A stretch of DNA of 64,000 bases from Bacteroidales bacterium (lineage in GTDB: Bacteria > Bacteroidota > Bacteroidia > Bacteroidales > UBA932). Below, piece after piece: positions 1-64,000 of the stretch. The notes beneath the pieces were generated by a model. That model made no database searches. It was not told the DNA's origin and saw nothing but the letters and a program-made list of their open reading frames with translations. Location of the stretch: contig JAFTCB010000062.1 in the NCBI GenBank assembly GCA_017454905.1, forward strand, positions 240,232 through 304,231, in the 5' to 3' direction. Position numbers and translations under genes: made by a program. Each line of letters opens with the position of its first letter. The first letter of the stretch is position 1.

Positions 1-2091
1 GCCCTGATCGCGGCCGGCACCTACATCGTCTGCTCCAACCTGGTCCCCTACGCCTACAACCAGATCTACACCCTGCGCGACGACATCGCCAAGACCAAGG
101 ACGAGATCAAGATCCCGCCGGGGACCTTCTACGACGGCATCGACGGCTACATCCTGCGGGTGGACGACCAGAACAAGGAGACGAAGATGCTCTACGGCGT
201 GCAGGTCTACGACCACACCGCCCATAAAGGCAATATCTCCGTGACGATCGCGGATTCCGCCGTCCTCAAGATGTCCAAGGGCAAGGACTACCTGACCTTC
301 TCGCTCTACAACGGGTCCACCTACCGGGAGGACAACACCCTGCGCTACAACGACACGAGCCTGGTCCTGCAGCACATCGATTTCGCCCGGCAGGAACTGC
401 TCATCCCGCTGAAGAACTACAGCTTCGAGAAATCGGACTCCGCCCGCTTCGACGACCAGGTCAAGACCAAGCAGTCCCGGGAACTCCGGCATCTGAGCGA
501 TTCCCTGCGCCACGAACTGGACTCCCTGCACAAGATGCACTATGAGCAGATCCGGCGCTCGCCTACCCTCCAGCAGGCCAAGCAGTTGGACACCGCCCTG
601 CGCAATCCGGACAGGCAGTATTTCTCCCACCCGGACTTTCTCATCTGGAAAGGACGACAGGAAGAAGTCCAGGCGTGGTCCAAGGCGGCCGACAACGCGA
701 TGAAGCTTTCCGGCGAGATCAACAACATCCGTTTCGAATCCTACGACCGGAGCTATATCCTGCGGCAGTCCGACCTGTCCTTCCTGGAGAAATTCGCCCA
801 GGGACTCGCCTGTTTCCTGCTCTTCTTCATCGGCGCTCCGATGGGCGCGCTCGTCAAGAGCAAGCGCGGGGGGCTCGGCGTCGGACTGATCATCTCCGTG
901 CTGTTCTTCGTCCTTTATTATGTCGTCAACATCTCCGGCACGAAACTGGCCCGCGACGGAGCCGTGGAGACACCCATCGGCGTCTTCATTTCCGCCGCTG
1001 TCATCGCACCGCTCGGCGCTTTCTTCACCTGGAAGGCGCTCAAAGACTCCGACCTCTTCAACATGGACCAATTCAAGATCTGGCGGCGCAAGATCCTCAG
1101 CAAGATCCAGCGCCTCTTCCGCCCCGTGCGCATCGTCTACATGGGCACGCCCGAATTTGCAGTCAAACCGCTTGACACCCTCATCCAGGCCGGATTCAAG
1201 GTCGTGGGCGTCGTGACCGTGGCGGACAAGCCCAGCGGACGCGGCCTCAAGGTCAACGAGAGCGCCGTCAAGCAATATGCCGTCGCCCACGGCATCCCGG
1301 TCCTGCAGCCGGTCAAGCTCAAGGATCCGGAGTTCCTGGAAGCCCTGAAGGCCTGGAAGGCCGACCTCTTCGTCGTGGTGGCCTTCCGCATGCTGCCCGA
1401 GGAAGTCTGGGCCATGCCGAAGCTCGGCACCTTCAACCTCCACGCCGCCCTGCTCCCGCAGTACCGCGGCGCCGCCCCGATCAACTGGGCCGTCATCAAC
1501 GGCGAGAAGATGACCGGCGTGACCACCTTCATGATCGACAAGGACATCGACACCGGCGGCATCATCCTCCGCCAGGAGTGCCGCATCCGCCCGGACGAGA
1601 CGGCCGGCGAACTGCACGACGAACTGATGCAGATCGGATCAGACCTCGTCCTGCAGACGGTCGAAGGCATCATCCAGCACAATGTCGAGCTGCGTGTCCA
1701 GCGCTCCTTCATCCAGGGCTCCGAGGAGCTCAAGCCGGCCCCCAAGCTCACCAAGGAGCTCTGCCACATCGACTGGACCCAGCCTACGGACAAGGTCTAC
1801 AACCTCATCCGCGGCCTCAGCCCGTATCCCGCGGCCTACGCTACGCTCCGGCCTTCAGACGGGGGCAGTTCCCCCGAAACTTTATCTCTGAAGATCTACC
1901 GTACCGAGAAGCGTCCGGACCTGCACGCCGCGCCGGGTACGGTCCTGAGCGACGGCAAGACCTGGCTCGCCATCGCCACCGCCGACGGCGCCCTCGAGAT
2001 CACCGACCTGCAGCTCGCCGGCAAGAAGCGCATGGGCGCCGCGGACTTCCTCCGGGGCTTCCGCGAACCGGAGAAATGGCAGGCGGCCTGA
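1..2091 (+). CDS. fmt: LptF/LptG-family permease fused in frame to methionyl-tRNA formyltransferase (5' end cut by window)
   Basis: The frame is open from the first base, so the N-terminus lies outside the window. Codons 1-20 look like the end of a membrane segment. Then comes a soluble part expected to be the periplasmic jelly-roll of LptF/LptG, the permease pair that extracts LPS from the inner membrane. Three membrane segments follow at about codons 265-350. With no stop, the frame continues through a basic linker (WRRKILSKIQRLFRP) into a complete Fmt. Fmt formylates initiator Met-tRNA with 10-formyl-THF; visible motifs are RIVYMGTPEFAV, NLHAALLPQYRGAAPINW and MIDKDIDTGG. A GTG at 1126 sits exactly where Fmt proteins normally start, so separate internal initiation is possible. 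Known LptF/G topology leaves the C-terminus in the cytoplasm, which suits a cytosolic Fmt tail. A small hairpin (1853-1893) lies in the Fmt C-terminal domain. Confidence 0.85.
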   Translation, partial: ALIAAGTYIVCSNLVPYAYNQIYTLRDDIAKTKDEIKIPPGTFYDGIDGYILRVDDQNKETKMLYGVQVYDHTAHKGNISVTIADSAVLKMSKGKDYLTFSLYNGSTYREDNTLRYNDTSLVLQHIDFARQELLIPLKNYSFEKSDSARFDDQVKTKQSRELRHLSDSLRHELDSLHKMHYEQIRRSPTLQQAKQLDTALRNPDRQYFSHPDFLIWKGRQEEVQAWSKAADNAMKLSGEINNIRFESYDRSYILRQSDLSFLEKFAQGLACFLLFFIGAPMGALVKSKRGGLGVGLIISVLFFVLYYVVNISGTKLARDGAVETPIGVFISAAVIAPLGAFFTWKALKDSDLFNMDQFKIWRRKILSKIQRLFRPVRIVYMGTPEFAVKPLDTLIQAGFKVVGVVTVADKPSGRGLKVNESAVKQYAVAHGIPVLQPVKLKDPEFLEALKAWKADLFVVVAFRMLPEEVWAMPKLGTFNLHAALLPQYRGAAPINWAVINGEKMTGVTTFMIDKDIDTGGIILRQECRIRPDETAGELHDELMQIGSDLVLQTVEGIIQHNVELRVQRSFIQGSEELKPAPKLTKELCHIDWTQPTDKVYNLIRGLSPYPAAYATLRPSDGGSSPETLSLKIYRTEKRPDLHAAPGTVLSDGKTWLAIATADGALEITDLQLAGKKRMGAADFLRGFREPEKWQAA
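1853..1893. repeat. Small nested palindrome inside fmt
   Basis: The outer arms CTTCAGA (1853-1859) and TCTGAAG (1887-1893) enclose an inner hairpin CGGGGG-CAGTT-CCCCCG (1860-1876) followed by AAAC. The inner hairpin with its trailing GAAAC resembles the core of the palindromic inserts in the 29727-30692 methyltransferase gene and in mutY. It encodes roughly Fmt residues 243-256 (PSDGGSSPETLS), a surface loop before LKIYR. Membership of the same element family is inferred from the hairpin shape. Confidence 0.5.
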
Positions 2092-2175
2092 GCTGCGCAG
2101 TTGCCAGACCGATAATTCTGTTATTTTGGTAAAGATTTCCGTAAAATATGCAATAGTATTTTTGCATATTTCTTT

Positions 2176-2183
2176 TATCTTTG
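2176..2183 (+). promoter_or_regulatory. Bacteroidota -7 promoter element
   Basis: TATCTTTG matches the TAnnTTTG -7 consensus. It lies in the AT-rich gap after the fmt stop and 27 bp before the ATG of the polyferredoxin gene. No TTTG element is found at the ideal 19-21 bp upstream. Confidence 0.6.
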
Positions 2184-2210
2184 CCAAACACACTGCTTTG
2201 TTTTTATCCT

Positions 2211-3701
2211 ATGCTACGTAAAATCCGCATTGCCCTGGCAGCGGTCTTCTTCGTGGGGATTACGCTGCTCTTCGTGGGCATCGGCCAGCACTGGTGGGGC
2301 TGGATGGCCAAACTCCAGTTCCTGCCCTCGGCGCTGGCCCTGAATCTTGTCGTCGTGGCCATCATCCTGTTGGCCTGCTTCCTGTTCGGCCGCATCTACT
2401 GCTCGGTCATCTGCCCGATGGGCGTTTTCCAGGACCTCGTCCTGTGGATCCGCCGTACCGGCGGCAAATGGCTGCAGGACGCCCAGACCCGCAAACTCAA
2501 GAAACTCAAGGAGAGCGGTTCGACAGAAAAGCCGAAGGTGAAGCAATACCTCAAGCGCTTCAACTACGTACCCGAACACAAATGGGTGCGCTACTGTGTA
2601 CTGGTGCTCTCGATCGTCTCCATTTTCGTGAGCGGCCAGATGCTGATCGCGCTGATTGCCCCGTACAGCGCCTACGGACGCGTGGTGCGCAGCCTCGTGG
2701 GGGCGGCTTCCGGCTCCGTCGTGCCGGCGCTGCTGATCACCGGCCTGGTGACGCTCGTGGTCATCTTCTGCTGCGCCTGGCTGTGGGGACGCGAATACTG
2801 CAACACCATCTGCCCGGTCGGCACGACCCTGAGCCTGGTGAGCCGTTTCTCGCTTTTCCGCCCGACCATCGACCTGTCCAAGTGTACCAACTGCGGGCGC
2901 TGCGGCAAGGGCTGCCGGGCTTCCTGCATCGACACCAAGAACCACAAGATCGACTATTCCCGCTGCGTGACCTGCTTCGACTGTCTGGACAACTGCAGCG
3001 AGGGCGCGCTGAAATACCGCTTCGTGGGGCTCAAGGGCGCTCGGATCGAAGCGGCCCCTGCTTCCAAAGACGCTACGCCGGACAGTGGAAAGCGCGCATT
3101 CCTCGCCACGACAGCGATCATCGGCACGGCCCTCGCCGCCAAGGCGCAGGACCACATGCAGGGCGGACTCGCCCCCGTCATCGACAAGCAGAATCCCGAG
3201 CGTGGCACGCGCCTCGTCCCCTTCGGCGCCGGCAGCGTCAAGTCGTTCTATGACCATTGCACCGCCTGCCAGCTGTGCGTGAGCGCCTGCCCCAACGGCG
3301 TGCTCCGCCCGTCCACGGATTTCGAGCATTTCCTCCAGCCCCAGATGGGCTATGAGAAAGGCTACTGCCGCCCGGAGTGCACCGCCTGCAGCCAGGTCTG
3401 CCCGGCCGGGGCCATCCGGCCCGTGAAGCCCGAGCAGAAGCAGACCATCCAGATCGGCGTCGCGCATGTCAATCTCGAACTCTGCTTCGCCGCCAAAGGC
3501 GAAGCCAGCTGCGGCAACTGCGCCTACCACTGCCCGTCCGGCGCCATCCGCATGGTCGAGCAGGAGGGGCTTCAGTACAAGATTCCGACCGTTTCCGAGG
3601 TGCACTGCATCGGCTGCGGCGCCTGCGAAAACCTGTGCCCGTCCCGCCCGGTCAGCGCCATTACCGTGCGCGGCATTTCCGTTCACCACACCAACGCATA
3701 A
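2211..3701 (+). CDS. NapH/NapG-like membrane polyferredoxin (4Fe-4S binding protein)
   Basis: About 496 residues from ATG 2211; an upstream TTG in frame is less likely because MLRKIRIALAAVFF begins directly with a membrane segment. Four membrane segments fill the N-terminal half, with NapH-type motifs YCSVICPMG and YCNTICPVG. Six cysteine clusters suited to [4Fe-4S] follow: CTNCGRCGKGC, CVTCFDCLDNC, CTACQLCVSAC, a cluster ending CTACSQVCPAG, CGNCAYHC with an upstream Cys, and CIGCGACENLC. Between clusters two and three lies KRAFLATTAIIGTALAA (from about residue 294), resembling the Tat-type start of NapG, so the protein looks like NapH joined to NapG. It probably passes electrons across the inner membrane. 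The next gene starts 5 bp downstream and is probably the partner. Confidence 0.85.
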   Translation: MLRKIRIALAAVFFVGITLLFVGIGQHWWGWMAKLQFLPSALALNLVVVAIILLACFLFGRIYCSVICPMGVFQDLVLWIRRTGGKWLQDAQTRKLKKLKESGSTEKPKVKQYLKRFNYVPEHKWVRYCVLVLSIVSIFVSGQMLIALIAPYSAYGRVVRSLVGAASGSVVPALLITGLVTLVVIFCCAWLWGREYCNTICPVGTTLSLVSRFSLFRPTIDLSKCTNCGRCGKGCRASCIDTKNHKIDYSRCVTCFDCLDNCSEGALKYRFVGLKGARIEAAPASKDATPDSGKRAFLATTAIIGTALAAKAQDHMQGGLAPVIDKQNPERGTRLVPFGAGSVKSFYDHCTACQLCVSACPNGVLRPSTDFEHFLQPQMGYEKGYCRPECTACSQVCPAGAIRPVKPEQKQTIQIGVAHVNLELCFAAKGEASCGNCAYHCPSGAIRMVEQEGLQYKIPTVSEVHCIGCGACENLCPSRPVSAITVRGISVHHTNA

Positions 3702-3706
3702 GCCCT

Positions 3707-5050
3707 ATGGACAGAAGAGACTTCATCAAATCAGCAGGTATGGGCGCCGCTGCGCTCGGTGTTGCCGCCTGCGCCCCCGGAGCCGCCGAGAAAGCCGTCA
3801 GCGCCTCCACCTTCGATGGTAACCAGGAACTCAAAGGTACGATGCTGCAGAACTACCCGGGCATCGGCACGCTCGGCTACGGCTGCATGCGCTGGCCGAT
3901 GGTCAAGGGAGAAGACGGCAAGAACCATATCGACCAGGAGGAGGTCAACCGCCTGGTGGACTTCGCCCTGGCCCACGGCGTGAATTATTTCGACACCTCC
4001 CCCGTCTATCTGGGCGGTGACAGCGAGCGCGCCTCCGCGGAGGCCCTCAACCGCCATCCGCGCGAAAGCTGGAAGATCGCCACGAAGCTGTCCATTTTCG
4101 GTCCGACCTCTTTCGAGGCCTGCCAGAAGATGTATCGCCGCTCGCTGGAGATTTTCAAGACGGATTATATCGACTACTATCTGCTGCATTCCATCAGCAG
4201 CGGGGATGATTTCAAGACCCGGTTCGAGGATTCCGGCATCGTGGATTTCCTGCTCAAGGAGCGGGAGGCGGGACGGATCCGCCACTTCGGCTTCTCCTTC
4301 CACGGCCACCAGGAAGGCTTCGACCAGATGATGGCCCTGCACGACAAGTACCATTGGGACTTCGTGCAGATCCAGATGAACTACATCGACTGGGAGCATC
4401 CCTCCGGGCGCAACACCCGCGCCGATTATCTCTATGCTGAGCTGGACAAGCGCGAGATTCCCATCGTGATCATGGAGCCGCTGCGCGGCGGTTCGCTCGC
4501 CAACATCCCGGCCGATCTCGTGGACCGGCTCAAGGCCCGCGAGCCCCAGCGTTCGGTTGCCTCCTGGGCGTTCCGCTATGTGGGCAGTTTCCCGCGCGTG
4601 ATGTGTGCGCTCAGCGGCATGACCTACATGGAGCACCTGCAGGACAACCTGGAGAATTTCCTGGATTTCCAGCCGCTCAATGACGAGGAGAAGCAGCTGC
4701 TCTGGGACATTGCCGACCGGATGGAGAACTATCCGCTGGTGCCGTGCACAGGCTGCCAGTACTGCATGCCCTGCCCCTACGGCATCAACATTCCGGGCAT
4801 CTTCAAGTTCTACAATGACAATGTCACCGCCGGCACGTATGTGGAGAGCAAGGAGCAGGAAGGCTATGCGAAGGCCCGCCGGAAGTACCTGCTGGCCTAC
4901 AACGAGGCCATCCCGACGGTTCGCCAGGCGGATCACTGCATCGCCTGCCGCCGTTGCGAGAAGGATTGTCCGCAGAACATCCGCATCCCCGACCAGCTGC
5001 GCCGCATCGACCGCTACATTGAATCGCTCAAACAGGAGACGCTCGAATAA
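3707..5050 (+). CDS. Tat-exported aldo/keto reductase with C-terminal ferredoxin motifs
   Basis: 447 residues from ATG 3707. The N-terminus MDRRDFIKSAGMGAAALG is a twin-arginine signal and runs into VAAC, a possible lipobox, so a periplasmic, perhaps lipid-anchored protein is expected. The aldo/keto reductase barrel shows the usual tetrad (D in NYFDTSPVY, Y just after it, K in ATKLSI, H in YYLLHSI). The C-terminus has two ferredoxin-like clusters, CTGCQYCMPCPYG and CIACRRCEKDCP. It lies 5 bp after the membrane polyferredoxin gene, so electrons probably arrive through iron-sulfur centres rather than NAD(P)H alone. The substrate is unknown. The family (aldo/keto reductase with 4Fe-4S) is common in Bacteroidales. 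Confidence 0.88.
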   Translation: MDRRDFIKSAGMGAAALGVAACAPGAAEKAVSASTFDGNQELKGTMLQNYPGIGTLGYGCMRWPMVKGEDGKNHIDQEEVNRLVDFALAHGVNYFDTSPVYLGGDSERASAEALNRHPRESWKIATKLSIFGPTSFEACQKMYRRSLEIFKTDYIDYYLLHSISSGDDFKTRFEDSGIVDFLLKEREAGRIRHFGFSFHGHQEGFDQMMALHDKYHWDFVQIQMNYIDWEHPSGRNTRADYLYAELDKREIPIVIMEPLRGGSLANIPADLVDRLKAREPQRSVASWAFRYVGSFPRVMCALSGMTYMEHLQDNLENFLDFQPLNDEEKQLLWDIADRMENYPLVPCTGCQYCMPCPYGINIPGIFKFYNDNVTAGTYVESKEQEGYAKARRKYLLAYNEAIPTVRQADHCIACRRCEKDCPQNIRIPDQLRRIDRYIESLKQETLE

Positions 5051-5110
5051 TCTTTCCGCAGCATCCTCGCTTGCGTGACCAGCAAGTCATTGGCTGACTT
5101 TATTTTAAAG

Positions 5111-5143
5111 AATTACGGGTGGCCTAAAAAGCCACCCGTAATT
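5111..5143. terminator. Bidirectional intrinsic terminator
   Basis: A perfect 13-bp stem, AATTACGGGTGGC / GCCACCCGTAATT, with loop CTAAAAA lies between the convergent reductase (+) and trmB (-) genes. A/T-rich flanks on both sides suit termination in either direction. Confidence 0.85.
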
Positions 5144-5175
5144 CCATATTAAACAGTATTTCAACATTTTACAGG

Positions 5176-6285
5176 TCACGCTCCCTTCAACTTCTGTCGA
5201 CGCGTCTCGGCGGAGTCGTGGCCGAAGAGCAGGCGCGGCCCTTCGGCGGCACGCCATGCCTTGCTGTCGAATTCTTCCGGATCCCGGGGACTTACATACG
5301 GTCCATCGTGGTCGATCACGAATGACAGGTACGTAATCGGGTAGCCCTGCTCCAGGAACAGCTTTTCGTAGAATGTCTGCACCTCCCGCGTCACCGGCGG
5401 AATCTCCGGAGTAGAATCAGCCGGAGCGGCAGTCGCCCCGGAAAACCGTGCCACCCTCGGCATCGTAAGAGGGGGGACCGCAAGCGAAGCGCAGCGGTGG
5501 GGTCCGACGGAGGAGGACGTTTTCATGGGTGAGCTGCCGGACGGCGCTACTTCGGAGATTCCGTACAGATCCGTGGTGTGGGCCAGGATGCGCAGGTTGT
5601 TGGCGCGGCAGACAGCCAGGGTGTATTCGTGCAGGAAGCGCGAGTCGGTCTTGAGGTGGACGATGCCGCCCGGCCGCAGGAAACTGCGGTAACGCTCCAG
5701 GAAGAGCGGAGACGACAGGCGGGAATTCTCGCTGCGGAACTGCGGGTCGGAGAAGGTCAGCCAGACCTCGGAGACTTCGCCCGGCGCAAAAAAGGCCGTG
5801 ATGAATTCCACGCGGGTCCGCAGGAAGGCCACGTTCGGCAGGCGGTGCTCCGACGCATACTTCGCTCCCTTCCACAACCGCGCCCCCTTGATATCCACGC
5901 CGATATAATTCTGCTCCAGATTCCGCTCCGCAAGGGCGATCGTATACTCCCCCTTCCCGCATCCCAGCTCCAGGACGATATTGCATTTGCCGGGTGCTGC
6001 GGAATCGGCAGTCGCCTCAGAAAACCGTAGCCGCCCTCGGCTCGTAAGAGGGAGGGGCCCGCCGCTTTGCGGTGGGAAGGGTCCGGCATCGCCGGACGTT
6101 TTCTGAGGCGAGCTGCCGTGAAGCGAAGCATCCGGCAAACCCGCAAAAAATTGGTTCCAGTGGCCTTTGACGGCGTGGTCGCGCAGGTGGAAGTAGCCGT
6201 CGGCGAGGAGTTCCTGCGCCGAGGGCTGCAGGAGGCAGGAGAACGTCTCGTTCTCCGCGAATTTACGCAATTTATCGTGTCCCAT
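5176..6285 (-). CDS. trmB: tRNA (guanine-N7)-methyltransferase with two in-frame palindromic insertions
   Basis: 369 residues from ATG 6285 (MGHDKLRKFAENETF); longer in-frame starts run back into gldH. TrmB makes m7G46 in tRNA using SAM. Visible motifs are ELGCGKGEYT (SAM site), YIGVDIKGARLWKGAK, FLRTRVEFI, WLTFSDPQ, HLKTDS and DLYG. The family usually has about 220-250 residues; the excess comes from two related insertions, residues about 57-94 and 249-287, coming from the 113-bp elements at 6006-6118 and 5427-5539. The first precedes the SAM motif and the second follows DLYG, so the catalytic core stays contiguous. The family TFPDP motif reads TFSDP here, a possibly functional change. It is the last gene of a long overlapping operon and overlaps gldH by 14 bp. 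Confidence 0.88.
   Translation of the reverse strand: MGHDKLRKFAENETFSCLLQPSAQELLADGYFHLRDHAVKGHWNQFFAGLPDASLHGSSPQKTSGDAGPFPPQSGGPLPLTSRGRLRFSEATADSAAPGKCNIVLELGCGKGEYTIALAERNLEQNYIGVDIKGARLWKGAKYASEHRLPNVAFLRTRVEFITAFFAPGEVSEVWLTFSDPQFRSENSRLSSPLFLERYRSFLRPGGIVHLKTDSRFLHEYTLAVCRANNLRILAHTTDLYGISEVAPSGSSPMKTSSSVGPHRCASLAVPPLTMPRVARFSGATAAPADSTPEIPPVTREVQTFYEKLFLEQGYPITYLSFVIDHDGPYVSPRDPEEFDSKAWRAAEGPRLLFGHDSAETRRQKLKGA
5427..5539 (-). repeat. 113-bp in-frame palindromic element, copy A (inside trmB)
   Basis: The ends are inverted repeats: CGGCAGTCGCCCCGGAAAAC (5427-5446) faces GTTTTCATGGGTGAGCTGCC (5519-5538, next base G). The internal sequence carries further GC-rich inverted repeats. It matches copy B (6006-6118) in length, orientation and reading frame. 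Both encode a peptide of the form GSSPxKTS...GP...PLT...RFSxATA. It lies in the C-terminal part of trmB. Confidence 0.8.
6006..6118 (-). repeat. 113-bp in-frame palindromic element, copy B (inside trmB)
   Basis: The terminal inverted repeats are CGGCAGTCGCCTCAGAAAAC (6006-6025) and a 21-nt right arm at 6098-6118 that pairs with it apart from one extra base. Internal hairpins are CCCTC/GAGGG (6034-6052), CCCGCCGC/GCGGTGGG around TTT (6058-6076), and GTCCGGC-ATC-GCCGGAC (6081-6097). The whole would fold as a cloverleaf-like set of stems. It keeps the trmB frame open. Confidence 0.82.
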
Positions 6286-6700
6286 CTTGCTTCTTGTAAA
6301 TAACGCCGAGCCCCAGGAAATCCTCCCCCACATCCACCGGACGCACGCTCAACTGCCACTGCCCGGCTTCCGCCGGCAGCATCCCGCTGCGGTACCGCTC
6401 CTTCGTTCCCCGGGTATCCACCGACCGCATATACACCGTCTCCGAGAAACCGTTCCCGGACGGAGCCAGCCACTGGACATTCAGCCGCACATTATGGACC
6501 GGCGTCATCCCGACCCGGCTGTAAAACCAGAAATCATAGGCCGCAGTCGTATCCGTCAGCGGCAAAGAAAAGACATACACCCCGTCCCGTGCATCTTCCC
6601 GGCGGATGAACGTCTCCATCCCGTCCGGCTCCGAACAGGCAGGCAGCATCCCGGCCAGGATGCAAAGCGCCAGACAGGCACCTATCCCCCGGGACTTCAT
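6272..6700 (-). CDS. gldH: GldH-family gliding-motility lipoprotein
   Basis: 142 residues. The N-terminus (MKSRGIGACLALCILAG...LPAC) is a lipoprotein signal with the lipidated Cys in LPAC. The body (YDFWFYSRVGMTPVHNVRLNVQWLAPSG, then YRSGMLPAEAGQWQLSVRP) resembles GldH, a lipoprotein first linked to gliding in Flavobacteria but also kept in non-gliding Bacteroidales, typically beside a PSP1-domain gene as here. Its ATG follows the stop of the ricT-like gene with no gap, and its 3' end overlaps trmB by 14 bp, so translation is probably coupled. The function in a probably non-gliding bacterium is unknown. Confidence 0.75.
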   Translation of the reverse strand: MKSRGIGACLALCILAGMLPACSEPDGMETFIRREDARDGVYVFSLPLTDTTAAYDFWFYSRVGMTPVHNVRLNVQWLAPSGNGFSETVYMRSVDTRGTKERYRSGMLPAEAGQWQLSVRPVDVGEDFLGLGVIYKKQDGTR

Positions 6701-8020
6701 CTATTCTCCGGAATTCTGCGGCGGCTTCGGCCCGCGGTCACGACCGCCCTGCCGGCGTCCGCGGCCCCGGTTGCCACCGCCATGGCCACCCCGCTCGGGA
6801 CGCTCGTCCCGCGGCTCGGCGGGCTTCGGCGCAGCTGCGTTCTCATTTCCGCCCTTGGCGGCCGGAGCGGCAGCCTTGGCCCCCCGGTTCTTCGAACGGT
6901 TCTTCCCGCCCCGGGATTTCTTGCGCTTGGGCGCATCGAAACGGCTGATGCTGTCGTCGCCCACCGCCGTCACGAACTCCGGCACATACGGCTCCGGTTC
7001 GGAACGGAGGGACTCGGGCTTCTCTCCGTTGCGGTTCATCTCGATGATGTCCCACACCTCGGCGGCATCCAGCGGGAACAGTTCCGCGTCTGAAGAGCGG
7101 TCATAAGAGAAATACATGACCTCGCGGAGGATGTCCGTCTTGCGCAGCCAGGCCTGGCCGTCCTCGAACTCGAGCGGCTCGCTGACCTTGGGGATCCGGG
7201 ACTGGGCATCCAGGTACGTGGCGACCTCGTAATTGAGGCAGCATTTGAGCTTGCCGCACTGCCCGGCCAGTTTCTGCGGATTGAGCGAGAGGTCCTGGCA
7301 GCGCGCCGCAGCCGTGGAGATGCTCTGGAAAGAAGAAATATAATTGGCGCAGCACAGTTCGCGGCCGCAGATGCCCAGGCCCCCGATGAGGCCAGCCTCC
7401 TGCCGCGCACCGATCTGCTTCATCTCGATGCGGATGCGGAACTCCTCGGCAAACACCTTGATCAGCTGGCGGAAGTCCACGCGGCCGTCCGCGATATAAT
7501 AGAAGATGGCCTTGCTGCCGTCTCCCTGGAATTCCACGTCGCCGATTTTCATCTCCAGGCCCATTTCTGCAGCGATCCGGCGGGCCTTGATCATCGTGTC
7601 CTGCTCCCGGGCGATGGCTTCCTGCCACTTCTCGATGTCGCTCTGGCGGGCTTTGCGGTAGATCTTCTTGAACTGGGTCGTCTCCGGGTCGATCCCGCGG
7701 CTGCGCATCTGGCGCCCTACGATCGGGCCCTCGAGGGTCACGATGCCCAGATCCTGCCCCGTCACGGCCTCCACCACCACCAGGTCGCCCAGGCGGATGC
7801 TCTGCGCAGAGTCGTTGACATAAAAGCCCTTGCGGGTATTCTTGAACCGCACTTCGTAGATATTGCGGAAAGTGCCGTCAGCGGCGTATTTGAGCCAGTT
7901 GTAATCCCCCAGCTTGCAGCAGCCGGCGCGATAGGAGCAGCGGGCCTCGCCCGTCTGCTCGTCATGCGTCACCACGCAGCCGCGGGAACAATCGTATTGG
8001 ATGGATTCGTTGATCGTCAT
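6701..8020 (-). CDS. ricT: PSP1-domain protein, RicT/YaaT family
   Basis: 439 residues from ATG 8020, whose ATGA overlaps the holB stop. The PSP1 core contains the RicT-type cysteine signature (GLGICGRELCCANYI and AGQCGKLKCCLNYEV). In Bacillus such cysteines hold [4Fe-4S] clusters in the Ric complex, which affects RNA processing; the Bacteroidota role is not established. From about residue 365 the protein becomes a low-complexity basic tail rich in Lys, Arg, Gly and Ala, ending in RGG-like repeats (GGNRGRGRRQGGRDRG), which suggests nucleic-acid binding. It sits between holB and gldH, a conserved Bacteroidales arrangement. Confidence 0.85.
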   Translation of the reverse strand: MTINESIQYDCSRGCVVTHDEQTGEARCSYRAGCCKLGDYNWLKYAADGTFRNIYEVRFKNTRKGFYVNDSAQSIRLGDLVVVEAVTGQDLGIVTLEGPIVGRQMRSRGIDPETTQFKKIYRKARQSDIEKWQEAIAREQDTMIKARRIAAEMGLEMKIGDVEFQGDGSKAIFYYIADGRVDFRQLIKVFAEEFRIRIEMKQIGARQEAGLIGGLGICGRELCCANYISSFQSISTAAARCQDLSLNPQKLAGQCGKLKCCLNYEVATYLDAQSRIPKVSEPLEFEDGQAWLRKTDILREVMYFSYDRSSDAELFPLDAAEVWDIIEMNRNGEKPESLRSEPEPYVPEFVTAVGDDSISRFDAPKRKKSRGGKNRSKNRGAKAAAPAAKGGNENAAAPKPAEPRDERPERGGHGGGNRGRGRRQGGRDRGPKPPQNSGE

Positions 8021-9000
8021 ATCAGTAAATACAAGCGGTCGGCCATGTCGGCGAAGAGGATCTTCAGGTTGACATTGCGGCCGATCAGGGTCATCGCCCG
8101 GTCCAGCACCTCCAGGGCCTGGCGCGGGAAGGTCTTGCGGCATCGGCCGGCCCAGCGCCGGACCTCCGGAGGACAATCCCCGAGGCCCTGGACGCCCTGC
8201 TGGCAGAGGAACATCTGCCGCAGCCGGTCCGCTGCAAAGATACAAAAAGCTTTGGCACTTTCGCGCGAAGGGAGGGCTGCAATCCGTTCGGACACCTCAA
8301 GGGCGCCCAGCAGGTCCTTCCCCAGCAAAGCCGTCATCAATTCGTCCAGCAGGCCCGCATCCGCGAAAGCCGTTTCCGCAGCCGCCCCGGAGGGCCGGAT
8401 ACGGATCCGCTGGCAACGGGACGAAATCGTCGTCAGCACTTTCTCCACCTGGTGGCTGATCAGCAGGAACTGCGTCTGCTGCGGCGGTTCCTCGATCATC
8501 TTGAGCAGGCGGTTGGCAGCCTCGGCATTCATCCGCTCCGGCAGATAGATCACCACCGCCCGATAGCCGCCTTCCAGCGCACTCAGGGAGAGTTTCTCCA
8601 AAAGACGGCGGGACTCCGCGACCGCGATCATCGGGATCTTGCCTTCCAGCCCGAGGGCCTCCAGCAGTTCCGCTTCGGTGAAAGCGGGATGTTCCGCCAC
8701 GAGCCGCCTCAGCGGCTCCATATACTGCTCCGACAGCACGCCGGCCGCCGTCGGGAACACGAAATGCACATCCGGATGGATGAGCTTCGCGATTTTGCCG
8801 CAGGAAGGGCACTGCCCGCAGGAGTCCCCGCCGCTGCGATGCCTGCAATACAGGTATTGCAGGAATGCGAGGGCCAGGGGGAACGCGCCCCCTCCGTCAT
8901 CTTCATGGAAGAGGATGGCGTGGGGCACCCGCCCGACGTCCACCATGCCGATGAGCGCCTGCTTGACTTCCTGATTGCCCGGCACCTGCGCAAAAGTCAT
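8017..9000 (-). CDS. holB: DNA polymerase III delta-prime-like clamp-loader subunit
   Basis: 327 residues from ATG 9000. That ATG forms an ATGA overlap with the upstream stop, which favours it over a GTG 12 bp further upstream. The N-terminus (TFAQVPGNQEVKQALIGMV) is typical of clamp-loader ATPases. A zinc-binding region (CRHRSGGDSCGQCPSCGK) follows, and later LLKMIEEPP and SSRCQRIRIRP, matching sensor-1 and the SRC motif. No intact Walker A is seen, as expected for delta-prime. It helps load the sliding clamp during replication. It lies in an operon with polyprenyl synthase and ricT, with 4-bp overlaps on both sides. Confidence 0.9.
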   Translation of the reverse strand: MTFAQVPGNQEVKQALIGMVDVGRVPHAILFHEDDGGGAFPLALAFLQYLYCRHRSGGDSCGQCPSCGKIAKLIHPDVHFVFPTAAGVLSEQYMEPLRRLVAEHPAFTEAELLEALGLEGKIPMIAVAESRRLLEKLSLSALEGGYRAVVIYLPERMNAEAANRLLKMIEEPPQQTQFLLISHQVEKVLTTISSRCQRIRIRPSGAAAETAFADAGLLDELMTALLGKDLLGALEVSERIAALPSRESAKAFCIFAADRLRQMFLCQQGVQGLGDCPPEVRRWAGRCRKTFPRQALEVLDRAMTLIGRNVNLKILFADMADRLYLLI

Positions 9001-9965
9001 ACTTCCCTCCACATATTGTAGCGGGCGATCTCCGTCAGGAAACCCTTCGCCGGGCCGTCAGAGAATGCCGCCAGGGCCTCTTCCGCCCGGAGCACCCAGG
9101 TCTCCAGCCGCTTGATGGCGAATCCGATGCCGTCGCGCTCGCGTACGAACGCCCGGATCTCGTCGCAGTACTCCGGATGGGCCGGGATCTCCCGGACCTT
9201 GGCGCGGATCTCCTCTTCGTGCCGGGAGCCCTCCAGGGCACCCAGCAGCGGGAGCGTGATCTTCTGCTCGCGCAAGTCCACGCCGACCGGCTTGCCCAGG
9301 GCATCCGTACCGACATAGTCGAGGATGTCATCCTTGATCTGGAAAGCCTTGCCGAAAGCATCCGCAAAGGCGCGGGCGGCCGCATATTGCCCAGCCGAAG
9401 CTTCGACGGAAAGCGCCGCGGTCTCGGCTGCCGCGCAGAACAGCGACCCGGTCTTGCAATGGATGATCCGCAGGTAGTCCGCCACTGTCGTATCTCCGGA
9501 GGAAGCCTTTTCCATCTGCAGCATCTCTCCTTCCGCCAGGTCTGTCAGCGTCCGGGAGAACAGGGGGATGGCCTCGCGGTAGTGGGAAGAACTGACGACC
9601 AGGTCCACGGCACGCGCCAGCCAGTAATCCCCGATCAGCACGGCGGCGGAAGGGCCCAGCAGGGCGGCGATGGTCGGACGTCCGCGCCGCTCCGTGCTCT
9701 TGTCCGCCACGTCGTCATGCATCAGGGTGGCATTGTGGAAAAGCTCCGTGGCAGCGGCATAATGGGCACTGTCCTCCGTCGGCAAGGCAATCGCCCTGGC
9801 AATCAGCAGGGAGATCATCGGACGGAGCAGTTTCCCGTTGTTCGACAGGATCCTGTCGTTGGTGTCTTCAAGCAGCGACACGTCCGAATGCAACTGCGAA
9901 CGGATCAGGGCCAGGGTCCGGTCCCAATCCGCGCCGAGGAATGCCACTATATCCTGTCTGCTCAC
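8997..9965 (-). CDS. Polyprenyl diphosphate synthase (isoprenoid chain elongation)
   Basis: 322 residues from GTG 9965; this start overlaps the upstream LOG stop as GTGA, and no better ATG exists. Both aspartate-rich motifs of trans-prenyltransferases are present: LMHDDVAD and IKDDILDYVG, along with GKLLRP near the N-terminus. It probably makes the long isoprenoid tail of menaquinone by adding isopentenyl diphosphate units; the exact chain length cannot be read from the sequence. It overlaps holB by 4 bp. Confidence 0.9.
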   Translation of the reverse strand: MSRQDIVAFLGADWDRTLALIRSQLHSDVSLLEDTNDRILSNNGKLLRPMISLLIARAIALPTEDSAHYAAATELFHNATLMHDDVADKSTERRGRPTIAALLGPSAAVLIGDYWLARAVDLVVSSSHYREAIPLFSRTLTDLAEGEMLQMEKASSGDTTVADYLRIIHCKTGSLFCAAAETAALSVEASAGQYAAARAFADAFGKAFQIKDDILDYVGTDALGKPVGVDLREQKITLPLLGALEGSRHEEEIRAKVREIPAHPEYCDEIRAFVRERDGIGFAIKRLETWVLRAEEALAAFSDGPAKGFLTEIARYNMWREV

Positions 9966-10492
9966 AGAAGTTCCGTCAGTGCTTCGACCGTCTCCGGGAA
10001 GAAGACCAGGGCTCGGGACGCCGCGTCCATCATGCCCCGCTCCACGTAGAGGTCCAGTTGTTTTTTGAACGGATCGTAGAATCCGTTCATGTTGAAAATG
10101 ATCACCCGTCCGGGATAGCGGCCGAGCTTGGCGAGGCAGTAGGTCTCCGCCACCTCGTCCAGCGTGCCGATCCCGCCCGGAAGGGCAATGGCCAGACTCG
10201 TCCCTTCGCGCATCGCGTCCTTCCGCTCGGACATCCGGTCGGTCCAGATGCACTCCGTCAGGGCGGGATGCTCGAATCCTTTCATGAAGCGGGGGATCAC
10301 GCCGATCACCCGCACACCATGCTTCAACGCCTCATCGCAGACATGGCCCATCGTGCCACGCCACGAACCTCCGGAGACGATGTCATATCCTGCCAAACAG
10401 GCTGCGCGGACAATACGCCGCGCAGCCTCGTTGTAGACGGGATCGATATCGGAGCTGGAGGAGCAATAAATTACTGCCCGCTTGTCCGACAT
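9962..10492 (-). CDS. LOG-family (TIGR00730) nucleotide phosphoribohydrolase
   Basis: 176 residues. It shows the lysine-decarboxylase-like/LOG signature PGGIGTLDE plus the upstream VSGGSWRGTMG. Characterised LOG proteins release the base from cytokinin nucleotides or hydrolyse other nucleoside monophosphates; the bacterial substrate here is uncertain. The start is ATG 10492, 6 bp after the beta-barrel gene stop, and the end overlaps the polyprenyl synthase GTG. No membrane or signal segment is visible, so it is cytoplasmic. Confidence 0.85.
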   Translation of the reverse strand: MSDKRAVIYCSSSSDIDPVYNEAARRIVRAACLAGYDIVSGGSWRGTMGHVCDEALKHGVRVIGVIPRFMKGFEHPALTECIWTDRMSERKDAMREGTSLAIALPGGIGTLDEVAETYCLAKLGRYPGRVIIFNMNGFYDPFKKQLDLYVERGMMDAASRALVFFPETVEALTELL

Positions 10493-10498
10493 GGTTTG

Positions 10499-11116
10499 CT
10501 AGAAGAGAAGCGCGACGGATGCCGCGATACCGCTGGCCTTGCTCTCGGCGATGGTCTTGGTCGCACCTCCGAAAGAGACATCTCCATTGTAGAGATCGCC
10601 CATGTTCCAGAAGTACTTGACGGACACCTGGACATGCTGGATCAGCTCGACACCGACACCCAGGCCGACACCATACTCCAGACGGCTCTTGATATTCTCC
10701 CAGTTGAGATCCTTCACGGCCGTACCGTTGACGGCGGCAGCGTTGGAAATCGCATAACCGACAAACGGCTCGGCGAAACCGTAAACGCGGGCGACACCCA
10801 GGTCGACGCCGGCCTGCAGCTGCACGGGAATCTCGAGGAATCCGGTCTTCATGTCAAGCTTGGTAGAACCGATGCTCGTGATGTCGAACTCCGTACCCTT
10901 CATGTTGTAGATGATGGACGGCTGGATGGCGATCAGGCCGAGGTCCAACTTGTAGGTCAAACCCACATGGTACTGCGTGATGTTCTTGCCCTGGACATCA
11001 GCCACAGCGGACTTGATGTCAGACTTGGAAGAAGTAATACCGGCCACGACGCCAAGCTGGGCATGGGCGCTCACTGCGACGAGCAGGGAAGCGACGATGA
11101 CAATTAATTTTTTCAT
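10499..11116 (-). CDS. PorT-like outer-membrane beta-barrel protein
   Basis: 205 residues with a clear signal peptide (MKKLIVIVASLLVAVSAHAQ, cut after AQ). The rest alternates polar and hydrophobic residues with repeated aromatic-ended strands (GLTYKLDLGLIAIQPSIIYNM, VSVKYFWNMGDLY) and ends in Phe, typical of the small outer-membrane beta-barrel family widespread in Bacteroidota. It lies 33 bp after trxA and 6 bp before the LOG gene. No ligand can be inferred. Confidence 0.8.
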   Translation of the reverse strand: MKKLIVIVASLLVAVSAHAQLGVVAGITSSKSDIKSAVADVQGKNITQYHVGLTYKLDLGLIAIQPSIIYNMKGTEFDITSIGSTKLDMKTGFLEIPVQLQAGVDLGVARVYGFAEPFVGYAISNAAAVNGTAVKDLNWENIKSRLEYGVGLGVGVELIQHVQVSVKYFWNMGDLYNGDVSFGGATKTIAESKASGIAASVALLF

Positions 11117-11149
11117 TTCCTGTTAATTATGGGTTAAAACAAGCTTATT

Positions 11150-11464
11150 CTACATGAGGTTCTGCAGGCGGGTGATGATCTCCTGCTTGGAGACGACACC
11201 GACCGTACGGTCAACCAGCTCTCCGCCCTTGAAATACAGCAGGGTCGGGATGTTGCGGATTCCGTACTTGACCGCGATATCCTCGCAGTCGTCCACGTTG
11301 CACTTGGCGATGACGGCCTTTCCGTCCAATTCGGCGGCCACTTCGTCCACGGTCGGGCTCAGGATACGGCAGGGGCCGCACCAAGTCGCCCAGAAGTCAA
11401 TCAGAACAGGTACGGGCGATGCCAGGACCTCTCCGATATTGTTTTCATTGATTACGATTTCCAT
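11150..11464 (-). CDS. trxA: Thioredoxin
   Basis: 104 residues from ATG 11464 (MEIVINENNIGEVL). It has the classic active site WATWCGPC and the cis-proline region NIPTLLYFKGG. No signal peptide is present, so it acts in the cytoplasm as a disulfide reductant. A longer start upstream would place coding sequence across the -7 promoter element at 11509-11516 and is rejected. Confidence 0.95.
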   Translation of the reverse strand: MEIVINENNIGEVLASPVPVLIDFWATWCGPCRILSPTVDEVAAELDGKAVIAKCNVDDCEDIAVKYGIRNIPTLLYFKGGELVDRTVGVVSKQEIITRLQNLM

Positions 11465-11508
11465 AATTGAATGTGTTATTATAACTGCATTACACAACGC
11501 AGCAACTA

Positions 11509-11516
11509 CAAAGATA
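11509..11516 (-). promoter_or_regulatory. -7 promoter element for trxA
   Basis: TATCTTTG on the minus strand, 44 bp upstream of the trxA ATG and just after the end of the efflux operon (stop at 11522). It suggests trxA begins a new transcript. Confidence 0.6.
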
Positions 11517-11521
11517 ATAAA

Positions 11522-11815
11522 TTAATAGAAAGTTTCAACACCCCACACGAAAGCACGGAGTCCCAGATCGGGCGCTTCTTCGTCCTTCTTTTTCAGTGCA
11601 TCGAGCACCGGTGCCACCTTTTCGTCCTTCATCATGACGAGCAGGGCATGGTTCATCTCCGGCCAGGCATGGCTGCCCAACCGCGGGAATCCGTTGAAGT
11701 CGCCCTTCCCTTCCACGCTTTCCCAGCGGGTGAACCCGCGCTGGCCGTGGGCGGTGAGCAAGTCTACGATCTCTTCATTGTAAGCCTGGTTGTAGGCAAT
11801 GAACATGGCTTTCAT
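11522..11815 (-). CDS. PG0541-type transporter-associated protein
   Basis: 97 residues from ATG 11815, whose ATGA overlaps the stop of the RND permease gene. The sequence (MKAMFIAYNQAYNEEIVDLL, HAWPEMNHALLVMM, ending VWGVETFY) looks like the small PG0541-type protein found after RND efflux genes in Bacteroidota. The size and fold are reminiscent of PII-like ferredoxin-like proteins. The function is unknown; a regulatory or accessory role for the pump is inferred from position only. Confidence 0.7.
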   Translation of the reverse strand: MKAMFIAYNQAYNEEIVDLLTAHGQRGFTRWESVEGKGDFNGFPRLGSHAWPEMNHALLVMMKDEKVAPVLDALKKKDEEAPDLGLRAFVWGVETFY

Positions 11816-14800
11816 TTCTTGTTCCTCCTTTTTTCCATCCGGGTGGTCAATGAGCAATACAGCGTCGGGATCAGCACGAGGGTGATCAGCGTGGAGACCG
11901 TCAGGCCCCAGACCACCGTGACGCCCAGGGACCGCCACATCTCCGAGCCCTCGCCCGTGCCGACGGCCATCGGGAGCATGCCCAGGACCGTCGTGAGCGT
12001 CGTCATCAGGATCGGGCGCAGACGGCTCTTGGCCGCCGTCGTGGAAGCGTCCCGGATATTCATCCCGCGCTCGCGGCACAGGATCGTATAGTCGATGAGC
12101 ACGATACCGTTCTTGACCACGATACCGATCAGGATGATGATGCCGATGATGGACATCACGCCCAGGGCCGTACCGGTCACGCGCAGTCCGAGCAGCACGC
12201 CCACCAGGGCGAACGGCACGGAGAACATGATGACGAACGGGGCCATCAGGGATTCGAACTGCGAGGCCATCACCATGTAGACCAGCAGGATCATCAGCAA
12301 GATCAGGGTAAGCATCTGCCCGAACATCTCCTGCTGATCCTCGTAGTCACCCGCGATGACCGTAGAGAGTTCGGACGGAATCTCGATGGTATCGATCACG
12401 CGGCCTGCCGCTTCCACGGCATCGCTCAGGGCAGCGCCCTTCGCAACGATGCCGGTCACGGTGATCAGGCGGGAGCGGTCCTTGCGCTCGATGGTCGGAG
12501 GCACCAGGCCCTCGACCACGGTACCGAGTTCTTTCATTTTCACGGACGTACCGGCCGGCGTCGTCACGGTGATGTTCTCCATGTCCTCGATGCTGGTGCG
12601 GAACTCCGGTGCATACCGCACGCGGATGTTGTATTCCTCACCGTCCTCGCGGTACAGGGAGGCCACGGTGCCGCTCATCGCCGCGCTGAAGGCAGCGGCA
12701 GCGGTCGTCGAGTTCAGGCCGTGCAGGGCGAGTTTGGTCCGGTCGAAGTCCATCTGGAGCTCCGGCGTGTATTCCTCGCGGCTGACGGTCACCTGCGTGA
12801 AGGCAGGATCCTGGAGCAACTTGGCCTGGAGTTCCTGCGCGACACGGTCCGTCTGGGCAAAATCATAGCCGTACACTTCCACCTCCACGGTGGAGGCGCC
12901 GCCCATGCCCATGCCTTCGGAGACCATCGCCCGGCGGATTTCCGGATACTGCGCGCAGATGCCGCGCAGCACGTCCGCGATCTCGGCCGCCGTACGCTTG
13001 CGCGTGCTGGAGGTGCCGATGTTGATGTTCAGCGAAAGGATGTGCGTACCGTTGCTCTGCATGCTGGCGAAGGTATTGTCCGTATCGGCCTGGCCGAAGG
13101 TGGCGTTGAGCACCTGGATTTCCGGCACCGCCGCGCGGATGTCCGCATAGATGCGGTTGTAGAAGTCGCGCGTGACATCCTGGGCCGTACCCATCGGCAG
13201 GTTGATCGTGACCGTGAGCCGTTCGGAATCCCCGCGGGGGAAGTACTCCGTCTTGAGTCCCGGGGCCAGCAGGGCCATCGCGGCGACGAACACGCCGGCG
13301 AATCCCAGGATCACGATCTTGCGGCGCTTGGTCGCCCAGTGGATCACATGGGCATACCCGCGGGAGATCTTGTCGATGAACTTGTTGATCGGGACGAAGA
13401 TGGCGTTATAGAGCTTGCCGTGCGCCGTATCTTTCTTGAGCCAGCGGGAGCAAAGCATCGGCACGAAGGTCAGGGCCGCCGTAGTGGACACGATCATGAT
13501 GATCGAGACGATCCAGCCGAGCTGGCGGAACATGATGCCGGCCATGCCGTTGATCATCGTCAGCGGGAGGAACACGCAGAGCATCGTCAGGGTGGAAGCG
13601 ATGACGGAGATACCCACTTCGCCGGTGCCGTGCACGGCCGCCTCCTTGGGTTTCTCCCCGCGTGCGATGTGCGTGGAGACGTTCTCCAGGACGACGATGG
13701 CATCGTCCACGACCATGCCGATGGCGATCGCAAGCGCGGACATCGAGATGATGTTGAGCGTGTTGCCCGTGGCATACAGATACATCAGGGACGCCAGCAG
13801 GGCCAGCGGGATGGAGAGCACGATGATGAATGTGGACTTCCAGTTGCCCAGGAAGATGAAGACCACGAGCATCACCACGAAGAAGGTGATGAGGATGGTC
13901 TCGATCAGGGTATGGATGGTATTGATGATCTCGCGGGAGCCGTCCACGATGGTCGTGATCTTCACGTCGGAGGGGAGAGTCTTCTCGATCTGGGCCATCT
14001 GCTTCTTGATGCCGCGGATGACGTTGACCGTGTTGGCGCCGCTCTGCCGCTGGATCACGATCCGGGCGGCCCGGCGTCCGTTGGTATAGGACTCCTGCTC
14101 GCGCTCCTGCTGTCCGTCCGTCACCGAAGCGACATCCCGCAGATACACGGCCCGGCCGTTCGCCGCGCCGACCACGATGTCCAGCATTTCCGAAGGATCG
14201 GAAAACTCCTTGTGGACGCGCAGGGTGTAGGTCTCGGAACCGATGTCGATGTTGCCCGAAGGCAGGTTGCGGTTCTCGGAACCGATCACGGCGGCGATCG
14301 TACTGATGCTCAACCCATAAGCCTGCAGTTTGCTGGGATCGCAGTAGACCTGGATCTCGCGGCTCGGGGCGCCGCTGACGGACACCGTACCAACACCGCT
14401 CACGCGGGCCAGCGGAGTAGCCACCTTGTCGTCCAGGATCTTGTCCAGACCGGAAAGGCTCTCCTCCGCCGTGGCGGAAAGCATCATGATCGGCATGTCG
14501 GAAGCGCTGAACTTGAAGATGACCGGCATCGACACCCCGTCGGGAAGCATCGAATTGACCATGTCCAGCTTGTCGCGCACGCTGTTGGTCGCGGCTTCGA
14601 TATCCACGCCGTAATTGAAGGTCAAAGTCAGCAGGGAGATATTCTCCTTGGACTGGGAGTTCAGCTCCTTGAGGTCCTCGACGCCGTTGAGGGCGTTCTC
14701 CAGGACCTTGGTGAGGTTGGTCTCGATATCCTGTGCGTTGGCTCCCTGATAGGAGGACATCACCATGATCGTATTGGAGTCGAACTCCGGGAACTGGGCG

Positions 14801-14901
14801 ATGGACGTCCGGCTCAGGGAGAACAGACCCAGGATGGCCAGGGCGATGAAAATCAGGGAGGTTGTTACGGGATGTTCGACCGCAGAACGGTAAATGCTCA
14901 T
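11812..14901 (-). CDS. RND efflux transporter, inner-membrane permease (AcrB-like)
   Basis: 1029 residues, the full length expected for hydrophobe/amphiphile efflux RND pumps. It begins MSIYRSAVEHPVTTSLIFIA and has the two repeats of one plus five membrane segments separated by large periplasmic loops. The proton-relay acidic pair in TM4 is visible (IAIGMVVDDAIVVLENV). It uses the proton gradient to push compounds through a TolC-type channel. It is flanked by ATGA overlaps with the adaptor upstream and the PG0541-type gene downstream. The drug or lipid exported is unknown, and no local regulator gene is present. Confidence 0.95.
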   Translation of the reverse strand: MSIYRSAVEHPVTTSLIFIALAILGLFSLSRTSIAQFPEFDSNTIMVMSSYQGANAQDIETNLTKVLENALNGVEDLKELNSQSKENISLLTLTFNYGVDIEAATNSVRDKLDMVNSMLPDGVSMPVIFKFSASDMPIMMLSATAEESLSGLDKILDDKVATPLARVSGVGTVSVSGAPSREIQVYCDPSKLQAYGLSISTIAAVIGSENRNLPSGNIDIGSETYTLRVHKEFSDPSEMLDIVVGAANGRAVYLRDVASVTDGQQEREQESYTNGRRAARIVIQRQSGANTVNVIRGIKKQMAQIEKTLPSDVKITTIVDGSREIINTIHTLIETILITFFVVMLVVFIFLGNWKSTFIIVLSIPLALLASLMYLYATGNTLNIISMSALAIAIGMVVDDAIVVLENVSTHIARGEKPKEAAVHGTGEVGISVIASTLTMLCVFLPLTMINGMAGIMFRQLGWIVSIIMIVSTTAALTFVPMLCSRWLKKDTAHGKLYNAIFVPINKFIDKISRGYAHVIHWATKRRKIVILGFAGVFVAAMALLAPGLKTEYFPRGDSERLTVTINLPMGTAQDVTRDFYNRIYADIRAAVPEIQVLNATFGQADTDNTFASMQSNGTHILSLNINIGTSSTRKRTAAEIADVLRGICAQYPEIRRAMVSEGMGMGGASTVEVEVYGYDFAQTDRVAQELQAKLLQDPAFTQVTVSREEYTPELQMDFDRTKLALHGLNSTTAAAAFSAAMSGTVASLYREDGEEYNIRVRYAPEFRTSIEDMENITVTTPAGTSVKMKELGTVVEGLVPPTIERKDRSRLITVTGIVAKGAALSDAVEAAGRVIDTIEIPSELSTVIAGDYEDQQEMFGQMLTLILLMILLVYMVMASQFESLMAPFVIMFSVPFALVGVLLGLRVTGTALGVMSIIGIIILIGIVVKNGIVLIDYTILCRERGMNIRDASTTAAKSRLRPILMTTLTTVLGMLPMAVGTGEGSEMWRSLGVTVVWGLTVSTLITLVLIPTLYCSLTTRMEKRRNKK

Positions 14902-15920
14902 TTCCTGACCTCCACTTTATCGCCGGACTTGAGGTTGGTATGGCCGCCGGTCAGCACCTGCGTCCCTTCGTCCAGTCCGGAAAGGATCTCGTAACTCGTC
15001 CCGAAATGGCGGCCCGGGGTCACCATCCGGATCGAAACGGTGTTGTCCGGCTCCAGCACATACACGACGCGCTGGCCGGAGCCCTGCTGCTTGATCACGG
15101 CGGCATCCGGCACGACGATGCTGTCGTGGGCGCCGAAATCCACCGTCACCCGGGCATACATGCCGGGGCGCAGTTCGCGGTTCGTATTGGCCACGCGGAC
15201 TTCCGCGTTGAACGTATGCGTGGCGGCATCCATCGTCGGGTACAGCCGGATGATAGAACCCGTGAAGGTCTTGCCCGGCAGGGCATCGACCGTCAGGGAC
15301 ACCTTGTCGCCCCGTTTGACCCGCGTGTAGTCCGTCTCGGAGACGGCGACCAGGAGTTTGACCGGGGTGATCTGCTGGACCGTATAGATGGGCTGCCCCA
15401 TCGTGTACATGTCGCCGCGGTCATAGTTGCGGGCGGATATGACACCGCCGACCGGGGCACGCAGGATGGTGTTCTCCTGCAGGTTCTCATAGCTGCTCTT
15501 CGACACGTTGAAGGCCAGTTCGAGGGCTTCATAGTCCGACTGGGACACGCCCCCTTCGGCCTGGAGCTGCTTCACGCGGGCCAGCTCGGTCTCATCGTTC
15601 TTGAGCCGGAGGGCCGCCTGGTCGAGCTGGACGCGGTCCATTTCCGCCAGGATCTGTCCGGCGGAGACGAAATCTCCCACCTCGACGTTCAGTTTCTGGA
15701 TGCGGCCGCCGCTCTGCGGGGCGATGTTGTTGACCACGTTGGCCTGGACCGTGGAAGAATACACGGCGTCCTGCGGGACCTGTTGCCGGACGGCGGTGGC
15801 CACGGAGACAACCGGCGTCACCGGCTCTGCCGGGAAGGCCGGGGTTTCTTCGGTTTTCTGCTGGCCGCAGGCGCTCAGAAGCGTGCAAAGGGCCAGAACC
15901 ATACAGACTTGCTTATTCAT
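14898..15920 (-). CDS. RND efflux periplasmic adaptor lipoprotein
   Basis: 340 residues with a lipoprotein signal (MNKQVCMVLALCTLLSAC). It has the membrane-fusion layout: a lipoyl half-motif (IAPQSGGRIQKLNVEVGDFV), a coiled-coil hairpin (about residues 95-140), the second lipoyl half (TILRAPVGGVISARN) and beta-barrel/MP domains. It links the RND pump to the TolC-like channel in the periplasm. It overlaps tolC by 8 bp upstream and the pump gene by 4 bp downstream. Confidence 0.93.
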   Translation of the reverse strand: MNKQVCMVLALCTLLSACGQQKTEETPAFPAEPVTPVVSVATAVRQQVPQDAVYSSTVQANVVNNIAPQSGGRIQKLNVEVGDFVSAGQILAEMDRVQLDQAALRLKNDETELARVKQLQAEGGVSQSDYEALELAFNVSKSSYENLQENTILRAPVGGVISARNYDRGDMYTMGQPIYTVQQITPVKLLVAVSETDYTRVKRGDKVSLTVDALPGKTFTGSIIRLYPTMDAATHTFNAEVRVANTNRELRPGMYARVTVDFGAHDSIVVPDAAVIKQQGSGQRVVYVLEPDNTVSIRMVTPGRHFGTSYEILSGLDEGTQVLTGGHTNLKSGDKVEVRK

Positions 15921-17418
15921 GGATGTATGTTTTATTCAGTTGGACATTGCCGGAGCCGTCGATGAAATCGGCGCCGAGCGTGCTCTCGAGATTGGCCTTG
16001 GCCACCACGAAATTGTAGACGGCCTGCGAGACCCCGAGCCGGGCCTGCGTCAGGGCCAGCTGCGCATCGTTGAGGTCGGTCAGCGTGCTGCGTCCCACTT
16101 CGTAGGACTTGGACGCGATGTCATAGGCCTTCTGGGCTGTCCCGGCCGCGCTGTAGGCGGAGGAATAGCTCTTCATCGCCGTCTCCATCTGGTTGAGATA
16201 CTGGCGGATGGCGATCTTGAGCTGCCGCTCGGTGTTGGTCCGCTGGATGTCCAGTTCCTGGGCCTGCACCCGGGCCTGGCGCACGGCGTTGGTACGCTGA
16301 CCGCCTGCGAAGATCGGGATGGACAGGTTCAGCCCCACGAAGGAGTACGGAGACCACTTGAACTGGCTGAACACGAAGTCGTTGGTCATCGCGTTCAGGC
16401 TGTAGTTGAAGGACAGGGAGAGCGTCGGCAGGCTGGCGTAGCGCTGCGCGTTGATGGCTTCCGCGAGCTGTTCGGCCTGGAGGGCGAGCTGGCGCATCGT
16501 GGAATTGTTCTCCAGCGACAGTTCCCCGGTCTCATGCAGGTCATAGAGCATATGCTGCGCGTAGTCGTCCAGCGAACCGGCCACATCGATGTTCTCGTCC
16601 AGGCTCACCCCCATCACGGCCTTGAGCTGCCACAGGGTCAGGAGGACGGAACTTTCGGCGTCATAGACATTCGGAATGGCGTTGGCCAGCGTGGTCTTGG
16701 CGCGGGTCAGGTCGAGTTCGGAAGCCCGCTGGGCATTATAGCGCCGCTGGATCTGGTTGAAATTCTCCAGGGCGTTCTCATACGCGGACTTGTACACGGC
16801 GAAGGCTTCCCGGGCGAGCAGACAGGCGAAAAAGGCTTGTTTGACCTGTCCGACCGTCTCCAGGCGGGAACTGCGCGCCTTCTCGACGGCCAGTTCCACG
16901 TCCTTGTCGGAGATGCGGAGATTTTTCCAGAGCTGGGCGTTGATCAGCGGCATCGAGGCGGAAATACCGGCGGACCAGGTATTCCAACGGCCGACGGAGA
17001 AACCTTCCCCGGAGGAGGAAGAAGTCTCATCCTCCGGTTTCGACGGGGCGGGTGTCGGGAACGGGACGTCCGGATGCTGCTCATAGAGGGGCAGCAAGTA
17101 GTTGGTCAGGGTCTCGGCAAACATGCTGGACATGTCAAAACCGCCGCCGTCCATATACATCACCTGTTTCTTGATGGTCCGCTGATAAGAAGCGGAACCG
17201 TTGATCTGGGGATAGAGCGCGGAATACGTACCCTTGCGGGCGTATCCGGTCCGCTCGACTTCCTTGTCTGCCACTTTGACGGTGGCGTTCTCGCTCAATG
17301 CAATGCGGAGCGCATCCTCCAGGGAGAGGAGCGTCGGTGCGGCCGTCGTGTCGGCGGCCTGTGCAAAGGCGAGCAGCGGAAGGAAGAAAAGAACTACTAA
17401 CGATATTGTTTTTCTCAT
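15913..17418 (-). CDS. TolC-family outer-membrane efflux channel
   Basis: 501 residues from ATG 17418 with signal peptide MRKTISLVVLFFLPLLAFAQ. Two long alpha-helical repeats (for example SRLETVGQVKQAFFACLLAREAF and QYLNQMETAMKSY...AYDIASKSYEVGRSTLTDL) are typical of outer-membrane efflux proteins that form trimeric channels. A Pro/Ser/Glu-rich insert occurs near residues 115-145. It is the first gene of the four-gene efflux operon, with a -7 element 16 bp upstream. Confidence 0.93.
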   Translation of the reverse strand: MRKTISLVVLFFLPLLAFAQAADTTAAPTLLSLEDALRIALSENATVKVADKEVERTGYARKGTYSALYPQINGSASYQRTIKKQVMYMDGGGFDMSSMFAETLTNYLLPLYEQHPDVPFPTPAPSKPEDETSSSSGEGFSVGRWNTWSAGISASMPLINAQLWKNLRISDKDVELAVEKARSSRLETVGQVKQAFFACLLAREAFAVYKSAYENALENFNQIQRRYNAQRASELDLTRAKTTLANAIPNVYDAESSVLLTLWQLKAVMGVSLDENIDVAGSLDDYAQHMLYDLHETGELSLENNSTMRQLALQAEQLAEAINAQRYASLPTLSLSFNYSLNAMTNDFVFSQFKWSPYSFVGLNLSIPIFAGGQRTNAVRQARVQAQELDIQRTNTERQLKIAIRQYLNQMETAMKSYSSAYSAAGTAQKAYDIASKSYEVGRSTLTDLNDAQLALTQARLGVSQAVYNFVVAKANLESTLGADFIDGSGNVQLNKTYIHE

Positions 17419-17434
17419 AATATTTTTGCGCGCG

Positions 17435-17442
17435 CAAAGATA
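17435..17442 (-). promoter_or_regulatory. -7 promoter element for the efflux operon
   Basis: TATCTTTG on the minus strand, followed by GCGCGCGC and the tolC ATG 16 bp on. It is divergent from the lgt promoter. Confidence 0.6.
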
Positions 17443-17485
17443 TGCAAAATTTGCACCATCAGCGCGTCCAGTCAGCATTATTTAC

Positions 17486-17493
17486 TATCTTTG
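17486..17493 (+). promoter_or_regulatory. -7 promoter element for lgt
   Basis: TATCTTTG, 20 bp before the lgt ATG. With the minus-strand element at 17435-17442 it forms a compact divergent promoter region. Confidence 0.6.
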
Positions 17494-17513
17494 CCAAGAT
17501 AATAAGACATTTT

Positions 17514-18392
17514 ATGCTGAATTTGCTCTACGTGCACTGGCACGTCAATCCCATACTCTTCCAGATCGGTTCGCTGGAGATCCGCTGGTACGGCCTGCTG
17601 TTCGTGTCCGGTTTCGTGATCGGCTGGTATCTTTTCAAGTGGTTCTTCACCCGCGAAAAACTGGATACCAAACTGATGGACCCCCTGCTCTATACCCTGC
17701 TGATCGCCACGATCGTGGGCGCCCGGCTCGGCCACTGCATCTTCTACCAGCCGGACTACTACTTCGGCTCCTGGCAGGGATTCTGGGAGATCTTCATGCC
17801 CTGGAAGGGCGGCCTCGCCAGCCACGGCGGTGCCATCGCGCTGCTGCTCGCCATGTGGTGGTTCTCCTCCCATTACGGGAAGAAGAACGATTTCGATTTC
17901 CTCTGGATCATGGACCGGCTGTGCATCGCGGTGGCCTTCGCGGGCTGCATGATCCGCCTGGGCAACCTCTTCAATTCCGAGATCTACGGCGACGTGACCA
18001 CGCTCCCCTGGGGCTTCATCTTCGACCTGCGCGGCGAGACGGAGCCCAAGCATCCGACCCAGCTCTACGAAGCGTTTTCCTACCTGCTGCTGGGCCTGGT
18101 GATGGTCTGGATCTACAAGAACAAGCTGGACAAGGTCCACCGCGGCTTCTTTTTCGGCCTCTTCCTGGTGGGGTGCTTCGGCAGCCGCTTCCTCATCGAA
18201 TTCATCAAGGAGCCGCAGGTCGAGTTCGAGCAGGCGATGGCCCTCGACATGGGTCAGCTCCTTTCCATCCCCTTCATCCTGGCGGGCATCGGCCTGCTGG
18301 TCTATGCCGCCAAGACGAAAAAACCGGCCGCGGTCGTTCATCCGCAGCCGGTCAAGAAAGAGCCCACGCACTTCGCGCGTCCGCTCAAGTAA
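17514..18392 (+). CDS. lgt: Prolipoprotein diacylglyceryl transferase
   Basis: 292 residues from ATG 17514 (MLNLLYVHWHVNPILFQIG); starts further upstream would include the promoter element. The family motifs are clear: RWYGLLFVSGF, HGGAI, GCMIRLGNLFNSEIYGD (Lgt signature) and HPTQLYEA. Several membrane segments. It attaches diacylglycerol to the lipobox cysteine, the first step of lipoprotein maturation; the many lipoproteins in this window are its expected substrates. It ends immediately next to the convergent gene, with no spacer. Confidence 0.96.
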   Translation: MLNLLYVHWHVNPILFQIGSLEIRWYGLLFVSGFVIGWYLFKWFFTREKLDTKLMDPLLYTLLIATIVGARLGHCIFYQPDYYFGSWQGFWEIFMPWKGGLASHGGAIALLLAMWWFSSHYGKKNDFDFLWIMDRLCIAVAFAGCMIRLGNLFNSEIYGDVTTLPWGFIFDLRGETEPKHPTQLYEAFSYLLLGLVMVWIYKNKLDKVHRGFFFGLFLVGCFGSRFLIEFIKEPQVEFEQAMALDMGQLLSIPFILAGIGLLVYAAKTKKPAAVVHPQPVKKEPTHFARPLK

Positions 18393-19874
18393 TTATTCCT
18401 GATAGCGATACCACTGGTCCTCGCCGAAGGCCTGGAGCTGGTCGCCCTGCTGACGCAGGCCGAAGAGATTGAGACTTTCGGGGGCGCTGTGGTTGAACCA
18501 CAGCATGACGTTGTCGTGCTTGTCGAAAGCGATGCACAGCAGTTCAGGAATGCCGTATTCGCCGTCGTCATCGACATTCCACACGCTGAACTCCCCTTCG
18601 TTGGGATCAACCTCGGTGGTCATGACATAGGTGGCTTTGACCTTGCCTCCCTGCGTCCAGGCGATGACGACCATCGCTTCGCCGTCCCTGATCTCGAACT
18701 CGAAGATGCCCACGCGGCCGTCTCCTTCACGCAAGTGCCCGATGTAGCGGGACTGGCGGAGTTTGCGTCCGTAACGGGTCTCCATCTGCTTCTCGAGCGC
18801 GGCGCTCATCGACTGCTCCTTCTCGCCCCATTTCCAGCGGCTGAACGCCGGGAAACGGTGGAATGCGGCAAATTCGCCATCCATGGCAAGGCCGATGATT
18901 TCCACGGCATCATACCCGCGGAACATCGCTTTCTTGACGGCATCCGGCACGCGCATCTCAAAGAATATGCCCTGCATCCCAGCGGCATGGAAGGGGCTGT
19001 AGCCCCATTTCTTGCTCTCGTCCTTCAGCTGGTCCTTGACGAAGGTCAGCGGCGCATAATTGTGCTTGAAGAACATCCACCTGGGTGTATTGTAGTCCCA
19101 GTCATAAAGCTCCTGCTGGATGATGTATGACTGGAAATCCTCGCTGGGATAGACATACTTCGGCAGATTGTAGTCGGTCCGCCAGACGTAACGCATTCCG
19201 CTGCGGTAGAATGCGGACGGTTTCACATACTGGGTATCCCTGTAGTAGGTCACATCCGTCACCTCCCGCTCGCCGTAGAGCGCCTTCTCGCCGAAACCGG
19301 CCACAGGCAGGACTTCACCATGGTCCGACACGGCCTTGGGGAGCGTGACGTTCCCCTTGTAGATGCCGCCCGCACAGAGTTCCAGGGCTGTACCCTCGGC
19401 AACTTTCTGATAGACATAGCCATTCACATCGACCACGTAGCCGTAGTCCAGCTCGTAATCGCCGCCCAGGGACATGCCCATGCCGAACGGGGAGGCCCCG
19501 GCATTGAAGTGGTCGATGATGGTCAGCACCTCGGGGGAAGGAATCTTCACCTCCATTGTGTAGTCGAAGTTGTCATCGACCCAGTTGTAGGAGAAATCCC
19601 GGCCCTCGCCGGTCTTTTCAAACCAGGTCCCGCCCTCGGGCTTCAGGGCGGCCGTATGGCCGTCCGCGCGGGCCAGGAAGGCATTGAACCAGACGCCCTT
19701 CTCGCTGAATATCACGACAATCTGCCCTTCACGGGCCATTTCGCCCTCGTCGGGTTTAACCACCTTGCGGTACACGCCACCGAAGGCGCCGTCCACCGTC
19801 TGCTCCTGTGCAGACAAAGCACCGGCGGCGCACAGCAGCGCCAGGCCGGCGGTCAGAATACGTTTAATCATCAT
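18393..19874 (-). CDS. Secreted protein of unknown function
   Basis: 493 residues with signal peptide MMIKRILTAGLALLCAAGALSAQ. The rest is acidic and rich in Trp, Tyr and Gly with many predicted beta strands (for example YVVDVNGYVYQKVAEG and FSVWNVDDDGEYGIPELLCIAF). No catalytic motif is recognised. Its start overlaps the stop of the upstream lipoprotein gene by 11 bp, and the two may act together at the cell surface or in the periplasm. A second ATG 3 bp downstream (19871) is an equally possible start. The stop abuts the lgt stop codon (TAATTA at 18390-18395). Confidence 0.75.
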   Translation of the reverse strand: MMIKRILTAGLALLCAAGALSAQEQTVDGAFGGVYRKVVKPDEGEMAREGQIVVIFSEKGVWFNAFLARADGHTAALKPEGGTWFEKTGEGRDFSYNWVDDNFDYTMEVKIPSPEVLTIIDHFNAGASPFGMGMSLGGDYELDYGYVVDVNGYVYQKVAEGTALELCAGGIYKGNVTLPKAVSDHGEVLPVAGFGEKALYGEREVTDVTYYRDTQYVKPSAFYRSGMRYVWRTDYNLPKYVYPSEDFQSYIIQQELYDWDYNTPRWMFFKHNYAPLTFVKDQLKDESKKWGYSPFHAAGMQGIFFEMRVPDAVKKAMFRGYDAVEIIGLAMDGEFAAFHRFPAFSRWKWGEKEQSMSAALEKQMETRYGRKLRQSRYIGHLREGDGRVGIFEFEIRDGEAMVVIAWTQGGKVKATYVMTTEVDPNEGEFSVWNVDDDGEYGIPELLCIAFDKHDNVMLWFNHSAPESLNLFGLRQQGDQLQAFGEDQWYRYQE

Positions 19875-21219
19875 AAATCGATTTTTCCAACAGTCTCTCG
19901 TCCTGGAACGTCAGTCCGGACGGGAATGCGTCCGAACCGGCCAGGCTGATCTCATAGGAAAGCCCGCGCTCCGCCGCCGTGAACGTGCCGGAGAGGGGCT
20001 TGTAGTCATACTCGAAGCCTTCGTCCCCCATGTTCATGCGGGAATAGCGGCTGAAGCTGAATTTCTGCACGCTGTCTCCGGCCTCCTTTTCGAAGAACCA
20101 TCCGGCATAACCCTCCTGCGGAGCATATTCATCCCGGCTGATGCAGACGAGGTTGTAGTTCCAGTCGGGCGAGAGGGTGGCTTCGTAGATGTAGCGCTCG
20201 TCCTTGGAGTAGTAGGTTCCGTAATTGACGAAATACGGAATCTCCGTACGGCCGCCGCGGGCATCCAGGGCATAGATGGTCTCATATTCGTAGAAGGTCT
20301 CGCCGGATTCTTCATCCTTCCAGGGACCACCGCCGCCGCTCTCGAAACCGGTCACATCCTTGAATCCCGGCAGGACACCGCTGAGCTCCGGGCCGCCGTG
20401 ATGAACCGCATAAAAGACGCTGCACATCTTGACGGTGCCGTCCTCCATCAGGGCGCAGATGACCGGATTGTAATCCTGGCCGATCGTCCCGAGGAACACT
20501 CCCTTGCACACGCCGTTGATACCATAGATAGTATTCTCGCCGTCATTCAGGCGGAAGTTGTCCTCATCGAACCCGATGTTGGCAAGCGGGGCATACGAGA
20601 TGGTCAGCACCGGAGCGCCCGCTTCCAGGCGGACGCGGATCCCGAGGTTGTTCCCGTCAAAATCCTCACCGTAGTCGAATTCGGTATAGCCCTTCAGCGG
20701 CTCAGGAAGCGGCAGGGAAATATCACGCACGCCCTGCTGCGCAGCCTTCCGGAGTTTGCCGGACTTCCGGTCGAGCGCCGGCGAATACGTCACGCTACGT
20801 CCCTGATTGTCCGTACAGACGATCTGGGTATTCGGCTCCTCCCAGTTGTTGAGAAGCAGGATCGGGCGGCCTTCTTCGCTGCGATAGAAGACAGCGGGGC
20901 CGTCTTCCGGGATGTAGCTCCCCGCCTCGTTGACGGCGAGTGTCGACATCGGATCGCGCGGGACGACCAGGTAAATCTCCCGGCCCGGTTCGGTATCGAC
21001 CTGCTTTGCTTCTACGATCTGCGGGAATGTCTTGGTCAGCCGGGGATAGGAAGGAGACTGCTCGAATTCCCCGAAAGAGTCGTAATAGCCCAGGAAGGCC
21101 ACGGCGACGATGTCCTCGTCCTGCCAGGCGAACTGCGCCGCCTGCTGTCCCTTGCCCTTGCAAGCGACAAGGGCCGGCAGCAACAAAGCTGCCAGCCCGA
21201 GATATAATGATTTCTTCAT
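19864..21219 (-). CDS. Predicted lipoprotein of unknown function
   Basis: 451 residues from ATG 21219; the signal MKKSLYLGLAALLLPALVAC ends in a lipobox Cys. The mature part is acidic and rich in Tyr, Asp and Gly (FGEFEQSPSYPRLTKTFPQI, ETFYEYETIYALDARGG). I do not recognise a family. It starts 1 bp after the TMEM43-family gene and overlaps the next secreted-protein gene by 11 bp, so the three form an operon. Confidence 0.75.
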   Translation of the reverse strand: MKKSLYLGLAALLLPALVACKGKGQQAAQFAWQDEDIVAVAFLGYYDSFGEFEQSPSYPRLTKTFPQIVEAKQVDTEPGREIYLVVPRDPMSTLAVNEAGSYIPEDGPAVFYRSEEGRPILLLNNWEEPNTQIVCTDNQGRSVTYSPALDRKSGKLRKAAQQGVRDISLPLPEPLKGYTEFDYGEDFDGNNLGIRVRLEAGAPVLTISYAPLANIGFDEDNFRLNDGENTIYGINGVCKGVFLGTIGQDYNPVICALMEDGTVKMCSVFYAVHHGGPELSGVLPGFKDVTGFESGGGGPWKDEESGETFYEYETIYALDARGGRTEIPYFVNYGTYYSKDERYIYEATLSPDWNYNLVCISRDEYAPQEGYAGWFFEKEAGDSVQKFSFSRYSRMNMGDEGFEYDYKPLSGTFTAAERGLSYEISLAGSDAFPSGLTFQDERLLEKSIYDD

Positions 21220-21220
21220 G

Positions 21221-22405
21221 CTATTCGGCATCCGTCTTGGGGACTTCCGGGGCAGCGGGGACCGTCTCGGGTGCCGCCTCAGGCGCATTCTTGCTCTTGT
21301 AGATGAGGAATGCGACAAGCAGGCAGATCACCACGGCCAGCACGATGGCAACCGCAGGCCGCCAGACCACCCAGGCCACCAGGATCACCAGCAGGGCCCA
21401 GATGAAACCAACGACACCCGTCACCAGGTTGACACCCAGCTGGCCGACCTTTGCAAGCGGCGGGAGGACCTTGAGGATCGTGACGACGATGCTGAACATC
21501 GCGCGCAGGGCGGCGATTACGAGCAGCACGCCGAGAAGGCGGAAGAGCCAGAGGACCATCTTGTTGGAAGCCTTCTTGGCTTCGTACATATTGTCCAGCG
21601 AGCGGTTGCCCATGGACAGGACGTAGATGGACTTGCCGTTCTTGTGCGTGTAGGGCTCGAAGCTGTTGCCCTTGGCCTTGGCGAGGATGGAAGCATCACC
21701 GCCATCTGCCTGCATGAAGGTCACGCGGACATCACCCACGGCGGGAGCCTGCGGATCTCCGTAATACAGGACATTGTCATGGATGAAAGTATCCACGCCG
21801 TCGGCAAGGGACTCGGGGAGGTTGACCTGCGTATCGGCCGGAATCATCTTGACAAGGTCTTTGGGCAGGACATAGCCGCCGAAATGGACCTGGTCCGCAG
21901 TAAACGTCGCATCTGCGATATTGGTGCGGACGCTGTTGGCATCCTGATAATCAGGATCGTGGAACTCCCGGGAATCGACAGGCGAGCTCACCCACTCTTT
22001 CGAGTAAGTGTAGGTCGTGGTCGTCTCCTCGCTTCCGCCGATCTTGTCCTTGCTCTCGGACGAGGAGTTCTCCACCCACTGGTAGTACTCCGCTTCCCGC
22101 ACGAGGCGGATGGCGTTGACCTGGATCCCGTACTGGGGATCGGTCAGGATTTCGTCCGACACCGCGTTGGCGGTGGCATGGATGGCCTTGCCGTCAAGGG
22201 CAGGGTCCACCGTGCTGACGTCCGCAACGTCCACGCACTCTTTCTTGAAATCGTCCAGGGCCGTCGAATTCTTCTTCGCATTGCCCTCATTCCACCACAG
22301 CAGGGCCGTGGCAGCGACAAAAAGCACAAGGCCGGTGATGATTCCCCGCAGGGAACCGCCGAGGCGCTTGCCATAACTTGTCTTGGTAACTTCTTGATAG
22401 GCCAT
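21221..22405 (-). CDS. TMEM43-family membrane protein
   Basis: 394 residues. An N-terminal membrane segment (IITGLVLFVAATALLWWNEGNAKK) is followed by a large soluble region and then three or four closely spaced membrane segments near the C-terminus (VLWLFRLLGVLLVIAALRAMF onward). The WWNEG motif and this layout match the TMEM43/LUMA family, known in animals as an inner nuclear membrane protein and also present in bacteria, where its role is unknown. The last residues are a Pro/Glu/Ala-rich tail. It is the first gene of a three-gene operon. Confidence 0.8.
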   Translation of the reverse strand: MAYQEVTKTSYGKRLGGSLRGIITGLVLFVAATALLWWNEGNAKKNSTALDDFKKECVDVADVSTVDPALDGKAIHATANAVSDEILTDPQYGIQVNAIRLVREAEYYQWVENSSSESKDKIGGSEETTTTYTYSKEWVSSPVDSREFHDPDYQDANSVRTNIADATFTADQVHFGGYVLPKDLVKMIPADTQVNLPESLADGVDTFIHDNVLYYGDPQAPAVGDVRVTFMQADGGDASILAKAKGNSFEPYTHKNGKSIYVLSMGNRSLDNMYEAKKASNKMVLWLFRLLGVLLVIAALRAMFSIVVTILKVLPPLAKVGQLGVNLVTGVVGFIWALLVILVAWVVWRPAVAIVLAVVICLLVAFLIYKSKNAPEAAPETVPAAPEVPKTDAE

Positions 22406-22439
22406 AATCTATAATTTTGAGTTAGATTGCATGTTCTTA

Positions 22440-22447
22440 CAAAGATA
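22440..22447 (-). promoter_or_regulatory. -7 promoter element for the TMEM43 operon
   Basis: TATCTTTG on the minus strand, 34 bp upstream of ATG 22405. It lies between that gene and the pgk terminator. Confidence 0.55.
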
Positions 22448-22498
22448 AAAAAAACCAGCACAAAACACACATATTTTACGGATAACGACAAAAAAACA

Positions 22499-22526
22499 GC
22501 CGCTCCCCCGGTTTCAGGGGAGCGGC
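22499..22526 (-). terminator. Intrinsic terminator of pgk
   Basis: A 10-bp GC stem GCCGCTCCCC / GGGGAGCGGC with an 8-nt loop, followed on the minus strand by a run of T (complement of the A-run at 22490-22496). It sits just after the pgk stop. Confidence 0.88.
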
Positions 22527-22543
22527 CGCCGTAAAAATCCTGC

Positions 22544-23797
22544 TTAACCGCGGATGGCCGCAATACCCGGAAGGTCCTTGCCTTCGAGGGCCTCGAGCAT
22601 CGCACCGCCGCCGGTGGAGACATAGCTCACCTTGTCGGCATAGCCCATCTGCGTCACGGCTGCAACGGAGTCGCCGCCGCCCACCAGCGTGTAAGCGCCC
22701 TTCGCGGTAGCCTCGGCGAGGTCTTCTGCGATCTGGAGCGTACCCTTGGCGAAGGTCGGCATCTCGAACACGCCGACGGGGCCGTTCCACAAGACGGTCT
22801 TGGAGCCGAGGATGACTTCCTTCCAGCACTTCAGCGAAGCGGGACCGGCGTCCATACCCTCCCAGCCCTCGGGGATGGCATCGGACGGAACGACCTTCGT
22901 ATTGGCCTCGTTGCTGAAATCGTCGGCCACGACGGTCTCCGTGGAGAGATAGATCTTGACGCCCTTCTCCTTGGCCTTGGCCAGGATCTCGAGCGCCTGG
23001 GGCATCAGGTCGTCCTCATGCAGGGAACGTCCGATCTGTCCGCCCTGGGCCTTGATGAAAGTATAGCCCATGCCGCCGCCGATGATCAGGTTGTCCACCT
23101 TCTCAAGCATGTTCTCGAGCACGGCGAGTTTGGAAGAGACCTTGGAGCCGCCGATGATGGCGGTGAAGGGATGGCGTGCGTTCTTGAGCACGTTGTCGAT
23201 CGCCTTGATCTCGCCTTCCATCAGATAGCCGAACATCTTGTCATTGGGGAAGTAGTCGGCGATGAGGGCGGTGGAGCCGTGGGCACGGTGCGCCGTACCG
23301 AAAGCGTCGTTGATATAGCAGTCGGCATAGGAGGCAAGGGTCTTCACGAACTCCTTCTGGCTCTCCTTGACGGCTTTCTTGGCAGCCTTCTTCTCCTCGT
23401 CGGAAGCGTCCTCTGCGAGTCCGCGGGGCTTGCCTTCCTCTTCGGCATAGAAGCGGAGATTCTCGAGCAGCAGGGCCTCGCCCGGTTTGAGGGCGGCCAC
23501 TTCAGCCTGCGCCTTCTGGCAGTCAGGGGCGAACTTCACGGGAGCGCCGAGGCACTCGGCCACGTGGTCCACGATGTGCTTCAGGGAGAACTTGTCAGCT
23601 ACTCCCTTGGGGCGTCCGAGGTGGGACATGATAATCAGGGAACCACCCCCGGCGAGGACCTTCTTGAGGGTCGGCATGGCCCGGCGGATGCGGGTGTCGT
23701 CGGTGATCTCGAAATTCTCGTTGAGCGGAACGTTGAAGTCCACGCGCACGATCGCCTTCTTGCCGGCGAAATCGTAGGAATCGATGTTTTGCTGCAT
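22544..23797 (-). CDS. pgk: Phosphoglycerate kinase
   Basis: 417 residues from ATG 23797 ([24 protein letters not shown]). Family motifs are [25 protein letters not shown] and the C-terminal GGGDSVAAV with STGGGAMLE. It converts 1,3-bisphosphoglycerate and ADP to 3-phosphoglycerate and ATP in glycolysis. A lysine/glutamate-rich segment near residues 125-150 ([20 protein letters not shown]) is longer than in many phyla. It has its own -7 element and terminator, so it is probably monocistronic. Confidence 0.97.
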
Positions 23798-23830
23798 AGT
23801 GTATAAGAGTTTGTTGATTTGTCCGAAACG

Positions 23831-23838
23831 CAAAGATA
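23831..23838 (-). promoter_or_regulatory. -7 promoter element for pgk
   Basis: TATCTTTG on the minus strand, 33 bp upstream of the pgk ATG. The interval 23839-23976 up to the next gene contains nothing else recognisable. Confidence 0.6.
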
Positions 23839-23976
23839 GTAATTAATTTTGTCATTTCGTCCCCTCCCCTTCTTCTGCTCCGGCCGGGGCCGCTTCCGCC
23901 CTCATCACCCCACCCCTGTCGTCAATGTCCCCGTTTGACGGACATTGACAGCACGCTGTCGGATCAGGAGTATTGG

Positions 23977-25179
23977 TTACAGCAACCCCCGGCGAGTCAC
24001 CTCCGCGATCAATGCGGGGGAAGTGTGGACGTCAAGCTTGGCCAGCAGGCGCTTGCGGTACCAGACCACCGTCTCATAGCCCACCCCGAGTTCGTCGGCG
24101 ATCATCTTGGTGCTCTTGTCCTGCATCAGCAGCCGGACGACGTCCTTCTCGCGGGGCGTCAGCTTGAGCTCCGGCGCAGCCGTCCCCGATTCGGGACGCA
24201 ACTCCTCAATGGTCTCCTCCAGCACGGCCGATGTCTCAGTGAGTTCTTGCTTTGTTAGTCTGAGACGACGGACCAGAAGCGTGCCGGCCAAAGAGAGAAG
24301 AAGGACCAGGAATGAAACGATGGCAAGCATCCGGGCGCTGCGGTAGAGTTCCTTGTGGGCGGCGTTCATCACGGCCAGGTTGTTGGCGCGACTGAAGGCT
24401 TCCTCCCGTTCATGATTGCCGAAGTATTCATCCGCTTGTGTAAGGTACTCCAGCGCCTTGGCGGTCTTGCCGGATTCCTGATACCAGCGGCCCAGGCCAT
24501 AGAGGGCATGGGCGATTATCAGGGAGTCTCCGGACTGCTGGGCAAATTTCAGTCCCAATTCATACTCCGGCTTCGCTTTCTTGAGGTCTCCGGCATCAGC
24601 GTAAACCTCGCCGATGTTTCGGTGCAACGTGGAGCAATCTTCCCACCATTCCCATTTCTCGAAGACTTCACCGGCCTTGCCATAGTAGTATGCGAACTGC
24701 TCCAGCGAATCCTGTACGGCGTAGAAATTACCCAGTGTGCCCCAAAATTGGGACTGCATGGCCTCCAGGTCGTGCTTGTCCGGATTGCTCCAGTTCGCTT
24801 CCTGGATGGCCAGTGCATCACCTGCTTTGCTGTAATAAATCCGTGCGCTGTCCAGTTTCTCACGTGCCCAGTAATGTTGACCCATGATGATGGATGCGTC
24901 AAAGACAGTTCCATCATCGCCGTCCTGTTCAGCGTTCTCTATCGCCAGGGAGGCATAGTGCATACTGCGCAGCGGTTCCAGCTGCAGATAGCCCAGTGCA
25001 GTCCGATAACAGGTCCTGCGGTATTCATGTCGCTGCTCAGGCGTGGCCACGGACAACTTGTCGGGTGTCCACTGGGCGACAACCCGCTCCAGTGAATCCA
25101 GATTGTGCCCCCTGTGGTCTGTGTAACCCCAGGCGACCACGGGAGACAATAATAGAGCAAGTAGCAGAATCCTTTTCAT
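23977..25179 (-). CDS. TPR sensor with C-terminal LuxR-type HTH
   Basis: 400 residues from ATG 25179. A signal/anchor (MKRILLLALLLSPVVAWG) is followed by the motif YTDHRGHNLDSLE, then TPR-like helical repeats (about residues 60-280), a membrane segment (MLAIVSFLVLLLSLAGTLLV), a short coiled coil and a LuxR-type HTH (LTPREKDVVRLL...GYETVVWYRKRL). The layout places the TPRs in the periplasm and the HTH in the cytoplasm, a one-component transmembrane regulator common in Bacteroidales. It is the intact relative of the broken copy at 27677-27808 and of the two HTH-only proteins nearby. It starts 13 bp after a lipoprotein gene. Confidence 0.85.
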   Translation of the reverse strand: MKRILLLALLLSPVVAWGYTDHRGHNLDSLERVVAQWTPDKLSVATPEQRHEYRRTCYRTALGYLQLEPLRSMHYASLAIENAEQDGDDGTVFDASIIMGQHYWAREKLDSARIYYSKAGDALAIQEANWSNPDKHDLEAMQSQFWGTLGNFYAVQDSLEQFAYYYGKAGEVFEKWEWWEDCSTLHRNIGEVYADAGDLKKAKPEYELGLKFAQQSGDSLIIAHALYGLGRWYQESGKTAKALEYLTQADEYFGNHEREEAFSRANNLAVMNAAHKELYRSARMLAIVSFLVLLLSLAGTLLVRRLRLTKQELTETSAVLEETIEELRPESGTAAPELKLTPREKDVVRLLMQDKSTKMIADELGVGYETVVWYRKRLLAKLDVHTSPALIAEVTRRGLL

Positions 25180-25192
25180 ACCTGCAAATTTA

Positions 25193-26059
25193 CTATATTT
25201 TCGGCAGATGGGAAGCGATGTCAGAGACATCCACCTTGGTGGAGAAGGCCTTGACCGTCGTGGATTCGCCCTTCGGATTCTTCTGGTAAAGGACGGCGCC
25301 GGTCTCCGTATCTACGTAAACCGTATTTTTCTTATTCTCCCAGACTTCCACATTTCGACCGGCATAGGTCTTGGTCTCTCCGGTATTGTCGAAGTAGTCG
25401 TGGACATAATCATAGCCCATAAAGACACCGACTTCCTTCAGCCATTTCTCCAGCATGTCGTCGATGCTCTTGTCGGGATGGGTATTGTATCTCCGCTCGG
25501 CAGTGCTGTAGGAGCCCACCTTACCGTCCTTGTTGTAATAGACGTAGTATTGGGTGATCCCCGATGTGGAACGGCTCTGGTAGAAGCGGTCTCCCTTGCG
25601 CTTGATCACCCAGCGGGAGTTCATCATCTCCGGGCGTTCCACCGTGATGCTGAAATCCTTCTTCCACCAGCGCTGGGCCTCGCGTCCGGCTTCCCAGGCA
25701 GCCTGTTGGGCTGCTTTCTCTTCGGCCTCCTTGTTGCGGGCGATGGAATCCTCGTGTGCCCTCAGTTTGTCGGCCTCTTCCTGCCTCTCCTTATTCTGCT
25801 CGGCCAGGCCGCCAAAGATGGCCTTCAGCAACTCCTGGGCTACTTCCTCATCGGTTTTACCCTCGGTGTCCAGAACGTCGCCAAGTACGCTACCGTCATT
25901 GGTGCTTTCCGGTTCCGTCACTTCTTCCGGGACAGTCTCCGTTACCGCCTCGTCCGGTTCAGACGGGATAATAGAAGCCTGACGCTTCTGTGGATTCCAG
26001 TTGCAGGCGGCCACAAGAAGCGTCAGGGAAATCAAGGTGAGTGGAAATGAGCGCCTCAT
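25193..26059 (-). CDS. Predicted lipoprotein with coiled coil, unknown function
   Basis: 288 residues from ATG 26059 (MRRSFPLTLISLTLLVAAC, lipobox VAAC). After a Pro/Glu/Thr-rich linker comes a charged coiled coil (about residues 80-130) and a C-terminal domain with SGITQYYVYYNKDGKVGSY and VYVDTETGAVLYQKNPKGES. The last motif, an attribute of type 'V.ETGAVL', recurs in the secreted proteins at 27826-28485 and 28498-29403, suggesting a related fold. Function unknown. Confidence 0.75.
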   Translation of the reverse strand: MRRSFPLTLISLTLLVAACNWNPQKRQASIIPSEPDEAVTETVPEEVTEPESTNDGSVLGDVLDTEGKTDEEVAQELLKAIFGGLAEQNKERQEEADKLRAHEDSIARNKEAEEKAAQQAAWEAGREAQRWWKKDFSITVERPEMMNSRWVIKRKGDRFYQSRSTSGITQYYVYYNKDGKVGSYSTAERRYNTHPDKSIDDMLEKWLKEVGVFMGYDYVHDYFDNTGETKTYAGRNVEVWENKKNTVYVDTETGAVLYQKNPKGESTTVKAFSTKVDVSDIASHLPKI

Positions 26060-26078
26060 TTCACAGAATCCTAAGGTT

Positions 26079-26510
26079 CTAATCAACAGACTTCTGATTC
26101 ATCTTCACAGTCTTACCCTTGAAGGTGAATTCCATCTTCTTACCATTAACGGAGAATGTTGCGGTATCAACGGGCTTGCCGTTGTCTTCAAGTGCAATAC
26201 TGCCCTTGCCATTTTTGTAGGTATATACTCCGAACAGGTTTCCGCTGTCGAGAAGATCTCCGTCATCATTGCATTTTGTAAAATACAGGGATGCTCCACC
26301 CTCAGTATTGACAGTCAGACGATAAATGTCGTGCTCGTCCTCATAAAACCACTTGGTCCTCGCAATGGATTCTGGGGAAGAGCCTTTGTCTTGCTGAACA
26401 GCCTGAGCGGCAGGTTCGCCGTTGTTGTTGGATTTTTTGCTGTTGTTGTTGCCGCAGGCAACCATCGTGGACATAGCCATAATGCACAGAATGATAGTAA
26501 TTTTATTCAT
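26079..26510 (-). CDS. Small lipoprotein of unknown function
   Basis: 143 residues with lipoprotein signal MNKITIILCIMAMSTMVAC followed by an Asn/Ser/Lys linker. The C-terminal 90 residues (KWFYEDEHDIYRLTVNTEG ... ATFSVNGKKMEFTFKGKTVK) look like a small beta-sandwich or lipocalin-type domain of the kind often found in Bacteroidota lipoproteins. The gene is AT-richer than most neighbours. It lies 10 bp downstream of the 26521-27390 gene and 19 bp upstream of the next lipoprotein gene. Confidence 0.75.
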   Translation of the reverse strand: MNKITIILCIMAMSTMVACGNNNSKKSNNNGEPAAQAVQQDKGSSPESIARTKWFYEDEHDIYRLTVNTEGGASLYFTKCNDDGDLLDSGNLFGVYTYKNGKGSIALEDNGKPVDTATFSVNGKKMEFTFKGKTVKMNQKSVD

Positions 26511-26520
26511 AATGATAAAA

Positions 26521-27390
26521 TTATTGGTTTTGCATTGCTTTCATAAGCGCCCCGAAGGCATCGGTCATATCGGTCTCCTTGTACCCGGCAGGAATCTCGA
26601 ACTTCTCCTTGGGCTGAGGGCCTGGGACGATATTGCGGTAGTTGAGCTTGAGGGACTGGCCCGTAAGCGTTTGGAGGGCGATACCCCACTGGGGATGTTC
26701 CCACACTTCACGGTCGCTATTAACGGTATTCGGGACAGGCTTCCCGTCAATGGTCGCAGCCTGCGCCGTATTGGCATAGGCTATATAGTGGATGCACTCC
26801 ACGCCGTCAATCACTTCCGGATCGAGCATCTTCTTCTCAACCTCGGTCTTGACGGCGGTTTCCGAACCCAGCCACTGGGTAATCTGCTGGTCCATTCCGG
26901 CACCGCCGCCGGTCTTGGCGGCATCCTCCAGAGACAGGACGGTGGCCATCTTCTTCTGGGCGTCCAGGATATACACCTTGTTGTTCTTGATGATGAACGA
27001 ATTGCCCTTTACGGACTCGTTATAGACCATTGAGCCGTCAATGAACTGATGGGCCGCAAGGACATCATTCTCATACACGTCGCAGGAATACTGCGTGAGT
27101 TTCCCGCCGAAATTAAGGTTGGAACCGGTCTGGGTCTGCTTCCCCGGAGTTGCGGGAGGAGCCTGGGGAACCGTTTGAGTTTGGGTGTTATTCTGGTTGT
27201 TGTTCTTGTTCCCGTCCTTCTTGCCTACATTCCCGTTCAACACATCGTTCACGCCCTTTTCAACCTTGTTGCCGATGTTCTGCTCAGCGGCGTTCTTGGC
27301 CCTCTCTCCCAGCTTCTTCAATAAACTTTGTGCGTTCGCGCTCGCGCACGTCAGCGTGACAGCGGTAATGAGTAGTACGATTCTTTTCAT
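26521..27390 (-). CDS. Secreted protein, DUF4412-like
   Basis: 289 residues with signal peptide MKRIVLLITAVTLTCASANAQ. A helical stretch and an Asn/Gln-rich linker (about residues 50-75) precede a domain with FIIKNNKVYILDAQKKMATVL, VIDGVECIHYIAYANT and KFEIPAGYKETDM. The pattern of a reporter-like beta domain ending in 'F.IPAGY' is typical of DUF4412-type periplasmic proteins, whose function is unknown. A LuxR-type HTH gene lies directly upstream. Confidence 0.75.
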   Translation of the reverse strand: MKRIVLLITAVTLTCASANAQSLLKKLGERAKNAAEQNIGNKVEKGVNDVLNGNVGKKDGNKNNNQNNTQTQTVPQAPPATPGKQTQTGSNLNFGGKLTQYSCDVYENDVLAAHQFIDGSMVYNESVKGNSFIIKNNKVYILDAQKKMATVLSLEDAAKTGGGAGMDQQITQWLGSETAVKTEVEKKMLDPEVIDGVECIHYIAYANTAQAATIDGKPVPNTVNSDREVWEHPQWGIALQTLTGQSLKLNYRNIVPGPQPKEKFEIPAGYKETDMTDAFGALMKAMQNQ

Positions 27391-27420
27391 ATCGATTGGA
27401 ATTTAAATAAAGTCGCTTGA

Positions 27421-27639
27421 TTACAGGATCTTCTGCTCCATCGCCTTGAACAGGAGCCCGGCCATGTTATGGACCTTGAATTTCTTGTGAAGCCGCTTCC
27501 GGTACCACATCACGGTGGGGGGCTTGAGACCCAGCGACTCGGCAATCTTGGTCGATGTGTACCCTTTGGCCAGCAGCCGCAGGACATCCAGTTCCCTCCT
27601 GGTAAGGGACACTTTTTCGGGTGTGATTTCGTCTGCCAT
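27421..27639 (-). CDS. HTH-only LuxR-type regulator
   Basis: 72 residues that are almost entirely a LuxR-type DNA-binding domain (LTRRELDVLRLLAKGYTSTKIAESL, WYRKRLHKKFKVH). No receiver, TPR or membrane part is present. It is closest to the second HTH-only protein at 29416-29634 and to the C-terminus of the TPR-LuxR protein at 23977-25179. It is preceded by the truncated start of a TPR-LuxR gene, so it may be the surviving 3' end of a deleted gene that now stands alone. A target among neighbouring secreted-protein genes is inferred only from position. Confidence 0.8.
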   Translation of the reverse strand: MADEITPEKVSLTRRELDVLRLLAKGYTSTKIAESLGLKPPTVMWYRKRLHKKFKVHNMAGLLFKAMEQKIL

Positions 27640-27676
27640 TTGCCTGCATCATTTTACAAATATAAAGTTCGGCCTT

Positions 27677-27808
27677 TTAGAAACACAAATCAATCCCATA
27701 AATATGGGGGTTTGTCGGTTTTTTGGGTGATTTTCGCCCCCTGTGGTCCGTGTAGCCGAAGGCGGCCGCGGGAAGCAGGAGGCACAATATGTAGAGTAAT
27801 CTTCGCAT
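27677..27808 (-). pseudogene. Remnant of a TPR-LuxR gene (N-terminal fragment)
   Basis: From ATG 27808 the frame reads MRRLLYILCLLLPAAAFGYTDHRG, matching the signal and YTDHRG motif of the intact protein at 23977-25179 (MKRILLLALLLSPVVAWGYTDHRG). The DNA is also clearly alike up to GGGGGC (near 27740), after which similarity stops and the frame ends after 19 unrelated residues. The TPR and membrane parts are missing. Downstream, an HTH-only gene matches the missing C-terminus. This is best explained by an internal deletion. Confidence 0.7.
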
Positions 27809-27825
27809 AATCGCAAAGATTCGAA

Positions 27826-28485
27826 TTATTTGACGGTATATCCCGCCAGCGAAGTCACGTTCTTGGAATAGTCTGGGGTCGTGGGATTGAACGTCTGACA
27901 TTCGAACATCACCTTATCGAAGTTGCTGGAGCTGCCGGACATAGCGGTACGGGATTTCAGGACCGCGCCGGTCTCCTTGTCCACTACGAAATGGCTGGAA
28001 CTGGTGCTGGTGACGCTACCGGCCGAAATCGTCTTGGAGCGGGTCACCTCATAGGCGTCACGGCCCAGGAATTTGACGGTAGCCTGTTTAGGGTCGGGCT
28101 TGGGATACTCCTGAAACAGGGAGGCCAGAACTTCATCCCTTTTCATCTGAGCGAGAAGGGCGCCCGTGGCATCGGCATAGGTCCCGCCCTTGACGGACTT
28201 GGAGGCCTCGTGCTTGCGGGCGTCCAGTTTGTAGTAGAACACCTGGCCGTTCTCAAAGACATAGGTAGCATCGGTAGGCCCCATCAAGGACTCCATATGG
28301 ATATAGAGTTCGTTGCCCTTGCGGGACACGGTGATGGTCTTGTCCAGGCTCTCGTTGCGGGCATTGTTGCCGCTGTATGCGTATTTGACGTAGCTGACCG
28401 AGAAATCCTGCGCATACCAGGGATCCTGCGCACGGGCGCCAATCGCCGCAATCAGGGCGGCAAGGCCGAGTATCATCCGTTTCAT
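27826..28485 (-). CDS. Secreted protein of unknown function
   Basis: 219 residues with signal peptide MKRMILGLAALIAAIGARAQ. The mature part has SVSYVKYAYSGNNARNESL, VFENGQVFYYKLD and SSHFVVDKETGAVLKSRTAM. It is similar in style to DUF4412-like neighbours that appear to be periplasmic beta-rich proteins. It starts 12 bp after the preceding secreted-protein gene. No catalytic motif is seen. Confidence 0.72.
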   Translation of the reverse strand: MKRMILGLAALIAAIGARAQDPWYAQDFSVSYVKYAYSGNNARNESLDKTITVSRKGNELYIHMESLMGPTDATYVFENGQVFYYKLDARKHEASKSVKGGTYADATGALLAQMKRDEVLASLFQEYPKPDPKQATVKFLGRDAYEVTRSKTISAGSVTSTSSSHFVVDKETGAVLKSRTAMSGSSSNFDKVMFECQTFNPTTPDYSKNVTSLAGYTVK

Positions 28486-28497
28486 GGCTGTTCTATT

Positions 28498-29403
28498 TTA
28501 AAGTTTCAGTGTGGAATCCGTCATATCATTGGACCATACGCGGTAGTTCAGATTGAACGTCTTGACCTGCATGGTGTTCTTTACGGCGCCGCCGTTGCCG
28601 CGGCCCTCATACTTGAGGCAGCAGCCGGTGGACGGGTCAACCCAGTACTTCATGGTGACACCGCCATACCCGTCAGTGTCGAAGACCCAGCAATTCACGC
28701 CGCACACCGTCTCGTTGCCGACATAGAACTCGCTTAGGCTGCTTGCCGGGTCGGTCTTGAGGCTGTTCCAGAACTCGCTATCGGCAAAGGTGTCCAGCAG
28801 CGCCAGGTTCTCCCTCGCTTCCCACTCATCCGGATCCAACTGCTCATTGTCCACCTTCCCGTGGTCGAAGCCATCTTTTTCCAAATACTGCTTGCACTCG
28901 CGGGAGGCCAGATTGTAATACATCCAGTATTCAATGTCGCCTCTTTTGTCGAGGCACTTTTCTATCTGTTCAGAGCCGATCTTGGCATAGATGATCGAGC
29001 CGGTGTGGATATAGTAATGGTCCTTTGGAGGATTGTACTCATATTTTCCGGTAAACGCCGGGCCTGTTTCCTCGCCGCCGCCATTGGGCTTGCCGCCCGC
29101 CTTTGCGACCACGGTCACCGTCCTGTAATACAAGGTGTTGCCGAGAACGGCCAGCGCCTTGGTGGTCCCAAGCGCGACACCTTTCAACACGCACGTATTG
29201 CCATCCTCTTCGAGCTCCAGCACGTCATCGTCGTTATCATCCAGCGTGTCGAAAACCACCTCCGCTCCAGCGGCGAACTTGGTCGTCCAGGCGAAACGCT
29301 CTCCCAGGCCGATGGTCAGGGCCGGTTCCTCGATTTCCCTGGGGTTCTGGGCGAACCCCGCGGCGCAGATCAGGAGCGCCGATAAAGTCAAGATCTTTTC
29401 CAT
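28498..29403 (-). CDS. Secreted protein of unknown function
   Basis: 301 residues with signal peptide MEKILTLSALLICAAGFAQ. The N-terminal part (about residues 25-100) has EEPALTIGLGERFAWTTK and ALGTTKALAVLG, an Ig-like or BIG2-type surface domain. After a Gly-rich linker comes a domain with YYIHTGSIIYAKIG, CGVNCWVFDTDGYGG and KYWVDPSTGCCLKYEG, with several cysteines suited to disulfides. Directly downstream of an HTH-only LuxR-type gene. Function unknown. Confidence 0.72.
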   Translation of the reverse strand: MEKILTLSALLICAAGFAQNPREIEEPALTIGLGERFAWTTKFAAGAEVVFDTLDDNDDDVLELEEDGNTCVLKGVALGTTKALAVLGNTLYYRTVTVVAKAGGKPNGGGEETGPAFTGKYEYNPPKDHYYIHTGSIIYAKIGSEQIEKCLDKRGDIEYWMYYNLASRECKQYLEKDGFDHGKVDNEQLDPDEWEARENLALLDTFADSEFWNSLKTDPASSLSEFYVGNETVCGVNCWVFDTDGYGGVTMKYWVDPSTGCCLKYEGRGNGGAVKNTMQVKTFNLNYRVWSNDMTDSTLKL

Positions 29404-29415
29404 ATCAATTGCGCG

Positions 29416-29634
29416 TTAGATTATTTTCTGCTCGATGGCCTTGACAAGGAGCTCCGCCGTGCTGTGGACGTCGAACTTCAGGTGAAGCTGCTTGCGGTAC
29501 CAGACGATGGTCTCGGGCCGGACGTTCATTTCGGCCGCAATCCGGGGCGTATTATAACCCCGGGAGAGGAGCTGGAGCACCTCCAGTTCCCGCTTCGCCA
29601 CGTGGATCGTACCTGCCTGTTTGTCCTCAACCAT
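29416..29634 (-). CDS. HTH-only LuxR-type regulator, second copy
   Basis: 72 residues from ATG 29634 (MVEDKQAGTIHVAKRELEV). A TTG 24 bp upstream could extend it slightly but has no support. It is a bare LuxR-type HTH (RELEVLQLLSRGYNTPRIAAE, IVWYRKQLHLKFDVHS), clearly paralogous to 27421-27639. It heads a run of small secreted-protein genes with 12-bp spacing, so it probably regulates its own operon; this is inferred. Confidence 0.78.
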   Translation of the reverse strand: MVEDKQAGTIHVAKRELEVLQLLSRGYNTPRIAAEMNVRPETIVWYRKQLHLKFDVHSTAELLVKAIEQKII

Positions 29635-29684
29635 CTTTTCGTGAAAAGTCAAGGGCAAAGTTCGGGAGTTTCAACAAACGAAAA

Positions 29685-29704
29685 AACCCCGTAATTACGG
29701 GGGT
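29685..29704 (-). terminator. Intrinsic terminator after the methyltransferase gene
   Basis: The 16-bp palindrome CCCCGTAATTACGGGG (29687-29702) is followed on the minus strand by TTTTTT (complement of 29681-29686). It separates the methyltransferase operon from the HTH gene downstream. Confidence 0.8.
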
Positions 29705-29726
29705 TATAGCGGAAAAATGCTGATTT

Positions 29727-30692
29727 TTACCGGGTCATCCGTACCACGATGGACAGCGGCAGGGCTTTGTCGAACTTGTCGCGGAGCGCCAGCTCGCCGC
29801 TCTCCAGCGAGACGGTCCGCATGGCCTGCCGGACCACCGTCTCGCCCAGCAGGGCGGAGTAGCCGTTGGAATAGAGGTTCAGCACCAGGAAGGCATCCTG
29901 CGGGGAGAGGATCTCCCCCACGGTGCGGAGCATCTCGAAAAGGCATTCGTCCAGTTTCCATTTCTCGCCGTCCGGGCCGTGCCCGTAGGCGGGCGGGTCG
30001 AGGATGATGCCGTCGTAGCGGTTGCCGCGGCGCGCCTCGCGCCGGGCGAATTTCATCGCGTCCTCCACCACCCAGCGAATGCCATCGAGGCCACTGCGTT
30101 CCATGTTGCCGCGGGCCCAGGTGACCACCTGCCGGACGGAATCCAGATGCGTCACGTCAGCCCCCGCGGCCCTGGCGGCGAGCGATGCCGCGCCGGTATA
30201 GGCGAAAAGGTTGAGCACCCGCGGGGCGCGGCCGAGCTTTTGCCCGAGCATGCGGGTCTGCCTGTAGATATAGTCCCAGTTGGGCGCCTGCTCCGGAAAA
30301 ACGCCGACATGCTTGAAGGAGGTCAGCCCGAGGCGCAAGTCCAGACTTGCGCCTCGCCCTGAAGGGCTTGTTTCACGGGGGGCGTTCCCCCCGAAACCCC
30401 CTGAGTCGCTGCGCTCCGACGGCAGCGTATACCGGATCCACCACTGGTCCTCCATCTTCTTGAGGCGGTTCCAGGTGCCGCTGTCTTCCTTGCCGGCCTT
30501 GCCGAACCCGGCGCCGGGGGTAAAGGTCGTGTGCGAAAGCCGGCGCCATTCCGCCTCCGGCAGGGATTTGTCCCAGAGCGCCTTGGGTTCCGGCCGCGCC
30601 AGGACATATCCGCCGAAGCGCTCCAGCTTCTCGCCGGCACCGCTGTCGAGAAGTTCGTAATCTTTCCAGTCTTTAGAAGGAAACTCCGCCAT
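29727..30692 (-). CDS. RlmI-like class I SAM-dependent methyltransferase with in-frame palindromic insert
   Basis: 321 residues. SAM motif VLNLFAYTGAASLAARAAGA, DSVRQVVTWARGN and catalytic-type ILDPPAYGHGP place it in the RlmI/RlmK-type family of rRNA or related methyltransferases; the exact target is uncertain. The conserved stretch before LGLTSFKHVGVFPEQ is interrupted by about 30 residues (about 92-122: SERSDSGGFGGNAPRETS and on) encoded by the palindromic insert at 30329-30420. It starts 9 bp after the DUF2723 gene and is probably cotranscribed with it. Confidence 0.85.
   Translation of the reverse strand: MAEFPSKDWKDYELLDSGAGEKLERFGGYVLARPEPKALWDKSLPEAEWRRLSHTTFTPGAGFGKAGKEDSGTWNRLKKMEDQWWIRYTLPSERSDSGGFGGNAPRETSPSGRGASLDLRLGLTSFKHVGVFPEQAPNWDYIYRQTRMLGQKLGRAPRVLNLFAYTGAASLAARAAGADVTHLDSVRQVVTWARGNMERSGLDGIRWVVEDAMKFARREARRGNRYDGIILDPPAYGHGPDGEKWKLDECLFEMLRTVGEILSPQDAFLVLNLYSNGYSALLGETVVRQAMRTVSLESGELALRDKFDKALPLSIVVRMTR
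30329..30420. repeat. Multi-hairpin palindromic insert in the methyltransferase gene
   Basis: It contains a 13-bp perfect stem CGAGGCGCAAGTC / GACTTGCGCCTCG (30329-30341 / 30344-30356), then GCCC-TGAA-GGGC, then CGGGGGG-CGTT-CCCCCCG (30376-30393). The 45-bp stretch 30376-30420 matches 37 of 45 bases of 46245-46289 in mutY. The gene here is on the minus strand while mutY is on the plus strand, so the element is read in opposite orientations in the two genes yet keeps both frames open. Confidence 0.78.
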
Positions 30693-30701
30693 CGTTGTCC
30701 G

Positions 30702-33700
30702 TTAAGATGCTTCCACGACCTCCGAGGCCTGGTCCACCAGCGCCACGAGGCCGTCCGTCAGTTTTTTCGCCAGTTCGGCATCGCCGCCCTGCTTCATCAC
30801 GTCCGCCAGGAAGTAGATATACTGCCCGACGAGCTCGAACTCATCCCGGGCCCAGTCATAGAACTCGATATAGAACTTGGCGCTGGACAGCAATTCCGCA
30901 CCCAGTTGCGCGGCCAGCTGGCGGGCCTTCTCGGGCTGGCCCAGCTTGTAGTAGTCCTCGGCCAGGGTGACGACCATGTAATCATTGCCGGAGAAGCCGA
31001 CCGGGACCGTTTCCAGCGGATAATGCTGCATCAGCTCGCAGCACTTGTCCACCATCTCCAGGGCACGGTCGTTCTCGCCTGCCCGCATGAAGACGTCCGC
31101 ACAGGTCACGAACATGCTCCGGATGGACATCACGCCCAGGTGGGTATACTCGTTCTGGTAGTCGATGAAATAGTCGTCCCGTGCCACGGCATCCCAGCTG
31201 TAGACCTGCGTCATCTTGCGGTAGAGCTCGTCCGTATCCACGAATCCGGCCTCCGTGCTGGTGGTCTTGTTCTTGATGGGGACGAACTTGAAGGAATAGC
31301 CGCAGTACTCGAAATACTCCTTGATGCCGATGTTCAGGTCGCCGCCCATGTTGAGCAGGTGCAGCGGGCGGTCCCACTCGTAGCCGGACAGCAGGTCCAG
31401 CATGAAGAGTTCCGGCTTGCTGAGATAGTCCTTGTCCTTGGAAATGGTCAGCACGATCGAATCCGGGATCTGCGCAGCATATTTGGCGTCCAGAATACCG
31501 TACTTGATAACGTTCTCCCTGTTCACGGGAAGCACGATTTTGCGCGAAGGGATGTAGTCCACCTTGCGTCCGCTGGTCATCGGGGCCTTGATCTGGGGAT
31601 GCTTGAAGACGGCCATCACATCCTGGATGGACATCTCGCGCTCCTGGGTATCATAGATAGGGATCCACTCGTTGGTGCCATAGAGATACTGGTCCGGCCC
31701 CACGGTGAGCGGCAGCGGAGCGGACTCGTTGACCGCCCATTTCATCTGGTCGATATGCCAGTCGGTACCCAACAGCGAAGTGTTGCAGATACGCACGTCC
31801 GTCCGGACGTTCTCCACCTCCTGGGCATACCACAGCGGGAAGGTATCATTGTCCCCGTGGGTGACCAGGATGCCGTTTTCCCCGACGGAATTGAGGTAAT
31901 TGCGGGCCATCTCGACCGCCGTGCGGCGGTTCGAACGGTCGTGGTCATCCCAGTTCTGCGCAGCCATCTGCACCGGGACGAGCAGGCACAGGCCTGTCAG
32001 CACACCGGCGGTCAGGGCGCTGCCGCGGCCCTTGCGGGCCTCGTCGATCCAGCTGTACAAGGCAGCCACGGCCAGTCCCGCCCAGGCACTGAAGAAATAG
32101 AAAGAACCGGCATAGGCATAGTCGCGCTCCCGGACCTGGTAGGGGGGCTGGTTGAGGTAGAGGACGATTGCGATACCCGTCATGAAGAACATCAGGAAAG
32201 TCAGCCAGCAGCCCCGCTTGTCGCGGTCGAACTGGAAGAACAGGCCCAGCAGGCCCAGCAGCAGGGGCAGGAAGAAGTAGTGGTTCTTGCCCTTGTCCTC
32301 CGAGAGGATGGCGGGCGCGTCGGACTGGTCGCCCAGGCGCAGGTCATCGATGAATTTCACCCCGCTCTCCCAGTTGCCGTGGAAAATATCGCCCGGGTTG
32401 GGTGCATGGATCTGGTTCTGGCGGCCGACGAAATTCCACATGAAATAACGCCAGTACATCCAGTTCAGCTGATAGTCGAAGAAATAATAGAGGTTGGCCC
32501 CCAACGACGGCTTGCGGGCGGCGGCGCCGGGAACGCGCCTGCCCTTGCCCTGGGTATAGGTCTCGTAGAACTGCTCGTAACTCCCGTCCGGGCTGGTGCT
32601 CCACATTCTCGGGAAGAGCATCTTGCCGGAAGGTTTGTAGACCGCTTCCACCGGCCCCTCCACCTTCTTGTATTTCCCGTCCAACGGCGCCCAGTAGGGC
32701 CGCGTCTTCAGATCATACGGTGCCCCATAGTACTGGCCGTAGACCAGCGGCGTGGAACCGTACTGCTCGCGGGAGAGGTAGCGGACCAGGGTGAAGGCGT
32801 TGTCCGGCTGGTATTCGTTGGTCGGCGTCTTGGCGCAGGAACGGATGATGTCGATGCTGAACACGGAGAAGCCGATCACGATGGTCGTCGTGCAGAGCAG
32901 CACCGTATTGAGGAAGACTTTTTCTTTCTTCAGGGTGCGGAACAGTCCCCAGAAGAGCAGGGCGAGCAGCACGGCCAGGAAGAAGGCAGCGCCGGTGTTG
33001 TACGGCAGCCCGAGCACATTGACGAAGAAGAGGTCGCAGTACGCCGCCAGTTTCGGCAGGTACGGGATGAACAGGAACACCAGCACGCCCAGGATCAGGG
33101 CTCCCACCAGCAGGATCTTGACCAGTTCCCAGAAAGTGAAGGGACCGTCTTCCCGCTTCCGGTAATAGTACATGAAGACCAGCGCCGGGATCGCCAGCAG
33201 ATTGAGCAGGTGCACACCGATGCTCAGGCCCATCAGGAAGGCGATCAGCACGATCCAGCGCAGGGCATGCGGCTCGTCGGCCCGGTCATACCAGACCGTC
33301 ATCAGCCAGAATACCACGGCCGTGAAAAGGGAGGACATGGCATAGACCTCGCCCTCGACGGCGGAGAACCAGAACGTATCCGAGAATGCATACACCAACG
33401 CCCCCACGAGGCCGGAGCCGAAAATGGCGATGGCCTGCCCGCAGGTGAACGTCCCGTCCGCACCCGGCCGGACCAGCCGCTTGGCAAGCCAGACGATGGT
33501 CAGGTACAGGAACAGGATCGTCAGTCCGGAGCACAGGGCGCTCAGCGCATTGACGAGGATGGCCGCATGCATATTGTCCCCGAACAAGGTGAAGAAACGG
33601 GCAAAAAGCTGGAAAACAGGATTTCCCGGCGGATGGCCCACTTCAAGTTTATAGGAAGAAGCTATGAACTCGCCGCAGTCCCAGAAGGATGCGGAGGGTT

Positions 33701-33788
33701 CGATGGTGAGCAGGTATGCGACGGTGGAGACCACGAAGGCGGCCGCTGCACAAAGCCTGTTCCACAAGGTAAATTTCTTACTGTCCAT
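30702..33788 (-). CDS. DUF2723 / GT117-type membrane glycosyltransferase
   Basis: 1028 residues from ATG 33788. The N-terminal half is a polytopic membrane domain with the DUF2723 signature FWDCGEFIASSYKLEVGHPPGN, resembling protein O-mannosyltransferases. The C-terminal half is soluble with helical, TPR-like repeats. In Bacteroidota this family is expected to take part in surface glycosylation, possibly protein O-glycosylation; the precise substrate is not known here. The start lies 6 nt after a -7 promoter element, so its mRNA may be nearly leaderless. The methyltransferase gene follows after 9 bp. Confidence 0.88.
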   Translation of the reverse strand: MDSKKFTLWNRLCAAAAFVVSTVAYLLTIEPSASFWDCGEFIASSYKLEVGHPPGNPVFQLFARFFTLFGDNMHAAILVNALSALCSGLTILFLYLTIVWLAKRLVRPGADGTFTCGQAIAIFGSGLVGALVYAFSDTFWFSAVEGEVYAMSSLFTAVVFWLMTVWYDRADEPHALRWIVLIAFLMGLSIGVHLLNLLAIPALVFMYYYRKREDGPFTFWELVKILLVGALILGVLVFLFIPYLPKLAAYCDLFFVNVLGLPYNTGAAFFLAVLLALLFWGLFRTLKKEKVFLNTVLLCTTTIVIGFSVFSIDIIRSCAKTPTNEYQPDNAFTLVRYLSREQYGSTPLVYGQYYGAPYDLKTRPYWAPLDGKYKKVEGPVEAVYKPSGKMLFPRMWSTSPDGSYEQFYETYTQGKGRRVPGAAARKPSLGANLYYFFDYQLNWMYWRYFMWNFVGRQNQIHAPNPGDIFHGNWESGVKFIDDLRLGDQSDAPAILSEDKGKNHYFFLPLLLGLLGLFFQFDRDKRGCWLTFLMFFMTGIAIVLYLNQPPYQVRERDYAYAGSFYFFSAWAGLAVAALYSWIDEARKGRGSALTAGVLTGLCLLVPVQMAAQNWDDHDRSNRRTAVEMARNYLNSVGENGILVTHGDNDTFPLWYAQEVENVRTDVRICNTSLLGTDWHIDQMKWAVNESAPLPLTVGPDQYLYGTNEWIPIYDTQEREMSIQDVMAVFKHPQIKAPMTSGRKVDYIPSRKIVLPVNRENVIKYGILDAKYAAQIPDSIVLTISKDKDYLSKPELFMLDLLSGYEWDRPLHLLNMGGDLNIGIKEYFEYCGYSFKFVPIKNKTTSTEAGFVDTDELYRKMTQVYSWDAVARDDYFIDYQNEYTHLGVMSIRSMFVTCADVFMRAGENDRALEMVDKCCELMQHYPLETVPVGFSGNDYMVVTLAEDYYKLGQPEKARQLAAQLGAELLSSAKFYIEFYDWARDEFELVGQYIYFLADVMKQGGDAELAKKLTDGLVALVDQASEVVEAS

Positions 33789-33794
33789 AAACTG

Positions 33795-33802
33795 CAAAGG
33801 TA
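33795..33802 (-). promoter_or_regulatory. -7 promoter element for the DUF2723 gene
   Basis: TACCTTTG on the minus strand with only 6 nt to the ATG. A TTTG lies 22 bp upstream on the same strand (33825-33828), close to the expected -33 distance. Confidence 0.65.
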
Positions 33803-33816
33803 CAATTAAAAATCCT

Positions 33817-33824
33817 TATCTTTG
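33817..33824 (+). promoter_or_regulatory. -7 promoter element for the SUI1-hemD-rnpA operon
   Basis: TATCTTTG, 17 bp before the SUI1 ATG. It is divergent from and close to the DUF2723 promoter. Confidence 0.6.
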
Positions 33825-33841
33825 CAAAAATTATCCCAACG

Positions 33842-34189
33842 ATGGCACAACAAGACTGGAAAAGCCGTTTGGGCGTCGTGTACTCCACGAACCCCGACTT
33901 CCAATATCAGACTGCGCAGGAGGCTCCCGAAGCGGAGACGCTCCCGCCCCGCCAGCAGCGTCTCACGGTCCGCATCGACCGGCGCCAGCGCGCCGGCAAG
34001 CAGGTGACGCTCGTCGAGGGATTCGTCGGCCGGTCGGACGACCTGGCCGCACTGGCGAAAACGCTCAAGACCAAGTGCGGCGTGGGCGGCACGGCCAAAG
34101 ACGGAGAAATCACCATCCAGGGAGACCTGCGCGACAAGCTCGTCACCCTGCTCACGGGGATGGGCTACAACGCCAAACGGGGCAACTGA
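33842..34189 (+). CDS. SUI1/YciH-family translation factor
   Basis: 115 residues. The C-terminal half is the eIF1/SUI1 fold (QRLTVRIDRRQRAGKQVTLVEGF, LKTKCGVGGTAKDGEITIQG, LLTGMGYNAKRGN). The bacterial YciH protein can influence initiation fidelity. The start at ATG 33842 follows a -7 element. It is first in a five-gene operon with the DUF4271 gene 3 bp downstream. Confidence 0.92.
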   Translation: MAQQDWKSRLGVVYSTNPDFQYQTAQEAPEAETLPPRQQRLTVRIDRRQRAGKQVTLVEGFVGRSDDLAALAKTLKTKCGVGGTAKDGEITIQGDLRDKLVTLLTGMGYNAKRGN

Positions 34190-34192
34190 CCG

Positions 34193-34903
34193 ATGGAGGA
34201 AGTCTTCAGGGGAGGCACGCTGGACATGTCGTCCGGTCCGATACCCGGACTGGACGCGTTCCCTGCATGGGGTGACCTGCTGACCAACCGGATCCTCGCG
34301 GTCATCGCCATCTTCACCCTCCTGACCGGGCTGCCGGATCTGTTCCGGCTGGCCCCGCAGTTGCTGTACAGTTTCGACCGGCCCCGCGGGGCCGCCGCGC
34401 TCGAGCACAGCCTCGGGATGGCCCGGATCCGCAACCTGACGGCGCTCGCCTGCATACTTCCCTTCTGCCTGATGGCCGACCGGTATGCACTCCTGCGTCC
34501 CGCTTTCTGGACACACATCCCCGCACCCTGGAGCGCTCCCGCCACGGTAGGGCTGTTCATCGCTTTCCTGCTGGTCCGGGAGATCTTCTACCTGATCTGC
34601 CGCCCCCGCAGACTCAGCACCGAATCCTACCTGACGCTCAAGCACAATCCCTACAATTCCTTCATCCTGCTGACCGCGCTGATGCTGGTCAGTATCGGCA
34701 TCCTCTCCGTTCTTCTGCACCTGACGGATCCGGCCATCCAGACCGTCCTCCGGGTGGAAATTGCAGTGATTTACCTGTTTGCGCTCCTGCGGTCAGGACA
34801 AATTTTAGGGGGTTTCGGTATCGGATTCACAACTATTTTGTATCTTTGCGGGCTTGAAATTATACCCGCTGCCTTGATGGTAGCAGTTGTGATGTTTTTT
34901 TGA
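34193..34903 (+). CDS. DUF4271 membrane protein
   Basis: 236 residues with five or six membrane segments (AVIAIFTLLTGLPDLFRLAP, VGLFIAFLLVREIFYLIC, SFILLTALMLVSIGILSVLL, ALMVAVVMFF). It matches the DUF4271 type found only in Bacteroidota, typically upstream of a uroporphyrinogen-III synthase-like gene, as here. Function unknown. A TATCTTTG at 34841-34848 inside its 3' end could be an additional promoter for hemD. Confidence 0.82.
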   Translation: MEEVFRGGTLDMSSGPIPGLDAFPAWGDLLTNRILAVIAIFTLLTGLPDLFRLAPQLLYSFDRPRGAAALEHSLGMARIRNLTALACILPFCLMADRYALLRPAFWTHIPAPWSAPATVGLFIAFLLVREIFYLICRPRRLSTESYLTLKHNPYNSFILLTALMLVSIGILSVLLHLTDPAIQTVLRVEIAVIYLFALLRSGQILGGFGIGFTTILYLCGLEIIPAALMVAVVMFF

Positions 34904-34918
34904 TCAATTTGCAGCAAG

Positions 34919-35650
34919 ATGAAGATTCTGATTTCCCAGCAAGTCCCGTCCAACCTCTCCTCCTATGAGAGTTTGCAGAACAATCACGGAGCAGAGCTTG
35001 TCTTCCAGCCCTTCTTCCTCATCGAACCGCTTTCAGCCAGGGAATTCCGCGCAGAGCACATCAATCTTCCCGATTATACGGCCATTGTATTCTCCTCCCG
35101 GCACGCCATCGACGCCTATTTCAAACTGTGCGACGAAATGCGTTTCAAGGTTCCCGAGACCATGAAATATTTCTGCTCCACGGAAGCCGTGGCGATGTAC
35201 CTCCAGAAACATATCGTATACCGGAAACGCAAGATTTTCTATGGCACCGGCACCCCGGCATCCATCATCGCCCTCGTCACCGCCAAACACAAGGGAGAGA
35301 AGTTCCTGATCACCACGACCGAAGGTTCCGACACGACGCCGATCTCGACGCTGTTCTCCGCCGCCAAGCTGGACTTCACCGTCTGCGTCCTGGTCAAGCC
35401 CGTCTCCCAGGATCTCCACGGACTGGATCTCGCATCCTTTGACGTAGCCGTCCTGTGCAATCCCGCCGACGTCGCATCCCTCCAGGAGAACTTTCCCGAT
35501 TTCCGGCAGGGAGACCTCAAGTTCATCTCCTTCGGAAAGGCGGTCGTCCGCTCGCTGGAAGAAGCCGGCTTCCAGATCGCCCTCCAGGCCCCGACCCCCG
35601 AGGCCACATCCATCAGCAAGGCTGTCGAACTCTATATCCAGTCCCGATAA
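34919..35650 (+). CDS. hemD: Uroporphyrinogen-III synthase-like protein
   Basis: 243 residues. The HemD fold is suggested by MKILISQQVP at the start, IVFSSRHAIDAYF, KYFCSTEAVAMYL, FLITTTEGSD and the C-terminal ISFGKAVVRSLEEAGFQIALQAPTPEATSI. HemD closes hydroxymethylbilane into uroporphyrinogen III in tetrapyrrole synthesis. Many Bacteroidales lack a complete haem pathway, so the in vivo role of this protein may differ. rnpA follows without a gap. Confidence 0.75.
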   Translation: MKILISQQVPSNLSSYESLQNNHGAELVFQPFFLIEPLSAREFRAEHINLPDYTAIVFSSRHAIDAYFKLCDEMRFKVPETMKYFCSTEAVAMYLQKHIVYRKRKIFYGTGTPASIIALVTAKHKGEKFLITTTEGSDTTPISTLFSAAKLDFTVCVLVKPVSQDLHGLDLASFDVAVLCNPADVASLQENFPDFRQGDLKFISFGKAVVRSLEEAGFQIALQAPTPEATSISKAVELYIQSR

Positions 35651-36025
35651 ATGACGCTTCCGCAGGGCCATACCCTCTCCAAGGAGGAAAGGCTGTGCGG
35701 CAAGACGACCGTCTCCGCACTGATTTCCCAAGGGAAATGGGGCGTCACACCCCACCTGCGATACTGCTGGGCGGCCGGCCGGGAAAGCGGTTGCAACCGG
35801 CTGATGGTCTCCGTCCCCAAGAAGTTCTTTAAACGCGCCGTACGGCGCAATCTGCTCAAGCGCCGCCTGCGCGAGTCCTACCGGCTCCAGAAGGAGCTCC
35901 TCACCGCCGGCGGCGTGGACCTGATGCTTTCCTACAGCCACCCGGAAATCGCTGACTTCCAGACGCTTTTCGCGGAAGTCGGGGAAATCCTGCAGCGCAT
36001 TTCTTCGAAACTCTCCCAGCCATGA
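35651..36025 (+). CDS. rnpA: Ribonuclease P protein component
   Basis: 124 residues. The RNR motif region [20 protein letters not shown] is diagnostic, with the N-terminal [13 protein letters not shown] and LMVSVPKK. It supports the RNase P RNA in maturing tRNA 5' ends. The start follows the hemD stop directly, and the stop overlaps yidD by 4 bp (ATGA). The rpmH neighbour seen in many bacteria is not present. Confidence 0.95.
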
Positions 36026-36261
36026 CCTTCGGCGAGACCGTCAAGCGGGTGCTTTCCGCCCCCTTCATCCTGCTGATCAAATTCTATCAGCTGTGCATCT
36101 CGCCGCTCAAGCCGCCGACCTGCCGGTTCACGCCCACCTGCTCGCAGTACGCTCTGGAGGCATTCCGCAAATACGGTCCGCTCAAGGGGTTCTGGCTGAG
36201 TCTCAAGCGCATCCTGCGCTGCCATCCCTGGGGCGGCAGCGGCTATGATCCGGTGCCGTAA
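36022..36261 (+). CDS. yidD: Membrane protein insertion efficiency factor YidD
   Basis: 79 residues. Family signature: [32 protein letters not shown] and [14 protein letters not shown]. YidD assists YidC-dependent insertion of membrane proteins. ATGA coupling to rnpA is the usual arrangement. Its stop lies 11 bp from the convergent ABC transporter stop. Confidence 0.96.
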
Positions 36262-36272
36262 CCGCATTCCCG

Positions 36273-37904
36273 TCAGATCCGCAGGACCGCGTCCGCGCGG
36301 GCGACAATGGAGTCCCGGTGGGAGATGAACAACAAGGTCTGCCGGCCATGGAAGCGCTCGTACAGACGGTCGAGCAAGGTATTCTCCGTGTCAGCATCGA
36401 GTGCAGAAGTTGATTCGTCCAGGATGATCACGCCACCCTCCTGCAGCAGCGCACGGGCGATGGCGATACGCTGGCACTGCCCTTCGCTCAGGCCCGAGCC
36501 TTCTTCGCCGCAGGGGGTATCCAGACCCGAAGGCAGGTCGAAGACGAAATCCGCAACGGCGATATGCAACGCCTCCCGCAACTGCTCTTCGTCAGCATCC
36601 GGGCGGGCCAGCAGCAGGTTTTCCCGGATGGTCCCGCTGAGCAGCGAGTTCCCCTGCGGAACATAACGGAAATTGCAGCGCACGCCCGGCCCGGCCGAGA
36701 AAACGCCTTCCGTGCCATAGATTTCCACGCTTCCCGCCACCGGACGGAGAAGCCCCAGCACCAGGCGGCTGAGTGTACTTTTTCCCGCACCCGTAGGACC
36801 CATGATCACGGTCATCGTGCCCGGCGCGAAATCATAAGAGAATCCGGACAGGATGCTGCCGGCGCGCTCCGGGAAGGAAAAGTCCACCTCGCGGAGCCGG
36901 ATCCCCGGCACTCCGGAGAGCCGGACCGGCGCTTCCTGCGGCTCCTGCTCCAGGGCCTGGAGTTCCATCAGGCGCTCCACGGAAGTGGAAGCATGGATGA
37001 ATGCGGGAATCTGGCGGGCCAGTTCGGCGACAGGTCGCTGGACCTGTCCGACCAGTTGTAGGAACGCGGTCATCATGCCGAAAGTCACGGCGCCGCTGCG
37101 GATCCCGAGCACGCCCCAGAGGAACGCCGCGGCGTAGCCGCCCACGAATCCGCAAAACATGAACCCGCGGGCGACGGCATTATATTTCAAGCGGACGACC
37201 GTCTGTCCGAGCACATCTTTCTGGAGGGCCCCCAGGCGGGTCAGCACCCGTTCCGTGCCCACCAGCGTCAGAACGACCAGGCGTTTCTGCAGGTTCTCCT
37301 GCATCAGCTGCTGCACCTCCGCCTCCTGCTTGCGGATCCGTTCGGTCAGCGCACGCAGCGTACGGAAGAACATCCGCGAGCCGATCACGGCGGCAACCAT
37401 CAGGACCAGCAGCACCCAAAGCAGATTCGGCGCCATCCACATCAGATAAGCGGAGGCCGCGACGAGCTGGACCATCGTCAAGACCACATCCGGCAGGCGG
37501 CTGCACAGCAGCTCCGTGACCACGCGCACATCCTCCTCCAGCCGGTTGACGGCATCGCCGCTGCGGAAACGCTCCCGTCCGGTCCAGGTACTTCCCAAAG
37601 CCCGGGCGAAGGTATCGGCGCGCAAATCATTGCCCGTTCGGGCGGTATTGTAGCTCTCCCAGGCTCCGGCAGCGACCGAGCAGGCCAGCTGGAGGAGCAT
37701 GATGCCCAGCATGATGCCGATATGCACGCCAAGCGGGGCTTCCATGTCGCCCGTAGCGATATCCACCAGGCGCTTGCAGATCCAGACGAAGCTGAGTGAA
37801 GCGGCGATCCGGACCAGCCCGATACACACGCTGAACAGGCCGCGTCCCCATGCGGGGCGCGCCATCGACGCAAGGCCATGGAGGACTTGGCGAAGAGGAA
37901 TCAT
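36273..37904 (-). CDS. ABC transporter (permease fused to ATPase), peptide-exporter type
   Basis: 543 residues. An N-terminal membrane domain of about six segments (residues 1-300) is fused to a nucleotide-binding domain with Walker A GPTGAGKS, signature LSEGQ, Walker B VIILDES and the switch His in FISHRD. No C39 peptidase domain is present. It overlaps the PqqD-like gene by 4 bp and ends the six-gene tkt-lepA operon. With the kinase, S26-type peptidase and PqqD-like protein it resembles the exporter of a RiPP-type cluster. That role is inferred. Confidence 0.88.
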   Translation of the reverse strand: MIPLRQVLHGLASMARPAWGRGLFSVCIGLVRIAASLSFVWICKRLVDIATGDMEAPLGVHIGIMLGIMLLQLACSVAAGAWESYNTARTGNDLRADTFARALGSTWTGRERFRSGDAVNRLEEDVRVVTELLCSRLPDVVLTMVQLVAASAYLMWMAPNLLWVLLVLMVAAVIGSRMFFRTLRALTERIRKQEAEVQQLMQENLQKRLVVLTLVGTERVLTRLGALQKDVLGQTVVRLKYNAVARGFMFCGFVGGYAAAFLWGVLGIRSGAVTFGMMTAFLQLVGQVQRPVAELARQIPAFIHASTSVERLMELQALEQEPQEAPVRLSGVPGIRLREVDFSFPERAGSILSGFSYDFAPGTMTVIMGPTGAGKSTLSRLVLGLLRPVAGSVEIYGTEGVFSAGPGVRCNFRYVPQGNSLLSGTIRENLLLARPDADEEQLREALHIAVADFVFDLPSGLDTPCGEEGSGLSEGQCQRIAIARALLQEGGVIILDESTSALDADTENTLLDRLYERFHGRQTLLFISHRDSIVARADAVLRI

Positions 37905-38167
37905 CCCACGAGTCCCGCTTCAATCCACTTGTCGAGCAGCTTCTGCGAATCACTCCGCGCCGTCTGAGCGTCCACGTCATAGCGGTCCGTCAGCAGGGCC
38001 ACCAGGTCATCCAGGTCGAAGTCCTTGCCCTCGACCTGTTCCCACAGCCAGGCGGCAGTCTCGTTGAGGGAGATAATCTTGCTGTAGTCGACACGCGCGG
38101 CCGACTCGGAAGTCACGATGTGCTCTCCGCAGAACGTGCGGAGCACAAATCCATCAAGCAGTTTCAT
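37901..38167 (-). CDS. PqqD-family protein (RiPP recognition element-like)
   Basis: 88 residues: MKLLDGFVLRTFCGEHIVTS, YSKIISLNETAAWLWEQVEGKDF, DLVALLTDRYDVD, KLLDKWIEAGLV. The winged-helix PqqD fold binds leader peptides and presents them to modifying enzymes in RiPP pathways. Translation is coupled by ATGA overlaps on both sides (38164-38167 and 37901-37904). No precursor peptide gene or radical-SAM, cyclase or lanthionine enzyme is seen in the window, so the client is unknown. Confidence 0.85.
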   Translation of the reverse strand: MKLLDGFVLRTFCGEHIVTSESAARVDYSKIISLNETAAWLWEQVEGKDFDLDDLVALLTDRYDVDAQTARSDSQKLLDKWIEAGLVG

Positions 38168-38586
38168 ATCAATCTTCTATAAATGGCCAATATATATCGC
38201 CGGACGGGCTTGAGCGCCCGCCAGACGCGCCCCTTGCCGGGGCTGCAGCGGCGGCCGTCCGGACGGATGATTTCCACGACGGTGCCGATCACGTCGGATG
38301 CCATGCAGGATTCCGTGCCGCGGATGTTCCCGTCACCCATCAGCGTCAGGTGCGTCCCGGAGACGCCCAGCACGCGGTGGAGCACATAGCGGCCGCCGAT
38401 CCGCGCCAGCACGATGTCTCCGGCGGCCATGCCGTCCTGCCTGCGCAGCACCACGCGGTCCCGGCCGCCGCGGATGAAGGGGAGCATGCTGTTTCCCGTG
38501 GGCGTGATCACGGCCTCCCGGCCTTCGTCCAGGACGGCTGCCACCTCCTCGAGGAGGATGTCGTTGGGAACCGTCAGGCTATTCAT
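38164..38586 (-). CDS. S24/S26-type signal-peptidase-like protein
   Basis: 140 residues from ATG 38586 (MNSLTVPNDILLEEVAAVLD). It has the nucleophile motif PTGNSMLPFIRGG (Ser33), GDIVLARIGGRYVLHRV with His70 where SipW or archaeal-type peptidases use His in place of the general-base Lys, and LMGDGN. Unlike usual signal peptidases no clear membrane segment is seen; the C-terminus is strongly basic. It probably cleaves a leader or acts as a processing protease for the adjacent PqqD/ABC system. It overlaps the kinase gene by 8 bp. Confidence 0.8.
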   Translation of the reverse strand: MNSLTVPNDILLEEVAAVLDEGREAVITPTGNSMLPFIRGGRDRVVLRRQDGMAAGDIVLARIGGRYVLHRVLGVSGTHLTLMGDGNIRGTESCMASDVIGTVVEIIRPDGRRCSPGKGRVWRALKPVRRYILAIYRRLI

Positions 38587-39469
38587 CGACCGTACTTTGG
38601 CAAAGCCGGGCGGCAGCTTCGTCCGGCAGGCAGTCCAACTGATAGCAAGGCACCCCCTGCACCACGGCGGCAAGGGTCTCGTGCTGGGCATCCGCGATGC
38701 TGCGGATCGGGCGGAAACCCGAGCAGGAAGCCATCACGGAAGCATAAGCGCCCACTGCGCCCAGCCGCTCGATGCGGTTTTCCGGCGCCTGACGGAGACG
38801 GACGATAGCGCCCACGGGGACATCCTGTGCCTTGTAGCAAGGAGTCTTGCCGCTCCACGGCGTGCCGAACACGCGGACGGTCCCGTCCACGACACGCACC
38901 ACGGGGTTGTCGTCGTTGAGCAGCTCCGTGCCCGCGATGTAGCGGAGCCAAAGGCGGCTGTGGGTGCTTTTGCCGGTGCCGCTGTGTCCCAGGAAGAGGA
39001 AGCCGCGCCCGCCGTGCATGACCACGGAAGCATGCATCTCCAACGCCCGGAACGGGGCAGAAGCAAAAGCGAACATGAACATCAACGCATTGTTGATCGC
39101 AAAAATCTGGCGCTCCAAGCTTCCGCAGACCGACAGCTTCCCGAAACGGAAATCCGCACCAACGGCAAGCTGTCCGCAAACCGGAACGGTATTGACCGGA
39201 GCGAATTCCACCAGATACCCCGCGCCGTACCGGAACAGGTCCACCACCGGCTCTCCCGGCACATCCGGCGACTTGTACAACACCTCCCGCTCTCCCCGGA
39301 ACGCATCATCCGCCAGCTGAACCGTGAAAAACTCCGGCTGCTGTCCGGGGTGCATCGGGGATGCGGTTATATCGAAAGGAGCGTAATTGTCCAGCTGGCC
39401 CCAGGCCGGGTGGATGTCCGGCATCTCCAGCGAGAAGGTCAACCCCGCCACCCGGTAACGGCGCACCAT
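38579..39469 (-). CDS. HPr-kinase-like (HprK-type) P-loop protein
   Basis: 296 residues from ATG 39469, which overlaps the lepA stop (TGATG). Residues 1-140 form a beta-rich region resembling the N-terminal part of HprK-related proteins. The P-loop is LGHSGTGKSTHSRLW (about 161-168), followed by NDDNPVVR and RVFGTPWSGKTPCY, typical of HprK-like kinases linked to PqqD and S24/S26 peptidases in peptide-modification clusters. It is probably a serine kinase for a peptide or protein client. A true HPr kinase role is unlikely, as no HPr is nearby. Confidence 0.8.
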   Translation of the reverse strand: MVRRYRVAGLTFSLEMPDIHPAWGQLDNYAPFDITASPMHPGQQPEFFTVQLADDAFRGEREVLYKSPDVPGEPVVDLFRYGAGYLVEFAPVNTVPVCGQLAVGADFRFGKLSVCGSLERQIFAINNALMFMFAFASAPFRALEMHASVVMHGGRGFLFLGHSGTGKSTHSRLWLRYIAGTELLNDDNPVVRVVDGTVRVFGTPWSGKTPCYKAQDVPVGAIVRLRQAPENRIERLGAVGAYASVMASCSGFRPIRSIADAQHETLAAVVQGVPCYQLDCLPDEAAARLCQSTVDE

Positions 39470-41259
39470 CAGGAATCCAGCTTGAGCACGGCCATGAAGG
39501 CACTCTGAGGCACCTGGACCGTACCGATCTGGCGCATCCGCTTCTTGCCCTCCTTCTGCTTCTCGAGCAACTTGCGCTTGCGGGTGACATCGCCGCCGTA
39601 GCACTTGGCGGTCACGTCCTTGCGGACCTGCTTGACCGTCTCGCGGGCAATGATCTTGGCGCCGATGGCCGCCTGGATGGGGATGTCGAACTGCTGGCGC
39701 GGGATCAGTTCCTTGAGTTTCTCGCACATCCGCCGTCCGAAGGTGTAGGCATTGTCCTCGTGGATCAGCGTGGACAGGGCGTCGGCGGGCTCGCCGTTGA
39801 GCAGGATGTCCAGCCGGACGAGCCGGGCCGGACGGAAATCCATCACATGGTAGTCGAAAGAAGCGTAGCCCTTGGAGATGGTCTTCAGCTTGTCGTAGAA
39901 ATCGAAGACGATCTCGGAAAGCGGCATGTCGTACGTGAGTTCGACCCGGTCGGCCGTGATGTAGTGCTGGCCGATGAGCGTACCGCGGCGGTCCAGGCAC
40001 AGTTTCATGATAGGTCCGAAGAACTCGGACTTGGAGATGATCTGCGCGCGGATATAAGGCTCTTCGATATGGTCGATGAGCGTCTGGGGCGGCAGCCCGG
40101 AAGGATTGTGAACGTCCACCACTTCCCCCTGGGTCGTAAAGACCTTGTAGGAGACGTTGGGGACGGTAGTGATCACGTCCATGTCGAATTCGCGGAACAG
40201 GCGTTCCTGGACGATTTCGAGGTGCAGCAGGCCCAGGAAGCCGCAGCGGAAGCCGGAACCGAGCGCCAGCGAACTCTCCGGCTCATAGACGAAGGAGGCG
40301 TCGTTGAGTTGGAACTTCTCCAGCACGGCACGCAGTTCCTCGAACTTGTCGGCCTGGACGGGATACATGCCGGCAAAGACCATCGGCTTGACTTCCTCGA
40401 AGCCCGCGATGGCCTCCGTGCACGGACGGGACACATGGGTGATGGTATCGCCCACCTTGACCTCCGTGGCGCTCTTGATGCCGGTGATCACGTATCCGAC
40501 GTCTCCGCAGCCGATCCCCTCCGTGGGGATGAGTTTCATCTTGAGGATGCCGACTTCTTCCACCTCGTAGTCCATCCCGGTGGCGAAGAATTTGACCTTA
40601 TCGCCCTTGCGGATGGATCCGTTCTTGATCTTGAAGTAAGCGATGACGCCGCGGAAGGAGTTGAACACGGAGTCGAAAATGAGCGCCTGGAGCGGCCCCT
40701 GCGGGTCACCCTGCGGCGCCGGGATTTTCTCTACGATGGCATCGAGGATGGGGGCCACGCCTTCGCCCGTCCGGGCGGACACCTTGAAGACATCCTCCGG
40801 ATCGCAGCCCAGCAGGTCGCAGATCTCGTCGGTGACGACTTCCACCTGGGCGGATTCCATGTCGATCTTGTTGAGGACAGGGATGATCTCCAGCCCATGG
40901 TCGATGGCCATGTAGAGATTGGAAATGGTTTGCGCTTGCACACCCTGCGAGGCGTCCACCACCAGGAGGGCGCCTTCGCAGGAGGCAATGCTTCTCGAAA
41001 CTTCATAGGAGAAGTCCACGTGGCCCGGAGTATCGATAAGGTTGAGTTTGTACTCCTCTCCCCGGTACCGGTGGATCATCTGGATGGCGTGGCTCTTGAT
41101 CGTGATGCCTTTCTCCTTCTCCAGGTCCATGTCATCCAGCACCTGGTTCTCCATATCACGCGCCCCCAGGGTACTGGTGAGTTCCAGCAGGCGGTCCGCC
41201 AGCGTACTCTTGCCGTGGTCGATGTGGGCGATGATGCAGAAGTTCCGAATGTTTTTCAT
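39469..41259 (-). CDS. lepA: Elongation factor 4 (LepA)
   Basis: 596 residues. GTPase motifs [22 protein letters not shown] and NKID, and the LepA-specific C-terminus ([23 protein letters not shown]). It binds the ribosome and aids translation or 30S assembly under some conditions. It lies 5 bp downstream of tkt. Its stop codon overlaps the kinase start as TGATG, tying the kinase cassette to lepA translation. Confidence 0.97.
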
Positions 41260-41264
41260 CTATC

Positions 41265-43286
41265 TCAGAAGAGTTTGTTTACCTGTGCGTAGACATTCTC
41301 CGCGGTGTAGCCGAGCTTCTCGTCGAGCACCTTGTAAGGAGCGGAGAAGCCGAAGGACTCAAGGCCCCAGATGGTGCCTTCAGACTCGGGGACGAGGCCC
41401 TGCAGGGTGACAGGCAGGCCTGCGGTCATACCGAATTTCTTGACACCGGCAGGGAGGACGCTCTGCTGATACTCCTTGGGCTGCTGGCGGAAGAGGCCTT
41501 CAGACGGGACGCTGACCACGCGGACCTTCTTGCCGTCGGCACGGAGCAGCTTGGCACCGGCCTCCAGGGTGGAGACTTCGGAACCGGAAGCCACGAGGAT
41601 GACATCGGGGTTGGGATCAGACCCGGCAACGATGTATCCGCCCTTGGCGACCTGACTGTAGTCATTGCCTTCGGGGAGGTTGGCGATATTCTGGCGGGAG
41701 AAGAGCAGGGCCGTCGGCGTGGCGGTGTTGGCCATGGCGATCTTCCAGGCCTCGGTGGTCTCCTTGGCGTCGGCCGGACGGAGCACCAGGACGGAATTCC
41801 TGCCGTGGTGGTTCTTGAGCTTCTCCATGAGGCGGATCTGGGCCTCCTGCTCGACGGGCTCATGAGTAGGTCCATCTTCGCCCACGCGGAAAGCGTCATG
41901 GGTCCAGATGAACTTGACCGGGATCTCCATCAGGGCGGCCATACGCACGGCCGGCTTCATGTAGTCGGAGAACACGAAGAAGGTACCGCAGGCAGGGATG
42001 ACGCCGCCGTGCAGGGCCATACCCATGCAGCAGCAGGCCATCGTGAGCTCGGCGACACCGGCCTGGAAGAAGGCACCGGAGAAGTCACCGGCCTTGAAAG
42101 CGGTGGTCTTCTTGAGGAAACCGTCGGTCTTGTCGGAGTTGGACAGGTCGGCGGAAGCGCAGATCATGTTCGGGACCTGCTCTGCGAGCGCGGAAAGGCA
42201 GGCGGCGGAAGCGGAACGGGTGGAATCGTTGTCCTTCTGGACAACCTTGCTCCAGTCGATCTCGGGAGCCTTGCCGCTGAACCAGTCAGCAAGCTGGGCG
42301 GCCTTCTCGGGATTGGCGTCGGCCCAGGCCTTCTCCTCGGCCTTGCGCTCTGCGGCGATGGCGGAGAGCTCCTTGGCGCGGTTGGCATAAAGCTCCTTGA
42401 CGTCGTCGAAGATGGCGAACGGATGCTCGGGATCGCCGCCAAGATTCTTGACGGTGTTGACGAAGGCACCGCCGCCGAGCGGGGCACCGTGCGTCTTGCA
42501 GTTGTTCTCGTAAGAGCTGCCGTCCTCCTTGAGGGCGCCCTTGCCCATGATGCACTTGCCGATGATCATCGTCGGCTTGCCCTGGACCTTCTGGGCGGCC
42601 TCGATGGCCTTGCGGATCTGGGCGACGTCATGGCCGTTGATCTCGATGACCTCCCAGCCGAAAGCGCGGTATTTGGCAGCTGTGTCTTCGTTCATCACGA
42701 CGTCGGTCGTGGTGGAAAGCTGGATGTCGTTGGAGTCGTAGAAGACGATGAGGTTGTCCAGGCCGAGGATGGAAGCGATGCGGGCACCGCCCTGGCTGAT
42801 CTCCTCCTCGATACCGCCGTCGGAAATATAGGCGTAGATGGTCTCGCGGGAGAAGGTGGGGTTGCCGGTGTGCGCGGCAAGGAACTTGGCGGCGATGGCG
42901 GCGCCGATGGCCAGGACGTGGCCCTGCCCGAGGGGGCCGGAAGTGTTCTCGATACCACGCTCCAGGTTGAGCTCAGGGTGTCCGGTGGTAGGAGAGTCCC
43001 ACTGGCGGAGGTTGGCAAGCTCGTCCAGCGTGAACTTGCCGGCCAGGCAGAGCTGGCTGTAGAGCATCGGTGCCATGTGGCCCGGATCGAGGAAGAAGCG
43101 GTCACGGCCGGCCCAGTGGGGATCCTTGGGATCATACTTGAGATACTCGGAGTAGAGCACGTTGATGAAATCGGCTCCACCCATGGCTCCGCCCGGATGA
43201 CCGGATTTGGCCTTTTCGACGGAGGCGGCAGCCAGGATGCGGATGTTGTCCGCTGCGTGATTGAGGACGCTGATAGGATTGACCAT
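41265..43286 (-). CDS. tkt: Transketolase
   Basis: 673 residues, full length. Thiamine-diphosphate region (GQGHVLAIGAAIAAK, IYAYISDGGIEEEISQGGARIASIL with the GDG-type motif as SDG), pyrimidine-binding domain (FKAGDFSGAFFQAGVAELTM) and transketolase motif HDAFRVGEDGPTHEPVEQ. It moves two-carbon units between sugar phosphates in the pentose phosphate pathway. It is first gene of the operon with lepA, led by a -7 element. Confidence 0.97.
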   Translation of the reverse strand: MVNPISVLNHAADNIRILAAASVEKAKSGHPGGAMGGADFINVLYSEYLKYDPKDPHWAGRDRFFLDPGHMAPMLYSQLCLAGKFTLDELANLRQWDSPTTGHPELNLERGIENTSGPLGQGHVLAIGAAIAAKFLAAHTGNPTFSRETIYAYISDGGIEEEISQGGARIASILGLDNLIVFYDSNDIQLSTTTDVVMNEDTAAKYRAFGWEVIEINGHDVAQIRKAIEAAQKVQGKPTMIIGKCIMGKGALKEDGSSYENNCKTHGAPLGGGAFVNTVKNLGGDPEHPFAIFDDVKELYANRAKELSAIAAERKAEEKAWADANPEKAAQLADWFSGKAPEIDWSKVVQKDNDSTRSASAACLSALAEQVPNMICASADLSNSDKTDGFLKKTTAFKAGDFSGAFFQAGVAELTMACCCMGMALHGGVIPACGTFFVFSDYMKPAVRMAALMEIPVKFIWTHDAFRVGEDGPTHEPVEQEAQIRLMEKLKNHHGRNSVLVLRPADAKETTEAWKIAMANTATPTALLFSRQNIANLPEGNDYSQVAKGGYIVAGSDPNPDVILVASGSEVSTLEAGAKLLRADGKKVRVVSVPSEGLFRQQPKEYQQSVLPAGVKKFGMTAGLPVTLQGLVPESEGTIWGLESFGFSAPYKVLDEKLGYTAENVYAQVNKLF

Positions 43287-43321
43287 AATCTGTATAGTTA
43301 GTTAGTTTGTTCTAAATCGTA

Positions 43322-43329
43322 CAAATTTA
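43322..43329 (-). promoter_or_regulatory. -7 promoter element for the tkt-lepA operon
   Basis: TAAATTTG on the minus strand, 35 bp upstream of the tkt ATG. Confidence 0.5.
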
Positions 43330-43373
43330 GTCATTTTTTCCAAAGCCACGACACTACTCCGGAAGAACTATCG

Positions 43374-43381
43374 TATCTTTG
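43374..43381 (+). promoter_or_regulatory. -7 promoter element, almost leaderless
   Basis: TATCTTTG with only 8 nt to the ATG of the DedA-like gene, so transcription would begin at or within a few bases of the start codon. Confidence 0.6.
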
Positions 43382-43389
43382 CCATCAAT

Positions 43390-43827
43390 ATGGAATGGCT
43401 GGAGAGTCTGGGCCTGTTGGGGCTGTTTCTCGGAAGTGCGCTGGCGGCATCGATCGTGCCGTTCAGTTCGGATGTCCTGTACATCGCGATCCTCGCCAGC
43501 ACAGGGCAGTCTGTCGGCTGCCTGGTTGCCGCCACGGCGGGCAGCTGGCTGGGCAGCCTGTTCACCTACTACCTGGGCTGGCTGGGGAAATGGGAATGGA
43601 TCGAGAAATGGTTCAAGATCACCCGGGAGAAACTGGAGCAGCAACAGGCGAAAGTCCAGAAATACGGCGTCTGGCTGGCCCTGTTCAGCTGGGTACCCAT
43701 CATCGGCGATGTCACCGTGCTGGCCCTCGGCTTCTACAAGACATCCCGCGGATGGACTTTCCTGATGCTGCTGATCGGCAAGGCCCTCCGCTATCTGTTC
43801 TGGAACCTGATCGTCGGATTGTTCTAA
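43390..43827 (+). CDS. YqaA/DedA-like SNARE-associated membrane protein
   Basis: 145 residues with four hydrophobic segments. The sequence SALAASIVPFSSDVLYIAIL, GSWLGSLFTYYLGWLGK and WVPIIGDVTVLALGF is typical of the YqaA subgroup of the DedA superfamily, some of which flip lipids such as undecaprenyl phosphate. The short length matches YqaA. The stop codon overlaps the convergent DUF456 stop within CTAA (43824-43827). Confidence 0.85.
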   Translation: MEWLESLGLLGLFLGSALAASIVPFSSDVLYIAILASTGQSVGCLVAATAGSWLGSLFTYYLGWLGKWEWIEKWFKITREKLEQQQAKVQKYGVWLALFSWVPIIGDVTVLALGFYKTSRGWTFLMLLIGKALRYLFWNLIVGLF

Positions 43828-44315
43828 ATAAAGACGATGATGTAATAAAGCATCACGGCCGAAGAGATCAGTTTGATCCCCGTGCCGGAGAGGAAGCCCA
43901 GGAAGGCTCCCAGCGAAGACTTGAGCGAGGCGCCGGCATCCTTGCCGGCCAGGAGCATTTCCGCCAGGAAAGCCGCCAGCAGCGAAGTGACGATCATTCC
44001 CCCGGGCAGGGGGAAAATCAGTCCGGCCAGCAACCCCAGGACCGCACCCCAGGAAGCATATTTGCTCCCGCCGGTCAGTTTGGTGAACCAGGCGGGGACG
44101 ATGTAGTCCAGCACCGTCACGACGACCGTGACGGCCAGCAGGACGAACAGGAGCGTCAGGGACATCGGCTCCCCCGCCTTGTCGGTGCCGCCGAAGAAAT
44201 ACATGAGCAAAATGCCCACCCAGCTCAGCGGAGGCCCGGGCAGGCCGGGAACGATGCTGCCGATGATCCCGACGACTCCGAGGATCACGGCAATGACTAT
44301 CATCACGGTATTCAT
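43824..44315 (-). CDS. DUF456 membrane protein
   Basis: 163 residues from ATG 44315. Five membrane segments rich in Gly, Pro and Leu (MIVIAVILGVVGIIGSIVPGLPGPPLSWVG, LLAVTVVVTVLDYIVPAW, VLGLLAGLIFPLPGGMI). PGLPGPPLSW is the DUF456 signature. Function unknown. Only 4 nt separate its -7 element from the ATG. Confidence 0.85.
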   Translation of the reverse strand: MNTVMIVIAVILGVVGIIGSIVPGLPGPPLSWVGILLMYFFGGTDKAGEPMSLTLLFVLLAVTVVVTVLDYIVPAWFTKLTGGSKYASWGAVLGLLAGLIFPLPGGMIVTSLLAAFLAEMLLAGKDAGASLKSSLGAFLGFLSGTGIKLISSAVMLYYIIVFI

Positions 44316-44319
44316 ACCC

Positions 44320-44327
44320 CAAAGATA
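44320..44327 (-). promoter_or_regulatory. -7 promoter element, almost leaderless (DUF456 gene)
   Basis: TATCTTTG on the minus strand, 4 nt before the DUF456 ATG. Divergent from the promoter at 44367-44374. Confidence 0.6.
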
Positions 44328-44366
44328 CAAAGAATCCGGATTCCGTTGCATTCTCCCGGATTTTAT

Positions 44367-44374
44367 TATCTTTG
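44367..44374 (+). promoter_or_regulatory. -7 promoter element for the EF-hand-like gene
   Basis: TATCTTTG, 28 bp before ATG 44403. Confidence 0.6.
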
Positions 44375-44402
44375 TAGACAGATATATCAAACACTTCTCA
44401 CC

Positions 44403-44699
44403 ATGAGCGAAGAACCCAAAAAGAAAGCGATGGACCTTGACGGAGACGGCAAGGTGACCTTCGACGAAGCCGTGCAGTACACCAAGGAAAAGGCAGCCGA
44501 ACTGGCCGGAAAGGCCAAGGTCAAGGCGGCCGAGATCGGCGAGGAAGCCAAAGAGAGATTCGCCGAACTGAAAGAAGACGCTGCCGACGTGGCAGAAAAA
44601 GCCAAGGCCAAAGCCGCCGAAATCGGCGAAGAGGTCAAGGACCTCTACTCCGACACTGTGGAGAAATTCCGCAAGAAAGACGGAGCGAAAGAGGCTTAA
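44403..44699 (+). CDS. Small helical protein with one EF-hand-like loop
   Basis: 98 residues from ATG 44403. Residues about 10-20 (MDLDGDGKVTFDEAV) form a single DxDxDG calcium-binding-like loop. The rest is a charged amphipathic helix with an imperfect repeat: KAKVKAAEIGEEAKERFAEL and, 33 residues later, KAKAKAAEIGEEVKDLYSD. The style resembles LEA- or apolipoprotein-like helices. No signal peptide. A promoter and a strong terminator frame it, so it is expressed on its own. I do not recognise a named family. Confidence 0.8.
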   Translation: MSEEPKKKAMDLDGDGKVTFDEAVQYTKEKAAELAGKAKVKAAEIGEEAKERFAELKEDAADVAEKAKAKAAEIGEEVKDLYSDTVEKFRKKDGAKEA

Positions 44700-44700
44700 A

Positions 44701-44737
44701 ACGGAAAGGCCCGGGGGTGAATCCCGGGCCTTTCCGT
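44701..44737. terminator. Bidirectional intrinsic terminator
   Basis: A perfect 15-bp stem ACGGAAAGGCCCGGG / CCCGGGCCTTTCCGT with loop GGTGAAT lies between convergent genes ending at 44699 (+) and 44753 (-). Confidence 0.88.
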
Positions 44738-44752
44738 TGCTGGTCGTCTGGA

Positions 44753-45364
44753 TCAGAAGAGGAAGCCGATGCCGGCCGTAAAGCAGTTGTTATAGACATT
44801 CTGCTCGCGGATCAGGCGGCTCAGGCCCAGGGCATAGCCCACGCGGACCTGCACAGCGCCGGCGAGCGTGATGCCCACGCCGAAATCCCACTGGGCATTC
44901 ACCCGGATCAGGCCGTGCATGGCATCCACCGGGTTGGTGTTCGTCACGAAGGTATCGCCTTGGTAGAGATTGCCGAACAGGCCGGCATTGACCACGGGGC
45001 CGCTGAAGAAAGAGGCCATCAGGCTCGGACTCAGCTCGAACGAATACTTCACGTTGAGCGGGACGGACAGATAATGCTCCCGGATGAACTTGGGCGTCAT
45101 ATTGGCATCATTCTGCGCAGACTGGTAATAATAGTATACGCCCGGCTCGAAGGTCAGCCCCGCCAGCGCTGAGAAATAGAACTCATGGGTCACCCCGGCA
45201 TAGAAGCCGCGCAAGGGATGGGAAGACAGGAAAGAAGAGCAGTCCGCTCCCCGGAAACTGGTCGTGGCATAGCCGAAATTGGCATTCCACTCCGCCTGGG
45301 CGGAGGCAACGGTCCCGCCCAGCAGGGCGGCTGCCAGCGCAAGGACAATCTTGAACTTTCTCAC
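44753..45364 (-). CDS. Outer-membrane beta-barrel protein
   Basis: 203 residues from GTG 45364, which opens the signal peptide MRKFKIVLALAAALLGGTVASAQA. No ATG fits as well: the upstream in-frame ATG would put 24 charged residues before the signal. The mature part has amphipathic strands (LTFEPGVYYYYQSAQNDAN, FIREHYLSVPLNVKYSFEL, CFTAGIGFLF) and ends in Phe, as expected of a porin-like barrel. It is preceded by TAATTTTG. Confidence 0.78.
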   Translation of the reverse strand: MRKFKIVLALAAALLGGTVASAQAEWNANFGYATTSFRGADCSSFLSSHPLRGFYAGVTHEFYFSALAGLTFEPGVYYYYQSAQNDANMTPKFIREHYLSVPLNVKYSFELSPSLMASFFSGPVVNAGLFGNLYQGDTFVTNTNPVDAMHGLIRVNAQWDFGVGITLAGAVQVRVGYALGLSRLIREQNVYNNCFTAGIGFLF

Positions 45365-45387
45365 GGCGATCTGTTTTATCTTTTTTA

Positions 45388-45395
45388 CAAAATTA
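45388..45395 (-). promoter_or_regulatory. -7 promoter element for the beta-barrel gene
   Basis: TAATTTTG on the minus strand, 23 bp upstream of the GTG start; this supports that start over the upstream ATG. Confidence 0.5.
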
Positions 45396-45425
45396 GAAAA
45401 AAAACGGATATACGCCACATTTTCG

Positions 45426-45433
45426 TAATTTTG
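45426..45433 (+). promoter_or_regulatory. -7 promoter element, almost leaderless (mutY)
   Basis: TAATTTTG with 5 nt to the mutY ATG. Confidence 0.55.
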
Positions 45434-45438
45434 CACCC

Positions 45439-46542
45439 ATGCATTCCTTCACAGAGACCCTTCTGGCCTGGTATGAGGCTTACGGGCGGGACCTCCCCTG
45501 GCGCCATACCCGCGACCCTTATGCGATCTGGCTGAGCGAGATCATCCTCCAGCAGACCCGCATCGCACAGGGACAGGCCTATTGGGAGCGTTTCATGGAA
45601 GCTTATCCGGACGTACGGTCCCTGGCGGCCGCCAGCGAAGATGAAGTCCTGCGGCTCTGGCAGGGACTCGGCTACTACAGCCGCGCCCGCAACCTGCACG
45701 CCGCGGCCCGGCAGATCGCGGAACTGGGGCATTTCCCGGACACGCTCGAAGGGATCCGAGCGCTCAAAGGCGTCGGCGACTACACGGCCGCCGCCATCGG
45801 ATCGATCGCCTTCGGGCTTCCGGCCGCCGTCGTGGACGGCAACGTGTACCGCGTCCTCTCCCGGCATTTCGGGATCTCCACCCCGGTCGGCAGCACAGCG
45901 GCGAAGAAGGAGTTCACGGAGCGTGCCCAGGCACTGCTGCCGCCGGACCGCGCGGCCGATTTCAACCAGGGAATGATGGACTTCGGCGCCATCCAGTGCA
46001 CCCCGGCTTCTCCGGCCTGCCTGACCTGCCCGCTGGCAGACAGCTGCGTCGCTCTTGCCACCGGCCAGGTAGAGAACCTGCCGGTCAAGGAAAAGGGGCC
46101 CGCCGTGCAGACCCGCCGCTTCGACTATATCTATCTGCGTTTCCAGGGCCGTACCGCCATCCGCCGCCGGGGTTCCGGGGGTATTTGGCAAGGATTATGG
46201 GAGCCTTTGGTCTGCGACCAAAGGCTCCCGGCTCCCGCCGATGACGGGGGATGTTTCCCCCGACACCCCCTCGGTCGCTTCGCTCCGAGTGCCTGCGACC
46301 AAGGGATTCCGGATGCCGAACAAGGAACCGGCATTTTTCCGAAGGGCTTGAAGGCCCTTCGGAAAAACGTGAAACACCAGCTGACCCACCGGACGCTGCT
46401 GGCCGATTTCTATCTGTGGGAACCGCAGGAAGAGCCGGCGCTGCCCCCGGGATACATCTGGATCGAAGAAGCGGAACTTGACCGCTACGCCAAGCCCCGC
46501 CTCTTTGAACTGCTGCTGGAAACGGTTTCCCGCAACGGCTAA
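45439..46542 (+). CDS. mutY: A/G-specific adenine glycosylase with palindromic insert
   Basis: 367 residues. HhH-GPD domain: WLSEIILQQTRIAQGQAYW, LKGVGDYTAAAIGSIAFG with the catalytic Asp in VVDGNVYRVLSR, and the iron-sulfur loop CTPASPACLTCPLADSC. MutY removes A opposite 8-oxoG. The C-terminal NUDIX-like domain is interrupted: between WQGLWEPLV and KHQLTHRTLLADFYLW lie about 55 residues (254-310) encoded by the palindromic insert 46199-46367. A variable loop is normal here, but the nested perfect hairpins show it is an inserted element. The stop overlaps the convergent esterase stop (CTAA). Confidence 0.92.
   Translation: MHSFTETLLAWYEAYGRDLPWRHTRDPYAIWLSEIILQQTRIAQGQAYWERFMEAYPDVRSLAAASEDEVLRLWQGLGYYSRARNLHAAARQIAELGHFPDTLEGIRALKGVGDYTAAAIGSIAFGLPAAVVDGNVYRVLSRHFGISTPVGSTAAKKEFTERAQALLPPDRAADFNQGMMDFGAIQCTPASPACLTCPLADSCVALATGQVENLPVKEKGPAVQTRRFDYIYLRFQGRTAIRRRGSGGIWQGLWEPLVCDQRLPAPADDGGCFPRHPLGRFAPSACDQGIPDAEQGTGIFPKGLKALRKNVKHQLTHRTLLADFYLWEPQEEPALPPGYIWIEEAELDRYAKPRLFELLLETVSRNG
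46199..46367. repeat. 169-bp composite palindromic insert in mutY
   Basis: Five consecutive hairpins: GGGAGCCTTTGGT-CTGCG-ACCAAAGGCTCCC as a perfect 13-bp stem (46199-46229); CGGGGG/CCCCCG (46245-46262); CTCGG/CCGAG (46270-46289); ATGCCG/CGGCAT (46313-46334); and a perfect 14-bp stem TTTTTCCGAAGGGC / GCCCTTCGGAAAAA (46334-46367). The 45-bp core 46245-46289 is shared with 30376-30420 (37/45). The reading frame stays open throughout. Confidence 0.85.
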
Positions 46543-47912
46543 AGCGGTCCGAACTCGGTCTGGCCGCCCGTCCGGACTTCCGTCCGCTGGGGCGCGCGGC
46601 GCGGCTCCACCGGGCAGGTGAAATCCTTCAGTGCCGGCACGGGAGCCGCAGGATTGAAGAAAGGCGTATCCGGCAGGAGGAACTCCTGCAGGCCCAGTCC
46701 GTTCTCCCGGATCCCCTTGACAATGCACAGCGAGAACAGATAGGCGCCGTAATTATCGGTGTGCGTACCGTCAGAATAGGCGGCAAGGGCATCCTGGCCC
46801 AGCACCGTGACGATTTCCCGGCTCATCCCCCAGAGGTCGATATAGGCGCACTCGCCCAGTTCCGCACCCCGGCGGGCATTCACCCCGTAGGGGGTCATCA
46901 GTTCCGTGGAAGTGGCGGTCCGGCGGTCGATCTTGGTCATCGGCGAGACGATGACCGGGATCATCCCGTGCCGCTTGGCTTCGAGCGCCATCGTCGCCAG
47001 GCCCCAGACATAGTCTTTCTCCGGATCGGAATGCGTGCGGACCCAGTCTCCGGCATGGTCCTCGGCATCCCACATCGGATCGTGTCCCTTGGACTTCTCG
47101 TCGTTGGTACCGAGCTGGATCAGCAGGTAGTCTCCCGGACGCGCGCTTTCCATGATCTTGTCCCAGCGGCGGCCGAAACGGAATCCCTTGATGGTCATCC
47201 CGCTCTCGGCATGGTTCGAGACCACGACGCGTCCGTCGAACCAGCGGGGCAGATACTGGCCCCAGGTGCCGCCGGAGGGCTGGTCGGTGACCGTGGAGTC
47301 GCCGATGATGAAGACGGTGACGACATCTTCCGCCGCCGGCTCGATCTCCAACGCACAGACGGCCGGCAGGCTGTCGTGGAACTGCAGGGTAAGCTTGTCA
47401 TCCCAGGTCAGGGTCTTGACCTGTCCGGTCGCATAGTCCAGTTCGCGGGAATTGAGTTTGATCGCGTTTCCCTTCGACAACTGCGGCGTCCGGACATTGA
47501 CATTGAAGGACACGGTCTTGACCTCGCCTTTGCCGGTCTGGACGCTTTCGAGCATCAGGCGGCGGACTTCGGACTTGACCGTCGTCCGGGAAGTCCCCTG
47601 GGGATCGCCGAGCGTGAGGGTGACCTTGTAGTTACCTTCCGGCAGTTTGACCGAGAAACGGAAAGGCTCGGCGGAGGTGACGAAGTCCCGCGTCAGGGCC
47701 GTCCCTTTCTTGCGGACCACATCCGTGACCGCAGAGCCGGGCTCGAATCCATAGCCGAGCGCCTCGGAATAGAGCGACGCAGCCGTCACGGCCACATAAC
47801 CGTCTGCCGCTTCGGCGGAGCCGAAATCAAAACGGCAGCTCTGGCCGGACAGGGTCGGCATCCCGGCCAGGAAAACCGTACAACAGATAATGAAAGACAG
47901 GAAACGATGCAT
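46539..47912 (-). CDS. Rhamnogalacturonan-acetylesterase-like SGNH hydrolase
   Basis: 457 residues from ATG 47912 with signal peptide MHRFLSFIICCTVFLAG. Residues about 25-190 form a beta-rich domain (FDFGSAEAADGYVAV, EGNYKVTLTLGD) like a carbohydrate-binding module. The SGNH/GDSL domain follows: FIIGDSTVTDQPSGGTWGQ (block I Ser), LIQLGTNDEKSKGHD, and DGTHTDNYGA (catalytic Asp and His). This layout fits CE12 enzymes that deacetylate pectic rhamnogalacturonan. The GH78 rhamnosidase at 58358-62062 would act on the same type of glycan. It is downstream of lolD, 20 bp away. Confidence 0.83.
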   Translation of the reverse strand: MHRFLSFIICCTVFLAGMPTLSGQSCRFDFGSAEAADGYVAVTAASLYSEALGYGFEPGSAVTDVVRKKGTALTRDFVTSAEPFRFSVKLPEGNYKVTLTLGDPQGTSRTTVKSEVRRLMLESVQTGKGEVKTVSFNVNVRTPQLSKGNAIKLNSRELDYATGQVKTLTWDDKLTLQFHDSLPAVCALEIEPAAEDVVTVFIIGDSTVTDQPSGGTWGQYLPRWFDGRVVVSNHAESGMTIKGFRFGRRWDKIMESARPGDYLLIQLGTNDEKSKGHDPMWDAEDHAGDWVRTHSDPEKDYVWGLATMALEAKRHGMIPVIVSPMTKIDRRTATSTELMTPYGVNARRGAELGECAYIDLWGMSREIVTVLGQDALAAYSDGTHTDNYGAYLFSLCIVKGIRENGLGLQEFLLPDTPFFNPAAPVPALKDFTCPVEPRRAPQRTEVRTGGQTEFGPL

Positions 47913-47932
47913 AGATATTGGTATTGTGTATT

Positions 47933-48586
47933 CTAAATGAAGATTCCGTCCCGCATCGTAAGGGTGCGGTCGCACAGAGCAGCCAGCTCGGGGTCGTGCG
48001 TGACGATGATGATGGTCTGTCCCCATTTTTCGCGGAGCGCAAAGAACAGCCGGTGGATCTCCTGCTTCGTGGCGGAGTCCAGGTTGCCGGTGGGTTCGTC
48101 GGCGAAGAGGACGGCCGGGTCGTTGACCAGGGCGCGGGCGATGGCGACCCGTTGCTGCTCGCCGCCGGAGAGTTCGGCCGGTTTGTGGTCCAGGCGGGCC
48201 TCCAGCCCCACTTCACCGAGCAGGCGGACGGCCTTGGCGCGCGCCTCCTTCATCGGCACCCCGGCGATCAGCGCCGGGATCAGGACATTCTCCACGGCGG
48301 AGAATTCCGGCAGCAGGTGGTGCGCCTGGAAGACGAATCCGATCCGCCGTCCGCGGAAGGCGGCCAGCCGGTCTCCCATCAGGCGCAGCACGTCTTCTCC
48401 GTCGATCTGCAGGCTGCCGCTGTCCGGCGTGGACAGGGTGCCGAGGATCTGCAGGAGGGTGGATTTGCCGGCGCCGGAAGGTCCCATGATCGCCACGATC
48501 TCGTGCGCGTCCGCGCAGAAATCGATTCCCTTCAGGACCTCCAGGTTCCCGAAGGATTTGTGTATTCCTTTCGCTTCGATGATCAT
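47933..48586 (-). CDS. lolD: LolD-type lipoprotein-release ABC ATPase
   Basis: 217 residues. Walker A GPSGAGKS, signature [15 protein letters not shown], Walker [14 protein letters not shown] and switch His (VTHDPEL) match LolD/MacB-type ATPases. With LolCE it would release lipoproteins from the inner membrane, though no LolC/E gene lies in the window. A role with another MacB-type permease cannot be excluded. It starts at ATG 48586. Confidence 0.85.
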
Positions 48587-48622
48587 AATGCAACCTTAAA
48601 TATAGGAATAATTCCGGACAAT

Positions 48623-48653
48623 TTTGTTTTTTCCGGCATCAGAACTAACTTTG
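48623..48653 (+). promoter_or_regulatory. Complete Bacteroidota promoter for tRNA-Pro
   Basis: TTTG (48623-48626), then exactly 19 bp, then TAACTTTG (48646-48653). This fits the TTTG-N19-21-TAnnTTTG consensus. The first structural RNA downstream is tRNA-Pro, so the repeat between them would be transcribed as a leader of roughly 150 nt. Confidence 0.75.
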
Positions 48654-48661
48654 CACAAGAA

Positions 48662-48801
48662 TCCTTCGGGGTCGCAGGGGGCGGCTTAGCCCCGGAACAA
48701 GTCGGCATCAGCCGACCGGCCGGCCCCGGGTATTTGACCGAAGGGCAAATACGGAAAGGGGTTTATGGCCGCAAGGGGTCGCAGGGGGCGGCTTAGCCCC
48801 C
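48662..48801. repeat. Intergenic hairpin repeat cluster upstream of tRNA-Pro
   Basis: An identical 26-bp unit occurs twice in direct orientation (48668-48693 and 48775-48800); each has a GGGGGCGGCTTAGCCCC hairpin. Between them are GTCGGC-ATCA-GCCGAC (48701-48716) and TATTTG/CAAATA (48731-48751). Together with the gap before lolD this accounts for the longest non-coding interval on this side (48587-48807). Confidence 0.8.
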
Positions 48802-48807
48802 TTAATA

Positions 48808-48881
48808 CGGGGTGTGGCGCAGTTGGCTAGCGCATCTGGTTTGGGACCAGAGGGTCGAAAGTTCGAGTCTTTTCACCCCGA
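48808..48881 (+). tRNA. tRNA-Pro (anticodon TGG)
   Basis: 74 nt fold as a cloverleaf: acceptor CGGGGTG / CACCCCG with discriminator A, D-stem GCGC/GCGC, anticodon stem TCTGG / CCAGA with loop TTTGGGA (anticodon TGG at 48842-48844), and T-stem GAAAG / CTTTT (with G-T pair) with loop TTCGAGT. CCA is not encoded in full. It reads CCA codons and, by wobble, other proline codons. Confidence 0.93.
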
Positions 48882-48887
48882 CAAAAA

Positions 48888-48919
48888 AGAATCGCCGGAC
48901 CATTGGATCCGGCGATTCT
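48888..48919. terminator. Bidirectional intrinsic terminator
   Basis: A 12-bp stem AGAATCGCCGGA / TCCGGCGATTCT, with an A-run before it and T-rich sequence after. It separates tRNA-Pro (+) from the convergent malate dehydrogenase gene (-). Confidence 0.88.
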
Positions 48920-48939
48920 ATTCTATTTGGGCCCAGCCC

Positions 48940-49926
48940 CTACAGATTCGGGTTGCAGGACTTCCAGTCGGACACCGGCGGGATGATACCGAGGGTAATG
49001 ATCTCGTCGCGCATCTTGCAGAGGTGCTCGTAAGAAGCGCGGAGGTCAGCCAATTCCTCCTTGGTACCGGCGGGAGCGCAGAAATGCACGCCTTCGGCAT
49101 CGATCACGGACGGCATCGCCATCATCACGTTCTGATACTCGGCATTGTTGACATAGCAGCCGGCAGGCCAGGTAAACTTGTCACCGCCCATTGCAGCCTC
49201 GATCATCTTGACGGCATTATAGGCAGGGCTCTGGAAGGAGCTGCGGCCGCGGAGCTTGATAATGTTGGAGCCACCCTGGACCGTGTTGTGCTTGATTTCG
49301 GCCCACCTCTCTGCGGAGAGGTTCTTCTCCGAAAGCGGCGTACCGTCAATCATGGCCTTGGAGGCGAAAACAGCCATCGCCTCACCGTGACCGCCATAGG
49401 TGTAAGCGCCGGTCACCTTGCACTGCTGGACGCCGAATTCCTGGGCGAGCGCCTCCTGAAGGCGGGTGGAATCCAGGGCGGCAAGCGTGGTGACGCACTC
49501 GGGACGCAGACCGGAGTGGAGCAGGACCACCAGGCCGGTCAGGTCAGCCGGGTTGAAGATAACGACGATGTGCTTGACATCCGGGCAGTATTTCTTGACA
49601 TCTTTTCCGAATTCTTCCGCGATCTGGCAGTTGCCCCGGAGCAGGTCCTCGCGCGTCATGCCCTCCTTGCGGGGAGCGCCGCCGGAAGAAATGATATACT
49701 TGGCATCCTTGTAAGCAACGGCGGGGTCGGTCGTCCAGGTGACGTTGGCACCTTCGAAGGCACAGTGGTCGATCTCGGCTACAACGCCGCGGAGGCCGGG
49801 CTCATACACGTCATACAAGCACACGTTCGGAGTAAGTTTAAGCATCAGGGCTGTCTGGGCCATGTTGGAGCCGATCATGCCTGCGGCACCGACAATGACC
49901 AATTTTTCGTTGGTAAGATAGTTCAT
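48940..49926 (-). CDS. mdh: Malate dehydrogenase (malate/lactate dehydrogenase family)
   Basis: 328 residues from ATG 49926 (MNYLTNEKLVIVGAAGMIGSN, Rossmann GxxGxxG motif). Also visible are YIISSGGAPRKEGMTREDLL (substrate-loop Arg residues) and TGAYTYGGHGEAMAVFAS (catalytic His). It interconverts malate and oxaloacetate, part of the reductive branch to succinate in Bacteroidales fermentation. The family includes lactate dehydrogenases, but the length and context favour malate. A -7 element lies 38 bp upstream. Confidence 0.9.
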   Translation of the reverse strand: MNYLTNEKLVIVGAAGMIGSNMAQTALMLKLTPNVCLYDVYEPGLRGVVAEIDHCAFEGANVTWTTDPAVAYKDAKYIISSGGAPRKEGMTREDLLRGNCQIAEEFGKDVKKYCPDVKHIVVIFNPADLTGLVVLLHSGLRPECVTTLAALDSTRLQEALAQEFGVQQCKVTGAYTYGGHGEAMAVFASKAMIDGTPLSEKNLSAERWAEIKHNTVQGGSNIIKLRGRSSFQSPAYNAVKMIEAAMGGDKFTWPAGCYVNNAEYQNVMMAMPSVIDAEGVHFCAPAGTKEELADLRASYEHLCKMRDEIITLGIIPPVSDWKSCNPNL

Positions 49927-49964
49927 ATTGATTGTATAAATTGACGTCTTTCGGAAAAGTCTCG

Positions 49965-49972
49965 CAAATATA
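49965..49972 (-). promoter_or_regulatory. -7 promoter element for mdh
   Basis: TATATTTG on the minus strand, 38 bp upstream of the mdh ATG; divergent from the element at 49984-49991. Confidence 0.5.
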
Positions 49973-49983
49973 CAAAAAATCAT

Positions 49984-49991
49984 TATCTTTG
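49984..49991 (+). promoter_or_regulatory. -7 promoter element for the phosphopantetheinyl transferase gene
   Basis: TATCTTTG, 18 bp before ATG 50010. Confidence 0.55.
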
Positions 49992-50009
49992 CGATGTTAT
50001 AAACTATTT

Positions 50010-50660
50010 ATGGCCCTATATCTTATCAAAGATCTGGACGATGACTACCACTCGCGGGTAGGCGTCTGGCAGATTACGGAGACCGAAGAAGAGCTTCGGG
50101 CGCTTACCTCCATCCCCTCCGACGAACTGGAGGAAATTTCCTACATCAGAAGTGAATCCCTTCGCAAACAGAAGCTGGCCGTCCGCGCCCTTCTGGATGC
50201 GCTTTTCGAGGAGAAGGTGTACCTCAGCCACCACGACAACGGCAAGCCGTACATCGAAAACTCCGCGATGAATATCAGCATCACGCATACCAGCCGCTAC
50301 GTGGCCGTGATCCTCAACCCGACAGACGAGGTGGGCATCGACTGCGAATCGCTCGACCGCGACTTCTCGGCCGTCAAGAAAAAAGCCCTCTCGGAAGAAG
50401 AGATCGAGGAAGTCGACGAGATCGACGAAGAGCAGCGCAATGAGCAGCTCGCCATCTACTGGTGCGCCAAGGAAGCTGTCTACAAGAAGATTTCGCAGTA
50501 CGGCGTGGACTTCGCGGAGCAGATCGAAATCGAGAATTTCCGCATGCGCGGCGAGGGCGAACTGGAAGCCACCTTCACCGACAAGGACGGCTTCGAGGAG
50601 GAGCTGACGCTCGAATACATCACCTTCGACCGTCACGTCCTCGTCTGGGTAGTCGGCTAG
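50010..50660 (+). CDS. 4'-phosphopantetheinyl transferase (Sfp/HetI-like)
   Basis: 216 residues from ATG 50010 (MALYLIKDLDDDYHSRVGVW). Sfp-type signature residues are in NISITHTSRYVAVIL, VGIDCESLDRDF and YWCAKEAVYKKIS. It transfers the phosphopantetheine arm from CoA to carrier proteins such as ACP. The Sfp-type fold, longer than AcpS, is common as the sole such enzyme in Bacteroidales. Its TAG stop overlaps the envC-like TAG on the other strand within CTAG (50657-50660). Confidence 0.88.
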   Translation: MALYLIKDLDDDYHSRVGVWQITETEEELRALTSIPSDELEEISYIRSESLRKQKLAVRALLDALFEEKVYLSHHDNGKPYIENSAMNISITHTSRYVAVILNPTDEVGIDCESLDRDFSAVKKKALSEEEIEEVDEIDEEQRNEQLAIYWCAKEAVYKKISQYGVDFAEQIEIENFRMRGEGELEATFTDKDGFEEELTLEYITFDRHVLVWVVG

Positions 50661-51880
50661 GACTTCGGCCTGAGCCAGTTTTCGGGATTTTCCGGCGTTT
50701 TCTCTTTCCAGACCTCGAAATGCAGCTGGGTCTGGCCGTCGATCATGTCCACCCGGCCCAGGACCTGTCCGGTCCCGACATGGTCGCCCGCCTTGACGTC
50801 CACCTGGCCGAGCTTGCAGTAGAAGGTGAAGTAGCTGCCGTGCTGGACCAGCACGCAACGGCCGTAGCCCGGCATCACGATCACGTGTTTCACCTCCCCG
50901 TTGAAGACTGCCCGGACCTGCGCGTCGTGGGACACGCCGATATTGACGCCGTTGTTGGCCGGCATCACCAGCGTCGTGTACACCGGATGGTTGTGCCGTC
51001 CGAAAGTCTCGACGACCGGGCCGTCGGCCGGCCAGGGCAGTTTGCCCTTGTTGGCGGCGAAGTCTTCGGACAATTTATAATCGATGGGAGCCGTGTCCTT
51101 GATGACGGTCCGGTTGTTCTTCCGGGCCTCTTCTTCTTTGCGGCGGGCTTCTTCGATCGCCTGGGCGATGATCCGCTCGATCTCCCGGTTGAGCGCCTCG
51201 ACCTGCTTGCGCTTGTTTTCCAGCTGGCGCTGGTAGAGGTTTTTGTCTTTCTTGAGGCTGGTCACCAGTTCGTCCGAGCGCAGTTCTTCCTTGCGCAGGC
51301 CCTGCAGTTCCCGCTCATGCTCCTGCCGGATCGCATCCGCCTCCTGGCGCAGCGCGGCGAGCCGGGAGATCTCCTCCTCGATGCCCGCGCGGACTTCCCG
51401 GATCTTGCCGGCCTGCGAATTCATCTGCCGGGACAAGTCCCGCAGATAAGTATAGCGGCGGGAAGCCTGCCCCAGGTCCTTGCTGGACAGCAGGTAGGAA
51501 TACCACACGCGGGCGTCCCGATTCTTGTAGGCATTCCGCACCAGCCGGCGGTAGTACTGCTCCATCGTCTCCAGCCGCTGCCGCAGGCGCTCCGTTTCCT
51601 CCTGCCTGACGGCGATGGTATCATCCAGCTGCCGGATCTCCCGGGCGCTCTCCTGCACCAGGCTGCGCCGCGTTTCGATCTGCTTGCGCACCAGGGTCAG
51701 TTCGTTGAGGGCGTTCTGGCTCTTGGACGCATTTTCCTTGATCTGGCGCTCCAGCTGGGCGATTTCCTTCTGCAAGGCGGCACGGCGGGACTCCTGCCTG
51801 GCCGTATCCTGCGCCTGCGTCCCCAAGACGCCGAGCAGCAAGGCGGAAAGAGCCGCCAGTATGCGGAGCCGCCGGATCAT
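50657..51880 (-). CDS. EnvC-like murein hydrolase activator
   Basis: 407 residues with signal peptide MIRRLRILAALSALLLGVLGTQAQ. A long coiled coil (about residues 28-265) precedes a LytM/M23 domain. The zinc ligands are degenerate: the usual HxGxD is NNGVNIGV, and the usual HLHFE reads QLHFE. Loss of these ligands is characteristic of EnvC/NlpD-type activators, which switch on cell-wall amidases during division rather than cut peptidoglycan. It overlaps the TPR gene by 4 bp (ATGA). Confidence 0.88.
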   Translation of the reverse strand: MIRRLRILAALSALLLGVLGTQAQDTARQESRRAALQKEIAQLERQIKENASKSQNALNELTLVRKQIETRRSLVQESAREIRQLDDTIAVRQEETERLRQRLETMEQYYRRLVRNAYKNRDARVWYSYLLSSKDLGQASRRYTYLRDLSRQMNSQAGKIREVRAGIEEEISRLAALRQEADAIRQEHERELQGLRKEELRSDELVTSLKKDKNLYQRQLENKRKQVEALNREIERIIAQAIEEARRKEEEARKNNRTVIKDTAPIDYKLSEDFAANKGKLPWPADGPVVETFGRHNHPVYTTLVMPANNGVNIGVSHDAQVRAVFNGEVKHVIVMPGYGRCVLVQHGSYFTFYCKLGQVDVKAGDHVGTGQVLGRVDMIDGQTQLHFEVWKEKTPENPENWLRPKS

Positions 51881-53121
51881 TTGTTCTTCTGTTCTGCCAG
51901 ATTCTTATAATAGAAGGCAAGGTCCTTTTCCCCGAGCGCCTCGAGGACCTTGGAATAATGCTCGAGGACCGTAGCGCTGTCCTTGCCGCCGTAGAGCATC
52001 GCGTGCTTGAAATACGGTTTGGCCTCCTTGGGACGCTTCAGCAGATACAGCAGCCAGCCGTAGGTATCGAGATAGGTCGCGTTGTCCGGCTCCAGCTCGA
52101 CGGTGCGGGCACTCATCTTGAGCGCCTTGCGGAGCGACTTGCCCTCCAGCGATAGATAGTAGGCATAGTTGTTGAGCACGGAAGTCCGGTCGGGGTCGGC
52201 CTTCAAGGCCAGTTCATAGGTCTCGTATGCCTTTTTCTTGTCCCCCATCTGCTGGTACCAGACATCTCCGGCGATGGAGAGCGCCTCGGCAAGATGGTCC
52301 CGGTTGTCCTGCGCACGGGCCAGGTCGGCCATGACATCGCACTGCCGCAGCACCCCTTCCCAGTCCTGCTTGATATAAAGCATCCGCAGTTTCAGCAGCT
52401 GGATGTCGTAATCGTCGGGATGCATGTCCCGGTCGAGGTCCACCAGCCGGTTGATCGTATCGCCCCAGACCCAGTAGAAAGGAGAGTCGATATTGTCCAT
52501 CATCACCGTCAGATAGTTGCTCTTGACCTGCGGACGGACGTTCTCGTTGCGGATGAACGCCTCCAGCCCCGTGAAGAAAGCGGGGAAATTGCCCATCCGG
52601 CGGAGCAGTTCGGTCTTCCCGAGCTGGGCCGGCGCATATTCCGGATCCAGCTCCAGTGCCTGGTTGTAATAACGCAGGGCCACGGAATCCTGGCGGGCGG
52701 CCACTTTCGAGTCGGCCACCATGGACAGGGTGTTGGGGGTGTTGTACAGCCCCGGATTCATCTTGATCAGTTTCTCCACATACCGGCCGGAGCTGATCTG
52801 GTCCTGCCGGGCATCATAGAGCGATGCCATGGCGTAGATATACCAGGTGTTGGTCGAGTCGGCCTGTACGGCCAGAGAAAGATGCTGCTCGGCGGCATCC
52901 AGCTCCCGGAGGGCCATCTCGCTCAGGCCCAGGTAGTAATTGACCGCATCATCCGCCGGATCCTCCCGGTTCAGCTCCTGGAGGATCGCCTTCGCTTGGG
53001 CATAATGCCCTTCGGCATATTCCGCCGCCGCGGTCAGGAACCGGTCCGTGCTTCCCGTCTCCTGCGCCCATAGGGAGCAGCCCAGCAAGAGCATGGCCGT
53101 GTATAGAATGAGCTTGCGCAT
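51877..53121 (-). CDS. Secreted TPR protein
   Basis: 414 residues from ATG 53121 with signal peptide MRKLILYTAMLLLGCSLWAQ; the Cys within it could alternatively be lipidated. Ten or so TPR repeats span the mature protein (for example YNQALELDPEYAPAQLGKTELL and LNNYAYYLSLEGKSLRKALKM). This type of protein commonly precedes the EnvC-like gene in Bacteroidales, usually with a DUF4292 gene between; that gene is absent. A role in envelope assembly is inferred. The start lies 8 nt after a -7 element. Confidence 0.83.
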   Translation of the reverse strand: MRKLILYTAMLLLGCSLWAQETGSTDRFLTAAAEYAEGHYAQAKAILQELNREDPADDAVNYYLGLSEMALRELDAAEQHLSLAVQADSTNTWYIYAMASLYDARQDQISSGRYVEKLIKMNPGLYNTPNTLSMVADSKVAARQDSVALRYYNQALELDPEYAPAQLGKTELLRRMGNFPAFFTGLEAFIRNENVRPQVKSNYLTVMMDNIDSPFYWVWGDTINRLVDLDRDMHPDDYDIQLLKLRMLYIKQDWEGVLRQCDVMADLARAQDNRDHLAEALSIAGDVWYQQMGDKKKAYETYELALKADPDRTSVLNNYAYYLSLEGKSLRKALKMSARTVELEPDNATYLDTYGWLLYLLKRPKEAKPYFKHAMLYGGKDSATVLEHYSKVLEALGEKDLAFYYKNLAEQKNK

Positions 53122-53129
53122 AGTGGACA

Positions 53130-53137
53130 CAAAATTA
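53130..53137 (-). promoter_or_regulatory. -7 promoter element, almost leaderless (TPR-envC operon)
   Basis: TAATTTTG on the minus strand, 8 nt before the ATG at 53121. Confidence 0.5.
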
Positions 53138-53195
53138 TGTATTTTTATGAGAAAATTTGGCTATTTTCGCATGAAATATTTTTTCGGGCAGCAGG

Positions 53196-53756
53196 ATGCA
53201 ACTTTTCGGAAACAAAACGCATCTTAACACTCGGGAAGCAGAATGGATCGAAGGGGCGAAGCACGGCAACCGCCGCTGCCAGAAAGCCATCTACGACCTC
53301 CTGTCCGCCAAAATGTTCGCAGTTTGCCTGCGTTACATGGGCGACCGGGATGCCGCTGAAGATATCCTTCAGGATGGTTTCGTGGCCCTTTTCTCCAAAC
53401 TGGACAGCTATTCGGGAGAAGGCTCTTTCGAAGGCTGGGCCCGCAAGATCTTTGTGAATACTGCACTGATGAGTCTCCGCAAAAAGGACGCGCTCAAGAA
53501 TTCAGAAGATGTGGATGCCGCCTGGAACATCACCAGCGACGACCCGACCGCCATCCAGCGGATCGGCTACAATGACCTGCTGAAAATGATCGCCGCGCTC
53601 CCGCCCGGATTCAGGACGGTCTTCAATATGTACGTCATCGAAGGTTTTTCGCACAAGGAGATCGCCGAAGCGCTCGGCATATCAGAGACCACTTCCCGCT
53701 CGCAGTTGCAACGTGCGCGGGTATTGTTGCAGACAAAGATTAAAGAAAGGTATTAA
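53196..53756 (+). CDS. ECF-type RNA polymerase sigma factor
   Basis: 186 residues. Region 2 (CQKAIYDLLSAKMFAVCLRY, DAAEDILQDGFVALFSKL, GSFEGWARKIFVNTALM) and region 4 (LPPGFRTVFNMYVIEGFSHKEIAEAL, SETTSRSQLQRARVLLQ) are both intact. It directs RNA polymerase to a set of envelope-related promoters. The adjacent gene, 1 bp downstream, encodes a likely membrane anti-sigma factor, so it is expected to be held inactive at the membrane until an envelope signal arrives. Confidence 0.93.
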   Translation: MQLFGNKTHLNTREAEWIEGAKHGNRRCQKAIYDLLSAKMFAVCLRYMGDRDAAEDILQDGFVALFSKLDSYSGEGSFEGWARKIFVNTALMSLRKKDALKNSEDVDAAWNITSDDPTAIQRIGYNDLLKMIAALPPGFRTVFNMYVIEGFSHKEIAEALGISETTSRSQLQRARVLLQTKIKERY

Positions 53757-53757
53757 G

Positions 53758-54960
53758 ATGCAGGACAAGCATTCCAACGATTTCGATCTCCAGGTGAGAT
53801 CGATGCTGGCAGACGCCGGGGTGAAGCCTCCCCGCCGCGTCTGGAAAGGCGTGTCCTCCCGTCTGGATGCCGCCGCTGCCGCCTCCGCCCCCGCGTGGGG
53901 CTGGATGAAGTGGGCAGGCATGAGCCTCGCCGCCGCTGCAGTGGCCGCCCTGGTGTTCTTCACCGGCACGCACGATCCTATTCCAACCAAAATTCATAAC
54001 CAGGAGCAAGCATTGCTTGCACAAGCCGGCGATCCAGCCGGTGCTCCGGCCGTGGCCGAAGTACCGGCTGCCGTCCCGGCCGGAGAGACGGACGGCGTCG
54101 ATGCGTCCTCCGTCCCGACCCCCCGGCGCGCCGCGACTCCGCGTCCCGCCGCCCAGCCGGTCATGAGTCCGGAAACCTCCGACGTTCCTATTGACACGGA
54201 GGTTTCCGCTCAGGCCGTTGCGGAGCAGCCTGCAGGCGGACAGGAGACAGCCGCCCCGGAGAAGACATCCGTCACCACTGCCCGGAAGCAGGTGCAGCCG
54301 GAACGGACCGTTGCCGCGGATCCGTTTGCCGAACCCGCCCCCGTCCGGAAAGCCTTCAAGCCGCGGACTGCGCTCTACGCCCAGGGTGCGGTCGGCAGCA
54401 ATGATTCCGACTTCCTTCCTGCCAGGGCGATGATGGCTCCGGGCAAGTCCACTGGCTTCACGGAACTCGGCAGTTCCTCTTTCGGCGTGCCCTTCACCCT
54501 CGGATTGGGCGTACGGATTTATCTCCTGCCGCGCTTCTCCCTGGCCACCGGACTGGATTATTCCCTGCTGACCCGGAGTTTCACAGGATGTTACGGAGAC
54601 CTCTCCGGGAGCGTCTCGCACACGCTCCAGTATCTCGGGATCCCCCTCAACCTTTATTACGACATCCTTTCCTCAGACAAGATCAAGTTCTATGTCTATG
54701 GAGGCGGAGAGGCCGAGTACTGTCTCTCCAACAAATACCGTATCTTTGCCAATCCCGACATCATCCGCAGCTATCCCGTGGAGGGTCTCCAGTTCTCCGT
54801 CGGTGGCGGTATCGGTGTCGAGTTCGCGCTGGGACGCCGCCTGGGCCTGTACCTGGACCCGGGCCTGAACTATTATTTCCCATGCAACCAACCTAGGAAT
54901 ATCCGGACGGACAAGCCGCTCCTGCTCAACTTCGATGCAGGTCTGCGCTTCAACTTCTGA
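53758..54960 (+). CDS. Dual-membrane-spanning anti-sigma factor (anti-sigma plus outer-membrane barrel)
   Basis: 400 residues from ATG 53758. Residues 1-50 are a cytoplasmic segment with DLQVRSMLADAGVKPPRRVWKGV, the short sequence type found in Bacteroidota anti-sigma factors. A single membrane segment (about 52-70) is followed by an Ala/Pro/Thr-rich disordered stretch (about 75-200), long enough to cross the periplasm, and a C-terminal barrel (about 205-400) ending in LNFDAGLRFNF. This matches the dual-membrane-spanning anti-sigma proteins described in Bacteroides. It may sense outer-membrane state and release the adjacent sigma factor. Confidence 0.82.
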   Translation: MQDKHSNDFDLQVRSMLADAGVKPPRRVWKGVSSRLDAAAAASAPAWGWMKWAGMSLAAAAVAALVFFTGTHDPIPTKIHNQEQALLAQAGDPAGAPAVAEVPAAVPAGETDGVDASSVPTPRRAATPRPAAQPVMSPETSDVPIDTEVSAQAVAEQPAGGQETAAPEKTSVTTARKQVQPERTVAADPFAEPAPVRKAFKPRTALYAQGAVGSNDSDFLPARAMMAPGKSTGFTELGSSSFGVPFTLGLGVRIYLLPRFSLATGLDYSLLTRSFTGCYGDLSGSVSHTLQYLGIPLNLYYDILSSDKIKFYVYGGGEAEYCLSNKYRIFANPDIIRSYPVEGLQFSVGGGIGVEFALGRRLGLYLDPGLNYYFPCNQPRNIRTDKPLLLNFDAGLRFNF

Positions 54961-55009
54961 CGATAAAAAACAGCAAAAACAGAAAAAAACGTATTTTTGT
55001 GATGAACGG

Positions 55010-55045
55010 CCCCGCGAAAAGATAAGATTCTTTCCGCGGGGTTTT
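55010..55045 (+). terminator. Intrinsic terminator after the sigma/anti-sigma pair
   Basis: A 13-bp stem with one mismatch (CCCCGCGAAAAGA / TCTTTCCGCGGGG) with a 6-nt loop TAAGAT, followed by TTTTCATTT. Confidence 0.75.
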
Positions 55046-55076
55046 CATTTATTCCTTTTCTTTGCAGAAAAAAACT

Positions 55077-56285
55077 ATGAAAACCCATGTTCTTTTTCTG
55101 CTTCTGGCAGCCGCCGTTTCCGGCTGCATTCCCATGGAGGATGATCTTATCGGGGGCCCGAGCCGGACGGAGACCGGGCGGGACGGCCAGACTCCGGCAC
55201 CCGGACGGCCAACGGATGTCCCCAAACCTTCCGCTGCGACGGACACCATCCTTTATTATACAGCCGTCCGGTATCCGGCCTCTTATGACTGGCAGCGGGA
55301 TACCGCATACGGCAACTCCACGTTCGAACTGTTGCTCTGCCGCAACAACACGACCCTGCTGACGCTCCCGTCCGGCCCCCAGGCCCCATTCTGCCCGGAC
55401 CCGGACCGGCATCACATCCTGAACGGACACCTTTATACGGAACGGATGCTCGGCTCCGAGACGCTGATCGGGCGGGACGGAGAGGAGTTGTTCCGGATCG
55501 AGGGCCGGGAGTTCCTGGTCGGGCTGCTGGAAGAGGGGGATGACCTGCTGACGCTCTCCCGTCCGGCATCCGGGCACGGGTTCTCCTACCGGCGGAACGG
55601 AAAAACCCTCCTCACGCGCCTGGAAGGCACCCCCTACGGGAACCTCACCGACCCGTCCTACGGACCGTCCGGCGCACTCTACCGGGACAACGGGCAGGCT
55701 GTCTTCTTTTTCCGTTCCGGGTACGTGAACCACGTTGTCCATTACCTGGTCCGGGACGGCGACGAAATCCCGCTGGACAACATCCTCCCCACGGCGAACA
55801 TCCTCGACATCAAGCTTCACGGCAGCAGCATCTTCACCCTGTCCCCCAGTTTTTTCAAACATCTGATGTACGAGGGCCGGGTCTGGCCGGAAGAGAGCGG
55901 ATATTCCATCACCGGGCGGTTTTCCGACGGGAAAGGCGGGTACATCCAGGGGCTGCTGCCGGTCGCTTCGTGGACGACCTTGATTCCGCTCTGTACCGGG
56001 GATTTCGCCTACCTGTACCACAGCCCGGAAGCGACCTATGCTGTGAAGGAAGGTCCTGACGGAAGCGTCCGCTGGTTCACGCCGGAAGAAGAATTCCGGA
56101 GCGAGGCGCCCTGTTATCTATTCTCCGCCGCCTGCGCCACGCTCGCGGGCCGGCGTTTCGTGATCGCACTGAATCCGAAAAACATCCACGAGCCGCCCCG
56201 TATCCTGAATGGAGACCGGGTGCTGGATACGGGATTGTACGGGTATGTGAGCCGCGTGGCGCTGGAGATCAATCTTCCCAACTGA
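55077..56285 (+). CDS. Predicted lipoprotein of unknown function (DUF4934-like)
   Basis: 402 residues from ATG 55077, with lipoprotein signal MKTHVLFLLLAAAVSGC. A Pro/Thr-rich linker leads to a beta-propeller-like domain of repeated strands (FELLLCRNNTTLLTLPSGPQ, LYRDNGQAVFFFRSGYVNHV, YSITGRFSDGKGGYIQGLLP). The style fits the 6-bladed propeller lipoproteins (DUF4934 or DUF5074 type) often found in Bacteroidales; the family assignment is tentative. Its 3' end overlaps the convergent tsaE by 17 bp. Confidence 0.72.
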   Translation: MKTHVLFLLLAAAVSGCIPMEDDLIGGPSRTETGRDGQTPAPGRPTDVPKPSAATDTILYYTAVRYPASYDWQRDTAYGNSTFELLLCRNNTTLLTLPSGPQAPFCPDPDRHHILNGHLYTERMLGSETLIGRDGEELFRIEGREFLVGLLEEGDDLLTLSRPASGHGFSYRRNGKTLLTRLEGTPYGNLTDPSYGPSGALYRDNGQAVFFFRSGYVNHVVHYLVRDGDEIPLDNILPTANILDIKLHGSSIFTLSPSFFKHLMYEGRVWPEESGYSITGRFSDGKGGYIQGLLPVASWTTLIPLCTGDFAYLYHSPEATYAVKEGPDGSVRWFTPEEEFRSEAPCYLFSAACATLAGRRFVIALNPKNIHEPPRILNGDRVLDTGLYGYVSRVALEINLPN

Positions 56286-56694
56286 GCAGCCGGGAGCCGT
56301 CCGGATTGACGGAGATCTGCACTTTGAGCGTTTCTTCCGGCAGCAGGGGTTCGATGTTCTCCGGCCACTCCATCAGGCAGAGCGCCCCGCTGTCGAGGTA
56401 ATCGTACAGCCCGATATCCAAAGCCTCTTCCAGCTTGCCGATCCGGTAGAAATCAAAATGGAAAACCGGCTCCCCCGTCCCGGTCCGGTATTCATTGACG
56501 ATGGCGAAAGTCGGGGAACTGACCGCGTCGGAACGGACGCCCAATTGGCGGCACAAGGCTGTGGTAAACGTGGTCTTGCCCGCCCCCATCGGGGCGTAGA
56601 AGGCCACCAGGCGGCGATCACCCAGCCGGCGGAGGAACTCCCCGGCGGCCGCATCGATCTCCGGAAGGGAGGGAATGACAATTTGTTGCAACAT
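56269..56694 (-). CDS. tsaE: tRNA threonylcarbamoyladenosine biosynthesis ATPase TsaE
   Basis: 141 residues from ATG 56694 (MLQQIVIPSLPEIDAAAGEF). Walker A APMGAGKTTFT, VSSPTFAIVNEY and FHFDFYRI are TsaE hallmarks, as is LMEWPE. It works with TsaB and TsaD to make the t6A37 modification in tRNAs reading ANN codons. The -7 element is 6 nt upstream, so the transcript may lack a leader. It overlaps the lipoprotein gene by 17 bp tail to tail. Confidence 0.95.
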   Translation of the reverse strand: MLQQIVIPSLPEIDAAAGEFLRRLGDRRLVAFYAPMGAGKTTFTTALCRQLGVRSDAVSSPTFAIVNEYRTGTGEPVFHFDFYRIGKLEEALDIGLYDYLDSGALCLMEWPENIEPLLPEETLKVQISVNPDGSRLLSWED

Positions 56695-56700
56695 ACCTGG

Positions 56701-56708
56701 CAAAGATA
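56701..56708 (-). promoter_or_regulatory. -7 promoter element, almost leaderless (tsaE)
   Basis: TATCTTTG on the minus strand with 6 nt to the tsaE ATG. Confidence 0.55.
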
Positions 56709-56728
56709 CGAAAAACTATGATACACTC

Positions 56729-58297
56729 ATGCTGACACACATTCACGGTGCGAAATGCATCGGGATCGACGCCGTCGAGGTCACGGTGGAGATCGACATC
56801 GACCGGGGGATCGGGATCCACCTGGTCGGACTGGCCGACGTGGCCGTCAAGGAGAGCCTGCTGCGCACGACCACGGCGCTGGAGGCACTGGGATTCCACA
56901 TTCCCGGCAAACGGATCGTCATCAACCTGGCGCCGGCGGACCTGCGCAAGAACGGCAGCGGGTACGACCTGCCCATCGCCGTGGGAATCATCGCCGCCTC
57001 CGGACAGCGGGACCTGCCCCGCGCCGGGGAATTCATCCTGATGGGGGAACTCGGGCTGGACGGCAGCGTGCGCCCGATCCCGGGTGCGCTGCCCTTTGCC
57101 GTCATGGCCCGCCAGACCGGCTATGCAGGCATCATCCTGCCGGAAGAATCCGCGCTGGAAGCGGCGGAGTTCCAGGATATGCAGGTCTATGGCGTGGGCG
57201 GGCTCGGCGACGTGGTACGCATCCTTGAAGGACAGGAAGACTGCCGGGACCTGCTGATCTGGAACACGGACCGCTGCCGCAGGCTCCATCAGGCCCGCAA
57301 AAGGCGCGGACGGGCGGATGCCGGCGTGGATTTCGCCGACATCATCGGCCAGGAAGGGGCCAAGCGCGGCATTGAAATTGCCGCGGCCGGCGGGCACAAT
57401 GTCATCATGGTCGGGTCGCCAGGATCCGGGAAGAGTTCGCTCGCCAAGGCGATGGCCGGTATCCTGCCGCCGATGACGACGGAGGAAGCTCTCGTCACGA
57501 GCAAAATCTACTCCGTAGCCGGGAAAGCCAGCGCGCAGGACGGTCTGGTCCGGATCCGGCCGTTCCGCGCCCCGCATTATTCCGCCTCGCTCCCCGCCAT
57601 CATCGGCGGGGGCGGAGGCGACAGCATCCTTCCGGGGGAGGTCTCCCTCGCCCACAACGGCGTGCTCTTCCTCGACGAGATGGGACAGATGCCCAAATCT
57701 GTCCTGGAAGCACTCCGGGGCCCGGTCGAGGACCGTTGCGTGAGCATCTCCCGGCTCAAGTCCAAGGTAGAGTTCCCGTCCTCCTTCATGCTGGTCGCCG
57801 CCTCCAATCCCTGCCCCTGCGGCTACTACGGGGAAGGCGACCGGTGCATCTGCACGCCGACCCAGCGGCAGAACTACCTGGCCCGGCTGTCCGGCCCCAT
57901 GATGGACCGTATAGACATCCATCTGTGGCTTCATCCGGTCCCGGCGGACCGCATCATGCGGGCGCGGAAAGCCGAGCCGAGCGAGGCCGTCGCAGAGCGG
58001 ATCCTGAAAGCGCGCAACCTCCAGACGCACCGCTTCGCCGGAGAGGACATGAGCGTCAATGCCGGAATGTCCCTCAAGCAGATCGAACGCTACTGCCCGC
58101 TCTCGGAGGAATGCAAGTCGACCCTGGAAAGCCTGATGCTCAAGATGGGTTTCTCGATGCGGGCGTACTTCCGCATGATCAAGGTCGCACGCACCATCGC
58201 CGACCTGGAAGGCAGCCCGGACATCCGGCCGGAGCATCTGCTGGAAGCCGCATCCTACCGCTTCCTGGACCGGCAGAACGCGCTGAATCTTAGATAG
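56729..58297 (+). CDS. ComM/YifB-type Mg-chelatase-like ATPase
   Basis: 522 residues from ATG 56729 (MLTHIHGAKCIGIDAVEVTVEIDID). It has the N-terminal ComM domain (HLVGLADVAVKES, FHIPGKRIVINLAPADLRK), then an AAA+ core: Walker A VGSPGSGKSSLAKAM, GEVSLAHNGVLFLDEMGQ (Walker B), AASNPCPCGYYG and CTPTQRQNY (zinc-like Cys motif), and the C-terminal lid. ComM promotes branch migration during natural transformation in other bacteria. Full length and no truncation. It is read divergently from tsaE, with a 34-bp gap between starts. Confidence 0.93.
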   Translation: MLTHIHGAKCIGIDAVEVTVEIDIDRGIGIHLVGLADVAVKESLLRTTTALEALGFHIPGKRIVINLAPADLRKNGSGYDLPIAVGIIAASGQRDLPRAGEFILMGELGLDGSVRPIPGALPFAVMARQTGYAGIILPEESALEAAEFQDMQVYGVGGLGDVVRILEGQEDCRDLLIWNTDRCRRLHQARKRRGRADAGVDFADIIGQEGAKRGIEIAAAGGHNVIMVGSPGSGKSSLAKAMAGILPPMTTEEALVTSKIYSVAGKASAQDGLVRIRPFRAPHYSASLPAIIGGGGGDSILPGEVSLAHNGVLFLDEMGQMPKSVLEALRGPVEDRCVSISRLKSKVEFPSSFMLVAASNPCPCGYYGEGDRCICTPTQRQNYLARLSGPMMDRIDIHLWLHPVPADRIMRARKAEPSEAVAERILKARNLQTHRFAGEDMSVNAGMSLKQIERYCPLSEECKSTLESLMLKMGFSMRAYFRMIKVARTIADLEGSPDIRPEHLLEAASYRFLDRQNALNLR

Positions 58298-58357
58298 TCG
58301 TGTGTGCGGGAACGGAAAAATGCGTATCTTCGTAAGGTAATCAGAATCACACCCGCC

Positions 58358-61300
58358 ATGCGTTTTCCCTTTTCCGCCGTACTTTGCAGCCTGCTGGCCA
58401 TCTCCGCCGCGGCGCAGACCCGCATCACCGACCTGCGCGTCCAGGACACGCACGAACCGCTCGCCATCGAGGACCGGCACCCGGTCTTCAGCTGGAAAAT
58501 GGAGTCCGGCGTGCGCGGCGCACACCAGACCTCCTATCGGATCCGCGTCGAGCGCGAAAGCGACGGCAGCACGGTCTGGGACAGCGGCGAGGTACAGGAC
58601 GGCCGCTCCGACAACATCCGCTATGCGGGCGTGGCGCTCCAGCCGGAGATGGGCTACCGCTACGAAGTTTCCGTCCGGGACGGCGAAGGCGCGGTCCACA
58701 CGGAAGCCGCACGCTTCGAGACCGGCCTGATGAATCCGCGCATTTCCGCCTGGAAAGGCGCCGGCTGGGTGGGAGGCCCGCAGCTCAAACTGGACGCCGC
58801 CTCGCAGGCCGTGTACCGGATCCGGACCCGTTTCGAGATCCGCCGGGGCACTGCGGCCGCCCTCATCCTCGGAGCGGATGACTTCCGGCTGCGGCACGCC
58901 TTCTTCAACGGCTACGGCATCGCCTCGAACAAGAGTTATTTCAAAATCGAAGTCGAACCCGCCCGCAAGGAGATCCGCATCTTCCGGGTCGGGTATTTCC
59001 CGGGCGACCGGGCGGACCGGCCGCTGACGGTACTCAACCCCGAAAACTGCCCGCAGGGCAACCTGGACCGGGTCTTTGCAGACCGCTCCGTCCATGACTT
59101 CGACATCGATGTCGAAGCCAGCGAGATGGCCTTCTACGTGGACGGAACCCCCGTGGTCACGGCTCCGCCCCGGCGCGGGAACGCCGATCCGCTCATCGTC
59201 GGGATGACCGGCCGCGCCACCCGGGCTTCCCGCGTCCCGGTGAGCCAGATCGGATCGGGCGGGAATTACCCCTCCTTCCCCAACCTCTGCTCCGTGGGCT
59301 TCGCCTCGGAAGAAGGTTGCGAGGTGAAATACACGGATTACCAGTTGCTCAATGCCGGGCAGAGCGAAGACCGCGTGGTCTTCGGCCGGGAGCATTACGG
59401 CATTTTCCGTGACCTGCCGGGCGTACGCGTGGACGGCGGCAGCATCACCGTCAGCGGACCGGTGCTCGCCTGGGCCGATCCTTCGCACGGAGCGGAGACG
59501 ATGCTGCGAAGCGAGTTCCGTCTCGAAAAGCCGGTACGCTCCGCCCGCCTGTATGCGGCGGCGATGGGCATCTGCCGTATCTATCTCAACGGACGGCAGG
59601 TCGGATCCGACTGGTTCGCCCCGGGCGACAGCCAGTACCGCGAGACGATGTGCTACCTGAAATACGATGTCACGGATCTGCTGCGCAGTGGCCGCAACGC
59701 CATCGGCGCCGAGCTTGCAGGCGGCTGGTATACGGGGTATGTAACTTTCTCGCCGGGCAATTTCAACTTTTTCGGCGACCGGGAAGCCCTGCTCACCCGG
59801 CTCGCAGTGACCTATGAGGACGGCTCGCGCGAGTCTTTCGTCTCCACGCCGGACGGCTGGAAAGTCTGGCAGGACGGTCCGGTGCGCCTGGGCAGTTTCT
59901 TCATGGGCGAACGCTACGACGCGCGCAAAGCCCTGCCGGGCTGGAGCGAGCCCGGATTCGACGACAGTGCCTGGAGTCCCGCCGTCCGGGTGGCGCCGCG
60001 CGACTGGATGGATTTCGACATCGTGGCCCGCTACGACGAGCCTGTCCGCGTTCGCGAAACGCTCACGGCCCGGCGGCAGATGCCCGTCCACGACGACTGC
60101 ACCTTCATTTATGATATGGGCGTGAACATGGTCGGCGTGCCGGAGATCGACATCCCGGCAGGCTGGCTCTCCGAAGGCGACGTGGTCACCCTGACCTACG
60201 GCGAACAGGTCTATCCCGGGCTCAAAGGCGACAAGAAAGAGTATATCCGCCGCTTCGGACGCCAGGGGCGCAACATTGCCGGGCACATCCTGTATGAAAG
60301 CAACCGCGCGGCCCTGGATGCCGATTTCTACATCGCGGACGGTCCCGGCGCGGTCACCATCCGCCCGCGGGACACCTTCCGGGGCTATCAGTATATCCAG
60401 ATCCACATTCCCTCCCACAAGGGGGCGCTGCCCGTGGAGAATGTCCGCGGCCTGGTGCTCTCTTCCAGCGAGATCCCGACGGGGCGCTACCATGCCGTCA
60501 CGGCGGATGGCCGGACCGGGGAACTGGCAGACCAGCTGTTCCGAAACATCCAGCGCAGCCAGCTCGGCAATTTCCTGACCCTGCCGACGGACTGTCCGCA
60601 GCGCAACGAACGGATGGGCTGGACCGGCGATGCGCAGGCCTACACCCGCACGGGCCTCTACCAGGCGGACACCCGAAATTTCTTCCGTCAATGGATGGTG
60701 GCCCTGCGGGCGGACCAGGGCATTGGCAGCGACACGGAGGTACCGGGCGGCATCGGCTCCACCGTGCCCACGTACAACCGCGCCGACGACACCTCCTTCG
60801 CCAACGGCACGACCTGGGGCGCCGCCGTCTGCCAGGTGCCCTGGCAGCTGTACAACCAATACGGAGACACGCAGGTGATCGAAGAGAACCTGGAGACCAT
60901 GATGGACTGGCTGAACGGCATGGCCTTCTACCGGCTCAGCGAGGAATATCCTTACCTCTCGTCCAAAGCAAGCGGCCTGGCAGACCATCTGGCGCTGGAC
61001 AACCGCACGCCGCCGGACCTGCTCAACAATGCCATCTATATCCACATGATGGAGGTCACGGCCATCATGGCCGAGGCGGTCGGACGCACGGACTGCGCCG
61101 CCCTGCTCCGCCAGCGCCACGACCAGGCGAAGGCCGACTGGAACCGGGCTTACGTGGATCCCGCCACCGGCAAGACGCGGGGCCTGCGCGGGCGGACCAT
61201 CCACACCCAGGCCTCCTACGCCACGCCGCTGAATTTCAATGTCTTCGATGATACCAACAAGGAAAAGGCCGGGCACTGGCTCTCCGTCCTGGCCGCGGCT

Positions 61301-62062
61301 CCCGCCACCAGCGGCCCCACGCCGGAGGAGGAAGAGGCTCAGAAACTCATCGTGGAAGATGTCACCAGCGCCTTCGGCGTGCTCGGTTCCGGCAACACGG
61401 ATTTCAATTTCAAACCCTACACCATCAGCACCGGCTTCTCAGGCACGCCCAACATCCTGCCGGCCCTGAGCCGGGCCGGATACAGCGAAGAAGCCTTCCG
61501 GATGTTCTCCTGCACGGATTATGCCTCCTGGCTGTATCCCGTGACCTGCGGAGCCACTTCCATCTGGGAACGGTGGAATTCCTACGATGCCGCCTTCAGC
61601 GAACCCAACCAGAACAGCATGAACTCCTTCAACCATTTCGCGCTCGGCGCGGTGGGACAATGGATGTTCGAGTACCAGCTGGGCATTGCCTCTGCTTACA
61701 CCGAAGGGGAAGCGGGTTACAAGCATTTCATCCTGCAGCCTTCCGCGGGCGGAGATTTCACCTCACTCGAAGGCAGCTACGATTCCCACTACGGACGCAT
61801 CCGGAGCGCCTGGACGGCGGAAAAGGGGGTGATTATGTCTTACCGCTGCAGCGTCCCGGCCAACACCACCGCCACGCTCTACCTGCCCGTCACTTCCGGC
61901 GCGGTCAGCGGGTTGGGCTCGGTATCCGGCGCCCGCTGCATGGGCGTCTGCACGCATCTCGGCCACCCGGCCGTACGCTACGAACTGGTCTCGGGAGACT
62001 GGTCCTTCACCCTGGATGACGGGCGCATTTCCGTCAATCCGCTTTCGGACGCTGTCCGCTAG
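58358..62062 (+). CDS. GH78 alpha-L-rhamnosidase with inserted LamG-like domain
   Basis: 1234 residues from ATG 58358 with signal peptide MRFPFSAVLCSLLAISAAAQ. N-terminal beta domains, then about 200 residues (around 150-340) with LamG-like features (YFKIEVEPARKEIRIF, DFDIDVEASEMAFYVDGTPV), then Bac-rhamnosidase domains and the (alpha/alpha)6 catalytic barrel. Catalytic motifs are TLPTDCPQRNERMGWTGDAQ and DTEVPGGIGSTVPTYN. It removes terminal rhamnose from pectin-type glycans or flavonoid glycosides, probably on the cell surface or in the periplasm. Its TAG stop overlaps the convergent TAG in CTAG (62059-62062). Confidence 0.92.
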   Translation: MRFPFSAVLCSLLAISAAAQTRITDLRVQDTHEPLAIEDRHPVFSWKMESGVRGAHQTSYRIRVERESDGSTVWDSGEVQDGRSDNIRYAGVALQPEMGYRYEVSVRDGEGAVHTEAARFETGLMNPRISAWKGAGWVGGPQLKLDAASQAVYRIRTRFEIRRGTAAALILGADDFRLRHAFFNGYGIASNKSYFKIEVEPARKEIRIFRVGYFPGDRADRPLTVLNPENCPQGNLDRVFADRSVHDFDIDVEASEMAFYVDGTPVVTAPPRRGNADPLIVGMTGRATRASRVPVSQIGSGGNYPSFPNLCSVGFASEEGCEVKYTDYQLLNAGQSEDRVVFGREHYGIFRDLPGVRVDGGSITVSGPVLAWADPSHGAETMLRSEFRLEKPVRSARLYAAAMGICRIYLNGRQVGSDWFAPGDSQYRETMCYLKYDVTDLLRSGRNAIGAELAGGWYTGYVTFSPGNFNFFGDREALLTRLAVTYEDGSRESFVSTPDGWKVWQDGPVRLGSFFMGERYDARKALPGWSEPGFDDSAWSPAVRVAPRDWMDFDIVARYDEPVRVRETLTARRQMPVHDDCTFIYDMGVNMVGVPEIDIPAGWLSEGDVVTLTYGEQVYPGLKGDKKEYIRRFGRQGRNIAGHILYESNRAALDADFYIADGPGAVTIRPRDTFRGYQYIQIHIPSHKGALPVENVRGLVLSSSEIPTGRYHAVTADGRTGELADQLFRNIQRSQLGNFLTLPTDCPQRNERMGWTGDAQAYTRTGLYQADTRNFFRQWMVALRADQGIGSDTEVPGGIGSTVPTYNRADDTSFANGTTWGAAVCQVPWQLYNQYGDTQVIEENLETMMDWLNGMAFYRLSEEYPYLSSKASGLADHLALDNRTPPDLLNNAIYIHMMEVTAIMAEAVGRTDCAALLRQRHDQAKADWNRAYVDPATGKTRGLRGRTIHTQASYATPLNFNVFDDTNKEKAGHWLSVLAAAPATSGPTPEEEEAQKLIVEDVTSAFGVLGSGNTDFNFKPYTISTGFSGTPNILPALSRAGYSEEAFRMFSCTDYASWLYPVTCGATSIWERWNSYDAAFSEPNQNSMNSFNHFALGAVGQWMFEYQLGIASAYTEGEAGYKHFILQPSAGGDFTSLEGSYDSHYGRIRSAWTAEKGVIMSYRCSVPANTTATLYLPVTSGAVSGLGSVSGARCMGVCTHLGHPAVRYELVSGDWSFTLDDGRISVNPLSDAVR

Positions 62063-62997
62063 CGGATCGCCTGCAGATTGTTCTTCAGCTGCTCCACGCT
62101 GCTGGCCCCGATGATCACGGAAGCGACTTCCGGACGCCGGAGGATCCAGCGCAGGGCATACTGTGCAAGGGTGAAGCCTTTGGCCTTCGCTTCCTCATTC
62201 CACGCGCGCAGCTGCGTGAGGAGTTCCGGCGTCAGCACGCTTTCGTTGAGGAATTTGCTGTGGCGCATCCGGGAGTCCTCCGGGATGCCGTTGAGATAAC
62301 GGTCGGTCAGCAGGCCCTGGGCCAGCGGGGAGAAGGCGACATAGCCGACGCCCGCTTCCGCCGCCTGCGGCAGGATCGCATCCTCGTGTCCGCGTTCCAG
62401 CATGTTGTAGCGGCCCTGATAGACAAGACAGGGTACGTGCGCCTCACGCAGGTAGGCGTAGGCGCGCGCGGCCATCTCGGGCGGATACTTGGAGATGCCC
62501 ACGTAGAGGGCCTTGCCCTGGCGGACGATATCCACCAGCGTCTGCATCGTCTCCTCGAGCGGGGTCTGCGGGTCGGGGCGGTGGGAGTAGAAGATGTCCA
62601 CATAGTCCAGCCGCATGCGCCTGAGGCTCTGGTCCAGCGAGGCCATGAGGTTCTTGCGGGAGCCCCATTCGCCGTAGGGGCCGGGCCACATGTCGTGGCC
62701 GGCCTTGGTCGTGACGATGATCTCGTCGCGGTGCGGCCGCAGGGAGGCATGGTAGATGCGGCCGAAGGTCTCCTCGGCGGAACCGTAGGGCGGACCGTAG
62801 TTGTTGGCGAGGTCGAAGCAGGTGATGCCGTTGTCGAAGGCTGTCTCTACGATGAAGCGGCACTTCTCCGGGTCGGCTTCCGCGCCGAAATTGTGCCAGA
62901 AGCCCAGGGAAATCTCGGGCAGCAGCAGGCCGCTACGGCCGCAGCGACGGTATTTCATCGCCTCGTAGCGGGGCTCGGTCAGTTTGTAATTTTCCAT
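62059..62997 (-). CDS. Aldo/keto reductase (AKR, KCNAB2/YghZ-like)
   Basis: 312 residues from ATG 62997 (MENYKLTEPRYEAMKYRRCG). Tetrad residues are in CFDLANNYGPPYG (Asp, Tyr), TTKAGHD (Lys) and FYSHRPD (His). RCGRSGLLLPEISLGFWHNFG and GRIYHASLRPHRDEIIVTTKAG match the L-glyceraldehyde-3-phosphate reductase (YghZ) type. It has no signal peptide and no ferredoxin motif, unlike the reductase at 3707-5050. It reduces small aldehydes with NADPH; the physiological substrate is unknown. Confidence 0.9.
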   Translation of the reverse strand: MENYKLTEPRYEAMKYRRCGRSGLLLPEISLGFWHNFGAEADPEKCRFIVETAFDNGITCFDLANNYGPPYGSAEETFGRIYHASLRPHRDEIIVTTKAGHDMWPGPYGEWGSRKNLMASLDQSLRRMRLDYVDIFYSHRPDPQTPLEETMQTLVDIVRQGKALYVGISKYPPEMAARAYAYLREAHVPCLVYQGRYNMLERGHEDAILPQAAEAGVGYVAFSPLAQGLLTDRYLNGIPEDSRMRHSKFLNESVLTPELLTQLRAWNEEAKAKGFTLAQYALRWILRRPEVASVIIGASSVEQLKNNLQAIR

Positions 62998-63004
62998 ACG
63001 CAAA

Positions 63005-63012
63005 CAAAGGTA
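63005..63012 (-). promoter_or_regulatory. -7 promoter element, almost leaderless (aldo/keto reductase)
   Basis: TACCTTTG on the minus strand, 7 nt before the ATG at 62997. It lies just upstream of the divergent rrn promoter. Confidence 0.55.
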
Positions 63013-63044
63013 GGGAAAATTCTTTGAAAATTTCTTCAAAAAAA

Positions 63045-63076
63045 TTTGGCGCTTTCAAAAAAGTGGTTTACCTTTG
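63045..63076 (+). promoter_or_regulatory. rRNA operon promoter
   Basis: TTTG (63045-63048), exactly 20 bp, then TACCTTTG (63069-63076). This is a complete match to the Bacteroidota housekeeping promoter. The stretch 63077-63222 up to 16S is AT-rich leader with no gene. Confidence 0.88.
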
Positions 63077-63222
63077 CAGTCCCTTTCCGAGAGGACTGGG
63101 AAAGATCATTGAAAATACTGGAAGATAAGTACAAGCAAGTACCGAGAAACTAAGAATCGAGAGCGTTGATTTCTTTGGAAATTGATAGAGTGTCGGGAGA
63201 GAACTAGAAGTATAAAGAATAT

Positions 63223-64000
<778 letters not shown>

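Follow-up and report, generated by a model that had tools for sequence, protein, structure and literature searches.

An apparently mobile palindromic element carried twice in frame by trmB and scattered through the genes of a Bacteroidales genus

To our knowledge, palindromic sequences that invade genes are known chiefly from Rickettsia and Wolbachia. In the consulted sections of a review, Rickettsia palindromic elements (RPE) are presented as ~150-bp repeats, many of which lie in frame in unrelated genes (PMC10969869), and the consulted part of another paper describes orthologous genes that carry RPE inserts at the same locus (PMC3767692). From the Bacteroidetes, the portions consulted of two further papers report CGTC-tagged REPs (PMC3733652) and a subclass of TnpA_REP, 2.6, found mostly in this group, whose genes stand between atypical secondary structures that recur elsewhere in the genome (PMC6006769). 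Long inverted repeats also occur in coding genes of Nematomorpha mitochondria, where, in the sections consulted, the arms are said to be kept complementary and template switching is discussed (PMC6649704).

The window, which is the whole stretch of 64,000 nucleotides of Bacteroidales DNA that was analyzed here, contains a trmB gene whose open reading frame spans 5176-6333 on the minus strand, with an M-G-H-D start at 6285, and whose product matches Methyltransf_4 (Pfam, E 1.3e-24). The genome of the window, G000 in what follows, presumably belongs to Cryptobacteroides; other G-numbers denote the genomes compared with it, which are draft or metagenome-assembled, and L-numbers denote loci. The earlier note on this DNA had described two related units of equal length, strand, and phase within the gene, and they are real: the units at 5427-5539 and 6006-6118 are 76% identical across all 113 bases (E 1.7e-12, whole-genome DNA search), share strand and phase at a spacing of 579 bp, a multiple of 3, and both begin with CGGCAGTCGCC and finish with GAGCTGCCG. 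They can also be read as peptide, as had been proposed, since the frame is open through both, with no stop in either translation; GSSPMKTS and GSSPQKTS are among the predicted inserted peptides. The extent given for the palindrome held in part, in that the 113-bp units exist but the palindrome is longer, with outer arms of 17 nt at copy 1 and 13 nt at copy 2 (one mismatch; 5986-5998 with 6127-6139), and these arms are unlike between the two insertions. The features are as follows.

5176..6285, minus strand: trmB, tRNA (guanine-N7)-methyltransferase gene with two in-frame palindromic elements (open reading frame, Pfam PF02390, alignment, structure model)
5398..5563, plus strand: insertion 1, whole palindrome including locus-specific arms, in the loop between DLYG and EVQTFYE (inverted repeat, orthologue comparison)
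5398..5414, plus strand: left locus-specific arm of insertion 1 (inverted repeat, 17 nt, 94%)
5547..5563, plus strand: right locus-specific arm of insertion 1 (inverted repeat, 17 nt, 94%)
5427..5539, plus strand: 113-bp repeat unit, copy 1 (repeat search, DNA alignment)
5445..5520, plus strand: conserved core, copy 1 (match to covariance model R1)
5449..5473, plus strand: pseudoknot, copy 1, with stem A 5449-5452/5459-5462 and stem B 5454-5458/5469-5473 (pattern tested by covariation)
5986..6139, plus strand: insertion 2, whole palindrome including locus-specific arms, in the loop upstream of the VLELGCG motif (sequence, orthologue comparison)
5986..5998, plus strand: arm of insertion 2, taken to be the newly made inverted copy (the empty orthologue G014 has nothing that matches it well)
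6127..6139, plus strand: arm of insertion 2 corresponding to sequence native to the host (matched in the empty orthologue G014)
6006..6118, plus strand: 113-bp repeat unit, copy 2 (repeat search, DNA alignment)
6024..6099, plus strand: conserved core, copy 2 (match to covariance model R1)
6029..6052, plus strand: pseudoknot, copy 2, with stem A 6029-6032/6039-6042 and stem B 6034-6038/6048-6052 (covariation-tested pattern)

The unit length of 113 is not a multiple of 3, unlike the net gains at the two TrmB loops, which amount to 150 bp at the first (225 bp versus 75 bp in the empty G088, G131, G103, and G120) and 144 bp at the second (207 bp versus 63 bp in the empty G103). An AlphaFold2 model of the 369-residue protein, built from 21 sequences with a mean pLDDT of 71, predicts that the inserted peptides are disordered loops: pLDDT falls below 50 at residues 54-85, 89-98, and 245-290, so that the inserts (54-98 and 245-290) are almost wholly below this value, and it is mostly ~90 or above in the methyltransferase domain. 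This is what the earlier idea of inserts tolerated as disordered loops predicts. Rfam searches found no family on either copy in the window (E up to 1) and none at four other element loci (E up to 0.1). Between trmB and its convergent neighbor, at 5101-5160, lies a separate strong hairpin (ACGGGTGGC...GCCACCCGT), probably a transcription terminator shared by the two genes, whose weak Rfam matches are all under the family gathering scores.

The unit is widely dispersed. A DNA search returned 10 matches in its own genome at E 2.4e-7 or better, query included, and a covariance model (R1) built from 18 copies extended the count to 14, the weakest at E 0.005 and the two trmB copies among them. Twelve of the 14 lie inside Pfam-recognized genes, 10 different ones, whose short names (such as RlmI and YgiQ) are our reading of the Pfam matches: TrmB (two), an RlmI-like methyltransferase (two, in opposite orientation), an RsmF-like methyltransferase, a SpoU/TrmH-family methyltransferase, an FAD-dependent oxidoreductase, an XerC/D-like integrase, TldD/PmbA, a YgiQ-like radical SAM protein, a UvrD helicase, and DNA polymerase I. 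Of the other two, L066 is spanned by frames of just ~90 amino acids, and L070 by a frame without a Pfam match. Half of the 12 genic copies (L059-L063 and L065) sit in RNA methyltransferase genes, a count taken without a gene-content baseline. What was found is a repeat at the DNA level, one DNA read in either direction in different genes, with 14 genomic copies and with orthologues that are empty, and not a segment confined to trmB and common to all of its orthologues; a protein-level repeat without DNA similarity is likewise rejected by the DNA match of the two units and by the 14 copies.

In the genus, with a cut-off of E 1e-4, the covariance model found one or more copies in 87 of the 121 genomes sampled, with at least 947 copies in the 121, a lower bound because at most 39 candidates were scored per genome. 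Across the order, matches were seen in 4 of 198 sampled genomes, namely, our own, one from another genus of the same family, and two from genera of other families, with weaker scores; G298, from one of the latter two genera, has ten copies. A pattern scan of named genomes gave at least 120 stretches, and the 80 listed with their records are all titled Bacteroidales or Bacteroidia, many from ruminant samples. Carriage by phages or plasmids was considered and rejected, as an exact-pattern scan of viral contigs and a search of phage and plasmid collections with a 180-bp query gave no match. We saw no gene of its own within the ~110- to 150-bp unit, which is apparently a small, mobile, non-autonomous palindromic element scattered in the genus.

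How the element sits in coding DNA was judged mainly by protein conservation. Stop-free frames of at least 200 amino acids cover 74% of 112 matches and 86% of random points, which indicates that coding DNA excludes the element only mildly; a frame of this kind is not by itself evidence of a gene. A codon-usage test on the same 112 matches had low power (28 same-strand copies, 21 in phase, 7 stop-free, and 84 undecided, mixed, or at an edge), and its place was taken by a phase test on 59 copies at loci that a relative shares; of these, 48 are flanked on both sides by strongly conserved protein sequence. In 46 of these 48 both flanks lie on one strand; 40 of the 46 are in phase, and all 40 in-phase copies are stop-free and hence readable as part of the protein, copies at orthologous loci not being independent in these counts. 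The six out-of-phase copies come from two loci. The remaining two of the 48 (L063 and L276) were assigned opposite strands, though a reading of the TrmH-family gene shows both in frame, and 11 of the 59 had been set aside because one flank was weakly conserved, among them L345, in phase with two stops. With wider, 360-nt windows, 51 of 59 copies were in phase and 31 stop-free; we think that stops in windows of this size are often gene ends, which is why narrower windows were used. Genes hit in relatives, again named by our reading of Pfam matches, include RNase R-like, DnaX-like, M16 peptidase, MiaB/RimO-like, and PmbA/TldD genes, and 10 of the 20 frames in relatives have no Pfam match, several being alternative frames over one copy.

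The same loops are empty, filled, or reversed in related species. Among eight relatives searched for TrmB, five (G088, G131, G103, G120, and G140) have an ordinary-length protein of 271-283 amino acids with neither insert, G081 and G142 have both, and G014 lacks the first and carries the second in reversed orientation. In six species, loop 1 of the RlmI-like gene holds one element shared by G000 and G088 and another insert in G131 and is empty in G081, G103, and G120, and loop 2 holds different inserts in G000, G088, and G081 and is empty in G131, G103, and G120, with all loop lengths multiples of 3. The loop of the TrmH-family gene could be displayed in 10 of 21 genomes searched; eight are filled, with lengths that are all multiples of 3, and G015 is empty. 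A short loop was observed in the TrmH-family gene of G094 (L367), where a 173-bp stretch, not a multiple of 3, runs into a stop and represents decay, loss of an insert, or an assembly error. In trmB of G142 (L240), the first-loop stretch measures 205 bp, compared with 75 bp where relatives are empty, and the two lengths do not differ by a multiple of 3. It also holds an apparent nested palindrome; the gene appears frameshifted, by what appears to be decay or an assembly error. Separately, TrmB orthologues at L047, L033, L031, and L032 have other peptides in the same loops (SARNDNSVISTERREW, RPERSVVEKS, and VISSEAEKS), which may belong to a second translated palindromic family at the same landing site.

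Over 15 loci, 19 of 42 orthologous pairs of copies are opposite in orientation. Core identity is 0.85 for pairs in the same orientation and 0.82 for flipped pairs, barely above the 0.81 of non-orthologous copies, so we read most orthologous occupancy as independent insertion that has struck the same genes and loops repeatedly and disfavor shared ancestry for most of it; a few pairs with identity of 0.92 or more may reflect shared descent or recent spread. Insertion points in RsmF lie apart between species. In the loop region of RsmF (L059 and L277), several different palindromes, including a CCCGT-type variant of the element, are piled up in neighboring species.

The core of the element was compared across 34 distinct copies drawn from DNA-search hits, protein-homology loci, and own-genome hits (of 37 pattern hits, two that covered the inner part of the element and one duplicate core were left out, and two were trimmed to register). 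It contains two interlocked stems: stem A, for example GTGCC/GGCAC, and stem B, in which the loop CCCTC pairs with a downstream GAGGG. Standard pairs fill 98.7% of the cells of the two stems, changes on both sides occur in 49 cells compared with 16.5 in shuffles, none of 500 shuffles reaches the covariation score of the stems, and slid versions of the register are just 32-59% paired. Two of five covariation measures fail to beat shuffles, these being pairs with a double change (4 versus 3.0; 29 of 500) and further pair types (7 versus 9.2). Stem B offers compensatory examples in CCCTC/GAGGG, CCCGT/ACGGG, and CCCAT/ATGGG, and outside the pattern-selected loci 162 of 170 pattern hits have both variable stem B pairs, compared with 91 when shuffled, in a set that includes some unrelated hits. 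Judged by these substitutions, the core is an H-type pseudoknot kept by compensatory changes, and this covariation implies that a single strand is under selection or is copied as such.

Outside the core, each copy tends to carry arms that match each other rather than those of other copies. In 100 copies from 28 genus genomes, picked by hand from the top-scoring places and not at random, the flanks of the same copy pair with a mean score of 43 versus 18 for flanks of different copies; 87 score above the 99th percentile for mismatched flanks taken from other genomes, and 76 above that for mismatched flanks within the same genome. In the close group, a fixed-offset test gave weaker results for the outer arms, with 17, 17, 15, and 5 of 50 copies above the 95th percentile at offsets 22, 26, 30, and 34, we think because stem lengths vary. 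At two loci the native arm could be identified. In loop 2 of the RlmI-like gene, the empty G131 has TTGAATTCCGG, and G000 has the same sequence, an exact 11-mer, plus an inverted copy beyond the element. In TrmB loop 1 (insertion 2), G014, which is empty there, has TTGCCGGGTGC, and G000 has the same with one change, plus an inverted copy that retains the G014 form of the changed base; 52 of 3,000 random 13-mers match as well as this arm, and the TrmB case alone is therefore moderate. The inverted counterpart of the native arm is absent from both empty orthologues (TrmB in G014 and the RlmI-like gene in G131). The RlmI-like site that G000 and G088 have in common shows joint change of its two arms, which read GTTTCAGA/TCTGAAAC in G000 and ATTTCAGA/TCTGAAAT in G088.

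Candidate enzymes were sought by co-occurrence. Y1 proteins (PF01797) are present in 76 of the 87 element-bearing genomes and 13 of the 34 genomes lacking the element (p 1.5e-7) and, among genomes at least 90% complete, in 37 of 39 and 4 of 14 (p 2.8e-6), both values being uncorrected for shared ancestry. Two genomes with the element, G142 (19 copies) and G013 (13 copies), had no detected Y1 protein at 83% and 70% completeness. Reverse transcriptase shows no such association (25 of 87 versus 12 of 34, p 0.51; near-complete genomes, 17 of 39 versus 6 of 14, p 1.0), and G015, with 28 copies and 98% completeness, has no PF00078 match; we reject it as the mobilizer. G000 has three Y1 matches, two of which exceed the Pfam cut-off. 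By our reading of their sequences, the Y1 proteins of G000 appear to have His-hydrophobic-His and tyrosine motifs, which the consulted part of PMC6006769 describes for such proteins. None of 23 Y1-bearing loci held a convincing element (best match E 0.35, with ~0.5 chance matches expected in 20 of the loci searched), and none was seen at two more. At one of the G000 loci (L236), a divergent Y1 gene has on either side a copy of another, AT-richer hairpin (712-783 and 1878-1921), one a perfect 20-bp hairpin of TTACGAAATAACCTTCGGAG with its inverse and the other an imperfect 34-nt relative, an arrangement that is REP-like and unlike the trmB element.

Our results lead us to favor, with moderate confidence, a non-autonomous, RPE-like coding palindrome that is translated as a disordered loop, probably spreads as single-stranded DNA, and has arms made by fold-back, with Y1/HUH proteins as the candidate mobilizer. 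The element would move as folded single-stranded DNA, most likely with a TnpA_REP-type (RAYT) Y1/HUH transposase acting on it in trans. As the element inserts, or afterwards, the strand being synthesized would fold back on the hairpin and copy ~10-20 nt of neighboring host sequence in inverted form, giving X - element - X'. Insertions that break the frame would be purged by selection, and those in frame in disordered loops would persist. We infer the Y1/HUH single-strand route rather than read it from the loci, since none of the Y1 loci searched is convincingly flanked by the element and the co-occurrence is uncorrected for ancestry. More tentatively, we speculate that this is an undescribed mode of insertion, a target-site inverted duplication, in which integration of a single-stranded, pseudoknotted element copies 10-20 nt of target inverted to the far side; every copy would then arrive with a host-made stem, enter coding loops either way around, and leave an in-frame, translatable insert.

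The arms could also have a later origin. Some as yet unnamed enzyme might insert the element cleanly, with the arms growing afterwards by template-switch repair at the hairpin (quasi-palindrome correction), one flank being repeatedly copied onto the other. We regard this as rather unlikely, although it would suit arms that stay complementary while changing between species, as at the shared RlmI-like site, and that vary in length and quality, and template switching is what the consulted sections on hairworm mitochondrial coding palindromes discuss (PMC6649704). It sits less easily with the presence of arms on most copies (87 of 100 beyond the 99th percentile), among them pairs with identical cores in different species, which may be recent (g5 and g8). 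A pseudoknot with compensatory changes might instead be an RNA signal, the transcript being reverse-transcribed at a nick and the cDNA folding back to copy the flank, a process that the X-element-X' geometry would also suit; the lack of any relation between reverse transcriptase and the element, with p values of 0.51 and 1.0, and the example of G015 make such RNA-mediated spread very improbable to us.

The preferred single-stranded DNA reading also has to be weighed against two proposals in which the hairpin serves the host gene or escapes translation. If the hairpins were immobile and had been domesticated to regulate mRNA or protein function, one could point to the six of 12 genic copies in RNA-modification genes (TrmB and the RlmI-like gene with two each, the RsmF-like gene, and the TrmH family), but orthologues in close relatives are empty or have different copies, some in opposite orientation, many unrelated gene functions are hit, and neither position, orientation, nor arms are conserved across species at the loci compared, so that we consider this highly implausible. 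We give still less credence to removal of the insert before or during translation, by self-splicing or by ribosome bypassing as for mitochondrial byp elements: the strong hairpin and long outer stem would suit it, but the elements have no Rfam match at the thresholds used, and the absence of stops in all 40 in-phase copies would be needless if the insert were removed and so argues against it.

These findings add a Bacteroidales family with hundreds of copies in one genus, in which the same loop is empty, filled, refilled, or reversed in sister species. Such sites amount to many natural experiments, which makes it testable how such elements move, why coding sequence tolerates them, and whether new protein loops arise. 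The arms specific to each locus also suggest that insertion or repair proceeds by a distinct mechanism, and Y1 proteins become a candidate enzyme through their correlation with the element. The pseudoknot core, the host-derived arms, and the genus-wide spread go beyond the earlier note, and its remark that it knew of no such description in Bacteroidales agrees with our search of the open-access literature, which found none; most subscription papers lie outside that scope.

The parallel drawn there with Rickettsia palindromic elements is apt for behavior, the likeness being one of description and not of sequence comparison. Like the RPE and Wolbachia palindromic elements in the consulted sections of PMC10969869 and PMC3767692, the element is of a ~100- to 150-bp, palindromic, multicopy kind, in frame in unrelated genes and read as peptide; it matches them in dispersal (14 G000 copies, 12 of them in 10 Pfam-recognized genes) and in open, in-frame insertion (40 of 46 same-strand copies in phase, all 40 stop-free). 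It differs in its host, which belongs to a distant phylum, in its covarying pseudoknot core and host-derived inverted arms, which those sections do not mention for RPE, and in that orthologous sites mostly hold different copies in either orientation. With REP/REPIN and RAYT (TnpA_REP) systems it shares short palindromes without a gene of their own and co-occurrence with Y1/HUH proteins, but REPs are 20-40 bp and extragenic by name, whereas the element is ~110-150 bp (unit 113 bp) and mostly intragenic in its own genome, and RAYT genes are flanked by their repeat, whereas the element was not found beside the Y1 genes examined. Compared with the coding palindromes of Nematomorpha, it has a common core between the arms, and none is described there in the sections consulted (PMC6649704). 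Finally, it resembles MITEs, which the consulted part of PMC10969869 presents as small dispersed repeats that are non-autonomous, have inverted ends, and are presumably mobilized in trans, and it stands apart from them in that its flanks are inverted copies of host sequence.
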